Shown here piece after piece: positions 1 to 45,024 of a DNA stretch of 45,024 nucleotides. The notes beneath the pieces were generated by a model. The model worked only from the letters and a program-made list of their open reading frames with translations. It was not told where the DNA came from and searched no databases. This DNA comes from Thermoanaerobaculia bacterium (GTDB lineage Bacteria; Acidobacteriota; Thermoanaerobaculia; Multivoradales; JAGPDF01): positions 1-45,024 of the forward strand of contig JAGPDF010000036.1 of the NCBI GenBank assembly GCA_018057705.1, given 5' to 3'. A program made the translations under genes and the position numbers. The stretch's first letter is position 1, and every line of letters starts with the position of its first letter.

Positions 1-72
1 TTTCTCATCGACGCCGGCTTCCAGCTCGTCTACATGGTCGGGATGACCCTCCTCCTCACGCTGTGGCGCTGA
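1..72 (+). CDS. C-terminal end of a membrane protein (partial)
   Basis: An open frame enters from the left edge and stops at a TGA at 70-72. The 23 visible residues (FLIDAGFQLVYMVGMTLLLT, then LWR) are strongly hydrophobic and look like the last transmembrane helix of an integral membrane protein ending in a short basic tail. The next gene starts at a GTG inside its last codons (10-base overlap), which implies co-transcription. Too little remains to name a family. Confidence 0.55.
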   Translation, partial: FLIDAGFQLVYMVGMTLLLTLWR

Positions 73-875
73 GGGCCCTGCGGCTTCTGGCGTCGCGGGC
101 GGCACGCCCGGGTCTCGCCCTGGCACTCTTCGCAACCGCCTGCGGGGCGCCGCCGGCGACCTGGATCGAACCTGCCACCGGGCTGGAGTTCCTCCTCCTG
201 CCCGCCGGGGAGTTCGAGATGGGCAGCCCGGCGACGGAGCCTGGGCACGAGGTCTCCGAGAGTCGGCACCGGGTCCGGCTGACGCACCCGGTCTGGTTCG
301 GTCGCCACGAGGTCACGCAGCGGCAGTGGCTGCAGGTCATGGGGGAGAATCCGAGCCGGTTTGCCGACTGCGGACTCGACTGTCCGGTGGAGAACGTCAA
401 CGCGCGCGAGGTCGAGGCGTTTCTCGTTCGGCTGGGCAGGCTCTCGGGTGCGACGTTCCGGTTGCCGACCGAGGCGGAGTGGGAGTACGCCTGCCGGGCC
501 GGGACGACGACCCCGTTCAGCACCGGAGCGAACCTCACCAGCGCGCAGGCCAACTACGACGCCCGCTATCCCTACCCCGGCTTTCCGGCCGGAAGCTTCG
601 TCGGCCGGCCGAGGCCCGTCGGGAGCTACGCCCCGAACGCCTGGGGGCTCTTCGACCTCCACGGCAACGTCTGGGAGTGGTGCCAGGACGAGCTCTGTCC
701 CTATGCCGCGGGCACGGCGACCGATCCCGTCGGTTCCTGCGCCGCCGAGCTGCGGGTCATCCGCGGCGGGAGCTGGACCTTCAACGCCGACAGCGCGCGT
801 TGCGCGGTGCGCTACAGCCATCGTCCGGAAGACCAGGGGCCCAGCCTCGGAGTCCGCCTGGTTCGCGCCCTTTGA
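63..875 (+). CDS. FGE-sulfatase (SUMF1-like) domain lipoprotein
   Basis: A 270-residue protein with a GTG start overlapping the preceding gene. A hydrophobic leader ends in a possible lipobox (ATAC, Cys near residue 27). The rest is one formylglycine-generating-enzyme-type (PF03781) domain. Hallmarks seen are GEFEMGSP, RHEVTQRQW, FRLPTEAEWEYACRAG, GLFDLHGNVWEWCQDE, RGGSW (234-238) and a C-terminal GVRLVR. In true FGE two catalytic cysteines lie just after the GGS motif. Here that segment reads TFNADSARC, and the one Cys (247) aligns with a downstream non-catalytic position. Sulfatase-activating oxidase activity is therefore unlikely. Such domains often act as binding or structural C-type-lectin-like folds. 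Function unknown; family call firm. Confidence 0.85.
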   Translation: MALRALRLLASRAARPGLALALFATACGAPPATWIEPATGLEFLLLPAGEFEMGSPATEPGHEVSESRHRVRLTHPVWFGRHEVTQRQWLQVMGENPSRFADCGLDCPVENVNAREVEAFLVRLGRLSGATFRLPTEAEWEYACRAGTTTPFSTGANLTSAQANYDARYPYPGFPAGSFVGRPRPVGSYAPNAWGLFDLHGNVWEWCQDELCPYAAGTATDPVGSCAAELRVIRGGSWTFNADSARCAVRYSHRPEDQGPSLGVRLVRAL

Positions 876-908
876 GCTCGGCGTCTGTCGCCCGGCTGCC
901 GTGTGGTC

Positions 909-914
909 TACGAT
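909..914 (+). promoter_or_regulatory. -10 element of a probable leaderless promoter
   Basis: TACGAT lies 6 nt before the ATG at 921. With a usual -10 to start-site distance, transcription would begin at or next to the ATG, and no Shine-Dalgarno fits between. The -35 region is weak (CTGTCG-like about 18 bases upstream). The 13-mer at 912-924 (GATTGCCGCATGA) recurs exactly at 32038-32050 in front of uppP. Confidence 0.45.
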
Positions 915-920
915 TGCCGC

Positions 921-1817
921 ATGAGACTCCTTCCCACCGTTCTCCTAGGATCGTCCGTGCTGGTTGGCTGCGGTTTGGCCCTGGCGTCCGCCGTCCCGCC
1001 AGAACCTCCGCCAGCCGCAGCGGCAGCAGCCACGAAGGCGCCGCCGCCGTCCGCCGGTTCGCCGGAGTGGATCGTCGACCGGTTCTTCGTTCAGAAGGAG
1101 TTCCCGGAGCTCGCGAGCCACGCCACCGGCGAGTTCGCCGAGCTCTACAGGCGCTCGCCGACCTTAGGCTCGATCCTCCCGGCGGCTGTGACGGTGACCA
1201 CCCGGGTGCTGGAGCGCGACTCGCTGCACGCTGTCTTCGGCGTCACCATGACCGACAGCAACGTGAGCAAGGAGTGGTACGCCTACCTGCGCACGGAGGG
1301 CGGCGCCTGGAAGCTCGAGGCGATCCGTACCCTGCAACTCGGCCCGAAGTTCTTCGAGACCCTGGTGGCAGCGGAGAAGGGCGCGCTCGCCGGAAGACTC
1401 AACGAGCTCGGGGTGCAGGAGCTCGACCGCTCGCATCTGACGATCGCGTCGGACGCCGAGCTGAAGGGCCATTTCGTCGCCCATCAGCCGCTCTTCGACG
1501 CGCTCGCGAAGGAGTTTGCCGCGCAGACGGCGCTCGACGTGGTGAACTTCGACGCCCGGATCGCTCCGACGGACGGTGCGACGCCGGAGAGAGCGAGCGG
1601 CCTGGCGCAGCAGCTGCGCTCGCTCAAGCTCGGCGCGGCGATCCGCAAGTACCGCGACTGCGAAGGCTGCGTGGTCCTTCTGGTCGGCGGCGACGGCGCG
1701 AACCAGGTCGGATACCTCCATGCCGGCCCCGGCGCGAGGGTGCCGAAGATGTCGCCACAGAGCTTCTTCTATGTCGAGCCGATCGCCCCGGGCTGGTATC
1801 TCTTCAAGACGGTCTGA
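921..1817 (+). CDS. Lipoprotein of unknown function
   Basis: A 298-residue exported protein not assigned to a family. The ATG at 921 was chosen because it opens a good lipoprotein signal peptide (MRLLPTVLLGSSV followed by lipobox LVGC). An in-frame upstream GTG would put polar residues in front of it. A Pro/Ala-rich linker of about 25 residues follows. The first folded part (about residues 50-150: PEWIVDRFF, YAYLRTEGGAWKLEAIRT) resembles NTF2-like/DUF4878-type small alpha+beta domains where a Trp-Lys-Leu strand is common. That is only a resemblance. The second half contains a CEGC pair and a glycine-rich stretch. The next gene starts 8 nt after its stop, so the two are probably co-transcribed. 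Confidence 0.7.
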   Translation: MRLLPTVLLGSSVLVGCGLALASAVPPEPPPAAAAAATKAPPPSAGSPEWIVDRFFVQKEFPELASHATGEFAELYRRSPTLGSILPAAVTVTTRVLERDSLHAVFGVTMTDSNVSKEWYAYLRTEGGAWKLEAIRTLQLGPKFFETLVAAEKGALAGRLNELGVQELDRSHLTIASDAELKGHFVAHQPLFDALAKEFAAQTALDVVNFDARIAPTDGATPERASGLAQQLRSLKLGAAIRKYRDCEGCVVLLVGGDGANQVGYLHAGPGARVPKMSPQSFFYVEPIAPGWYLFKTV

Positions 1818-1824
1818 GCGGACG

Positions 1825-2763
1825 GTGCCGCTCGGTCCCGCGGTCGGACTGACGCTGTTCGCTGTCTGGGCGGTCGGCCAGCTCGCCCGGGATCGCACCC
1901 TGGCGACCGCTTGGGCCTTCTACCTGCCTTCGGTCGTCGTCCTGGTGGCCCTGCTCCTGCTTGCGATCATCGAGGTGATGCGTCGCCGCTGGCGGCTGGC
2001 CGGACTCCTGTTGGCGGTCGCGCTCTTCCCCGCGGCCGGTGTCCTTGTGGTCGAGAATCGCTGGCTGCCAAGGGCCGTCCCGGTGTCCCCGGCCGGATCG
2101 GAGACCGGGAGGCGCGCCGATCTCCGGGTGATCGCCTGGAACGCAGCCGACTTCCCGCGCGGCGTCGAACGCGCGGCGGCGGTCCTGCGGCCGCTCGATG
2201 CCGACCTGGTGCTCCTCTCCGAGGCTCCCGGCAAGCCGCCGCGAGAGCTGGCCCGCCAACTCGCCGGCGACCTCCGTCTCACGGCGGTCGGATCGATGGC
2301 ACTGTTCGCCCGTGGCGAGCTCTCCGATCTCGAGTGGCTGGCGCGCGAAGGTGAGGTGCAGGCGGCCTTCGTGCGCTGGGCCGTCGACGGCCGGACGCTC
2401 GGCGTCCTCGCCGTGAACGTGATCTCCTCGCCGCGGGTGCCTCGCGACCCGTTGCTCCAACGCATCGTCGCGATGATCGAGTCGCACGATCCCGATCTCG
2501 TTCTCGGCGACTTCAACTCCCCGCGCCGTTCGCGGGCGCTCGCCCTTCTGCCGGCGGGCTTCCGGCACGCCTACGACGCCAGCGGAACGGGGTGGTCATC
2601 GACCTGGCCCGCAAGGTTGCCGCTGCTCGCCATCGACCAGACCATCGTCGGACCCCGCCTCGCGGTCCGCGGCTATCGCCTGCAAACGACCCGGATCAGC
2701 GATCACCGGTTGCAGGTGACGGAGCTCGACTTCGCAGTGCCACCCGCCGGCGGATCCGGGTAG
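1825..2763 (+). CDS. Membrane-anchored endonuclease/exonuclease/phosphatase-family protein
   Basis: 312 residues from a GTG at 1825, 8 nt after the previous stop. The longer open frame reaching back to 1576 overlaps the upstream gene and is not used. Three hydrophobic segments (about 5-20, 33-50, 58-77) are followed by an EEP domain with the expected active-site strips: RVIAWNAADF (Asn near 106), LVLLSEAPG (metal-binding Glu), LGDFNSP and ISDHRLQVTEL (catalytic His). This architecture, short membrane anchor plus extracytoplasmic EEP domain, is common in bacterial proteins annotated only as endonuclease/exonuclease/phosphatase family. The substrate could be a phosphodiester in nucleic acid, lipid or inositol phosphate and cannot be read from the sequence. 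Confidence 0.85.
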   Translation: MPLGPAVGLTLFAVWAVGQLARDRTLATAWAFYLPSVVVLVALLLLAIIEVMRRRWRLAGLLLAVALFPAAGVLVVENRWLPRAVPVSPAGSETGRRADLRVIAWNAADFPRGVERAAAVLRPLDADLVLLSEAPGKPPRELARQLAGDLRLTAVGSMALFARGELSDLEWLAREGEVQAAFVRWAVDGRTLGVLAVNVISSPRVPRDPLLQRIVAMIESHDPDLVLGDFNSPRRSRALALLPAGFRHAYDASGTGWSSTWPARLPLLAIDQTIVGPRLAVRGYRLQTTRISDHRLQVTELDFAVPPAGGSG

Positions 2764-2796
2764 AGTGCGCGGGAATTTCGCAGCCTGGAGGAGCCG

Positions 2797-3738
2797 ATGT
2801 CCTTTTGCAGATCGAGCCTGACCGCCTTGTGCCTCCTGGCCGCGGCCACCGGCTGCCGCACGCAGGTTCCGGTAGAGCCGCGGACGACGCCGGCAAGCGC
2901 GCCTGCGGCCGTTTCGGACCTGACGGTCGCCCCGAGCGACGACCGGCTGGGCGGCGTCCTCTGGACGCAGACCTCGGCCGAGTACCGCGCCCTGGCGCTC
3001 GCGGCTTTCGCGCGCGCCCGGATCGAGCTCGACCGCGCCCTCGCCGAACGGGGAGCGACAGCGGCGCTCGAGCAGCAGGGCGAGTTCGCCGATCTGCCAC
3101 CGGCCGTCATCGCCGATGTGGATGAAACCCTGCTCGACAACTCCCCTTACGAGGCCGACCGCATCCGGGCCGGCGGTCGGTACGAAGCGGTCTCCTGGGG
3201 CGCCTGGGTGAACCGCGCCCGCGCGACGCCGGTGCCGGGAGCGCTCGAGTTCGCGCGCTATGCCGCCGAACGCGGCGTGACGATCTTCTACGTCACCAAT
3301 CGGGCCGCCCCCCTCGAAGCGAAGACGCGCGCCAACCTCGAGGCGCTCGGCTTTCCACTGGCGGCCGATCGCGACACCGTACTGGTCCCGGGCGAGCGTC
3401 CCGACTGGAGCTCGGACAAGACGACGCGGCGCGCCGAAGTGGCCAGCGCCTTTCGCATCCTGCTGCTCGTCGGCGACGATCTCGGCGACTTCGTGAGCGG
3501 CGCGCGAGCGGCGCCGGAGGCGCGCCTGGCGCTCGCGGACCGCTTCGCCGACCGCTGGCAGAAGAGCTGGATCCTGCTGCCGAATCCGTACTACGGCTCG
3601 TGGGAGCGGGCGCTCCTGGGGAACGCGCGCGAGCTCTCCGCCGAGGAGGTCCGGCGCCTGAAGATGGAGCGCCTGCGCGGCAGTGGTGACGAGCCGGCGC
3701 CTCGGGAATCGGACAATCCAGGGAAGCTCCAGGACTGA
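2797..3738 (+). CDS. HAD-family acid phosphatase, lipoprotein e(P4)/5'-nucleotidase type
   Basis: A 313-residue secreted lipoprotein. The signal peptide ends AATGC with the lipid-accepting Cys at residue 20. The phosphatase motif DVDETLLDN (nucleophile Asp107, Asp109) matches the DDDD-type class B/C acid phosphatases. Further hallmarks are TIFYVTNRAA (Thr/Asn motif II), a Lys in WSSDKTTRR (motif III) and GDDLGDF (motif IV). The e(P4) family dephosphorylates nucleoside monophosphates and small phosphomonoesters outside the inner membrane, usually to recover nucleosides or phosphate. The ATG at 2797 has GGAGGAG a few bases upstream. A TAGAGT hexamer at 2760-2765, overlapping the previous stop, could be a -10 box. 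The stop overlaps the ATL start by one base. Confidence 0.9.
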   Translation: MSFCRSSLTALCLLAAATGCRTQVPVEPRTTPASAPAAVSDLTVAPSDDRLGGVLWTQTSAEYRALALAAFARARIELDRALAERGATAALEQQGEFADLPPAVIADVDETLLDNSPYEADRIRAGGRYEAVSWGAWVNRARATPVPGALEFARYAAERGVTIFYVTNRAAPLEAKTRANLEALGFPLAADRDTVLVPGERPDWSSDKTTRRAEVASAFRILLLVGDDLGDFVSGARAAPEARLALADRFADRWQKSWILLPNPYYGSWERALLGNARELSAEEVRRLKMERLRGSGDEPAPRESDNPGKLQD

Positions 3739-4118
3739 TGGCCTCAGCCGCCCGGAGCCGCTGGCTCCGCTTCTACGCTGTCGTCGGACAGGTCCCTGCG
3801 GGGAGCGTCGCGACCTACGGCCAGATTGCCCTCCTCGCGGGATTTCCGGGCAACGCCCGCCAGGTCGGCTACGCGCTCGCGGCCCTGCCCGAGGAGAGCG
3901 ACCTGCCCTGGCAGCGCGTCATCAACGCCCGCGGGGAGGTGAGCCCGCGGCACGAGCCGGGCCGCGACGCTTTCCAACGCCACCTGCTCGAAGAGGAGGG
4001 CGTCTCCTTCGGGCTCTCGGGCCGGGTCGATCTGGCGCGGTTCGGCTGGCAACCGGGCGCGCCCCGATTGCCGCGCGGTCGCGGCAGGGGCCGCAACGCC
4101 GGGGCGCAGCGCCGATGA
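3738..4118 (+). CDS. Alkyltransferase-like protein (ATL, MGMT family without catalytic Cys)
   Basis: A 126-residue protein with the DNA-binding domain of O6-alkylguanine-DNA alkyltransferase. The active-site strip PWQRVINARGE has Trp58 where methyltransferases have the alkyl-accepting Cys (PCHRV). GNARQVG contains the Arg finger that flips the damaged base. This is the signature of ATL proteins, which bind O6-alkylguanine without repairing it and hand the lesion to nucleotide excision repair. The length fits ATL rather than full-length Ada/Ogt. It overlaps its neighbours at both ends (TGATG at 3736-3740 and ATGA at 4115-4118), so it is translationally coupled inside an operon. The C-terminus is a short Arg/Gly tail. 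Confidence 0.9.
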   Translation: MASAARSRWLRFYAVVGQVPAGSVATYGQIALLAGFPGNARQVGYALAALPEESDLPWQRVINARGEVSPRHEPGRDAFQRHLLEEEGVSFGLSGRVDLARFGWQPGAPRLPRGRGRGRNAGAQRR

Positions 4119-4795
4119 GGCGAGCCCTGCTCAAACTCTGGCGGGACATGGGTCCCGGCGGCCCCTCGTCGATCACGCTCGCGATGCTCTCGGCCGTCCT
4201 CGGGCTCGGTCTCCCGGTCGCGTGGCGGATCCCTGCGGTCCTTCGTCATGCGCGTCGCGACGAGCGCGCGCCCGCCGACCTGATCCTCGTCCTCGGACGC
4301 GAGCTGCGCGACAACCGCCCGACGCCGGTCTTTCGCGCGCGCCTCGAACACGGCGCCCGCCTGCTTCGTGAAGGCTGGGCGCCCCGGATCGTCGTCTCCG
4401 GCGGCGTGACGGGCGACAGTCGGGTGAGCGAGGCCGAGGCCGGGCGCGATCATCTGCTCGCTGCGGGGCTCCCCGGGTCGGCGGTGCTCGTCGAGGCCGG
4501 CAGCCGGCACACGCTCGAGAACCTGTTCAATGTGCGGGAGACGCTGCGCCGCGAACGTTGGCAGCGCCTGATCCTGGTCTCCGATCCGCTCCACCTGGCC
4601 CGCGCCGCCACCATGGCGCGCGGCCTCAGCCTCGAAGTGCTGCTCTCGCCGGCCGCCGACTGCCCGCCGGAGCGCGGCAGCGCGCGCTGGTTCCTGCGCG
4701 CTGCCCACGAGGCGTTCCTGCTCCACTGGTATCACGTGGGCCTGCTCTACAGCCGCGCCATCCGGTCGGAACGGCTCCTGGGCAGAGTGACCTGA
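4115..4795 (+). CDS. YdcF/SanA-type DUF218 protein
   Basis: 226 residues from the ATG at 4115, which overlaps the ATL stop. An N-terminal hydrophobic segment (about residues 20-38) anchors the protein. The DUF218 domain follows with ADLILVLGRELRDNRPTPVF, RIVVSGGVTGDSRVSEAEAG, the Glu-Asn pair in HTLENLFNVRETL, and LILVSDPLHLARA. These match the YdcF/SanA/ElyC family, whose members are linked to envelope integrity and lipid-carrier metabolism, although the chemistry is mostly unknown. The context (operon with a secreted phosphatase and ATL) does not narrow the role. Confidence 0.85.
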   Translation: MRRALLKLWRDMGPGGPSSITLAMLSAVLGLGLPVAWRIPAVLRHARRDERAPADLILVLGRELRDNRPTPVFRARLEHGARLLREGWAPRIVVSGGVTGDSRVSEAEAGRDHLLAAGLPGSAVLVEAGSRHTLENLFNVRETLRRERWQRLILVSDPLHLARAATMARGLSLEVLLSPAADCPPERGSARWFLRAAHEAFLLHWYHVGLLYSRAIRSERLLGRVT

Positions 4796-4840
4796 TCTCC
4801 GGCTAGAATCTGCCGCCTCGTCTCGAAAGGAGACCTCCCT

Positions 4841-6541
4841 GTGCGCCGAACCTTGCCAGCCGTTGCCGTCGTCACAGCCATTGCCGGAGGGTGCGCCTGG
4901 TTCGCCGTCGCGCCGGTCCTCGCCGCCGCGTCCGCGGCCGACCTCGCGGCGCTCGGCCGCATCCGCGACGAGGGCTTTAGGCGTTCGCAGGTGATGGAGA
5001 TCGTCGGGCATCTCACCGACAGCATCGGACCGCGCCTGACCGGTTCGCCACAGATGAAGGCGGCGAACGACTGGACGCTCGGCAAGTTCAAGGAGTGGGG
5101 CCTCGCCAACCCCCGTCTCGAGCCCTGGGAGTTCGGCGAAGGCTGGAGCTTTTCGCGTGCCGAGGTGCGAATGGTCGCGCCGGTGCCGGCGGTGCTCGCG
5201 GCGCTCCCCAAGGCCTGGACACCGGGGACGACAGGGGTCGTGACCGGCCAGGCGATGCTGCTCGAGATCGAGAAGGTCGAGGATCTGGAGCCGCACAAGG
5301 GGCAGCTCGCCGGCAAGATCCTCTTCCTCTCCGAGGCGCCGGAGCACAAGGACCCGACGGCGCCGGTCTTCGAGCGCTACGACGCGGTGAAGCTCGACGA
5401 CCTCGCGAGCTACGACATCCCGGGGGATCGCGACGCCGACTCGTGGCGCGAGAAGGCGAAGAAGCGCCGCGAGCTCTGGCTCAAGGTCGCCGACCTGCTG
5501 GTCGCCGAAGGGGTGGTCGCCACCGTCGAGGTCTCCTCCTTCGAGCATGGGGTCGTGCGGGTCATGGGGGGCGGCGGGCAGGGGCTCGCGAACCAGCCGC
5601 TGGGGGTGCCCGCCCTCGTCATGGCGGTCGAACCTTACGAACGCGTCCTGCGCCTTCTCGACCGGGAGCAGGAGGTCCTGCTCACGATCGATGTCGCGGC
5701 GCGGTTCCATCGTGAGTCCACGACTTCGTGGAACACCTTGGCCGAGATCCCGGGCACCGACAAGAGCGCCGAGGTCGTCATGGCCGGGGCGCACCTCGAC
5801 TCGTGGCATGCCGGCACCGGCGCGACCGACAACGCCGCCGGTTCGGCGGTCGTGCTCGAAGCGATGCGGATCCTGAAGGCGCTCGAGGTGAAGCCGAAGC
5901 GGACGATCCGCGCCGCGCTGTGGAGCGGTGAGGAGCAGGGCCTGCTCGGTTCGCGGGCCTATGTGAAGGAGCACTTCGCCACGCGCCCCGAGCCGACCGA
6001 CGAGGCCGAACTGGCGCTTCCGCCGCGCTGGCGCAAAGCGACCTGGCCGGTCGAGCCGAAGCCGGAACATGCCCGGCTCGCGGCCTATTTCAACATCGAC
6101 AACGGTGGCGGCCGGGTGCACGGGATCTACGCCCAGGAGAACCTCGGGGCGAAGTTGCTCTTCGAGCAGTTCATCGAGCCGTTGAAGGATCTGGGTGTCA
6201 CCACCGTGACGATGGAGAACACCGGCTCGACCGACCACGTTGCGTTCGACGGCGTCGGCCTCCCCGGTTTTCAGTTCATCCAGGACGCGCGCGACTACAG
6301 CACGCGCACGCACCATTCGCACATCGACACCTACGAGCACCTCGACCCGGCGGATCTCAAGCAGGCCGCAGTCGTCATGGCGAGCTTCCTCTACCAGGCC
6401 GCGATGCTCGACGGCCCGTTTCCGAGGAAGCCCATGCCGGTGGAGCCGCCGAAGAAAGCCGAGAAGAGGAAGCCGGCGGAGGCCCCGGCAGCGGCTCCCG
6501 CCGCGGCTCCGGCGGCTGCGACGGGGATGGCGAAACCGTAG
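4841..6541 (+). CDS. Secreted M28-family zinc metallopeptidase
   Basis: 566 residues from a GTG at 4841 with a strong AAAGGAGA ribosome site. A TAGAAT hexamer about 35 bases upstream (about 4804-4809) could be its -10 box. After a signal peptide (cleavage near LAAASA) comes an N-terminal region with SIGPRLTGSPQM, an inserted PA-like segment (about 110-260), and the M28 catalytic domain. Zinc ligands and catalytic residues are visible: GAHLDSWHAG and TGATDNAAG (His/Asp), WSGEEQGLLGS (Glu-Glu), FNIDNGGG (Asp) and HHSHIDTYEHL (His). Family members are aminopeptidases or glutamate carboxypeptidase-like enzymes for peptide scavenging. The tail is a Lys/Pro/Ala low-complexity stretch of about 35 residues, perhaps a surface-exposed linker. 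Confidence 0.92.
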   Translation: MRRTLPAVAVVTAIAGGCAWFAVAPVLAAASAADLAALGRIRDEGFRRSQVMEIVGHLTDSIGPRLTGSPQMKAANDWTLGKFKEWGLANPRLEPWEFGEGWSFSRAEVRMVAPVPAVLAALPKAWTPGTTGVVTGQAMLLEIEKVEDLEPHKGQLAGKILFLSEAPEHKDPTAPVFERYDAVKLDDLASYDIPGDRDADSWREKAKKRRELWLKVADLLVAEGVVATVEVSSFEHGVVRVMGGGGQGLANQPLGVPALVMAVEPYERVLRLLDREQEVLLTIDVAARFHRESTTSWNTLAEIPGTDKSAEVVMAGAHLDSWHAGTGATDNAAGSAVVLEAMRILKALEVKPKRTIRAALWSGEEQGLLGSRAYVKEHFATRPEPTDEAELALPPRWRKATWPVEPKPEHARLAAYFNIDNGGGRVHGIYAQENLGAKLLFEQFIEPLKDLGVTTVTMENTGSTDHVAFDGVGLPGFQFIQDARDYSTRTHHSHIDTYEHLDPADLKQAAVVMASFLYQAAMLDGPFPRKPMPVEPPKKAEKRKPAEAPAAAPAAAPAAATGMAKP

Positions 6542-6556
6542 AAGACGGACGCGAGG

Positions 6557-6562
6557 CTAGAA
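6557..6562 (+). promoter_or_regulatory. -10 element for the selenocysteine tRNA
   Basis: TAGAAT sits with its last base 8 nt before the mature 5' end of tRNA-Sec (6570), the right spacing for a -10 box if the transcript starts at or near the mature end. No convincing TTGACA-like -35 is visible. The box lies just after the M28 peptidase stop. Confidence 0.5.
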
Positions 6563-6569
6563 TGCGTTC

Positions 6570-6669
6570 GGAAGCGCTCGGGGGCTGGTGCCTCTCGCGG
6601 TCTTCAAAACCGTAGTCCGGCGCCGGTTGCGGCGACGGGGGTGGGTTCGATTCCCATGCGCTTCCGCCA
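6570..6669 (+). tRNA. selC: tRNA-Sec (anticodon UCA)
   Basis: A 100-nt tRNA with all bacterial selenocysteine-tRNA features. There is an 8-bp acceptor stem (6570-6577 with 6658-6665) and G discriminator 6666 followed by an encoded CCA (6667-6669). The D stem has 6 bp (6580-6585 with 6590-6595) and a 4-nt loop TGGT. The anticodon stem is 6597-6601/6609-6613 with loop CTTCAAA and anticodon TCA at 6604-6606. A long G/C-rich variable arm fills about 6614-6640. The T arm is at 6641-6657 with TTCGATT. It reads UGA as selenocysteine with SelA, SelB and SelD, none of which lie in this window. The adjacent moeA fits a molybdenum/selenium enzyme such as a formate dehydrogenase elsewhere in the genome. 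Confidence 0.96.
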
Positions 6670-6670
6670 C

Positions 6671-6697
6671 TCTCGCCTCTCTCGCCTCTCTCGCCGT
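6671..6697. repeat. Three tandem copies of a 9-bp unit
   Basis: TCTCGCCTC occurs at 6671-6679 and 6680-6688, and a third copy at 6689-6697 differs in its last two bases. It begins immediately after the tRNA-Sec CCA and is followed by two GCCGCCCC units. It does not form a hairpin. It may be a slippage product in trailer DNA. Confidence 0.7.
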
Positions 6698-6738
6698 TGC
6701 CGCCGCCCCGCCGCCCCGCCGATCGCAGTCGAAACCGA

Positions 6739-6768
6739 AGCGCCGGCCGGCTCGCCGGCGCTCTTTTC
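6739..6768 (+). terminator. Rho-independent terminator after tRNA-Sec
   Basis: A perfect 8-bp GC-rich stem (AGCGCCGG 6739-6746 with CCGGCGCT 6755-6762) with an 8-nt loop is followed by CTTTTC. It ends at the stop codon of the convergent moeA, so it closes the tRNA transcript and may also limit read-through from the other side. Confidence 0.65.
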
Positions 6769-7987
6769 AGCGATCGAGATGCATCCACTCGCAGGGGGCG
6801 CCGGCCACCACCGCCGGGGCACTTGCCCGGATGCGCACCAGGGCCCCCGCCAGGCCGAAGGCGAGCAGGTCGTGCGAGCCCTTGGGTGAGATCGGCGTGA
6901 GGATCGGCCGGCCGCCCTCGTTTCGCAAGGATGCCGGCACGAAGCGGTCGCGCTTGCGGCCGGCGCCGAGGGGGCTGCCGAGGTTGCCGGGCAGTGCGGA
7001 TTCCCAGCAGCCCGCCGGTCCTCCCAGCAGGCGCTCGAGCGCCGGGCGGACGAAGAGCCACCAGGCGACCATCACCGAGGCCGGATTTCCCGGCAGGCCG
7101 AAGACCAGCTGCGCGCCATCGGCGCCGGAGCGATGGGCGACGAGGAGCGGCTTCCCGGGCTGGATCGCCACACCATGGAAGAGCGTCTCGAAGCCGAGCC
7201 GGGCGAGAGCGGGCGCCAGGAAGTCGGCCTCGCCCATCGAGACGCCACCGCAGCAGAGCAGGACGTCCCGGCCCTCGAGGCCGGCTCGCAGGCTCGTCGT
7301 CAGGCCATCGAGGTCGTCGCGCGCGATCCCGAGCGGACGCACGGGCAGGTTCATCCGCTCGAGCTCCGCGACGAGAAAATCGCTGTGGGAGTCGCGCAGC
7401 TGGCCGGGTGCCGGAGTCGCCTCGGGCGGCACGATCTCGTTGCCGGTGAGCTGAAGTGCCAGGCGCGGCGCGCGGTGGACTTCGACCTCGCCGATGCCCT
7501 GGCTGGCGAGGAGCGCGAGCGCCGCCGGGGTGAGAAGCGCACCCGCGGACAGCAGCGGAGCGCCCTGACGGACAATCTCCCCTCGCCGCCGAATGGCGGC
7601 GCCAACAGCGACCTCGGCGGTCGGCCGCACCCGTTCGCCCGCGCACACCGTCTCCTCCACCGCAATGACGCGGTCCGCTCCGTTCGGCACGGCCGAGCCG
7701 GTCATGATGCGCAACGCCCAGCCCTGGGCGAGCGTGCCGGCGAATCCCGGCTCGTCGCGGTCGCCGGCGAATCGGGTGCCGGCGATCGGAAACCAGCCCT
7801 CGTCGGCGCTCGCGCCCGCGAGTGCGAAGCCGTCGAGGGCGGAGAGGTCGCACGGCGGCAGGTCGGTGGTGGCGACGGTTGCGGCGGCGAGCCGGCGCCC
7901 CGCCGCCCGCCGGCGGGAGAGGCGCTCGGCGGGGAGCGGGCCGAGGTGCGGCAGGAGCTTCGCCCAGGCGGCTTCGGGATCGATCAT
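6767..7987 (-). CDS. moeA: Molybdopterin molybdenumtransferase MoeA
   Basis: 406 residues from the ATG at 7987. An upstream in-frame start at 8023 would add 12 unconserved residues. It inserts molybdate into adenylylated molybdopterin to finish molybdenum cofactor. Sequence marks are PPCDLSALDGFAL (domain with the DGFA/DGYA motif), RIMTGSAVPNGADRVIAVEE, the MoCF-binding strips TGNEIV and CCGGVSMGEADF, PGKP, and FGLPGNPASVMV, followed by the C-terminal beta domain. Length matches the family (about 400). It stands alone here: no moaA, moaC, mobA or molybdoenzyme lies within the window. It is convergent with the selenocysteine tRNA. Confidence 0.95.
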   Translation of the reverse strand: MIDPEAAWAKLLPHLGPLPAERLSRRRAAGRRLAAATVATTDLPPCDLSALDGFALAGASADEGWFPIAGTRFAGDRDEPGFAGTLAQGWALRIMTGSAVPNGADRVIAVEETVCAGERVRPTAEVAVGAAIRRRGEIVRQGAPLLSAGALLTPAALALLASQGIGEVEVHRAPRLALQLTGNEIVPPEATPAPGQLRDSHSDFLVAELERMNLPVRPLGIARDDLDGLTTSLRAGLEGRDVLLCCGGVSMGEADFLAPALARLGFETLFHGVAIQPGKPLLVAHRSGADGAQLVFGLPGNPASVMVAWWLFVRPALERLLGGPAGCWESALPGNLGSPLGAGRKRDRFVPASLRNEGGRPILTPISPKGSHDLLAFGLAGALVRIRASAPAVVAGAPCEWMHLDR

Positions 7988-8093
7988 GAAGGGTGTCCTA
8001 TCAGAGGGTCGGGTCGGCGGCAACTTCCGGCAGCGTCATCGGCCCCGGAGGGCGGTTACGGCGGGCAGCCGCAGCATCCGAAGGCGCGCACGG

Positions 8094-8099
8094 TATGAT
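8094..8099 (+). promoter_or_regulatory. -10 element before the DUF4388 gene
   Basis: TATGAT, a near-consensus -10 hexamer, overlaps one candidate ATG (8095) and lies 10 nt before a second in-frame ATG (8110). If it is a promoter, translation must begin at 8110 with almost no leader. No clear -35 is visible. Confidence 0.45.
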
Positions 8100-8895
8100 C
8101 CGGGATTCGATGGACCGACCCTTGGAACGCACCTCCCAGTACCGCGGCGACCTGCGACAGACGGCGCTGCCGGAGATGCTCGCGATCATCCACCAGACGC
8201 GGGTCGCCGGGGTGATCGAGGCCGTGCTCGGCGATGTCGCCAAACGGATCTTTCTCGAGAACGGCTACGTCGTGCACGCCGCGTCGTCCGATCTCGCCGA
8301 CAGCCTCGGCGGCTACCTGCGACGCTCCGGCAAGCTCTCGGAGGGGGACTTCCATGTCGCGATGGCGAATCGCGGAGCGGGGAACAAGCGGCTCGGAGAG
8401 GTACTGATCGAACAGGGCACGCTCGCCCCGGCGCAGGTCTTTCAGGCGATCCGCGAGCACGTCGAAGCGATCGTCTGGAGCCTTTTCGCCTGGGAGGAGG
8501 GCACCGTCACCTTTCACCTCGGCGCCCTCGACACGCGCGAACTGGTGCGCATTCAGATCCCCCTCCGGCAGGTCGTGGTTCAGGGCGTCAAGCGGGCGGC
8601 GAACGCCAAGTCGCTGGTCACCAGGATGGGCGGCAAGGACACGCTCTTCGTGCCCTCCTACAAACTCGAAGACCTGATCGAAGTGGCGCTCGATGCCGAG
8701 GAGTACAAGCTCCTCGCCATGGTCGACGGCAAGCGGACGGTCTACGAGCTCGCCACCAAGGGCCCGCTCGCGCCGCCGGAGAACGCCAGGCTCCTCTACG
8801 CCTATAGTGTGCTTCAGCTGATTCGGAAGGTCGGGGTCGCCGAACCGGCGGCGGCGCCGGGAGTCATCAAGATCAAGCTGCGTCCCGAAGGCTGA
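8095..8895 (+). CDS. DUF4388 (PATAN-like) domain protein
   Basis: 266 residues from the ATG at 8095, or 261 from 8110 if the TATGAT box is the promoter. The N-terminal part (about 15-110: YRGDLRQTALPEMLAIIHQTRVAGVIE, FLENGYVVHAAS) is the DUF4388 domain found with signalling and gliding/social-behaviour proteins in myxobacteria and Acidobacteriota. The middle (LGEVLIEQGTLAPAQVFQAIREHV) resembles the GspE/PilZ-associated N-terminal helical motif. The C-terminal part (YKLLAMVDGKRTVYELA, LLYAYSVLQLIRKVGV) is a typical winged-helix-like end of this family. It has no signal peptide, so it acts in the cytoplasm. It precedes fmdB-like and BNR genes in what looks like one operon. Confidence 0.8.
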   Translation: MIRDSMDRPLERTSQYRGDLRQTALPEMLAIIHQTRVAGVIEAVLGDVAKRIFLENGYVVHAASSDLADSLGGYLRRSGKLSEGDFHVAMANRGAGNKRLGEVLIEQGTLAPAQVFQAIREHVEAIVWSLFAWEEGTVTFHLGALDTRELVRIQIPLRQVVVQGVKRAANAKSLVTRMGGKDTLFVPSYKLEDLIEVALDAEEYKLLAMVDGKRTVYELATKGPLAPPENARLLYAYSVLQLIRKVGVAEPAAAPGVIKIKLRPEG

Positions 8896-8914
8896 CCGGG
8901 CAAGAGGTCGAAAG

Positions 8915-9316
8915 ATGCCGCTTTACGAATATCTCTGCGAGTCGTGCGGTGAGCGCACCGAGATCCTGCAGCGCTTCGGCGACCTGTCGGAGATCGTCTG
9001 CCCGAGCTGTGGCGCGCCGATGCGCAAGCTCCCGTCCGCGCCGTCGATTCAGTTCAAGGGCAGCGGTTTCTACCTGACCGACTACGCCAAGAAATCGGGC
9101 GGCACGGAGGGCACCTCGCCGCGGGGCGGGTCGGACAAGGCCGCCGACAAGGCGGGGGAGAAGAGCAGCGAGGCCGGCACCGCCAAGAGCGCAGGCGCGG
9201 GGTCGGACAGCGGCGGCGGCAGCTCGGCGCCGGACTCGGCCTCTTCGAGCACCCCATCGTCGGCCCCCGCCCCTCCCGCCGCCGGCAAGACCCCGGCGGG
9301 ATCGGGAGGCGCGTGA
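8915..9316 (+). CDS. FmdB-family zinc-ribbon protein with low-complexity tail
   Basis: 133 residues. The first 60 are the FmdB/CxxC zinc ribbon: MPLYEYLCESCG with Cys8 and Cys11, then VCPSCGAPMRK with Cys29 and Cys32, and the usual FKGSGFYLTDY segment. The remaining 70 residues are Ser/Gly/Ala/Pro-rich with acidic and lysine residues and look disordered. FmdB proteins are small, widespread and of unknown biochemical function; a regulatory role was proposed for the formamidase operon. The start follows AAGAGG. The stop overlaps the GTG of the following gene (GTGA at 9313-9316), so translation is coupled. Confidence 0.9.
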   Translation: MPLYEYLCESCGERTEILQRFGDLSEIVCPSCGAPMRKLPSAPSIQFKGSGFYLTDYAKKSGGTEGTSPRGGSDKAADKAGEKSSEAGTAKSAGAGSDSGGGSSAPDSASSSTPSSAPAPPAAGKTPAGSGGA

Positions 9317-11361
9317 TCGGTTCCGGCAGGCGCCGCGAGCCGTTCTCCGCTCGCTCCCGGCGCGCGATCGGCCGCGGTGTCGTTGCGCTCCTGGCGGGTT
9401 TCGCTGCCGCGGCGCTTCCGGCCACCGGGCTCGACCTTCACCCGGTGCCGCTCTATGGCGCCGACATCCGCAGCCTGGTATTCGATCCGTCGAATCCCGA
9501 GCGCGCCTTCGCCGGAACCTCGGCCGGGCACGTCTACCTGTCGGAGGACGGCGGTGCGAGCTTCCGCAACGCCGGTGTCGAGATCCCGTTCCCGAGCTGG
9601 GTGGTCGGCACGCTGGTGTTCGACGCGAATCGGCCGGAGCGACTCTGGGCGGGACTCTGGGGCATCTGGGGCGGCGGCCGGGTGGCGTTCTCCGACGACC
9701 GCGGCGCGACCTGGACGGTGCGTCCCGGGAGCGCCAGTGGCGAGGCCCAGGTCTACGCCCTGGCGACGGTACCGGGTGTCCCGGACCGGCTCTTCGCCGG
9801 CACGCGCGCCGGGGTCGAGCTCTCCGACGACGCCGGTCTCGCTTTTCGTCCCGTCGGTCGCGATCTCCCCGGCCTGATCCATGTCTCGAGCCTGCACGTC
9901 GACCGGCAGCGGCCGCAGATCGTCGTTGCGGGTACCTGGCGCCAGGCCTACCGCAGCGAAGACGGCGGCCTGACCTGGCGCGGCGTCTTCGACGGCATGC
10001 TGCTCGATTCGGAGGTTTTCTCCCTCCATCCCGCCGTCGACCGGCCGGGAGAGCTTTGGGCCTCCACCTGCGGCTGGGTCTACCGTGGCGATGGCCTGGG
10101 CGACAAGTGGACACGCTTCCAGACCGGACTGACGGAGCGCCGGACGCCCAGCCTGGCCGTGCTGCCGGGAGAGCGCCTCCTCGCAGGAACGGTGGCCGGC
10201 GCCTTCCTCTCGACCGATCGTGGCGCCTCGTTCCGGCGGACGACCCCGGAGTCGCTGGCCGTGTTGGCGATCGCTTACCATCCGGCGCAGCCGGACCGGA
10301 TCCTAATCGGTACCGAAGGCGCCGGGATCTGGAGCTCGACCGATGGCGGCGAGAGCTTCCGCGCCCGTCCGGTGGCGATGCGGAACCTGCGTGTGCCGGC
10401 GCTCGACCAGGACGGCGACCACCTCTTCGCGGCCGTCGCCCACGCCGGCCCGGCGTCCGGGGTGTACCGCTCACCGGACGGCGGCAGCTCCTTCGAGCCA
10501 CTGCCCTCGGAGCTTCCGACGGTTCTCGCGATGGCTTCCACCGGCGAGCGTCTCTTCGTCGCCACCGAACGCGGACTCTTCGAGCGCGAGCGGTCGCGGG
10601 AAGGGGGCGCCGAAATGACTCTCCCGGTTCGTTTCCATCGCGTTGCCGAGATCGGGGAGCGTCGCGTCGAACAGCTCCTGGCGACTGCGGAGCGTGTCGT
10701 GGCGCGCACCCGGGACGCCCTTTTCGAGATCTCGACCGCGAGCCCCGAAGCTCGCTTCCGTCCGCTGGCGCTCGGACCGTCGGCGCCACCGACGAGCTCC
10801 GGTTTCCACGGGATCCGGTCTCTGCGCTCGGTGGCACTCGCGGCCGGTGATCTCTGGGTGCTCCACGACGAGGGACTCTCGCGGATGGTGGACGGGAATC
10901 TCCAGGCCGCGAGCCTGCCCTTCGCGGCGGCGCCGGGGAGCGAGATCTTCAGCGTGTCGGGCGACCTGCACTATTCCGGAAGGGGCGGGCTCTTCCGTCG
11001 CGACACCGGCACGGGCGCCTGGATGCCGCTGCGCCCGGGTCCGCTCCGGACGATCGCTACCGGCAGCGAGCGCTTTCCCTATCTGGTCGAAGCGCACGGC
11101 GCCCTGTCGCTGCTGGCTTTGCCCGAGAGGGCCGGTCCCGGCGGGGAAAAGGGCGAGGGCGCCTGGCTGGCGATCGATCTGCCGTACCCGGCACGCGAGA
11201 CGCTGTCGGCGCTGGTGACCAGCGATCGCCTGCTGCTCGGCTCGTCGGGGTTCGGCGTCTGGCAGGCCATGCTGCCGGTTCTCCCGCCGTCGGCTCCGGT
11301 AGCTCAGACGCCCGGCGAAGGTCAGCGTTCGGCGGACAGCGACGCCAGAATCCGCAAATAG
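9313..11361 (+). CDS. Secreted BNR-repeat (sialidase/YCF48-like propeller) protein
   Basis: 682 residues with a twin-basic N-terminus and hydrophobic signal (VVALLAGFAAAALPATG). It contains many repeats of the BNR/Asp-box type, S-x-D-x-G-x-x-[FW]: YLSEDGGASF, AFSDDRGATW, ELSDDAGLAF, YRSEDGGLTW, FLSTDRGASF, WSSTDGGESF and YRSPDGGSSF. These predict a beta-propeller. The interspersed phrases (VFDPSNPERAFAGT, AYHPAQPDRILIGT) are those of VPS10/glycosyl-hydrolase-like propellers common in Acidobacteriota. No glycosidase active site is evident, so a binding or scaffold role outside the cytoplasm is more likely. The last 40 bases overlap the convergent rsgA. Confidence 0.85.
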   Translation: MIGSGRRREPFSARSRRAIGRGVVALLAGFAAAALPATGLDLHPVPLYGADIRSLVFDPSNPERAFAGTSAGHVYLSEDGGASFRNAGVEIPFPSWVVGTLVFDANRPERLWAGLWGIWGGGRVAFSDDRGATWTVRPGSASGEAQVYALATVPGVPDRLFAGTRAGVELSDDAGLAFRPVGRDLPGLIHVSSLHVDRQRPQIVVAGTWRQAYRSEDGGLTWRGVFDGMLLDSEVFSLHPAVDRPGELWASTCGWVYRGDGLGDKWTRFQTGLTERRTPSLAVLPGERLLAGTVAGAFLSTDRGASFRRTTPESLAVLAIAYHPAQPDRILIGTEGAGIWSSTDGGESFRARPVAMRNLRVPALDQDGDHLFAAVAHAGPASGVYRSPDGGSSFEPLPSELPTVLAMASTGERLFVATERGLFERERSREGGAEMTLPVRFHRVAEIGERRVEQLLATAERVVARTRDALFEISTASPEARFRPLALGPSAPPTSSGFHGIRSLRSVALAAGDLWVLHDEGLSRMVDGNLQAASLPFAAAPGSEIFSVSGDLHYSGRGGLFRRDTGTGAWMPLRPGPLRTIATGSERFPYLVEAHGALSLLALPERAGPGGEKGEGAWLAIDLPYPARETLSALVTSDRLLLGSSGFGVWQAMLPVLPPSAPVAQTPGEGQRSADSDARIRK

Positions 11362-12440
11362 GTCTCGTAACGGCTGGTGTCCAGAGCGCCGGACGCCGCG
11401 GCTTCGCGCACGGCGCATTGGGGCTCGTGCGAGTGGCTGCAATCGTTGAACCGGCACTGCGGCGAGAGCTCCTCGAACTCCTCGAAGTAGCCGGAGAGCT
11501 CCTCGCGGGAAAGCTTCCAGAGACCGAACTCGCGAATGCCCGGGGTGTCGATGATCCGCGTCTCGTTCGGCAGTCGGTAGATCCGCGCCCGGGTCGTGGT
11601 GTGGCGGCCGCGCGCGTTCATCGCCGAAACCTCTCCCACCCGCACGTCGAGCTCGGGCGAGAGCGCGGAGAGGAGCGAGCTCTTGCCGACGCCGCTGTGG
11701 CCGACGAAGACCACCGTCTTCGCGGCGAGCAGGTCGCGCAGCTCTTCGATCCCCAGTCCGGTCTTCGCCGAACAGAAGAGGAACGGAATGCGCAATGCGC
11801 GATAGGGCGCGAGCCGCGCCAGCTCCGGATCGCCGGCGGTGTCGGAGGGTTGGGCGGGCGGTGCTTCCGCCAGATCGAACTTGTTGACCACGATCGCTGC
11901 GGGTACGCCGCCGTGGGCGAGCGCGACGAGAAAGCGGTCCAGCAGCCCGGTCGCCAGAGCCGGCTTGCGCAGGGCGGTGACGACTACCGCGAGGTCGATG
12001 TTGGCCGCCAGAACACGCTCGCGGTGGGCGAGCAGTGGATCCGGGCGCGAGAGCCGGCTCTGGCGCGGCAGGACCTGGGCAACCACCAGTTCGCCGTTGG
12101 GCCGCCGCGCCACGCGCAGGCGGTCGCCCACTGCGAGATCGCTCTTCTGCACCATGGCGAGAGCCTTCGGCAGGTGGCAGGGCACGATCTCGCCGTCCAT
12201 CTCGACCTCGCACTGTCCGCGCGTGATCGCGACGACCAGCCCCTCGCCGGCGACGACCGGATCGACCGCGGCTTCGGACGAGGATGAAGAGACTGTCTGG
12301 GCGCAGGGCAAGGTCGGGTCGGCGGGACGCTGCACCGGCGCCGGAGCGCGCAGGCGCTCGGCCCGGCGATCGATACCCTCCGAGCGCCGTTGCCCGCGCT
12401 TCTGGCGCAGAGGGAGATCGTCGAACTCGTGCTCGTCCAT
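11322..12440 (-). CDS. rsgA: Ribosome small-subunit biogenesis GTPase RsgA
   Basis: A 372-residue circularly permuted GTPase that helps late 30S maturation. An OB-fold (about 70-130: VVAITRGQCEVEMDGEIVPC) precedes the G domain with motifs in permuted order: G4 VVNKFDLAE, G1 GHSGVGKSSLLSAL (near residue 245), switch I ARGRHTTTRARIY and G3 DTPGIREFGLW. The C-terminal zinc knuckle CRFNDCSHSHEPQCAV is present. The first 65 residues form a charged, Ser-rich extension beyond usual family length. An internal start is possible, but no better ribosome site is obvious. It is convergent with the BNR gene and in the same direction as the pilus block upstream. Confidence 0.95.
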   Translation of the reverse strand: MDEHEFDDLPLRQKRGQRRSEGIDRRAERLRAPAPVQRPADPTLPCAQTVSSSSSEAAVDPVVAGEGLVVAITRGQCEVEMDGEIVPCHLPKALAMVQKSDLAVGDRLRVARRPNGELVVAQVLPRQSRLSRPDPLLAHRERVLAANIDLAVVVTALRKPALATGLLDRFLVALAHGGVPAAIVVNKFDLAEAPPAQPSDTAGDPELARLAPYRALRIPFLFCSAKTGLGIEELRDLLAAKTVVFVGHSGVGKSSLLSALSPELDVRVGEVSAMNARGRHTTTRARIYRLPNETRIIDTPGIREFGLWKLSREELSGYFEEFEELSPQCRFNDCSHSHEPQCAVREAAASGALDTSRYETYLRILASLSAER

Positions 12441-12477
12441 GGTCAGCGGCCCGCCCCGGAGAGAGTCATCCCGGCGA

Positions 12478-13860
12478 TCAGTCCTGAACGCCGGTGATGC
12501 CGGCCTTGCGCGCGTAGTAGCGGAACGAGCGGAAGCTCATCCGCAGAAGCTCGGCCGCCTGGGTCTGGACGCCGCCGCTGCGCTCGAGGGCCTGCCGCAT
12601 GACGTCGGCGCGAATGCCCTCGAGCAGGCCTTCGAGATCGATGCCCTCGGGCGGCAGTGCAACCCCCTGTTCGTCGCGCGTTCCGGAGCCGGCGAGCGAC
12701 GTGGGGAGGTCCGCGGCGGTGATGGCGCTGCCAGTCGAGAGGGCGATCGCGCGCTCGATCAGGTTCTCGAGCTCGCGTACGTTGCCGGGCCAGCTGTGTC
12801 CTTCGAGAAGGCGCATGGCCTCGGCCGAGATGCGTTTCGCCGGCACGCCCAGGGCGGCGCTGTACTTGTGCAGGAAGTGGTCGACCAGCAGAGGGATGTC
12901 CTCCCGCCGCGCGCGCAGCGGGGGAATCGAGATCGGAATGACGTTGATACGGTAGAACAGATCCTCGCGGAACTCTCCGCGGCCGATCTTCTCCACCAGA
13001 TTCTGGTTGGTGGCCGCAATGATCCGGACGTCCACAGGGTCCTCGCTCGAGCCGCCGACCCGCCGGACGACCTTCTCCTGCAGCACGCGCAGAAGCTTGA
13101 CCTGCATCGGCAGGCTCATCTCGCCGATCTCGTCGAGAAAGAGCGTGCCGTGGCTGGCCTCCTGAAAGAGACCCTTCTTGTCGCGCAGCGCGCCGGTGAA
13201 GGAGCCGCGCTCGTGGCCGAAGAGCTCGCTCTCGAGAAGGTTCTCGGGCATGGCGCCGCAGTTGATCGACAGGACGCGCTGGGTGGCCCGGGGGCTCGAG
13301 AAGTGGATGGCGCGGGCGATGAGCTCCTTGCCCGTGCCGCTCTCGCCGTGGATCAGGACGGTCGAGGCGGTGCGGGCGACGCGTTCGATGAGGCCGAAGA
13401 TCGCCTGCATCCGCGGGCTGCGCCCGATGATGTTCTTGAATGCGTAGCGCTGCTCGAGCTCGCGCCGCAGGTAGGTGTTCTCTTCATAGAGCCGGTTCTT
13501 CTCGAGAGCGCGCTGCAGCACCGCCTTGAGCTCGTCGATGTCGAACGGCTTGGGCACGTAGTCGTAGGCGCCCAGTTTCATCGCGTCGATGGCGTTCTTC
13601 GTGGACGTGTAGGCGGTCATCATGATGACCGAGGTGCGCGACTCGCCAGCCTTGATCTCCTTCAGCAGTTCGAGGCCGTTGCCGTCCGGCATCATCATGT
13701 CGCACAGCACCAGGTCGGGGGTGCGCTCGGCGAGCTGCTCCCGGGCCTCGCGCACCGAGCGGGCGGTGGCCACCTGAAGCCCTTCGCTGGTGCAGAGGAC
13801 GGACAGGAAATCGAGAAGGCTCGCCTCGTCGTCGACGATCAGAATGCTCCCGATCATCAC
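12478..13860 (-). CDS. pilR: Sigma-54-dependent response regulator, PilR-like (NtrC family)
   Basis: 460 residues (GTG at 13860; an ATG at 13857 is equally plausible). The receiver domain has the Asp-Asp pair in ILIVDDEAS, phospho-acceptor Asp54 in LVLCDMMMPDG, and the YVPKPF switch. The AAA+ domain carries Walker A GESGTGKE (172-179), the sigma-54 contact loop as GSFTGA (219-224) instead of GAFTGA, Walker B LFLDEIGEM and WPGNVRELENLIERA. A C-terminal Fis-type helix-turn-helix (QTQAAELLRMSFRSFRYYARKAGI) binds DNA. It lies directly behind the sensor kinase (adjacent codons) and next to pilC/pilT, so the likely target is a sigma-54 pilin promoter outside the window. AtoC/ZraR-type annotation would be the generic alternative. 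Confidence 0.88.
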   Translation of the reverse strand: MMIGSILIVDDEASLLDFLSVLCTSEGLQVATARSVREAREQLAERTPDLVLCDMMMPDGNGLELLKEIKAGESRTSVIMMTAYTSTKNAIDAMKLGAYDYVPKPFDIDELKAVLQRALEKNRLYEENTYLRRELEQRYAFKNIIGRSPRMQAIFGLIERVARTASTVLIHGESGTGKELIARAIHFSSPRATQRVLSINCGAMPENLLESELFGHERGSFTGALRDKKGLFQEASHGTLFLDEIGEMSLPMQVKLLRVLQEKVVRRVGGSSEDPVDVRIIAATNQNLVEKIGRGEFREDLFYRINVIPISIPPLRARREDIPLLVDHFLHKYSAALGVPAKRISAEAMRLLEGHSWPGNVRELENLIERAIALSTGSAITAADLPTSLAGSGTRDEQGVALPPEGIDLEGLLEGIRADVMRQALERSGGVQTQAAELLRMSFRSFRYYARKAGITGVQD

Positions 13861-15537
13861 TCAGGCCTCCGTAGCGACCGGCACGGCCGCCGGACTGAGG
13901 ACGGGAAGGGAGACCACGATCCGGGTGCCTGCCGCGGGTTGGCTCTCCACCTGGATCGAGCCGCCGTGCTCCTGGACGATGCGGTAGACGATGGCCATCC
14001 CGATGCCGGTACCGGAGTCGAAGAAGCTCTGGAACGGATGGAAGAGCTTGGCGCGCTGCTCCTCGGACATACCGTGGCCGGTGTCGGAGAACTCGATGCT
14101 GTAGGACTCGCCCCGGAGCCGGCCGCGGATCCGCAGCTGCCCGCCGTCAGGCATGGCGCGCAGGGCGTTGCGCGCGAGATTCCAGAAGATCTGGCTGATC
14201 TGGTCGGGATCGCCGGTGAGCGGCGTCGATTGCGGATCGAGCTCGAGGATGAACTCGTGCCGCCCAGTGGCCTCCTCGGAGTTGCGCAGCAACGCCGTGT
14301 TCTCGGCCAGCAGGGCGGCGATGTCGAACCTCGCGGCGGCGCGCTCGCGCGGACGGGCGAAGCGCAGGAAGCCCTTGATCGTCCGGTCGAGGCGGAGACT
14401 CTCCTTGACGATGATGTCGAGGAGCCGGCGCTCCTGCGGCCCGGCGGCGAGTGATCCGGAGAGCAGCTGAACGGACCCGGAGATCGCGGCGAGCGGATTG
14501 CCGACCTCGTGCGCCAGACCGGCTGCGAGCTCGCCGACCGCGGCCATGCGGTCCTTGAGCCGCAGCTCCTCCTGTAACCGGCGCCATTGGGAGAGGTCCT
14601 GAAAGACGACGATCCAGCCGGCTGGAACCTCGTGAGCGTCGGTCAGGCGGGTGACGGTGAATCCGATCGGCAGACGCTCGTCGCCACGCTCCACCACGAG
14701 CTCCGACCTCGTTCGTCGGTCGGCACTCGTCGCCGACGCCGCGGCGCTCCACTCCTCTTGCGAGAACAGCCGGCTCTCGGGGAGCGGTCTGCCCAGGAGG
14801 GCGGCTTCGGTGGTGTTCAGGATCTCGAGCGCAGCGCGGTTCACGGAGGTCACCCGGGACTCGAGGTCGGTCGAGATCAGGCCACTGGAGATCGACTGGA
14901 TCACATTGCGATGAAAGACCTCGAGGTCGGCGAGGCTGCCGGTCTTCTGTGCGAGCTCTTCTTCGGCCCGCGACGCGCTCTCGCCGAGGTAGGAGGTCAG
15001 CAAAGCCACCGCATAGAAGCCGAACAGGTGAACCGCCAGATTGTAGGAGATCCGGAAGGAGAGCTCGAGGTCGGTGGGCAGCACCGAGAGCGCCGGCAGC
15101 CAGTTCCGTGCCAGCGCGGCGAGGAGCGTGGCATAGAGGATGTAGGCGAGCCCGGCGATGGTGAGGGCGGCGCGCCGATTCAGAATGACCGCCGACACCA
15201 TGATCACGACCAGATAGAGCATCGAGAACGGACTGGTGATGCCGCCGAAGAAGTAGACCAGCCCGCTCACCAGCAGGAGATCGCCCGCGAACTGGACGTA
15301 GGCGTGCCAGAGGGGGCGCGCCGCGAGCATCGTCAGCAGGCCGATGTGCACGATGCTCGCGATATAGGTCGCCGCGACGAGCACGAAGAGCAGGTTGAAC
15401 TCCGGCAATTCGCCGCGCGAGGAGAGCTCGAAGACGAGATACGAGAGCAGGACGCTCGAGATCATCACCAGCCGGAAGGCGATCAGCCAGCGGAGGTGAC
15501 GGTCGAGATTGGGCAGTGCGCGCGCGGCCGTGCTCAT
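13861..15537 (-). CDS. pilS: Membrane sensor histidine kinase, PilS-like
   Basis: 558 residues. Six hydrophobic segments fill residues 18-185, an N-terminal layout shared with PilS. A short coiled coil and PAS domain (about 205-320: NVIQSISSGLISTDLESRVTSVNRAALEIL) follow. The HisKA domain has phosphorylation site His343 in AAGLAHEVGNPLAA. The HATPase domain shows the N box QIFWNLARNALRAM, G1 FSDTGHGM and G2 GTGIGMAIVYRIVQEHGG. It would phosphorylate the adjacent response regulator, which follows with no gap. PilS senses pilin in the inner membrane in Pseudomonas; that role here is inferred from architecture and gene order. It starts after a terminator, so it needs its own promoter, which I could not identify. 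Confidence 0.88.
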   Translation of the reverse strand: MSTAARALPNLDRHLRWLIAFRLVMISSVLLSYLVFELSSRGELPEFNLLFVLVAATYIASIVHIGLLTMLAARPLWHAYVQFAGDLLLVSGLVYFFGGITSPFSMLYLVVIMVSAVILNRRAALTIAGLAYILYATLLAALARNWLPALSVLPTDLELSFRISYNLAVHLFGFYAVALLTSYLGESASRAEEELAQKTGSLADLEVFHRNVIQSISSGLISTDLESRVTSVNRAALEILNTTEAALLGRPLPESRLFSQEEWSAAASATSADRRTRSELVVERGDERLPIGFTVTRLTDAHEVPAGWIVVFQDLSQWRRLQEELRLKDRMAAVGELAAGLAHEVGNPLAAISGSVQLLSGSLAAGPQERRLLDIIVKESLRLDRTIKGFLRFARPRERAAARFDIAALLAENTALLRNSEEATGRHEFILELDPQSTPLTGDPDQISQIFWNLARNALRAMPDGGQLRIRGRLRGESYSIEFSDTGHGMSEEQRAKLFHPFQSFFDSGTGIGMAIVYRIVQEHGGSIQVESQPAAGTRIVVSLPVLSPAAVPVATEA

Positions 15538-15551
15538 GGGCGAGAGAGATC

Positions 15552-15578
15552 AAAAAGGGAGGGGGTGATCCCCCTCCC
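15552..15578 (-). terminator. Rho-independent terminator between pilC and pilS
   Basis: Read on the minus strand, a perfect 9-bp stem GGGAGGGGG/CCCCCTCCC (15570-15578 with 15557-15565) with a 4-nt loop is followed by TTTTT (15556-15552). It lies 47 bases past the pilC stop and 15 bases before the pilS start, so it separates the pilT-pilC and pilS-pilR units. Confidence 0.8.
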
Positions 15579-15624
15579 TGGAGCGGCGGGTGGTGCCGGT
15601 CGGGTGAGCTTCGTCTGCGGCCGC

Positions 15625-16830
15625 CTATTCGATCTTCTGCAGAATGGAGTACATCGGCATGTACATGGCGGTGACGATGGTGCCGATGATGCCGCCGAGG
15701 ATGACGATCATGACGGGCTCGAGGAGCTTCATGAGACCTGCGACGGCGGTGTCCACTTCATCCTCGTAGAAGTCGGCGATCTTCGCGAGCATCTGGTCGA
15801 GGGCGCCGGTCTGCTCGCCGACGTTGACCATCTGGACGACCATCGCCGGGAAGACCTTGGTCTCGGCGAGTGGTCCGGAGATCGTCTTGCCCTCTTCGAC
15901 GCTCTTGCGGACGGCCATGATCGCATCTTCGACGATGGCGTTGCCCGAGGTCTTGGCGGTGATCTCGAGGCCGTCGAGGATCGGAACGCCGGAAGCGGTC
16001 AGCGTCGACAGCGTCCGGCAGAAGCGGGCGACCGCGATCTTCCGCACCAGCATGCCGACGACCGGCACCTTGAGCGTCAACCCGTCGATGACCCGCCGTC
16101 CGCTCGGCGTCTTGTGGTACCGCTTGACCGCCGTGATGAGGAGGGCGATGCCGATGGCGAGTGGAATGATGAACCGGCCGAGGAAGTTGCTCGCTCCGAC
16201 GACGACCCGCGTCAGGAAGGGCAGCTCTCCTCCGAGGCCCGCGAACATCTGCGCGAACACCGGGATCACCTTCCAGAGGATGATCGCCACGACGCCCGCC
16301 GCGATCACGATGATCGAGACCGGATAGATCATCGCCGACTTCACCTGCGAGTTCAGCCGCACGACCTTCTCGATGTAGGTCGCAAGGCGCTGCAGGATGA
16401 CGTCCAGGATACCGCCTGCTTCGCCGGCGGCGATCATCGATACGTAGAGATTGTCGAAGGCCTTCGGGTGCTTCCGCATCGCGTCGGCGAGGTTGGATCC
16501 GGACTCGACGTCGGAGCGCACCTGGTTGATGATCTCGCGGAAGGTGCGGTGCTCCTCCTGCTCGCCCAGGATCTCGAGACACTGCACGAGCGGCAGACCG
16601 GCGTCGAGCATGACCGAGAACTGGCGCGTGAAGATCGCTACCCGCTTGGCGTTGACCCCGGTCGGGAACTTCGGCATCAGCCGTAGCTCCCGGCCCTTCT
16701 CCTTGATCGAGGTCAGCTGCACGTTCTGCCGCCGGAGGATGGCGGTCGCGGCATCGCGCGTGTCGGCGATCAGGACACCTTCCTGAAATGCGCCGAAGCG
16801 GTTCTTTCCCTTCCAGACGAAGCTGGGCAT
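15625..16830 (-). CDS. pilC: Type IV pilus inner-membrane platform protein PilC
   Basis: 401 residues, the typical length of the PilC/GspF family. Two homologous GspF cytoplasmic domains (about 65-190 and 270-390) each carry the family pattern (FTRQFSVMLDAGLPLVQCLEIL, FCRTLSTLTASGVPILDGLEI; GEAGGILDVILQRLATYIEK, GEQTGALDQMLAKIADFYEDEV). Three transmembrane helices are near 170-190, 220-240 and 375-395. The N-terminal MPSFVWKGKNRFG strand is also typical. PilC anchors the extension and retraction ATPases and passes pilin into or out of the fibre. A strong AAAGGAG site precedes the ATG, and the pilT stop is 3 bases upstream. Confidence 0.95.
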   Translation of the reverse strand: MPSFVWKGKNRFGAFQEGVLIADTRDAATAILRRQNVQLTSIKEKGRELRLMPKFPTGVNAKRVAIFTRQFSVMLDAGLPLVQCLEILGEQEEHRTFREIINQVRSDVESGSNLADAMRKHPKAFDNLYVSMIAAGEAGGILDVILQRLATYIEKVVRLNSQVKSAMIYPVSIIVIAAGVVAIILWKVIPVFAQMFAGLGGELPFLTRVVVGASNFLGRFIIPLAIGIALLITAVKRYHKTPSGRRVIDGLTLKVPVVGMLVRKIAVARFCRTLSTLTASGVPILDGLEITAKTSGNAIVEDAIMAVRKSVEEGKTISGPLAETKVFPAMVVQMVNVGEQTGALDQMLAKIADFYEDEVDTAVAGLMKLLEPVMIVILGGIIGTIVTAMYMPMYSILQKIE

Positions 16831-16833
16831 GGC

Positions 16834-17961
16834 TTAGCTCCTTTGCGCAACCGGCGCGCCGGCGCCCTCGATCATGTTCGGGTTGAGGGATGTGGGGCCG
16901 CGCGAAATGATCTCCTGCAGCTCCTCCGGATAGGAGGAGCGGTTCAAGGCGGTCTGCAGGCTGATCATGCGCTTGAAGTAGAGGGCGGCCAGGGCCTGGT
17001 TGAAGGTCTGCATTCCGTACTTCGCCTGTCCGGTCTGCATCATGCCGTAGATCTGATGGACCTTGTCCTCGCGGATGAGATTGCGGATCGCGGCGTTCGG
17101 CACGAGGATCTCCATCGCCAGCGCCCGGCCCTTGCCGGTGGCCCGCGGCAGGAGCGACTGGCAGAGGATGCCTTCGAGCACGAAGGACAGCTGCACCCGG
17201 ATCTGGCCCTGCTGATGGGCCGGGAAGATGTCCACGATGCGGTTGATCGTCTGCGCGGCAGAGTTGGTGTGCAGGGTCGCGAAGGTGAGATGGCCGGTCT
17301 CGGCGATCCGCAGCGCCGACTCGACCGTCTCGAAGTCGCGGACCTCGCCGATCAGGACGACGTCGGGATCCTGGCGCAGGCTCGAGCGCAGGGCATTGGC
17401 GAAGCTGTGGGTGTCGGCGTGCAACTCGCGCTGGTTGACGATGCACTTCTTGTGGCTGTGCAGATATTCGACCGGATCCTCGATCGTCACGATGTGCTCG
17501 GCGCGTTCGCGGTTCACCTTGTCGAGCATCGCGGCGAGCGTGGTCGACTTGCCGGAGCCGGTCGGGCCGGTGACCAGAACGAGTCCGCGGGGCTTCTCGC
17601 AGATCTTCTCCACGACCGCCGGCAGGCCGAGCTCGCGGAAACTGCGGATCTCGTAAGGAATCTGCCGGAAGGCCGCGGCGATCGCGCCGCGCTGATGGAA
17701 GACGTTCGCCCGGAAGCGCGCCAACCCCTTGATGCCGAAAGAGAAGTCGAGCTCGAGATCCTCCTCCAGGCGGTGCTTCTGATTGTCCGTCAGGATCGAG
17801 TAGGCGATCTGCTTGGTCTCTGTCGGCGTGAGCGGCGGGAGATTCAGCGGCTTCAGCACGCCGTCGATGCGGACCTGTGGCGGGGAGTTGGTCGTGATGT
17901 GGAGATCCGACCCTCCCTGCTCGACCATCGTCTTCAGCATCTGATTCAAGGTCGGCGGCAT
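16834..17961 (-). CDS. pilT: Type IV pilus twitching-motility retraction ATPase PilT
   Basis: 375 residues from the ATG at 17961, chosen for its GGAGG site and the conserved N-terminus (LNQMLKTMVEQGGSDLHIT). The open frame extends 34 residues further but without conservation. The core ATPase has Walker A GPTGSGKST (132-140), the Asp box TIEDPVEYLH, Walker B DPDVVLIGEVRDFET, and His box TGHLTFATLHTN. The segment AIRNLIREDKVHQIYGMMQTG is the PilT-type C-terminal signature that separates it from PilB. It depolymerises the pilus for twitching and DNA uptake. No pilB, pilM-Q or pilin gene is present, so assembly genes are elsewhere. Confidence 0.95.
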   Translation of the reverse strand: MPPTLNQMLKTMVEQGGSDLHITTNSPPQVRIDGVLKPLNLPPLTPTETKQIAYSILTDNQKHRLEEDLELDFSFGIKGLARFRANVFHQRGAIAAAFRQIPYEIRSFRELGLPAVVEKICEKPRGLVLVTGPTGSGKSTTLAAMLDKVNRERAEHIVTIEDPVEYLHSHKKCIVNQRELHADTHSFANALRSSLRQDPDVVLIGEVRDFETVESALRIAETGHLTFATLHTNSAAQTINRIVDIFPAHQQGQIRVQLSFVLEGILCQSLLPRATGKGRALAMEILVPNAAIRNLIREDKVHQIYGMMQTGQAKYGMQTFNQALAALYFKRMISLQTALNRSSYPEELQEIISRGPTSLNPNMIEGAGAPVAQRS

Positions 17962-18004
17962 AGCCTCCTCCGAAAAACCTCTGCGACAAGAAATGTCACG
18001 GGCG

Positions 18005-18010
18005 AGTGTA
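18005..18010 (-). promoter_or_regulatory. Possible -10 element of the pilT-pilC transcript
   Basis: On the minus strand TACACT (within a GTGTACAC palindrome) lies about 44 bases before the pilT ATG. The -35 region at the right distance is poor. The rest of the gap contains a direct repeat GGAGTTCCGG (about 18068-18088) but no clear operator. Confidence 0.3.
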
Positions 18011-18130
18011 CACGAAGGTCGGGCCCGCCGCCACAGCGTGCGCCACACCGCAAGTCGCGGCAATTGTTGGAGTTCCGGGGGAGTTCCGGCAGCAAGGTGA
18101 GACCGGGAAAGAGGCCGGGCAGAAAGGAAA

Positions 18131-18158
18131 AGGCCCGCGGTGCGAACACCGCGGGCCT
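18131..18158 (-). terminator. Rho-independent terminator of the metalloprotease gene
   Basis: A perfect 12-bp stem (AGGCCCGCGGTG 18131-18142 with CACCGCGGGCCT 18147-18158). On the minus strand the loop is TTCG, a UUCG tetraloop, and the stem is followed by TTTTCC-type T-rich sequence. It lies 37 bases past the protease stop. Confidence 0.9.
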
Positions 18159-18194
18159 CGACCTGCCGGACCCTCGAGGCCCGGCGACTCGTCC

Positions 18195-21100
18195 TCAGTA
18201 GCTGACCTTCAGCTGATAAGTCGTCTTGGTTGCGGAGTAGCGATAGACCCGGACGTAGACGTTGATCGCCGAAGTACCGGTGTTCTTCCAGCTCGCCGTC
18301 TCGGCGGTCGAGCCGCCGGCCGTCGAGCTTGCCACCGCGCTGCCACCGGTCGAGTTGTAGATGTAGAGGTCATAGTCGACCGTCAGGCCGTTGAGCAGCG
18401 CCGTGACCGTCGCTCCCGCCGGCAGCGAGAGGCGGAAGTAGTCGTTCTGGTTCGACGAAGCGTCGTTGGTGAAGTTGCCCGAGATCTGGTTGCAAGCCCC
18501 GGAGATCGCCTGCGGCGCCGTGCGGCTGTTGTTCGCTTCGACCTCGGTGGTCGCCGTGCAACCGCCCCCGCCGGTGCTGTAGCTGCCGACCAGCGACAGA
18601 CCCGAGTAAGCCGAGTACCCGTTCAGCATGACGTAGTAGGTGCCCGTGCCCGGCGCTGCGAAGGTGCAGGTCTCGGCGTTGCCGGAGGCGTACGGGCGGC
18701 AGTCATAGGTCGTGAGGGTCGGAGCCGAGCCGAAGCGAACGTACATGTCCGCGTCGCCGGTGCCGCCCGAGGTCTGGAAGACCAGGTTGGAGGCGCCCGC
18801 AGGCACGGCCATCGTCCAGCTCTGCTGGCTCGCCGCAGCACCGGAGATGCCGGTGACCGGCACGCCGTTCGTGAGCGTCGTCCCGCCCGGGGTACAGGCC
18901 GCGGTGGTCACGGATGCCTGCGTCGAGTTTCCCGAAGAGCAGCTGCCGTTCGAGGCCGAGACCACGTAGTAGTACGTCGTGTTGCAGGTGAGTCCGGTGT
19001 TCGAGAACGGGCTCGCCGCCGAGGAGCCGACCGCAGTGTACGGTCCGCCGCTGGTGGTCGAACGCGAGATCGAATACGAGGTCGCACCCGAAGAGGCCGT
19101 CCAGGAGACGCTCGCCGCGGTCTGGCTCGACGAGGTCGCCGCGACGCCGGTCGGCGCCGCCGGCGGCGTGCAGCTTCCGCCAGCCGGGGTCACGGAGCGG
19201 CAGGTCGACGGCGCCGAGGCCGCGGCCTCGTTGCCCGAAGGCTGCGCGACGACCTGGTAGTAATAGGTGACGCCGTTGGCGACCGCAGTGTCGTTGTAGC
19301 TCGAACCACTGACGTCGTTCGCCGCCTTGGTGAAGCCGGCGCTGCAGCCGGCTTCATTGCGATAGATGTCGTAGACGCCGGTCGAGCCGCTCCACGAGAG
19401 CGCCGCCGAGTTGTTGCCGGCGGTCACCGTGAGGGCCGGGACGGCGGGCGGCGTCACGCCGGCGAAGGTCGTGTTCCAGCCGGTGTCGGTGGTGCAGGCG
19501 ATGCCGTGCCGGTTGAACGCCGCGCCGAGAGCGCCGCCGTGCGGCGTGCCGTCGGTCAGATTGCCGTTGTCGTCATCCACGGCGCGCATCGAGCGGAAGT
19601 AGGAACCGGTGAAGCAGCCGTTGGACGACCAGGTTCCCGTCGCGGTGCAGTTGAAGCCCTTGGTCGCCGTCGAGCGCGACAGGTACCAGAGGCGGTCGGC
19701 CGTCGCCCAGGCGGCGCCGGAGCCGGGGCTCGGCAGATCGCGATTGGCGAAGTCCCACAGCGCCTCCGAGGAGACGTACGACTCGCAGTGCCCCTCGCGA
19801 CCGCAGGGTCCCTGATAGTTGGTGCTGGTGGGGCAGCGCAACTGGGTGAAGTTCGACACCGTCGAGGGGGTGTTGGCGGCGTGCTTGGCGTAGTCGATGT
19901 CCCGCACGCCCGAACAGCTGGTGCAGGCGTTGCCGTAGCCGCCGCAGTTCGAGGTGCCGAGGAAGCCGTTGCCGATGCAGGAGTTGTGGGTGAACAGCGC
20001 GGCCGAGAAGTCACCGTAGGTCTCGCCCGTCCCGTTCTCGGCGGAGGAGCCGTTGCCGTCGTTCGAGTCGAGGCCGTGGCCCCACTCGTGGAGCGAGACG
20101 CCCGGCAGCTCGCCGGTGTTGGCGCAGCCGCCGCCCGAGCGGAAGAAGCTGATCGTCGAGCCGTTCCAGTAGGCGTTGCAGGTCTGGTTCAGGTTGACCC
20201 GTACGGTCAGCGAGCCGTTGAGCCAGGTGTTCGACGGCAACCAGCCGCGGCCGATCTCCTTGGCGCGGTTCACCATGTAGAACTGGGTGCGGGTGGCGTG
20301 CGTGTTGCCGGCGCCGCCGCCGCCCGCGGGAATCGTGCAGTCGGTGCCGGTGCCGCTGCCGAGCGCGATCACGCCCGAGCCGTCAGCAGCCTTCGAGATC
20401 GTGCCGCAGCTGTCGGTCATCTTCACGTACTGGCCCTGCAGGGTGGTCGTTCCGGTCGAGCCGCTGAAGATGCCGGCCGAATTCGTGTAGACGCCGGTCG
20501 CGACGTTCGCCCACGGCAGCGGGAGGACCACTTCGGTCGCCGGTCGGTCGGAGCGATAGGCGCCGCCGGTCGCGGAGCCGTACTCGTTCATGTCGCGGAA
20601 CTCGATGAGGCGGCCGCTCGTCGCGTCGACCCGGCCGCGCCAGGTGCCGACCGTGCCTTCGCGATGGAAGGAGAACTCCCAGACGCCGACGACGCTGCGG
20701 CCATTCCCCGGGGCGTAACCCTCGGCGAACTGGCGGCTCGCGACGGCCGTCGGAAGAAGCTTGTAGGTGCCGTTGTCGAGGATCGAGTCACCCGACTGGA
20801 AACCGTCGACGAAATCGAAGAACGTGGCGCGGGCCGCATCGACCGAAACCCGGATGGCGGGAGCGCGGGTGCCGGGCGCGGGAAGATTCTCGCTGCCGAA
20901 GGCGATCAGGTTGCCGTTGTTGACGTAGAAGACGACGCGCGCGCCCTCGACCTTGCGGCCGCCGACCAGGAGATCGAAGTCGACGAACCAGAGGTGAGCC
21001 GCAGGCTGGCCGGAGCGGCCGGCGTTGAGCACGAGATCGGCCGGGTTGACGCCCAGCATGCCGCCGACTTCATCGAGCTGCCGGCGGGCGAGCGTCTCGA

Positions 21101-21494
21101 GAGTCGCCAGGGTGACCTTGCTGCCGGCGGCGATGCCGAGCTCGGCGGCGGTCATCCGGTTGCCGGCGCCGGGAATCCAGGCGAGGTTGCCGCCTTCGGC
21201 GTAATCGATTCGGCCGGTACGCTTGTCGATGTAGGCGCTCCAGGGCGCACTCTTGCCGGCGGCGAAGGCCTGCCAGGCGAGGTCCGTGTCGGAGGACACG
21301 AAGCTCGACGCGTCGGTCAGGAGGGAGTTCTCCGAGCTCACCCGCAGCTCGGCTGCATTGAAGGCGCGCGCCGAGAGGGCGTCGTCGCCTTCGCGAATCG
21401 CCTGCGCGCCGGCGAACTGGGCGCTCAGGGCGATCACCAGGCCGGCGAGTGCTAGAGGCAGGATCCGCGTCGTCGTTCGCATCGTCTTGTCCAT
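18195..21494 (-). CDS. Large secreted gluzincin metalloprotease with FN3 and PPC domains
   Basis: 1099 residues from the ATG at 21494 (GAGGAG upstream; ATG 21482 is an alternative). Signal peptide LPLALAGLVIALSAQFAGAQ is followed by a long FTP/PepSY-like propeptide (about 30-280). The catalytic domain has the zinc site HEWGH (469-473) with the third ligand in GETYGDF (Glu491), the spacing of thermolysin/fungalysin (M4/M36) gluzincins. Many Cys residues suggest disulfides. After the phrase GGALGAAFNRHGIAC come two fibronectin type III domains (about 660-850) and two pre-peptidase C-terminal domains (about 855-960 and 970-1099) with the pattern DADMYVRFG and DYDLYIYNS. The modules are typical of extracellular bacterial proteases, the C-terminal part aiding secretion or substrate binding. 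It is monocistronic, with its own promoter, leader and terminator. Confidence 0.88.
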   Translation of the reverse strand: MDKTMRTTTRILPLALAGLVIALSAQFAGAQAIREGDDALSARAFNAAELRVSSENSLLTDASSFVSSDTDLAWQAFAAGKSAPWSAYIDKRTGRIDYAEGGNLAWIPGAGNRMTAAELGIAAGSKVTLATLETLARRQLDEVGGMLGVNPADLVLNAGRSGQPAAHLWFVDFDLLVGGRKVEGARVVFYVNNGNLIAFGSENLPAPGTRAPAIRVSVDAARATFFDFVDGFQSGDSILDNGTYKLLPTAVASRQFAEGYAPGNGRSVVGVWEFSFHREGTVGTWRGRVDATSGRLIEFRDMNEYGSATGGAYRSDRPATEVVLPLPWANVATGVYTNSAGIFSGSTGTTTLQGQYVKMTDSCGTISKAADGSGVIALGSGTGTDCTIPAGGGGAGNTHATRTQFYMVNRAKEIGRGWLPSNTWLNGSLTVRVNLNQTCNAYWNGSTISFFRSGGGCANTGELPGVSLHEWGHGLDSNDGNGSSAENGTGETYGDFSAALFTHNSCIGNGFLGTSNCGGYGNACTSCSGVRDIDYAKHAANTPSTVSNFTQLRCPTSTNYQGPCGREGHCESYVSSEALWDFANRDLPSPGSGAAWATADRLWYLSRSTATKGFNCTATGTWSSNGCFTGSYFRSMRAVDDDNGNLTDGTPHGGALGAAFNRHGIACTTDTGWNTTFAGVTPPAVPALTVTAGNNSAALSWSGSTGVYDIYRNEAGCSAGFTKAANDVSGSSYNDTAVANGVTYYYQVVAQPSGNEAAASAPSTCRSVTPAGGSCTPPAAPTGVAATSSSQTAASVSWTASSGATSYSISRSTTSGGPYTAVGSSAASPFSNTGLTCNTTYYYVVSASNGSCSSGNSTQASVTTAACTPGGTTLTNGVPVTGISGAAASQQSWTMAVPAGASNLVFQTSGGTGDADMYVRFGSAPTLTTYDCRPYASGNAETCTFAAPGTGTYYVMLNGYSAYSGLSLVGSYSTGGGGCTATTEVEANNSRTAPQAISGACNQISGNFTNDASSNQNDYFRLSLPAGATVTALLNGLTVDYDLYIYNSTGGSAVASSTAGGSTAETASWKNTGTSAINVYVRVYRYSATKTTYQLKVSY

Positions 21495-21682
21495 GGTTTC
21501 CAATCTCCTCGAGGGAAAATCGTCTGCGGTTCGTCCGCAGCCGTCGGCAAACCGACCTGGAACTTTTCGGACATGGCGATGCACGCACCCCGCGACTCAT
21601 CGCCCGTCCCGGGAGCTATCGCGCTAGCGAAAGACCGGTTCTTGGAGTGCAGCGGTGCGGCTGACAACAACCTGTGAGGGTT
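21495..21682 (-). promoter_or_regulatory. Long, structured 5' leader of the metalloprotease mRNA
   Basis: From the predicted start near 21682 the leader is about 190 nt. It contains several perfect hairpins: 21598-21604 with 21575-21581 (GGCGATG/CATCGCC), 21552-21556 with 21543-21547 (GTCGG/CCGAC, loop TTTG on the minus strand), and 21535-21540 with 21524-21529 (CTGCGG/CCGCAG). A smaller GCTA/TAGC stem sits at 21628-21615. The ribosome site follows the last hairpin. I do not recognise a named riboswitch. It could be a regulatory or mRNA-stabilising leader. Confidence 0.4.
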
Positions 21683-21688
21683 GGGCGA

Positions 21689-21717
21689 ACACTAAGAGCG
21701 TGAGAGTGCCTTGTCAA
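21689..21717 (-). promoter_or_regulatory. Strong sigma-70-type promoter of the metalloprotease
   Basis: Minus strand: consensus -35 TTGACA (21717-21712), a 17-base spacer, then -10 TAGTGT (21694-21689). This is the best sigma-70 promoter in the window. Transcription would begin near 21682. Confidence 0.75.
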
Positions 21718-21721
21718 GTGT

Positions 21722-21727
21722 TATTTT
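21722..21727 (+). promoter_or_regulatory. Possible -10 element of the sulfatase-fold/TPR gene
   Basis: TATTTT in an unusually A/T-rich patch lies 26 bases before the ATG at 21754 and overlaps no coding sequence. It is divergent from, and a few bases away from, the protease promoter. No good -35 is visible. Confidence 0.3.
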
Positions 21728-21753
21728 CTGTGCCCTTGCGGAACTGGAGAACG

Positions 21754-23919
21754 ATGACCCGACGAACGCGCCTCCGGCTCGCGGCACCGCCGGCACCTCT
21801 GGTACCCCAGGCACTCCTGGTGCTTCTGGTACTGCTGGTCTGTCCTCTCGCGGGGGCCGCGGTCGCGGTCGCCGATGCTCCCACGCCCACCGCGTCCCCG
21901 GCGCTCCCGCCGGGCCGTCCGAACATCGTCCTCGTCACCCTCGACACGACGCGCGCCGACCATCTCGGGAGCGCCGGATGGGCCCATGCGGCGACGCCGA
22001 ACCTGGACGCGCTCGCCCGACGCGGACTGCGCTTCGAGCGCTGTGACAGCTCGGCCCCCGTCACCCTGCCGGCGCACGCCACCATCCTCTCCGGGCTCTT
22101 TCCACCCCGCCACGGTGTGCGCGACAACGGCACCTTCGTCCTCGCGCCCGGCGTGGCGACGCTGGCCGAGCTCCTGACGCAGGCCGGCTACGACACCGCG
22201 GCCGTGGTCTCGGCGGTGGTGCTGGCGCGCCGGCACGGGCTGGACCAGGGCTTCCGGATCTACGACGATGACCTCGGCGCAGGGAGCTCGGCGGGCACCC
22301 AGGTCGAGGAGCGGCAGGCCGAAGCGACGACCTCGGCAGCTCTGGCGCATCTCGCCGGGCTGCGGCCACCCTACTTCCTCTGGGTGCACTATTACGACCC
22401 GCACGAGGAGTACCGGCCGCCGACCCGTTTCGCCGACGCCGCGAGCGGACCGCATCGTCTCTACGACGGCGAGATCGCCTACATGGACAGCGAGATCGGG
22501 CGGCTTCTCCAGGCCCTCCCGCAGGCGACGGTCGTGGCCGCGGTCGGCGACCATGGCGAGATGCTCGGCGAGCACGGCGAGTTGACGCACGGCGTGCTGC
22601 CGTTTGCCGCGGCGCGCCGGGTGCCATTGATGCTCGCGGGTCCCGGAGTCCCTGCGGCTGCGGTTTCGGACTGCCTGGCACGCACCGCGGACCTCGTTCC
22701 GACGCTGCTCGCGCTCGCCGGGGTCGAAGTCCCTCCGGGCCTCGACGGCGAGTCGCTCCTCACCTCCGGGCCGGGGGCGGACTGCAGCCGCGTCGCCTAC
22801 TCCGAGAGCTTCCTGCCCTACTACGCCTACAAGTGGTATCCGCTGCGCACCCTCTCCGACGGCCGCGCACTCTTCCTCCAGGCGCCGCGGCCAGGGCTCT
22901 TCCGGCTCGACAGGGATCCGGGCGAGACGAACGATCTCGCCGCCGCCGAACCGGAGCTCCTGCGGCTCTGGGGGACGCGGCTCGAACGCCTGCTGGCTGC
23001 GGCCGGGGAGAGACTCGAAGAGGCGCAGGCGCCGCAAGCGACGCTGGACGAGGAGCAACGGCGCCAGCTCGCCAGCCTCGGCTATCTCTCCGGCGCCGGA
23101 GCGGCGAGCGGAGGGGTCGGCGATCTTCCGGATCCGCGGCAGCGGGTGGGGATCGCGCAGGCACTCCACACCGCCGCGGCGCGAATCCAGCAGGGCGGCT
23201 GCGCCGAGGTGCTGCGGGAGCTCGAACGCATCGTGCGCGAGGATCCGCACAACTTCCCGGCGCTCGCGCTCTCGGGACAGTGCCTGCGCGACGCCGGCCG
23301 GCACGCCGATGCGCTGCGCCTCTACGAGCGGGCAGCGCAGGAGAACCCCGCTTCCGCCGTGCCGGTGGCGAACGTCGCCGGGAGTCTTCTGCAACTCGGG
23401 CGGCTCGCCGAGGCCGAGCGGGAGTTCCGGCATGCCCTGGCGCTCGACCCGAGCGAAGGCGACTCGGCCGCGAACCTGGCGCGCCTGCTGCGCGACAGCG
23501 GCCGCGGCGCGGAGGCGCTCGCGATTCTCGATCGCACGATCGCCGCTGGCGGCACCTCGACGCAACTCTTCCTCGAACGCGGCTCGATGCGGGCGACGGC
23601 CGGGCGGCTGGAGGAGGCTCTGGCGGACTTCCGCGAGGCGGTGCGCCGCGCGCCGACCGACCCGCTGGCGCTCGAGAACGCCGCCCGCGCGCTCTTTGCG
23701 CTCGGCCGGCTGCAGGAGGCCGCGCTCAGCTACGAGACCCTGGCGCGGCTCCAGCCCAACCGCGCCGACGTCTGGAAAACGCTCGTGGCGCTCTATCTCG
23801 AAACCGGCGCCGTCGCGGAGGTCGAGCGCTGTGCGCGCCAGGCGCTGCGGGTGGAGACCGTTCCGGAGGACCGGGCGCGGCTCGAGGAGCTCCTCTCGGG
23901 GCTGGCCACCGCCCCGTAG
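21754..23919 (+). CDS. Sulfatase/alkaline-phosphatase-fold hydrolase fused to TPR repeats
   Basis: 721 residues from the ATG at 21754 (GGAG 8 bases upstream). A hydrophobic N-terminus (LLVLLVLLVCPLAGAAVA) exports or anchors it. The first 440 residues are a sulfatase-fold domain: metal-binding NIVLVTLDTTRADHLG (Asp64, Asp69), the nucleophile strip SAPVTLPAHATILSG with Thr104, and DHGEMLGEHG (from Asp266). True sulfatases have CxPxR or SxPxR there. This VTLPAH form lacks the formylglycine precursor and is better read as a phosphatase, phosphodiesterase or phosphotransferase-type member. About residues 490-720 are TPR-like repeats (ALRLYERAAQENPASAVPVANVAGSLLQLG and successors), likely for partner binding. 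The substrate is unknown. Confidence 0.85.
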   Translation: MTRRTRLRLAAPPAPLVPQALLVLLVLLVCPLAGAAVAVADAPTPTASPALPPGRPNIVLVTLDTTRADHLGSAGWAHAATPNLDALARRGLRFERCDSSAPVTLPAHATILSGLFPPRHGVRDNGTFVLAPGVATLAELLTQAGYDTAAVVSAVVLARRHGLDQGFRIYDDDLGAGSSAGTQVEERQAEATTSAALAHLAGLRPPYFLWVHYYDPHEEYRPPTRFADAASGPHRLYDGEIAYMDSEIGRLLQALPQATVVAAVGDHGEMLGEHGELTHGVLPFAAARRVPLMLAGPGVPAAAVSDCLARTADLVPTLLALAGVEVPPGLDGESLLTSGPGADCSRVAYSESFLPYYAYKWYPLRTLSDGRALFLQAPRPGLFRLDRDPGETNDLAAAEPELLRLWGTRLERLLAAAGERLEEAQAPQATLDEEQRRQLASLGYLSGAGAASGGVGDLPDPRQRVGIAQALHTAAARIQQGGCAEVLRELERIVREDPHNFPALALSGQCLRDAGRHADALRLYERAAQENPASAVPVANVAGSLLQLGRLAEAEREFRHALALDPSEGDSAANLARLLRDSGRGAEALAILDRTIAAGGTSTQLFLERGSMRATAGRLEEALADFREAVRRAPTDPLALENAARALFALGRLQEAALSYETLARLQPNRADVWKTLVALYLETGAVAEVERCARQALRVETVPEDRARLEELLSGLATAP

Positions 23920-23926
23920 CCGCCCG

Positions 23927-25843
23927 TCAGGGTCTGGAGGTCAGCTCCGCTTCGAGGAGCTTCCCGGCGATGATCAGGAAGTCGTGCTCGGTGACGATAC
24001 CGACCAGACGGCCGTCCTTGAGCACCGGCAGGCAGCCGATGCCGTGCTTGCGCATCAAGCTGATCGCCTCGAGCGTTGCGGTCTCGGGCGTCACCGAGAC
24101 GATCTCGGTCGACATGACCTCCCGCACTGCGATCGGGCCCTTGCCGAGATCGCCGGTTCGTTCAGCCACCAGGCGAACGATTCCGCTCTGCGAGATGATG
24201 CCGATCAGCCGGTGCTCGTTGTCCTCGACCGGAATGTGCCGGATCTTCTTCCACTTCATCAGATTGGCGACCAGCTCGACGGCCTCGTCGGCGTGGGTCG
24301 TGATGATGTCGGTGGTCATGAACTGCTCGATCTGCCCGAAGTGCTTCTCCCAGCCTCCCGCGTGCTCGAGGCTGGCGAGCGGCCACTGATGCACCGGCAG
24401 GCCGGTCATCTGATTGGCGATGATCGCGCCGGTGATGGCGCCAAGGCGCTCGCCGCGATTGCCGCGTCCGCCCAGGGCATGAAGACTCTCGAGCTGCCAT
24501 TGTGCTCCGGTCCTCTTGGTGCGAACGCGCTCCTCGACGATTCCGAGGTAGCGGTCGACGTCGCCGGCGTCGATACCCTTGAGCTTCAATCCATCGCGGG
24601 CTACCGGCAGCAGCTCTTCGAGGATGAGCTCGTCGGCGGGGATGTGCTGATGACCCGGCCACCCGAACTGGGCGCGCAGGCCGAGACGGGCGGCGGCGAC
24701 GAAATTCTCGTTCGCGGTGTCGAACTCCATGACCTTGCGGATGTCGGGATAGACGCGCGACAGACCGGACAACAGCCCGAACCAGAAGGCGGCGTTCGCG
24801 ACCTCGTCCACGATGCTCGGACCGGAGGGCAGGATCCGGTTCTCGATCCGCAGATGGGGGCGGCCCTCCGAAATGCCGTAGCAGGGGCGGGTCCAGCGAT
24901 AGATGGTGCCGTTGTGGAGCCGCAGCGCCTTGAGATTGGGGACCTCGTTGCGCCGCAGCATGGCGAGGGAGTCCTCGTCGATGTCGGCCGAGAGCAGGAC
25001 TTTGAAGCGCGCGATGTCCTCGCGGAAGATCTCGAGCACCGAATCATCGACCCATCGTCGGCCGAAAGAGACCCGGGAGGGCTGCTCCCGCAGATGGAGG
25101 CCCGCGGCGCGGTGGTCGACCGACTGCTGGAAGAGGGCGATGCGTGTCTCGCGCCAGAGCCGTCGGCCGAAGAGCAGCGGCGAGTTGCACGAGGCCGCGA
25201 GCACCGGCCCGGCGACCGCCTGGGTGAGGTTGTAGAGAGAGGCGAACTCCTCGGGGCCGACCTGGAAGTGAGCCTGGAAGCTCGTGTTGCAGGCCTCGAC
25301 CATGACGTTCTCGTGCCGGATGATGAGCTCGTCGGCACCCTTGATGTAGAACTCGTAGGCGCTGCCACGCAGCCGGCGCATCGCCTCGTTGAGGGCGAAG
25401 TAGCGCGGCTTGGGCGTCATGTTCTCGAGCGACAGGTCCGAGATGTCGAGCGTTTGCAGGATGCCGGTCATGATGACGTCGGCATCGAGCTCGTGAGCCG
25501 CCTTGCGGCCTTTGGCCAGCAGATCCACCAGCTGCTTTTCCATCTGCTGCAGGCAGTCGCCGCCGAAGAGCAGGGGATCGGTGTTGAACTCGAGGTTGAA
25601 GCGGGCGAGCTCGGTCGTGTAGTGCTCGTCGGCGATCTTCTCGATCATCTCCATCGCGATCGGCGCCGGACTGAAGCCGCGGTCGACGAGGAAGAGCTCC
25701 TGCTCGGCGCCGATCCGCCGGACGCCACTCTCGATGGCGCCGTGCTGCAGCATCAGATCGAGCGCCTGCAGATCGCCCAGGAGCTTCCGGGTGAAGGAGC
25801 GCAGAGATTCCGAGTCCAGCTCTTTGACGTCGTGTTCGCCCAT
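23927..25843 (-). CDS. Glutamate-cysteine ligase-type (GCS2) protein with C-terminal CBS pair
   Basis: 638 residues. About 20-420 form a carboxylate-amine ligase domain of the GCS2/YbdK type: RIGAEQELFLVD (Glu-rich ATP/metal site), LEFNTDPLLFGG, TGILQTL, NTSFQAHFQVG, PHLRIENRILPSGPSIVDEVANAAFW and FGWPGHQHIPADELI. The end carries two CBS motifs (FMTTDIITTHADEAVELVANLM to RLIGIISQSGIV, and VREVMSTEIVSVTPETATLEAISLM to LVGIVTEHDFL), which normally bind adenine nucleotides and regulate the attached enzyme. GCS2 proteins join glutamate to an amine or cysteine, as in glutathione synthesis. No glutathione synthetase is nearby, and the true product is unknown. An AAAGG ribosome site and a TAGACT box about 45 bases upstream (minus strand, near 25887) support the start. 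Confidence 0.88.
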   Translation of the reverse strand: MGEHDVKELDSESLRSFTRKLLGDLQALDLMLQHGAIESGVRRIGAEQELFLVDRGFSPAPIAMEMIEKIADEHYTTELARFNLEFNTDPLLFGGDCLQQMEKQLVDLLAKGRKAAHELDADVIMTGILQTLDISDLSLENMTPKPRYFALNEAMRRLRGSAYEFYIKGADELIIRHENVMVEACNTSFQAHFQVGPEEFASLYNLTQAVAGPVLAASCNSPLLFGRRLWRETRIALFQQSVDHRAAGLHLREQPSRVSFGRRWVDDSVLEIFREDIARFKVLLSADIDEDSLAMLRRNEVPNLKALRLHNGTIYRWTRPCYGISEGRPHLRIENRILPSGPSIVDEVANAAFWFGLLSGLSRVYPDIRKVMEFDTANENFVAAARLGLRAQFGWPGHQHIPADELILEELLPVARDGLKLKGIDAGDVDRYLGIVEERVRTKRTGAQWQLESLHALGGRGNRGERLGAITGAIIANQMTGLPVHQWPLASLEHAGGWEKHFGQIEQFMTTDIITTHADEAVELVANLMKWKKIRHIPVEDNEHRLIGIISQSGIVRLVAERTGDLGKGPIAVREVMSTEIVSVTPETATLEAISLMRKHGIGCLPVLKDGRLVGIVTEHDFLIIAGKLLEAELTSRP

Positions 25844-25911
25844 CGTCGAGGCCTTTCGCTGGGAATGCAGACTGACTCGCAGTCTAGCAGCGACGGCTCA
25901 AAGCGGGGGAC

Positions 25912-27651
25912 TCAGAACCGCTCGCTGGTCGACACGAGGTACTGGATCTTCTCGATCGAGGGGTCGCCGTCGAGGGGAAAGGCGAGATCCAGACGGACGA
26001 CGTTGGCGTGCGAGGTGCGCGTCGAGGCGACGCGCAGTCCGGCCCCGGCGTCGCGCAGCCAGCCGAGCCCGGCGGGCGGGTTCGCGTCGCCGTCGAACCA
26101 GGCCCTGCCGACATCGCAGAAGACCACCGCACCGAGCCGGAAGAGATGAAAGAACTCGCGCTCTCCGTACCAGCGTTGCTCGATCGTCAGGAGAACGCGG
26201 CGGTCGCCCTCCTGGTAGCGCAGCGGGTAGCCGCGAAGGCCGCTGTCGCCGCCGATAAGTAGTTGACGCTCGGCATCGAGATCCTCCGCCAGGTCGACGC
26301 CGGCGCCGATGTAGAGGGCCTGATGCTCGAAGTCGCGCCAGAGATAGCGCAGGCCGAGCGCCAGGAGGATCGGACCTTTGCCCCCCGGCTCGAGCCGGCC
26401 GCCGAGCGCCGCCGAGCCGGTCACGATCTGGCGCTCGGTCGGCCGAAAGGCGCGGTCCAGGGCGCTGTCGTAGACGAGCGCGTCGCGGTCGGAGCCGAAG
26501 CTCTCCGATGCGAACCCGATCCTCGCCGAACCTTGCCAGCCGACGGCCAGGTCCTCGGGACGGTGGATGCGGTCGAAGTCGTGCTCGATGACGAAGCGGT
26601 CCTGAATCCAGCTCCAGCCCAGCCATGGGTAGACGAGCTTGCGGTCCGGCGGAAGCGCGGTCGGGGTTGCCGCCGGCAGTGGGGTGAACTGCGCCTCGTC
26701 GTAGGTGACACCGAGGCGGAGCCGGTGGGTCTCGCTGTTCCTCAGGCCGCGGGAGAGTCCGACCCAGAGCTCGCCCCAACGGGTCGCCTCTTCGAAGCTG
26801 TCGCGCACCTCGCCCAGCTCATAGCGAGCGGTGACCAGGCGCTGGTCGGCAAGATCGATTCCTCCGGCGCGGCGGGTGGTGAGAGCGAAAAAGGGACGCT
26901 CGAACAGGAGTCGGAGGGCTTCGCCGTCGGTGCTGTCGGCATAGACCAGCTTGGCGCGAAAGCGGCTGCCGAAGATGTTGGGATCGTTGTAGGAGAGGAG
27001 GTTCGAGGTGCGATCGACGTTCACGACCCGCTCGACGGCGAGCTCCTTGCCGAGACCGAGGAAGTTCGCCTCTTCGATCTCGATCTTGTAGTCGTTGACG
27101 CCGCCGCCGCGGTTGAAGCTCAGTCCCGGCTTGAGCGACCAGGTGTCGCGGGTCCGGACTTCGACGATCACCCGGCCGTCGCGGTAGGCGACCGGCTCGA
27201 CGCTGGCGGCGGCGAGAAAGCGCTGGGCGCGCAGCGCGCGCGCCGACTCGGCGAGGGCACTGGCCGAGTAGAGGTCGCCCTCGGCGAACAGGAGTTGGCG
27301 GCGCACGACGCGCGCGGGGGTTTCGATGTGCAGGGCGTTGGCCCAGCGGAAGATCAGCTGGCGCTCGCCGGGCAGGTTGGGATCGAAAACGTCGCCGGCT
27401 TCGACGGAGATCTCGCCGAAGCGGGCGCCCGCGGCCACGAGCTCTGCGGGCGTCGGAAGGGCCGCGGGGGAGCCGGCTGCAGTCGCCGCAGTCCCTGCCG
27501 TCACTGGCTCTGATGGTTCTGGCGGCGCTGATGGCGCTGGGCGCTCCGCGGTCGGCTCTGCTGCCGGCGCCGGAGGGGAGGCGGCGAGCCCCAGCACGAG
27601 CTGAAGCCCGAGCCCGGTGCAGATCACTCCGATGGCACGGCAGCTCGACAA
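25912..27651 (-). CDS. BamA/TamA-like outer-membrane protein (POTRA plus Omp85 barrel)
   Basis: 579 residues from a TTG at 27651. The start is uncertain, and an internal GTG a few codons later keeps the signal peptide. After a signal and a Pro/Ala-rich stretch (about 25-70), a POTRA-like domain (HIETPARVVRRQLLFAEGDLYSASALAESARALRAQRFLAAASV) precedes a 16-strand-type surface-antigen barrel. The barrel contains VSFNRGGG-type strands, the loop signature LIGGDSGLRGYPLRYQEGDRRVLLTIEQRWYG and a C-terminal aromatic end (STSERF). LRGYP is the Omp85 L6 loop motif (VRGY/RGF). It is too short for BamA (about 800) and closer to TamA or ShlB-like transporters and to the single-POTRA surface-antigen group. 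A TAGAAT box at 27696-27691 may be its -10. Confidence 0.8.
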   Translation of the reverse strand: MSSCRAIGVICTGLGLQLVLGLAASPPAPAAEPTAERPAPSAPPEPSEPVTAGTAATAAGSPAALPTPAELVAAGARFGEISVEAGDVFDPNLPGERQLIFRWANALHIETPARVVRRQLLFAEGDLYSASALAESARALRAQRFLAAASVEPVAYRDGRVIVEVRTRDTWSLKPGLSFNRGGGVNDYKIEIEEANFLGLGKELAVERVVNVDRTSNLLSYNDPNIFGSRFRAKLVYADSTDGEALRLLFERPFFALTTRRAGGIDLADQRLVTARYELGEVRDSFEEATRWGELWVGLSRGLRNSETHRLRLGVTYDEAQFTPLPAATPTALPPDRKLVYPWLGWSWIQDRFVIEHDFDRIHRPEDLAVGWQGSARIGFASESFGSDRDALVYDSALDRAFRPTERQIVTGSAALGGRLEPGGKGPILLALGLRYLWRDFEHQALYIGAGVDLAEDLDAERQLLIGGDSGLRGYPLRYQEGDRRVLLTIEQRWYGEREFFHLFRLGAVVFCDVGRAWFDGDANPPAGLGWLRDAGAGLRVASTRTSHANVVRLDLAFPLDGDPSIEKIQYLVSTSERF

Positions 27652-27767
27652 GAGGTCCCTCGCCCCCGGCTTCGGCCGGGCGACACGAGAATTCTACCTG
27701 CGGCTTCGGGCGCCGGGCGGCCGGGAGCCTGGCAAGACTGCGGGACCCGCCAGCGGGCCCCCTCGAT

Positions 27768-28919
27768 TCAGCTCGCGACCGATACTGCGGGGGCGCCGGC
27801 GGCGGTGAATGCCGGGTGGACCAGGGCGCCGTCGCGTGCCAGGAGCGTACCCATCACCTCCTGGTCGGTCTCGGGGATGCCGAGCTTCTTGTCCTTCCAG
27901 ACCAGCAGCAGCAGGGTCAGGAGATTGCGGGCATAAACGAGGCTCGCGTCGGCGGGCACGGTCGCCGGCAGGTTGGAAGGACCGAGGATGAACACACCCT
28001 GGTGTTCGACCTCCTCGTCGACCCGGGTCAGCTCGCAGTTGCCGCCCTGGGCCGCAGCGATGTCGACCACGACGGCCCCCGGCTTCATTCCTTCGATCAT
28101 GTCGCGGGAGAGCAGCACCGGAGCGCGCTTGCCCGGGACCTGGGCGGTCGTGATCACCACGTCGGCTGCGGCGAGCCGCGTCTTCAGGATCGCCCGCTGC
28201 TGCTCGAGAAACTCCTTGGTGACCTCTTTGGCGTAGCCGCCCGTGCCCTCCGCAGTCGGCATCTGCGGCAGGTCGATGAAGCGGCCGCCGAGCGACTCGA
28301 CCTGTTCCTTCACCGCCGGCCGCACGTCGGAGACCTCGACCGTGGCGCCCAGCCGCTTGGCGGTGGCGAGCGCCATGAGGCCGGCGACCCCGGCGCCCAG
28401 GACGACGACTTTGGCCGGCTGGATCGTGCCCGCCGCCGTCATCAGCAGGGGGAAGATCTTGCCCAGCCTCTCGGCCCCGACGAGGACCGCCTTGTAGCCG
28501 GCGATCGAGGCCTGGGACGACAGCACGTCGAGCGCCTGACCGCGGGTCGTCCGCGGCACGAGCTCCATCGCGAAGACCGTCACCTTGCGCGCCACGAGAG
28601 TCTGCACCAGCTCGGTATTGCGATAGGGGTCGAGCAGGGAGAAGAGATAGGTGCCGGCGCGCAGTTGCTCGGCCTCGCCCTTCTCGGGGGGCGCCACCTT
28701 GAAGACGATGTCGGCGGCCTGGTAGCCGGCCGCGGAGGTCGTGACGAGGGTCGCGCCGGAGCTCGTGTAGGCGTCGTCGGAGAAGCCGGCCTGGCGTCCG
28801 GCGCCGCTCTCGATGGCGACCTCCAGTCCGGCCTTGATGAGCTTCTTGACACTTTCGGGCGAAGCAGCGACGCGCCGTTCTCCGGCGCGGATCTCTTTGG
28901 GAACGAAAACCGTGGTCAT
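27768..28919 (-). CDS. pntA: NAD(P) transhydrogenase alpha subunit part 1 (PntAA)
   Basis: 383 residues, the full length of the soluble NAD(H)-binding domain I made as a separate polypeptide in many bacteria. Seen are VPKEIRAGERRVAASPESVKKL at the N-terminus, SSQASIAGYKAVL (the RDQAS-type loop), nucleotide-binding VVVLGAGVAGLMALATAKRLGA, a mobile-loop region near ITTAQVPGKRAPVLL, and GAVVVDIAAAQGGNCELT. The enzyme transfers hydride from NADH to NADP using the proton gradient but also needs the membrane part (PntAB) and domain III (PntB). Neither follows here, since the next gene downstream is the outer-membrane protein. Alanine dehydrogenase is the related alternative, less likely from these motifs. 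A TACGAT box near 28959 and GGAG before the ATG support the start. Confidence 0.9.
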   Translation of the reverse strand: MTTVFVPKEIRAGERRVAASPESVKKLIKAGLEVAIESGAGRQAGFSDDAYTSSGATLVTTSAAGYQAADIVFKVAPPEKGEAEQLRAGTYLFSLLDPYRNTELVQTLVARKVTVFAMELVPRTTRGQALDVLSSQASIAGYKAVLVGAERLGKIFPLLMTAAGTIQPAKVVVLGAGVAGLMALATAKRLGATVEVSDVRPAVKEQVESLGGRFIDLPQMPTAEGTGGYAKEVTKEFLEQQRAILKTRLAAADVVITTAQVPGKRAPVLLSRDMIEGMKPGAVVVDIAAAQGGNCELTRVDEEVEHQGVFILGPSNLPATVPADASLVYARNLLTLLLLVWKDKKLGIPETDQEVMGTLLARDGALVHPAFTAAGAPAVSVAS

Positions 28920-28967
28920 GGGAATCTCCGGGCGAAAGGGTGCCGCCGGGGCATCGTACCGTCCGGA

Positions 28968-30449
28968 TCAGCGCTTTCGCAAACCCAAACGGGTAGGGTC
29001 GAGGTGCTCGGGGCGGGCGAGGTCGAGCACCGTCTTGACCGGCGCGAACGTCCAGGCGGGAACCTCCACGAAGAGGGTGTTCCAGCCGGCCATCGCGCCG
29101 TTCCAGAGCCCCGGGCGCTCGTAGATCCGGAGCCTGCGCCCGCCTTCGGACTTCGCCGCCACGAGCGCCCGTGCCGGGTCGACGAAGCGCTCGAGCTCCC
29201 ACGGCCGGCCTTCCGGATCGCGCAGCGCCACCACCAGGTCGACCGGATTGAAGTGCGTTGAGCCCCGGAAGCGCCCGGCCTGCACGGCGTCGTCGGCCGC
29301 GATCTCGGCCGACTCGACGATCTGGAGGCTCGGTTCACCCTGCCCGTTCTCGACCCAGAACGGCCCGCCGCCGGGTTCTCCGCTGTTGGCGACCACTCCG
29401 CATACCCGCCACGGTCGCTCCCCCGCGTCGCGCCCGCCACGCTCCTCCGCCATCCCCAGTAGCTTGCCGGCGAGGAGGAGCTTCCAGTGGGCGACCTCCG
29501 CGTGACGCTCCTCGGGGAGGAGGTTGTCGATGTTCTTCACGAACACCAGGTCGCCGCCGGTCTCGGCGAGCACCGCGAGATTCGCGAGCAGGGCGCCGTG
29601 CCCCGCCGGACGCAGCAGCAGGCGGCCGTCGGCGGTGCGGGCCGGGCCGCCCGCCTCGTCGAGGGCGAGAGCGTGGGTGGCTGGCAGCTGCTCCGAGAAG
29701 GCGACCTCGAGGCGCTCGCCGCCCCGCTCCAGCTCGTGGCGCACAGCTTCGAGCGCGCTCGCGAACGGCGCCCTGAATTCGCCGGCGACCGTGAAGTGGA
29801 AGCGACTCGTGCCAGCGGCGTCCTTCAGATAGTGCCTGCCTTCGGCAAGCTGTTCCGCGAACGCCGTGCGTGGACGATCGGCAGCCCAGTGAAAGGGAAG
29901 AAGCCCTTTCGGGCAGGTGGCGAGTGGGGCAGCGTCGCCGGCCGCGCCGAAAAAAAGCTCGAACAATGGAGTGAGGTTCGGGGCGGCGGCGGCTTGGGCG
30001 AGACCGTCGAGGAATCCCGCCCGGCGCTGCTCGAGCTCCTGGCCGAGTGCCATCGCAGGGAGCGCACGAGCGAGCTCGAGGACCTCCTGCGCGTCGGCGT
30101 CACCCGAGTCCGCCGCTTGGCGGACAGCCTCGTGCTGGCCCGCGGGGAAGCGCCCGGCAATGGTGGCGAGACTGCGGAACATGCGCGAGGCGGCGCCCGA
30201 GGCTGGCACGAACTTGAGGAAGCGGCCCTGACGCTGGGCCTCCCGGGCGCGCGCCAGGAGGTCCGGGACCTCCTCTTCGCTGATCCGTTCGATGCCGTCG
30301 CCGAGGGTTGCGGGGCGGAGCAGGCGGGTGCCGCGCGGTCCGCTCGCGCCGGCCAGCAGCGCCAGCTGGCGTTCCGCCTCCGCGAGCGGGATGCCGCACT
30401 CGGCGAGCTGGGCCCGGTCGGCGGCGGTCAGGCTCTCGGGGGCGGGCAT
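28968..30449 (-). CDS. DUF4301 family protein
   Basis: 493 residues. The sequence matches the DUF4301 family: FLKFVPASGAASRMFRSL near the N-terminus, KGLLPFHWAADRPRTAFAEQLAEG, RFHFTVAGEF, GGDLVFVKNIDNLLPEERHAE (a nucleotidyltransferase-like VKNIDN strip) and a C-terminal HLDPTRLGLRKR. The early GASGAASRMF and the KNID segment recall NTP-transferase folds such as UTP-sugar pyrophosphorylases. That is a suggestion only, and the biochemistry is not established. It starts 10 bases after the rmlC stop and so probably belongs to the rmlA-rmlC transcript, which would fit a sugar-nucleotide role. Confidence 0.82.
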   Translation of the reverse strand: MPAPESLTAADRAQLAECGIPLAEAERQLALLAGASGPRGTRLLRPATLGDGIERISEEEVPDLLARAREAQRQGRFLKFVPASGAASRMFRSLATIAGRFPAGQHEAVRQAADSGDADAQEVLELARALPAMALGQELEQRRAGFLDGLAQAAAAPNLTPLFELFFGAAGDAAPLATCPKGLLPFHWAADRPRTAFAEQLAEGRHYLKDAAGTSRFHFTVAGEFRAPFASALEAVRHELERGGERLEVAFSEQLPATHALALDEAGGPARTADGRLLLRPAGHGALLANLAVLAETGGDLVFVKNIDNLLPEERHAEVAHWKLLLAGKLLGMAEERGGRDAGERPWRVCGVVANSGEPGGGPFWVENGQGEPSLQIVESAEIAADDAVQAGRFRGSTHFNPVDLVVALRDPEGRPWELERFVDPARALVAAKSEGGRRLRIYERPGLWNGAMAGWNTLFVEVPAWTFAPVKTVLDLARPEHLDPTRLGLRKR

Positions 30450-30459
30450 CGCGCCGGGA

Positions 30460-31014
30460 TCAAATTGAGAAGCGCGGCAACCGGTCGGCGAGCTCTGCGA
30501 GCCGCTGTGCAGTCTGATCTTTGGGCGAGAGCAGGGGAGCGGCGACGGGCCATTCGATGCCGATCGCCGGGTCGTCCCAGGCGATCGAGAGATCGCCGGC
30601 CGGGTCGTAGAGGGCCGTGCACTTGTACTCGACCTGGGCGCGTTCCGACAGCACGCAGAAGCCGTGGGCGAAGTCGGGGGGCACCCAGAGCTGGCGGAAG
30701 TTCGCGGCCGAGAGCTCGACGCCGTACCACTGCGCGAAGGTCGGCGAACCGCGGCGGATGTCGACCGCGACGTCGAAGATCTCCCCCTCGGTGCAGCGCA
30801 CGAGCTTGCCCTGGGAGAGGGGGAGCTGCACGTGCAGTCCGCGCAGCGTCCCCTTCTGTGACAGCGAGTGGTTGTCCTGCACGAAAGCGACGTCGAGCCC
30901 CTGGTTCGCGAACTTGCCGGCGTTCCAGACTTCGAGGAAGAAGCCGCGCTCGTCGCGGAAGACCTGCGGCTCGACGAGGAGGACCCCCGGGAGCGGCGTC
31001 GGCAGTAGCTTCAA
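30460..31014 (-). CDS. rfbC: dTDP-4-dehydrorhamnose 3,5-epimerase RmlC
   Basis: 184 residues from a TTG at 31014 that overlaps the rmlA stop (TTGA at 31014-31011). No ATG or GTG is available, and the family N-terminus ([23 protein letters not shown]) begins a few residues later. The cupin fold carries the active-site His in [10 protein letters not shown], then [40 protein letters not shown], and YKCTALYDP. It epimerises C3 and C5 of dTDP-4-keto-6-deoxyglucose in dTDP-L-rhamnose synthesis. The steps before and after (RmlB, RmlD) are not encoded here. Confidence 0.93.
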
Positions 31015-31892
31015 GAATCGGTCTCCTGCTCGTGCACCACCCGCCGCAGGTAGTCGGCGTACTCGGTGCGGCCGAGGTCGTCGGCGAGGGTGAGCACCTG
31101 GGCGGGAGTGAGGTAGCCCATGCGCAGGCCGATCTCCTCGAGACAGGCGACCTTCAACCCCTGGCGCTGCTCGACGGCGCCGATGAACTCCGAGGCCTGG
31201 AGGAGCGACTCGTGGGTGCCGGTGTCGAGCCAGGCGATGCCGCGGCCGAGGATTTGCACCGAAAGCTCGCCCGCCGCCATGTAGGCGCGGTTGACATCGG
31301 TGATCTCGAGCTCGCCGCGTGGCGAGGGCTGAAGGGCGGCGGCGATCTCGAGCACCCGGTTGTCGTAGAAGTAGAGACCGGTGACCGCAAGCGACGAGCG
31401 AGGTTGGGCGGGCTTTTCCTCGATGGTGATCGCCCGGCCGTCCGCGCCGAGCTCGACCACGCCGTAGCGCTCTGGGTCGCGCACCCGGTAGGCGAAGACC
31501 GTGGCGCCGGTTTCTCGCGCCGCCGCCTTCTGGAGGTCGTCCGGGAAGCCGTGGCCGTAGAAGATGTTGTCGCCCAGGGCGAGCGCCACCCGGTCGCCGC
31601 CGACGAACTCGCGGCCGATGAGGAAGGCCTGCGCGAGGCCGCCCGGATGCGGCTGGACGGCGTAGGTGATCCGGATGCCGAACGCTGACCCATCCCCCAG
31701 CAGCCGCTCGAAGCTCGCGACGTCGTGCGGCGTCGTGATGAGCAGAACGTCGCGGATGCCGGCGAGCATGAGGCTCGACAGCGGGTAATAAACCATCGGT
31801 TTGTCGTACACCGGCAGCAGTTGCTTCGAAATGCCGCGCGTCACCGGGTAAAGCCGCGTGCCGGAGCCTCCGGCGAGAACAATGCCTTTCAT
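31011..31892 (-). CDS. rfbA: Glucose-1-phosphate thymidylyltransferase RmlA
   Basis: 293 residues from the ATG at 31892. The nucleotidyltransferase signature [18 protein letters not shown] is at the N-terminus, followed by [73 protein letters not shown], and [14 protein letters not shown]. Length and motifs match RmlA exactly. It makes dTDP-glucose from dTTP and glucose-1-phosphate, the first step toward dTDP-rhamnose and other deoxysugars of envelope polysaccharide. A longer frame upstream is an artefact of the G/C-rich repeat. A -10 box 7 nt before the ATG suggests a leaderless mRNA. rmlC overlaps its stop. Confidence 0.95.
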
Positions 31893-31899
31893 TGCGGGG

Positions 31900-31905
31900 A
31901 GTATA
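31900..31905 (-). promoter_or_regulatory. -10 element of a probable leaderless rmlA promoter
   Basis: Minus strand TATACT, close to consensus, sits 7 nt before the rmlA ATG with CCCCGCA between, leaving no room for a ribosome site. The -35 would lie at about 31923-31928, at the edge of the tandem repeat. Confidence 0.5.
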
Positions 31906-31920
31906 TCGGGCGCCTCCGCA

Positions 31921-31980
31921 GGGCATCGGGCGGCATGGGGTGGCATGGGGCGGCATGGGGCGGCATGGGCGGCATGGGCA
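31921..31980. repeat. Short tandem repeat (10-bp unit GGCATGGGGC)
   Basis: Four near-identical 10-bp copies run from 31931 to 31970 (CGGCATGGGG, TGGCATGGGG, CGGCATGGGG, CGGCATGGGC). A degenerate copy lies before them and a 9-base copy after. They fill the centre of the rmlA/uppP intergenic region and run into the expected -35 of rmlA. Confidence 0.85.
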
Positions 31981-32034
31981 GTCCGGGACGGGCCGGCGAT
32001 CCTCGCAGCCCTCTCGACGAGTCCCGGTCGCCGG

Positions 32035-32040
32035 TAAGAT
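32035..32040 (+). promoter_or_regulatory. -10 element of a probable leaderless uppP promoter
   Basis: TAAGAT lies 6 nt before the uppP ATG. The sequence from 32038 through the start codon (13 bases) is identical to that at 912-924. A TCGACG-like -35 lies about 15 bases upstream. Confidence 0.5.
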
Positions 32041-32046
32041 TGCCGC

Positions 32047-32865
32047 ATGACTCCCTGGCAGGCTGCGGTTCTGGCGGTGGTGCAGGCGGTGACCGAGTTT
32101 CTGCCGGTCTCTTCTTCCGGGCATCTGATTCTGTTGCCGCATCTGCTGGGGTGGACGGACCAGGGGCTCGAGTTCGACATTGCGACCAACAGCGGGACGC
32201 TGCTTGCGGTCATGGCCTACTTCCGCGCCGATATCGCGCGCATGGCGGGCTCTTTCTTCGCGAGCTTCCGGGCGGCGGAACGTGCCGTGAATCCAGACGC
32301 GCGGATGGTCTGGCTGCTCGCCTGGGCGACGATCCCGGCCGGGCTCGCTGGCCTCCTCGTCAAGGGCTGGATCTCGAGTTACGGTCGCGATCCGCGACTC
32401 ATCGCGGCGACTGCGATCGGTTACGGCGCGCTGCTGCTCTACGCCGACCGGCGGTCGTCCCGGTTGGGCGCCGGCCGCGCGCTCGAAGAGTTCGGAATGC
32501 GCGCGGCGATGCTGGTCGGGTGTGCCCAGGCGCTCGCGCTGGTGCCGGGCACCTCGCGCTCAGGCATCACCATCACCGCGGCGCTCCTGCTGGGTTTCGC
32601 GCGCCCCGCGGCGGCGCGCTTCTCGTTCCTGCTTGCCATCCCGATCGGGCTGCTCCTGGCGGCGAAGCAGATCTTCGATGTCGCGCGCGGCCTGCCGATC
32701 GGCGTGCCGCCTGGCGCGCTCGTGATCGGCATTGCTGTTTCGGCTCTGGCCGGCTACGCGGTCATCGCCTTCCTGCTCGGATGGGTGCGCCAGCGGTCGC
32801 TGGCGCCGTTCGCCTGGTACCGTCTGGCGCTAGGCGTCGTGCTGCTGGTCGTCTTCTGGCGCTGA
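32047..32865 (+). CDS. uppP: Undecaprenyl-diphosphate phosphatase UppP
   Basis: A 272-residue polytopic membrane protein of BacA/UppP type. Both family signatures are present: [14 protein letters not shown] near residue 16 (catalytic Glu and Ser/His strip) and [19 protein letters not shown] near residue 172. Seven or eight hydrophobic segments are visible. It recycles the lipid carrier undecaprenyl diphosphate for peptidoglycan and O-antigen synthesis and can give bacitracin tolerance. It is divergent from rmlA, also an envelope polysaccharide gene, and its last 36 bases overlap the convergent terC. Confidence 0.95.
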
Positions 32866-33816
32866 GCCGCCCGAGCCACCCGTAGGCAGCGAGACGGGGT
32901 GTTTCGGGGGGAAGAGCCACGACGCCGCGACGGCCCCGGTGAGCAGCGCCAGGATGACGCCTAAGGACATCGTGATCGGCATGTGCCAGAAGTCCGACAG
33001 CAGCATCTTCAGCCCGACGAACGCCAGCACCAGCCCGAGGCCGTATTTCAGATAGTGGAACTTGCCCATCAGGTCGGCGAGCAGGAAGTAGAGCGAGCGC
33101 AGGCCGAGGATGGCGAAGACGTTCGAGGTGAAGACCAGGAACGGATCGCGGGTTACGGCGAAGATGGCCGGAATCGAATCGACCGCGAAGATGACGTCGG
33201 TGAACTCGACCACGACCAGCACCAGGAAGAGCGGCGTCACGACGAGCTTTCCGGCGACGCGAGCGAAGAAGTGCGCGCCGTGGTACTCCGAGGTCACCGG
33301 CAGGAAGCGCTGGCAGAGCAGGAGGATCGGATTCCTCGCCGGGTCCACCGAGCCTTCTTTCGCGAGCAGCAGCTTCACCCCGGTGTAGATCAGGAAGGCG
33401 CCGAAGACGAAGATCATCCAGGCGAACTTGGCGAGCAGCGCCGCCCCGGCGATGATGAAGACGCCGCGCAGGATGACCGCCCCGAGGATGCCCCAGAAGA
33501 GCACCCGGTGCTGGTGCTCGGCGGGCACCGCGAAGTAGGTGAAGACGACCAGGAAGACGAACAGGTTGTCGACCGAGAGGGCATACTCGATGACGTAACC
33601 GGTGACGAACTCGAGCGCCGGAGCGCTGCCGAACCTCCAGGCCAGGAAGGCCGCAAAGAGGCCGCCCATCGAGACGAAGAAGAGGGTGTTGCGCAGCGCC
33701 GCCTTCGCCGAGATGACCTTGGCGCCGCGGTTGAGCACCGCGAGGTCGAGGATCAGGAGGGCCCCACAGATGATGAGGAAAGTCGTCCAGAGGAGCGGGG
33801 AGGCGATCGAGTGCAT
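32830..33816 (-). CDS. TerC/Alx-family integral membrane protein
   Basis: 328 residues with about nine transmembrane helices. Family marks are EYALSVDNLFVFLVVFTYFAVP (the acidic SVDNLF strip), HRVLFWGILGAVILRGVFI, VVEFTDVIFAVDSIPAIFAVTRDPFLVFTSN (second acidic strip) and LRSLYFLLADLMGKFHYLKYGLG. The two conserved Asp-containing helices suggest ion transport. Characterised relatives (Alx, MeeF/TerC) export manganese or help metal loading of secreted proteins, and tellurite resistance is historical. The C-terminal 25 residues are a soluble Gly/Ser/acidic tail. A TAGACT box lies 9 nt upstream of the ATG, leaving no space for a yybP-ykoY riboswitch. Confidence 0.92.
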   Translation of the reverse strand: MHSIASPLLWTTFLIICGALLILDLAVLNRGAKVISAKAALRNTLFFVSMGGLFAAFLAWRFGSAPALEFVTGYVIEYALSVDNLFVFLVVFTYFAVPAEHQHRVLFWGILGAVILRGVFIIAGAALLAKFAWMIFVFGAFLIYTGVKLLLAKEGSVDPARNPILLLCQRFLPVTSEYHGAHFFARVAGKLVVTPLFLVLVVVEFTDVIFAVDSIPAIFAVTRDPFLVFTSNVFAILGLRSLYFLLADLMGKFHYLKYGLGLVLAFVGLKMLLSDFWHMPITMSLGVILALLTGAVAASWLFPPKHPVSLPTGGSGGSAPEDDQQHDA

Positions 33817-33825
33817 GCGTTCGCC

Positions 33826-33831
33826 AGTCTA
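33826..33831 (-). promoter_or_regulatory. -10 element of a probable leaderless terC promoter
   Basis: Minus strand TAGACT lies 9 nt before the terC ATG (33816). No ribosome site is seen in the gap GGCGAACGC. It is divergent from the tmk promoter within a 47-base gap. Confidence 0.45.
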
Positions 33832-33847
33832 CCCGACCTTGGCATCG

Positions 33848-33856
33848 TGCTAATTT
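33848..33856 (+). promoter_or_regulatory. Extended -10 element of a probable leaderless tmk promoter
   Basis: TGCTAATTT combines a TGN extension with TAATTT and ends 7 nt before the tmk GTG at 33864. No ribosome site fits between. Confidence 0.45.
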
Positions 33857-33863
33857 CTCCGCC

Positions 33864-34541
33864 GTGGCCTGCTTTCTCACCTTCGAAGGACTCGACGGCA
33901 GCGGCAAGTCGACCCACCTGCGGACCGCGGCCGCCTGGTTCGCGGCCCGCAACCTCCCGCACCTCGTGACCCACGAGCCCGGGGGAACGCCGCTCGCGCA
34001 GGCGATTCGCGAGCTCTTCCTCGACCCGAAATGGGGCGCGATCGACGGCACGGTCGAGCTGCTGCTGGTCTTCGCCAGCCGGCGCCAGCATCTGATCGAG
34101 AAGATCGAGCCCGCGCTGGCGAGTGGCACGCATGTGCTCTGTGACCGCTTCACCGACTCGACCCGCGCCTACCAGGGCTGCGGCCGCGGCGTGCCGCAGG
34201 CGACGATCGATCGGGTCGATGCGGTGGCGACCGGCGGGCGCCGCCCGGATGTGACGCTGCTCTTCGACCTGCCGGCGGCCGACGCCCGCCGTCGCGGCGC
34301 GTCGAAGGCGCGCCGGCGCTCGAACACTGCCGACCGGCTCGACGTCGAGAGCCTCGCTTTCTACGAGCGCGTGCGCGGCGGCTACCTCGAGCTCGCGGCG
34401 GCGGAGCCCGGGCGGTTCCGCATCATCGATTCCGGGGGCGATCTGCGCCGGACCGAGGAGCGGATGCTCGCGACGCTCGAGTCGATCGACGCTCTGAAGC
34501 CCCCGGGGACTCGCGGGGACCTCCCGGACCCCGCGCCGTGA
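33864..34541 (+). CDS. tmk: Thymidylate kinase
   Basis: 225 residues from a GTG at 33864. P-loop FEGLDGSGKSTHLRT (lysine near residue 16), the THEPGGTPLAQAIRELFL substrate segment, LLLVFASRRQHL, the DRFTDSTRAYQGCGRG Asp-Arg motif, and a lid ARRRGASKARRRSNTADRLD rich in Arg/Lys. It phosphorylates dTMP to dTDP for DNA synthesis and, indirectly, for the dTTP used by RmlA. The stop overlaps the holB start (GTGA at 34538-34541), an arrangement common in bacteria. Confidence 0.95.
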   Translation: MACFLTFEGLDGSGKSTHLRTAAAWFAARNLPHLVTHEPGGTPLAQAIRELFLDPKWGAIDGTVELLLVFASRRQHLIEKIEPALASGTHVLCDRFTDSTRAYQGCGRGVPQATIDRVDAVATGGRRPDVTLLFDLPAADARRRGASKARRRSNTADRLDVESLAFYERVRGGYLELAAAEPGRFRIIDSGGDLRRTEERMLATLESIDALKPPGTRGDLPDPAP

Positions 34542-35479
34542 AGCTCGCGCGCACGATCGCCCTCGCCGTCGAGGGGCGCCTCTATCCGTCGGTGATCCTG
34601 CACGGCGGCTCGGAGGCGACGCGCCTGGCCTCGGCCATCACCTTCGCCCGCGCCCTGCTCTGCGAGCGCCCGGCGGGAGAGCGCCCGTGCGGCGAATGCC
34701 GCCACTGCCGCCGCATCACCCTGCCGGAACTTTCTGGGGAGGCGGCCGAGACCTTCCACCCCGACTTCCTCTGGCTGGTGCGCGACCTCAAGACCTCGAT
34801 CTCGGCGGAGGCGACGCGCGAGATGCTGCGCTCGGCGCAGCTCTCGCCCTACGAGGCCCGGGGGCAGGTCTTCGTCATCGCCGAGGCCGCGAGCCTCTCG
34901 TCCGAGGCCTCCGACGCGCTGCTCAAGGCGATCGAAGAGCCGGGATTGAAATCACCGCGGAACTTCTTCCTGCTCTGCCCCTCGCGGCTGGATCTGTCGC
35001 CGACGCTGCGCAGCCGCTCGCTCGCCATTTATCTAGGAGCCGCGGCCGCGATGCCCCAGGCGGCCCTCGAGGCGGTCGCCTCGGGCTTCCGCGCCAGCGT
35101 CGAGCGCTTCGTGGCGGGCGGCGGGGGGCTCTGGCTGCTCGACGCCGCCGCGCGCCTGGACCCGGTGGGGAAGCGCTCGAAAACAGAGCTCGAAGCGCTC
35201 CGGAAACGCCGCGCCGCAGCGGCAGCTCCGGATGGCGAGCAGGTGGACGAGCTCGACGGTTTCGAGGATCCGCGTGCCCAGCGCCCCTGGCTGTTCGCGG
35301 CCGCGGCCGTCCGCCTGGCCGCGGTCGGGTTCGGTGACGGGCCGCCGCCCGAGCCGGCGCTGCGACGCCGGATGCTGGCGCTCGCCGAGGAGCTCCTCAA
35401 CTCCTCACCCCTGCGCCTGCGCGGCATCCCCGCCGACCGCATCCTGGAAGGCCTGGTTTGCCGTCACTTCACCGGGTGA
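34538..35479 (+). CDS. holB: DNA polymerase III delta-prime subunit
   Basis: 313 residues from a GTG at 34538 overlapping tmk. The AAA+ clamp-loader fold has a degenerate P-loop (ILHGGSEATRLASA, no GKT), as expected for the non-hydrolysing delta-prime subunit. A zinc-binding module is present (CERPAGERPCGECRHCRRI). Sensor and interface marks are VFVIAEAASLSSEASDALLKAIEEPG and FFLLCPSRLDLSPTLRSRSLAI, where the usual SRC motif reads SRS. It is part of the clamp loader that places the sliding clamp on DNA. The tmk-holB pairing strongly supports the call. Confidence 0.9.
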   Translation: MKLARTIALAVEGRLYPSVILHGGSEATRLASAITFARALLCERPAGERPCGECRHCRRITLPELSGEAAETFHPDFLWLVRDLKTSISAEATREMLRSAQLSPYEARGQVFVIAEAASLSSEASDALLKAIEEPGLKSPRNFFLLCPSRLDLSPTLRSRSLAIYLGAAAAMPQAALEAVASGFRASVERFVAGGGGLWLLDAAARLDPVGKRSKTELEALRKRRAAAAAPDGEQVDELDGFEDPRAQRPWLFAAAAVRLAAVGFGDGPPPEPALRRRMLALAEELLNSSPLRLRGIPADRILEGLVCRHFTG

Positions 35480-35629
35480 AAGGCGACAGGGCAGGTTTTG
35501 AACTTCTCTGGTGTTTCCAGGCCGCCCTTAGCGCTGCGCAGGGGAGGCCTCCAGAGGAATGAGAAAAGGACCAGTAATGGAACTGGGATCCGGGGCGTCG
35601 TTGCGGGGGCGCAACTGGATTGCCCGACC

Positions 35630-36538
35630 ATGATGAGGCGGGCTGCCGCACTTTTTTCATTGTTCGGTCCTTTCGTCTGGGTGACCGCTTGCCTGCCGGA
35701 GGGCGGGGCGGGTCTCAAAGCGCCGGCGGCCTCTTTTCAGGAAGAGGTCGCCGAGCGCGTCAACGCCGAGCGCGCCGCCTGTAGGGGAACCGACTGCCCG
35801 CTGCCGCCGCTGAAACTGGTGCCGGTCCTGTCGAAAGTCGCCGACCGCCACAGCCGCGCCATGGCGGGTGGCGACTTCTTCTCGCATTGCGATCTTCCGA
35901 CTGGCCTGCATCTGCCGGACCGTTTGCGCCAGGCCGCCTACGGCTACAGCGCCGCGGCCGAGAACATCGCCGGCGGGGCCAACTCCCCGGAGGCGGCGAT
36001 GGCGCAGTGGATGGGGAGCCTGGCACATCGCGCCAACCTCCTGAACGCCGACTATCGCGAGCTCGGCGTCGGTTACTTCCGCCAGGACGACGACCTCGGC
36101 AACGTCGATCGCGACACCAACGATGACTGCGACTGCCGGGACCGCGGCGAGACCTGCCGCGGGGAGGCGCTCACCCACTATTGGACGCAGGTCTTCGGCC
36201 GGCGCGACGATGTCTATCCCCTGGTGATCTCCGGAGAACGGCAGGCGACCGCGAACGCGGCGGTCGAGGTCTATCTCTACGGCCCGCCCGGGGCGGCCCG
36301 AATGCGCCTGCGCAACGACGGCGGGGCATGGTCGGCCTGGCAGCCGTACGCCCCCCGGGTTTCCTGGTCGCTCGCTGCGGGCGACGGCCAACGCACCGTC
36401 TTCTCGGAGGTCGTAGCCGCGGGGGCCGTCCACCGCGCCTGCGACCGCATCTGGCTCACCGGCGCCGGCCTTCCCGCGAAGTCCGACGAGCCTGTCGCCT
36501 GCGAGGGCGACGGGACCTATCGCGCCGGCGAGCCCTGA
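35630..36538 (+). CDS. CAP-domain (SCP/PR1-like) lipoprotein
   Basis: 302 residues from the ATG at 35630 (35633 is equivalent); the open frame begins at 35498 but without a signal sequence. Lipoprotein signal FGPFVWVTAC with Cys at residue 21. The CAP domain follows (about 35-195): ERVNAERAACRGTDCPLPPLKLVPVLSKVADRHSRAMAGGDFFSHC, AAENIAGG, WMGSLAHRANLLNADYRELGVGYF and YWTQVFG. The His and Glu residues of the CAP cavity are present. An acidic Cys-rich insert (DRDTNDDCDCRDRGETCRGE) could bind a metal. The C-terminal 100 residues form an unassigned beta-rich domain. CAP proteins in bacteria are often secreted, with proteolytic, lipid-binding or unknown roles. Confidence 0.88.
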   Translation: MMRRAAALFSLFGPFVWVTACLPEGGAGLKAPAASFQEEVAERVNAERAACRGTDCPLPPLKLVPVLSKVADRHSRAMAGGDFFSHCDLPTGLHLPDRLRQAAYGYSAAAENIAGGANSPEAAMAQWMGSLAHRANLLNADYRELGVGYFRQDDDLGNVDRDTNDDCDCRDRGETCRGEALTHYWTQVFGRRDDVYPLVISGERQATANAAVEVYLYGPPGAARMRLRNDGGAWSAWQPYAPRVSWSLAAGDGQRTVFSEVVAAGAVHRACDRIWLTGAGLPAKSDEPVACEGDGTYRAGEP

Positions 36539-36546
36539 GCTGCCGC

Positions 36547-37290
36547 CTACTTCTTCGGCGGACGGGTCGGGCGGATCTCGATCAGGCTCGGCAGGGCGCG
36601 GGCCGGGAAGTCGAGCAGATCGGTCACCACTTTGGCGATGTCCTCGGGGGCGAGGCGCCAGTCGGCTCCGCCCGGCGATCGCGGCGATCTCATGATGCCG
36701 CCCCCGAAGTCGGTGTCGACGCTGCCGGGGCAGATCGCCGCGATGCGGATGCCGAAATGCCGCAGATCGAGCATCGCCGCCTCTGACATCCCGACCAGGC
36801 CGAACTTGCTGGCGTTGTAGGCGGCCCCGCCGGCGAACGGATTCTTCGCGGCGAGCGAGGCGATGTTGAAGATCCAGCCCTCGCCCTGGCGCTTCATGAT
36901 CGGCGCCGCGGCGTGGATCGCATAGAACGGACCGAGGAGGTTGGTCTCGATCACTTCGCGAAAGTCGTCGCCCGAGAGCTCGTCCACCGGGCCGAAGTGA
37001 CCCAGGCCGGCGTTGTTCACCAGCACGTCGAGCCGGCCGGCCTCCTCCTCGACCCAGGCGACCATCTCTTCGACGGCAGTCTGGTCGCGCACGTCGCAGA
37101 GGCGCGAGGCGACCTTGCCGGGGTAGCGGATGAAGAGCTGCTGCTGGGTGTTCTCGACGACGTCCGGGCTGCGGCCGCAGAAGAAGACCCGGAAGCCGCG
37201 TTCGAGCAACGCCTCGACCGTGGCGCGGCCGATGCCGCGGCCGCCGCCGGTGACCAGGGCGACGCGTGGGTGGGTGGGGGGTGTGTTCAT
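36547..37290 (-). CDS. Short-chain dehydrogenase/reductase
   Basis: 247 residues from the ATG at 37290; the frame runs further upstream without conservation. Classical SDR motifs: ALVTGGGRGIGRATVEALLERG (dinucleotide binding), LCDVRDQTAVEEMV, DVLVNNAGLGHFG, the catalytic Ser region FNIASLAAKNPFAGG, YNASKFGLVGM (Tyr-x3-Lys) and AICPGSVDTDF. FCGRSP after the second strand contains an Arg that would favour NADP(H). The sequence resembles FabG-like and 3-ketoacyl reductase homologues, but the substrate is not readable. It is convergent with the CAP gene with only 8 bases between stops and divergent from the copper cluster. Confidence 0.9.
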   Translation of the reverse strand: MNTPPTHPRVALVTGGGRGIGRATVEALLERGFRVFFCGRSPDVVENTQQQLFIRYPGKVASRLCDVRDQTAVEEMVAWVEEEAGRLDVLVNNAGLGHFGPVDELSGDDFREVIETNLLGPFYAIHAAAPIMKRQGEGWIFNIASLAAKNPFAGGAAYNASKFGLVGMSEAAMLDLRHFGIRIAAICPGSVDTDFGGGIMRSPRSPGGADWRLAPEDIAKVVTDLLDFPARALPSLIEIRPTRPPKK

Positions 37291-37297
37291 GAACGCC

Positions 37298-37303
37298 AGA
37301 GTA
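37298..37303 (-). promoter_or_regulatory. -10 element of a probable leaderless SDR promoter
   Basis: Minus strand TACTCT lies 7 nt before the ATG at 37290 (gap GGCGTTC) with no ribosome site. Confidence 0.4.
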
Positions 37304-37320
37304 GCAAACGGCGGCAGGTG

Positions 37321-37326
37321 TACAAT
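37321..37326 (+). promoter_or_regulatory. -10 element of the copper-cluster promoter
   Basis: TACAAT lies 7 nt before the ATG at 37334, so the mRNA of the whole metal cluster may begin leaderless. Only 43 bases separate this start from the SDR start. I see no clear dyad for a CueR/CsoR/CopY-type operator, and no regulator gene is adjacent. Confidence 0.5.
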
Positions 37327-37333
37327 TCCGGCG

Positions 37334-37708
37334 ATGGCTGGACTGCGGCGAACCCTGTCCCTGGCGCTGTTGGCGCTGCTCCTCGTGCTCGTCGCCGGGC
37401 CGGTGGCGGCCGCCCAGTGCAGGATGCGCGGAGCGTGTCCGATGATGAATAAGGCGGCACGCACCGCCCCGTGTCACGGCGCCCGGGGCTCGGGCGGCAT
37501 GTCGGCGCCGATGGACTGCTGCCAGCCGGTCGCGACTCCCGCGCCCTCCTCCGCCCTGCCAGGCCTCGAAACGCCTCTCGCTGCCCTCTCCCCGGCGCTG
37601 CCCGGCGGTGAGATCGCCGCAGCGCGCCTCTTGCCGGCCGCCTTCTCGCGCGCCGGCCAGTTGCACCCGCTCGGCCTCTTCACCCTCCACTCCGTCTGGC
37701 GAATCTGA
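37334..37708 (+). CDS. Small secreted Cys/Met/His-rich protein, putative copper-cluster accessory
   Basis: 124 residues from the ATG at 37334; the open frame upstream is not conserved-looking. Signal peptide TLSLALLALLLVLVAGPVAAA is followed by a metal-ligand-rich stretch (residues about 29-65: CRMRGACPMMNK, APCHGA, GGMSAPMDCCQP) holding five Cys, several Met and a His. An Ala/Leu/Pro-rich C-terminus ends HPLGLFTLHSVWRI. I do not recognise a named family. It is the first gene before tolC/cusB/cusA-like genes, the position where small periplasmic copper carriers such as CusF occur, but it lacks the CusF fold signature. A role in binding Cu(I)/Ag(I) is an inference from composition and position. 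Confidence 0.65.
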   Translation: MAGLRRTLSLALLALLLVLVAGPVAAAQCRMRGACPMMNKAARTAPCHGARGSGGMSAPMDCCQPVATPAPSSALPGLETPLAALSPALPGGEIAAARLLPAAFSRAGQLHPLGLFTLHSVWRI

Positions 37709-37786
37709 GCCTCCCTCTCCGGGAGAAGTGTGCCCGGCGGGAGCCCTCTCTCGCCGTTTCCGGAACCGGATCGCAAGGAGTGTCCG

Positions 37787-39091
37787 ATGTCGAAGTGGGG
37801 AATCAGCTGGTTCGTCTACCGTAAGTTCACGCAGCGCGCGCTCGGGATCCTCTGCGCGAGCGGCTACGCTTTCGCCTCGCCCCCACCCGGCCGGGCGGAC
37901 GCGATCGAGATCGCGGCGCTCGAGAGCGCCGCCCGGAGCGGCTCGCCGGTCCTCGCGGCGGCGCGCGAGCGGGCGCAGGAGGCGCTGGTGCTCGCCGAAG
38001 TGGCGGGGCTCGCCGGCGATCCGGAGCTCGCGCTCTGGCTGCACAACGCCTTCCCGAGCCTCTCCGATACCGCCGATCGTCCGATCGGTCTCGAGGTCGA
38101 AGTCATCCAGCCGGTGCGCTGGCCGGGCAAACGCGACGTTCTCGAGGAGCTCGCCGCCGCCGAGACCCGGGCCGCCCTCTACGCCGTCGAGGTCGCGGAG
38201 CAGGAACTGGTGGGCGAGCTGCGACGAACCTTCGCGGAGCTCTACAGCACGGATCGCGAGCAGCGCACTCTGGCCGAATCGCACGAGCTCCTCGAGCTCC
38301 TGCACGCCACGGCGCGGGCCCGATTCGGCGATGCCCAGGAGGGTGCTCTCGCCGTCCTCGAAGCCGAGCTCGCCCAGGACGAACACGACCAGGATCTCGA
38401 TCTGGTCTTCTCGCGCTTCCAGGCGGCGCGGGCGAAGCTCGCCGCGCTCGCGGGAGTCCTTCCCGAGTCGCTGCCGCTGCGCGTCGGCGAGCTGCCGGAG
38501 CCGATCTTCGCGGTGCGTGAGGGGCCGCTGCCGTTCGGCCCCCAGGCGCCTTCGCTCCGCGCCGCGGAGCTCCGGCTCGAGGCCGTGCTGCGTCGCCTCG
38601 AAGTCGCCCGCCTCGCAATGAAGCCGGACTTCGGTGTCGGCGGCGGCTTCCTCTGGCCGGAGGGCGAGAACCCCGAGCTGACCGTCCGGCTCGGCATGGA
38701 GCTGCCGTTTCTGCGCCGCCGGCGTCTCGGGCCGCAGGTGACGGCGTTGGAGAGCGCGGTCGCGGCGGCGCGCGCCGATCTCGCCGCCGCCGAGGTCGCC
38801 GGGCGCGCCGAAGCGGTGCGCCTCGGTGCCGAGCGCGACCGGCTGGAACGGAGCCTGGGGCGCCTCACCGGAGCGATCGTGCCGAGGACGAGCGTGGCGC
38901 TCGATCTCGCGCGCTCCAGCTTCCTGAACGGCGAGGTCACCTTCGCTCGCCTCCTCGAGCTCTGGTACGACTGGTTTCACGCCCGCACCGAGCTCGCGAA
39001 CGCCGAAGCCGCCCGCTACGCCGTCTGGGCCGAAGCCCAGGCGCTCGCCGGCGCCCCCATCGCCGACCCCTTGCCGGAGTCCAGACCATGA
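37787..39091 (+). CDS. TolC/CusC-family outer-membrane efflux protein
   Basis: 434 residues from the ATG at 37787 (AAGGAG upstream). The open frame starting at 37730 is rejected because it lacks a ribosome site. An N-terminal hydrophobic patch and long amphipathic helices rich in Ala, Glu and Arg (about 45-235 and 265-430) give the duplicated OEP helical hairpin. Short hydrophobic, Pro/Gly-containing stretches (LALWLHNAFPSL, DFGVGGGFLWPEG, LTVRLGMELPFLR) correspond to the barrel strands. It forms the outer-membrane duct of the tripartite metal pump with the next two proteins. Its stop overlaps the adaptor start (ATGA at 39088-39091). Confidence 0.88.
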   Translation: MSKWGISWFVYRKFTQRALGILCASGYAFASPPPGRADAIEIAALESAARSGSPVLAAARERAQEALVLAEVAGLAGDPELALWLHNAFPSLSDTADRPIGLEVEVIQPVRWPGKRDVLEELAAAETRAALYAVEVAEQELVGELRRTFAELYSTDREQRTLAESHELLELLHATARARFGDAQEGALAVLEAELAQDEHDQDLDLVFSRFQAARAKLAALAGVLPESLPLRVGELPEPIFAVREGPLPFGPQAPSLRAAELRLEAVLRRLEVARLAMKPDFGVGGGFLWPEGENPELTVRLGMELPFLRRRRLGPQVTALESAVAAARADLAAAEVAGRAEAVRLGAERDRLERSLGRLTGAIVPRTSVALDLARSSFLNGEVTFARLLELWYDWFHARTELANAEAARYAVWAEAQALAGAPIADPLPESRP

Positions 39092-40416
39092 AGCCTCAGG
39101 CGCCAGGCCTCTTCCGCCAGCGATTCTTCGTTCCGCTCCTCCTGCTCGCCTGCGCCTGCGCGGTGCTCGTCGCGGCCGGCTGCTCCCGGGCGCCTGGCCC
39201 CGCCGAAGCCGAGGCCTGGACCTGTCCGATGCATCCCACCTACGTCTCCGATCACGCCGGGACCTGTCCGATCTGCAACATGGACCTGGTGAAGGTGGAG
39301 AAGGCGGCGGAGCAGGAGAGTGCCGAAGCGGGGGCCGAGGCCGGCGCGGCGGCGACGACGGCCGCCGTGATCGACGACGATCCGGAGGCGCTGCGCCGCG
39401 CCGGCGTGGTGACCGAGGTCGCGACCGCCGGACGCCTCGAACGGACGTTGCGCGCCGCCGGCACGGTGGTGCCCGACGAGCGCCGCCTGGTCCGCGCCCA
39501 GTCGAAGATCTCCGGCTGGGTCGAGCGGCTCGACGTCAACGCGACCGGGCTCTACGTGAAGAAGGGGGCCCCGGCGATGGCGATCTACTCGCCGGCGCTG
39601 CTCAGCGCGCAAAGCGACTACCTGCTGGCGCGCGACGCCGCCAACCGCTTCGCCGGGTCGCAGCTGCCCGAGGTTCGCCGGGGCGGCCAGGAGCTGCTCA
39701 TCGCGGCGCGACGGCGGCTCGAGCTCCTCGACGTGCCGGAGAACTTCATCATCGAGCTCGACCGTACCCGCACGCCGCAACGCACGGTCGACCTGCTCGT
39801 GCCGGCAAACGGCTTCGTCAGCGCCAAATCGGTGGTGCTGGGCCAGGAGGTCACCCCGGGAATGGAGCTCTACACGGTGACCGATCTCTCGAGCGTCTGG
39901 GTCGAGGCGGCGTTCTTCGAGTCGGAGGCGCGCTGGCTCGCGGTCGGGCAGGCGGCGACGATCCACCTGCCGTTCGACGCCGGGAGAAGCCTGGCGGCGA
40001 AGGTCTCCTATCTCTATCCGACCCTCGACGCGGCGGCGCGCACCCTCACCGCGCGCTTCGAGCTGCCCAATCCCGGCTTCGCGCTGCGCCCCGGGATGTT
40101 CGTCGACGTCGAGCTCGGCATCGATCTTGGTGAGGGCGTGCTCTTGCCCACCTCCGCTGTCCTCGACTCCGGACTGCGCAAGACCGTCTTCGTCGAGACC
40201 TCGCCGGGGCGGCTCGAGCCGCGCGACGTCGAGACCGGCGAGGCGAGCGGCGGCCGCATCCAGATCGTCCGCGGCGTCGCGGCAGGAGAGCGGGTCGCCG
40301 TGCGCGCCAACTTCCTGCTCGACGCCGAGTCGCGGCTGGGCATCGCTCCGGCGCCCGCGGCCTCGGACAACGTCCCGGCGACCGGCGCAGCCGATCCCCA
40401 CCGAGAGCATCGATGA
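39088..40416 (+). CDS. cusB: CusB-like periplasmic adaptor with N-terminal heavy-metal-binding domain
   Basis: A 442-residue lipoprotein (signal LLLLACACAVLVAAGC). Immediately after it is a heavy-metal-binding domain, WTCPMHPTYVSDHAGTCPICNMDLVKVE, the CPM-x-P...CP-x-C-x-M pattern seen in Cu/Ag systems. The membrane-fusion part follows: VPDERRLVRAQSKISGWVERLDVNATGLYVKKGAPAMAIYSPAL, the helical hairpin (SAQSDYLLARDAANRF), the lipoyl second half (VPANGFVSAKSVVLGQEVTPGMELYTVTDLSSVWVEA) and beta-barrel segments. It links the CusA-like pump to the TolC-like duct and in E. coli receives metal from CusF. The stop overlaps the pump start (ATGA at 40413-40416). Confidence 0.93.
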   Translation: MKPQAPGLFRQRFFVPLLLLACACAVLVAAGCSRAPGPAEAEAWTCPMHPTYVSDHAGTCPICNMDLVKVEKAAEQESAEAGAEAGAAATTAAVIDDDPEALRRAGVVTEVATAGRLERTLRAAGTVVPDERRLVRAQSKISGWVERLDVNATGLYVKKGAPAMAIYSPALLSAQSDYLLARDAANRFAGSQLPEVRRGGQELLIAARRRLELLDVPENFIIELDRTRTPQRTVDLLVPANGFVSAKSVVLGQEVTPGMELYTVTDLSSVWVEAAFFESEARWLAVGQAATIHLPFDAGRSLAAKVSYLYPTLDAAARTLTARFELPNPGFALRPGMFVDVELGIDLGEGVLLPTSAVLDSGLRKTVFVETSPGRLEPRDVETGEASGGRIQIVRGVAAGERVAVRANFLLDAESRLGIAPAPAASDNVPATGAADPHREHR

Positions 40417-43400
40417 TCCGTCGCGCCATCGCATTCTCGGCCACGAACCGGATCCTCGTCCTGCTCGTCGTCGCGGTCCTCTGTGTCGTGGCGGTGGCGG
40501 TGCTCGGGGTGATCCAGCTCGACGCGCTGCCCGATCTCTCGGACACCCAGGTCATCATCCTGTCGCGCTGGGACCGGGCGCCCGACCTGCTCGAGGACCA
40601 GGTCACCTATCCGATCGTGAGCGCCCTTCTGGGAGCGCCGAAGGTCAAAGCGGTGCGGGGCTTCTCGGACTTCGGCTATTCGTTCGTCTACGTCATCTTC
40701 GAAGACGGCACCGACCTCTACTGGGCGCGCTCGCGCGTGCTCGAGTACCTGTCGAAGATCCAGAGCAGCCTCCCCGAAGGGGTGCGCACCGAGTTGGGGC
40801 CCGACGCCACCGGCGTCGGCTGGGTCTACCAGTACGCGCTCGTCGACAAGGAGGGGCGCTCGGGGGGCGCGGCGCGGCACTCCCTCGACGAGCTGCGCGC
40901 GATTCAGGACTGGACGCTGCGCTACGCGCTGCAGAGCGTTCCCGGCGTCGCCGAGGTCGCCTCGTTCGGCGGCTACGTCCGGCAGGTGCAGATCGTCGTC
41001 GACCCGAACCGGCTTGCGGCCTACGGCGTGCCGATCGGCGAGGTCGTGGCGGCGGTGCAGGCATCGAACAACGAGAGCGGAGGGCGGCTCATCGAGTGGA
41101 GCGGTGCCGAGTACATGGTGCGCATCCGCGGCTACGCGAGGTCGGTCGAAGACTTCGGCGCGGTCGTCCTGCGGGCGAGCCCGACGGGGGTGCCGCTCCG
41201 GGTACGTGACGTCGCGACGGTCGAGCTCGGGCCGGAGTCGCGGCGCGGCACCGGCGACCTCGACGGCCAGGGGGACGCAGTCGGCGGCATCGTCGTCATG
41301 CGCCACGGCGAGAACGCGCTGAACGTCATCCGCCGGGTGCAGGCCAAACTCGACGATCTTGCAGCCAGTCTGCCGCCGGGCGTCGAGGTGGTCACGACCT
41401 ACGACCGCTCCGACCTGATCCTGCGCGCTCTCGACACGCTCAAGCACGAGCTCGTGCTGGAGATGATCGTCGTGTCGCTGGTGATCCTCTTCTTCCTCTG
41501 GCATTTTCCGTCGGCGATCGTGCCGATCGTCACCATTCCGATCTCGGTGCTGCTCTCCTTCATCCCGCTCTACCTGCTCGGCATCTCGGTCAACATCATG
41601 ACTCTCGCCGGGATTGCGATCTCGATCGGAGTGCTGGTCGACGGCGCGATCGTCGAGGTGGAGAACGCCTACAACAAGCTGCATCTCTGGGAGCTCGGCG
41701 GCCGGAAGGGGGACTTCCACGCCGTTCGGCTTCAGGCCCTCCAGGAGGTCGGGCCGTCGGTCTTCTTCTCGCTGCTGGTCATCGCCGTCGCCTTCCTGCC
41801 GATCTTCGCGCTGGTCGACCAGGAGGGCCGGCTCTTCGGACCACTCGCCTGGTCGAAGAACCTCGCGATGCTGCTCGCGGCGCTCCTCGCGATCACGCTC
41901 GACCCGGCTCTGCGCATGCTCTTCGCGCGCATGGATCCCTACACCTTCCGGCCGCGCTTTCTGGCGCGCTTCGCCACCGGCCTGCTCGTCGGGACCTATC
42001 ACGCGGAGGAGCGCCATCCGGTGAGCCGCGCCATTCACCGCGTCTACGAGCCGGCCTGCCGTTTCGTCCTCAAGTGGCCGAAGGCGGTCATCGGCGTCGC
42101 CCTGGTGATTCTCGCCGCCTCGCTGCCGCTCTACTTCGAGCTCGGCTCCGAGTTCATGCCGCCGCTCGCCGAGGGCTCGATCCTCTACATGCCGACGACG
42201 CTCCCCGGAATCGCGATCGGCGAGGCGCAGCGGGTGCTCGAGCTCCAGGACGGGATCCTCGCCGGCTTCCCCGAGGTCGAGCGTGTCCATGGCAAGGCGG
42301 GGCGGGCGGAGAGCGCGACCGACCCGGCGCCGCTCTCGATGTTCGAGACCACGGTGGTGCTGAAACCCGAATCGGAGTGGCGGGCAAAGGCGACCTGGTA
42401 CTCGGACTGGATGCCCGATCTCCTGAAGCCGATGCTGCGCCCGTTCTGGCCCGACCGGATCTCCTACGAGGAGTTGATTGCCGAGATGAACAGCGCGCTC
42501 ACCATTCCCGGCTTCACCAACGCCTGGACGATGCCGATCAAGGCGCGTCTCGACATGCTCTCGACGGGAGTGCGAACGCCCGTCGGGATCAAGGTCCTGG
42601 GCCGCGACCTCGCCGAGATCGAGCGCGTCGGCCTGGCGGTCGAGGCGGTGACGCGCGACATACCCGGGGCGCGGAGCGCCTTCGCCGAGCGCGTCGCCGG
42701 CGGCTACTTCCTCGACATCGAGCCGCGCCCGGAACAGCTCGCGCGCTATGGCCTGCGGGTCGAGGAGTTGCAGGAGGTGCTCGCCGCGGCGATCGGCGGC
42801 GAGAACGTCACCACGACGATCGAGGGCCGGCAGCGCTTCCCGGTGAGCGTGCGCTATCCGCGGGAGCTGCGCGACGACCCCGACAGGCTGGCGCGGATCC
42901 TCGTGCCGGTGGCTTCGGGAGCGCAGGTCCCCCTCGGGCAGCTCGCCGACTTCCGTGTCGCGCACGGCCCGGCGATGATCCGCAACGAGAACGGCTTCCT
43001 CGCCGGCTACGTCTTCGTCGATGTCGCCGGGCGCGACGTCGGCTCGTTCGTCGAGGAGGCGAAGGCTGCCGTGCGCCGCGAGGTCGCGCTGCCGCCGGGC
43101 ACGACCCTCCTGTGGAGCGGCCAGTACGAGAACATGATTCGGGTGCGCGAGCGCCTGCAGTGGATCGTGCCGGCGACCATCGTCCTGATCTTCCTGCTGC
43201 TCTACGCCAACACCAAGTCGACCTTCAAGGCCGGCCTGGTGCTGGCGACCGTTCCGTTCTCGATGGTCGGAGCGATCTGGCTCTTCCACATCCTGGGTTA
43301 CAACGTCTCGATCGCCGCCTGGGTCGGCATGATCGCCCTTCTCGGACTCGACGCCGAGACGGCGGTCTTCATGCTGCTCTTCCTCGATCTGTCGTGGGAC

Positions 43401-43703
43401 GACGCCAAGAAGCGCGGCCTCTTGCGCAACGAGCTCGAGATCGACGAGGCGATCATTCACGGAGCGGTCAAGCGGGCGCGGCCGAAGATGATGACGGTGG
43501 CGGCGGCGTTCATGGGCCTGCTGCCGATTCTCTTCTCGACCTCGGCCGGCGCCGACGTCATGAAGCGGATCGCGGCGCCGATGATCGGCGGTCTCGCGAC
43601 CTCGTTCCTGATGGAGCTGCTGATCTACCCGGCGGTCTACAAGCTGTGGAAGGGGCGCGCCGCCCTGCGCGAGGCGCGCGAATTGCAGGTGCAGGTTGAG
43701 TAG
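40413..43703 (+). CDS. cusA: CusA/CzcA-family heavy-metal RND efflux pump
   Basis: 1096 residues with 12 predicted transmembrane helices and two large periplasmic loops. Motifs: DLSDTQVIILSRWDRAPDLLEDQVTYPI near the N-terminus, the proton-relay helix IGVLVDGAIVEVENAYNKL (Asp410, Glu417), and PPLAEGSILYMPTTLPG. The cleft segment MPIKARLDMLSTGVRTPVGIKV holds Met715, at the position of the copper-binding Met of E. coli CusA (the DML in its homologous strip). That and the VEN-A-x-x-KL form support a monovalent Cu/Ag pump rather than Czc. The C-terminal half repeats the topology (GLDAETAVFMLLFLDLSWDDAKKRG). It is slightly longer than the usual 1040-1050. Confidence 0.95.
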   Translation: MIRRAIAFSATNRILVLLVVAVLCVVAVAVLGVIQLDALPDLSDTQVIILSRWDRAPDLLEDQVTYPIVSALLGAPKVKAVRGFSDFGYSFVYVIFEDGTDLYWARSRVLEYLSKIQSSLPEGVRTELGPDATGVGWVYQYALVDKEGRSGGAARHSLDELRAIQDWTLRYALQSVPGVAEVASFGGYVRQVQIVVDPNRLAAYGVPIGEVVAAVQASNNESGGRLIEWSGAEYMVRIRGYARSVEDFGAVVLRASPTGVPLRVRDVATVELGPESRRGTGDLDGQGDAVGGIVVMRHGENALNVIRRVQAKLDDLAASLPPGVEVVTTYDRSDLILRALDTLKHELVLEMIVVSLVILFFLWHFPSAIVPIVTIPISVLLSFIPLYLLGISVNIMTLAGIAISIGVLVDGAIVEVENAYNKLHLWELGGRKGDFHAVRLQALQEVGPSVFFSLLVIAVAFLPIFALVDQEGRLFGPLAWSKNLAMLLAALLAITLDPALRMLFARMDPYTFRPRFLARFATGLLVGTYHAEERHPVSRAIHRVYEPACRFVLKWPKAVIGVALVILAASLPLYFELGSEFMPPLAEGSILYMPTTLPGIAIGEAQRVLELQDGILAGFPEVERVHGKAGRAESATDPAPLSMFETTVVLKPESEWRAKATWYSDWMPDLLKPMLRPFWPDRISYEELIAEMNSALTIPGFTNAWTMPIKARLDMLSTGVRTPVGIKVLGRDLAEIERVGLAVEAVTRDIPGARSAFAERVAGGYFLDIEPRPEQLARYGLRVEELQEVLAAAIGGENVTTTIEGRQRFPVSVRYPRELRDDPDRLARILVPVASGAQVPLGQLADFRVAHGPAMIRNENGFLAGYVFVDVAGRDVGSFVEEAKAAVRREVALPPGTTLLWSGQYENMIRVRERLQWIVPATIVLIFLLLYANTKSTFKAGLVLATVPFSMVGAIWLFHILGYNVSIAAWVGMIALLGLDAETAVFMLLFLDLSWDDAKKRGLLRNELEIDEAIIHGAVKRARPKMMTVAAAFMGLLPILFSTSAGADVMKRIAAPMIGGLATSFLMELLIYPAVYKLWKGRAALREARELQVQVE

Positions 43704-43752
43704 TGCCGGTTGAGTCGTGCAGGTCGAGTGATGCGTTTCGGCAACGAACGAC

Positions 43753-43772
43753 GGCCGTCGAACGGCCTTTCT
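43753..43772 (+). terminator. Possible weak terminator or attenuator after cusA
   Basis: GGCCGT (43753-43758) pairs with ACGGCC (43762-43767) across a 3-nt loop and is followed by TTTCT. The stem is short, so it may only reduce transcription of the downstream genes. Confidence 0.3.
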
Positions 43773-43790
43773 GACCAAGGAGAAGCGACA

Positions 43791-44294
43791 ATGCGAATGC
43801 GAACGAAGGCGATGGGCACGACGATGGCGTTTCTGGGAACGCTGGCGCTCTTATCGGCGGCAGGTGCCGCGGAGATGCCGGCGGGCACGCTCGAGAAGCT
43901 CGTGGGACTCTACGTCCCGATGCAGGAGGCGCTGGCGGGAGATTCGGTCGCGACGGTGAAAGAGCAGGCGGCGAAGGTCGCCACCGAGGCCGAGGCGATC
44001 CTCAAGACCAAGGGCGAGAAGCCGTCGATCGATGCGATCGAGGGGCTCGAGGCGGTCGTCGCGGCCGCCAAGGCGATGAACGCGGCGGAGATCAAGGCGC
44101 TGCGCGAACAGTTCAAGCCGCTCTCTAGCGCGGTCGCCAGGCTGGTCGAGAAGCAGGCGGTCGCCGGCCACGGCATCTACTTCTGCCCGATGGCGGACGC
44201 CTACTGGATCCAGAAGAGCGGCGCGGTGAAGAACCCCTACTATGGCGCCAAGATGCTCGGCTGCGGCGAGGTGGTGAAGAAGGTCGAGGCCTGA
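43791..44294 (+). CDS. DUF3347-type exported protein of the copper cluster
   Basis: 167 residues from the ATG at 43791 (AAGGAG 10 bases upstream). Signal peptide TMAFLGTLALLSAAGAAE, then a helical domain (LVGLYVPMQEALAGDSVATVKEQAAKVATEAEAIL and the next two helices) of the DUF3347 kind. The C-terminal hook YFCPMADAYWIQKSGAVKNPYYGAKMLGCGEVV has two Cys and Met ligands spaced as in this family and in C-terminal extensions of some CusB proteins. The domain is found with copper efflux genes and is assumed to bind Cu in the periplasm. The stop overlaps the ATPase start (TGATG at 44292-44296). Confidence 0.85.
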   Translation: MRMRTKAMGTTMAFLGTLALLSAAGAAEMPAGTLEKLVGLYVPMQEALAGDSVATVKEQAAKVATEAEAILKTKGEKPSIDAIEGLEAVVAAAKAMNAAEIKALREQFKPLSSAVARLVEKQAVAGHGIYFCPMADAYWIQKSGAVKNPYYGAKMLGCGEVVKKVEA

Positions 44295-45024
44295 TGGAAC
44301 CCCCGGCGGATGGTTCGGGCGGTCCGGAGGGTCTCGCAGCGCGGCCATCCCGGCGGTCGCTGCGGGTGCTCGCCGATGATCCTCCGAAGCCTCCGCCCGC
44401 CGGGGTGCTCGACCTGGTCTGCGGTATGACGGTCGATCCGGCGACCGCGAAGCACCGCGCGGAGCACGCCGGTCAGAGCTACTTCTTCTGCTCCGGCTCG
44501 TGCAGGCAGAAGTTCGAAGCGCATCCGGAGAAGTTCCTGGGCGGCCACCGTGAGGCCATGGGCAGCGCCGCGGCCCCGGCCGGGGAGATCCCGGCCGGCA
44601 CGAAGTGGATCTGTCCGATGGACCCCGAGGTGGAGAGCGACGGGCCGGCCGCCTGCCCCAAGTGCGGCATGGCGCTCGAGCCGGCGATGCCCTCGGTCGC
44701 GGCGACGCGGACGGAGTGGACCTGCCCGATGCATCCGGAGATCGTGCGCGACGCGCCGGGGAGCTGTCCGAGCTGCGGCATGGCGCTCGAACCGCGCACG
44801 GTGACCGTGGAGGATGCGCCCAATCCCGAGTACGTCGACATGAAGCGGCGCTTCTGGGTCGCGGTGCCGCTCGCCGCGGCGACGCTCGTCCTCGCGATGG
44901 GCGAGATGATCCCGGGCGACCCGCTCGGAGAGTTCCTGTCGCCGCAGGTGCGGCTCTGGCTGCAGCTTCTCTTCGCGACACCGGTCGCCGTCTGGGCGGC
45001 CTGGCCGTTCTACGAGCGCGCCGT
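44294..45024 (+). CDS. Copper/silver P1B-type ATPase with YHS and two metal-binding domains (partial)
   Basis: The first 243 residues of a gene cut by the right edge. A YHS domain (about 40-83: LVCGMTVDPATAKHR, SYFFCSGSCRQKF) precedes two heavy-metal-binding domains of the CPM type (KWICPMDPEVESDGPAACPKCGMALEP at 104-130 and EWTCPMHPEIVRDAPGSCPSCGMALEP at 141-167). A linker follows and then the first membrane helices (FWVAVPLAAATLVLAMGEMI, LWLQLLFATPVAVWAAWPF). This order is that of Cu/Ag-translocating P-type ATPases of the CopA/SilP group with N-terminal YHS. It uses ATP to export Cu(I) or Ag(I) from the cytoplasm. The catalytic DKTGT and CPC motifs lie beyond the window. Confidence 0.93.
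   Translation, partial: MEPPADGSGGPEGLAARPSRRSLRVLADDPPKPPPAGVLDLVCGMTVDPATAKHRAEHAGQSYFFCSGSCRQKFEAHPEKFLGGHREAMGSAAAPAGEIPAGTKWICPMDPEVESDGPAACPKCGMALEPAMPSVAATRTEWTCPMHPEIVRDAPGSCPSCGMALEPRTVTVEDAPNPEYVDMKRRFWVAVPLAAATLVLAMGEMIPGDPLGEFLSPQVRLWLQLLFATPVAVWAAWPFYERA

Follow-up and report, generated by a model that had tools for sequence, protein, structure and literature searches.

A tRNA gene with a UCA anticodon raises the question of whether it encodes a true selenocysteine tRNA (tRNA-Sec), whether its organism uses it to decode UGA, and where its transcript begins and ends. We examined such a gene in a 45,024-nt window (the whole stretch of DNA that was analysed) from the genome of an uncultured bacterium of the class Thermoanaerobaculia (Acidobacteriota). 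Our reading, held with a probability of about 0.96, is that this is a functional tRNA-Sec serving the standard bacterial route from UGA to Sec, that the users found in its genome are a formate dehydrogenase (FDH) and a SelW-like protein, and that it is a single transcription unit that is probably leaderless.

Identity and structure of the tRNA-Sec gene

ARAGORN placed a tRNA-Sec (tca) at 6570-6669 on the forward strand, the sole tRNA of the window, with its anticodon TCA at 6604-6606 (+) and with G73 and the CCA end encoded. The Rfam model RF01852, proposed as a check by the original prediction, matches at 6570-6665 with 68.4 bits against a gathering score of 47 (E 5e-12) and is the only Rfam match across the window, the opposite of the low score that was to count against the gene. 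At minimum energy the RNA folds into a full cloverleaf (-51.0 kcal/mol) with an 8-bp acceptor, a 6-bp D stem with a 4-nt loop, 5-bp anticodon and T stems, and a long variable arm at 6616-6639 (+) made of 4 + 5 bp with one mismatch and a GTTG loop. Together with the UCA anticodon and G73, this is the set of features by which a tRNA-Sec is recognized. The fold had been read from the letters in the same way, from the 8-bp acceptor through to the encoded CCA, and since ARAGORN, RF01852 and the computed fold all agree with it, this is a genuine tRNA-Sec gene. Among the 122 tRNA-Sec genes of the class with an encoded GCCA end, the anticodon loop CUUCAAA is kept in all, acceptor pair 4 shows a compensatory change (A-U to G-C), and acceptor pair 8 is the least conserved pair.

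Look-alikes of tRNA-Sec are known, and allo-tRNAs have been reported from Acidobacteria (PMC7609411), which led us to consider whether this gene could be a selC* tRNA-Cys, an allo-tRNA or a UGA-suppressing tRNA-Ser, and not a carrier of Sec. A second RF01852 match in the same genome also clears the cut-off, with 51 bits, and was identified as a tRNA-Ser. However, allo-tRNAs are defined by an acceptor domain of 12 bp, either 8/4 or 9/3 (PMC7609411), and the fold here gives 8/5, or 13 bp. The 6-bp D stem, the UCA anticodon and a G73 for SerRS also speak against a look-alike, the gene outscores the best tRNA-Ser by 17 bits, and it is the sole Sec-type tRNA found in a genome that bears selA, selB, selD and TGA-containing genes. 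We consider a look-alike extremely improbable.

Selenocysteine machinery and candidate selenoproteins

The genome holding the window is 96% complete in 177 contigs, and selA, selB and selD are present on three different contigs, all above curated cut-offs: selA with 441 bits (cut-off 268), selB with 300 bits for its main stretch and 327 with neighbours (cut-off 242), and selD with 337 bits (cut-off 125). Lack of all three had been named as the outcome that would speak against Sec decoding, and it is not what the genome holds. The active site of SelD apparently carries cysteine and not Sec, judging from the sequence. With these parts, we infer that G73 and the long variable arm would let SerRS charge the tRNA with serine, SelA would convert Ser to Sec using selenophosphate supplied by SelD, and SelB would bring Sec-tRNA to UGA codons with a SECIS hairpin after them. 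The candidate users found in this genome, both with an in-frame TGA and a SECIS-type hairpin, are an FDH alpha subunit of the NAD-linked type and a SelW-like protein.

The gene for the FDH alpha subunit lies on contig C138 (L051:850-2829, reverse strand) and contains exactly one in-frame TGA, within CNRTUHAPSVAGL, with GGTCT at +18 closed by a 7-bp stem. The TGA is present in every one of the 108 homologues that extend over the site, and GGTCT follows 18 nt after it in 106 of them, with GGGCT in the other two. In the class, 40 genomes hold a relative with E below 1e-120; the gene has a single TGA in 37 of them and no TGA in two, and in the remaining one it is truncated ahead of the site. The neighbours on C138 are a NuoE-NuoF-like fusion and a divergent fdhD, the latter named by sequence reading. 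The closest named match to the FDH by identity (89%) is the Thermoanaerobaculia MAG isolate Go_SlAct_bin_66, and the isolate name suggests activated sludge. A search for fdhA had been proposed, and the gene it turned up, with its TGA and GGTCT hairpin, is probably that of a selenoprotein.

The clade of short Sec-FDH alpha subunits to which this protein belongs (L051, L078-L089, L108-L187) has no CxxCxxxC before the match in any member examined, and so is without the N-terminal [4Fe-4S] domain; it spans Acidobacteriota, Planctomycetota, Chloroflexota and others. More distant FDH homologues (L090-L107) do have CxxCxxxC. TGA-containing oxidoreductases of about 1050 aa, from genomes without the short Sec-FDH, were identified as Sec formate dehydrogenases of another kind, and they carry a similar hairpin in the same place.

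A SelW-like CxxU protein with one in-frame TGA is encoded on contig C24 of the same genome, with GGTCT 21 nt after the TGA and closed by a stem. TGA appears in this gene both as the Sec codon and as the stop, the stop being taken from the reading frame, and the protein is probably a selenoprotein. The start of the gene overlaps the stop of an upstream methyltransferase-like gene as TGAATG (G000 C24, L210 ~3600-4500, reverse strand), suggesting translational coupling of the two. A second, divergent CxxU protein (YCDTUATTRTKAASFAARIE; G019:C6:156167-156334, L214) was seen in one genome, G019, in addition to its SelW. Two peroxiredoxin-family (PF00578) frames of a relative with one in-frame TGA each, G058:C86:223500-223871 and G058:C13:140857-141144, are candidate selenoproteins as well; the peroxiredoxins of the window's genome have no in-frame TGA.

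It had been advised that genes appearing to stop early at TGA be rechecked, and this proved sound for the FDH and SelW-like genes elsewhere in the genome. It did not apply within the window, where both same-frame TGA junctions, at 873-875 and 13861-13863, are ordinary gene ends; no TGA-interrupted gene was found within the 45 kb, and a SECIS-style scan gave no hits there either. The broader claim that the organism decodes some UGA codons as Sec is supported by the covariance score, by selA, selB and selD and by the TGA-containing FDH, all as predicted.

Selenocysteine use across the class

Of the 149 genomes of the class, 130 yielded a tRNA-Sec. A SelW gene with one TGA was present in 24 of 27 genomes, the window's genome included, most of the 27 having been chosen for lacking the short Sec-FDH. 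The 19 genomes that yielded no tRNA-Sec mostly have a SelW gene with one TGA as well (15 of 19), and because of this, gaps in the assemblies are the likelier reason for the missing tRNA. The RF01852 matches fetched from these 19 genomes were tRNA-Ser, -Leu or -Trp. Given both of these counts, SelW is the most widespread Sec user seen in the class as judged from in-frame TGA codons. Selenocysteine use had been described as patchy across high-G+C environmental lineages, a view that does not hold in this class, where tRNA-Sec and the SelW genes of genomes without it indicate that Sec decoding is a near-universal trait of a largely uncultured group. Automated annotation therefore likely misreads the FDH and SelW genes of the class as truncated. 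Four genomes (G056, G103, G123 and G133) have two strong tRNA-Sec matches each, which could reflect duplication, contig overlap or contamination.

Promoter and start of the transcript

As predicted, the tRNA-Sec gene has a -10-like box of its own, TAGAAT at 6558-6563 (+), which leaves a gap of exactly 6 nt to the first base of the tRNA (G1). No -35 element was seen upstream of it, and no -35 enrichment was found upstream of the tRNA-Sec genes of the class. Of 126 class tRNA-Sec genes, 104 are preceded by a TANNNT hexamer at 6-11 nt, with the hexamer at 6-7 nt in 68 of them, compared with 13 of 88 other tRNAs of the same genomes (most of these being tRNA-Ser or tRNA-Ala) and 5.5% of shuffled upstream regions at 5-11 nt; the 126 genes are related sequences whose counts are not independent, and the hexamer was searched for after being seen. 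Gaps of 6-7 nt are dominant in families f1, f3, f4, f5, f7, f8, f9, f14, f15 and f18, and gaps of 8-11 nt occur in f2, f6, f13 and f16. Families f10 and f11 (13 genes) have a different acceptor sequence and are without the close box, and the hexamer was not found at the expected place in the nearest relative, a member of the same genus (G034).

Since the -10 element ends 6 nt upstream, a placement that puts +1 on G1, the transcript of the window's tRNA-Sec probably starts at or beside G1 without a leader for RNase P to remove. We give roughly even odds to a wider proposal, that in most families of the class tRNA-Sec alone among the examined tRNAs is leaderless and made from an abutting promoter, so that transcription initiation, not RNase P cleavage, would define the end of its 8-bp acceptor, in convergence with eukaryotic tRNA-Sec. 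The close box could instead be a normal promoter that gives a short leader, with RNase P still trimming the transcript, and this we regard as possible but somewhat doubtful. The gaps of 8-11 nt in four families would make room for a leader a few nt long, and the start site could sit a few nt off G1; however, in the 68 genes with a gap of exactly 6-7 nt, a canonical sigma-70 start would fall on or next to G1, and the gap in the window is 6. The tRNA-Sec of E. coli is matured through an unusual RNase P cleavage, a step that a leaderless transcript would bypass. Through this promoter placement, the possibility that a bacterial tRNA bypasses RNase P can be tested directly.

Terminator and gene neighbourhood

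Downstream of the gene, a pattern scan and the fold (-19.0 kcal/mol) gave a terminator-like hairpin at 6739-6767 (+), whose 9-bp stem spans 6739-6762 and has CTTTT after it. A relative of the same genus (L059) has a GGCGCCGGC/GCCGGCGCC stem plus a T run in the same interval. The hairpin overlaps the stop of the convergent moeA and for this reason may serve either gene, so the terminator assigned to tRNA-Sec is present but could belong to moeA. The tRNA-Sec gene would form a single transcription unit that ends before moeA. As had been claimed, the neighbour is moeA (molybdopterin molybdenumtransferase, 6767-8023, reverse strand), confirmed by the three Pfam domains PF03453, PF00994 and PF03454. 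A DUF4388 protein (PF14332) follows at 8008-8895 (+).

The pairing with moeA had been taken as a hint of a molybdenum/selenium enzyme such as formate dehydrogenase. A TGA-containing FDH does exist in the genome, but the argument from the pairing is weak because moeA is convergent and not co-transcribed with tRNA-Sec, and the FDH is on another contig. In favour of tRNA-Sec and moeA being kept together for function, through co-use of molybdenum and selenium, moeA lies near tRNA-Sec in some f1 genomes and in one genome each of f6, f7 and f8. However, the pair is convergent in f1, and DUF4388 or tRNA-Ala adjoins tRNA-Sec at most of the other loci and is more often its neighbour in the rest of the class; tblastn on related loci places a DUF4388 homologue directly beside tRNA-Sec in other families. 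Genomes of the class in which this type of Sec-FDH was not found keep Sec as well, and a functional link between the two genes seems unlikely to us.

Comparison with known systems

The tRNA-Sec described here resembles E. coli selC and the RF01852 family in its 8/5 acceptor-T domain, 6-bp D stem, UCA anticodon, long variable arm, G73 and CCA, and differs in being 100 nt long as opposed to 95 nt in E. coli, owing to a longer variable arm. The promoters are also different, with TATAAT 31 nt upstream of selC in E. coli K-12 and a gap of only 6 nt in the window. The FDH is similar to E. coli fdhF, where the SECIS spacing is +18, in having an in-frame UGA in a UHxPSVAGL-type motif and a GGUCU-loop hairpin at +18. 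Unlike in the E. coli enzyme, the alpha subunit described here is a short protein of 660 aa without the N-terminal [4Fe-4S] domain, and its partner is a fused NuoE-NuoF-like protein.

We found no report of a leaderless bacterial tRNA-Sec in the open-access literature. Vertebrate tRNA-Sec is transcribed from +1. Leaderless tRNAs have been described in Nanoarchaeum equitans (PMC10941002). The likeness to both systems is that the transcript probably begins at the first base of the tRNA; the differences are that the promoter here is a bacterial -10 element, that tRNA-Sec is the only one of the examined tRNAs to have this arrangement, and that its start is a prediction from the sequence.
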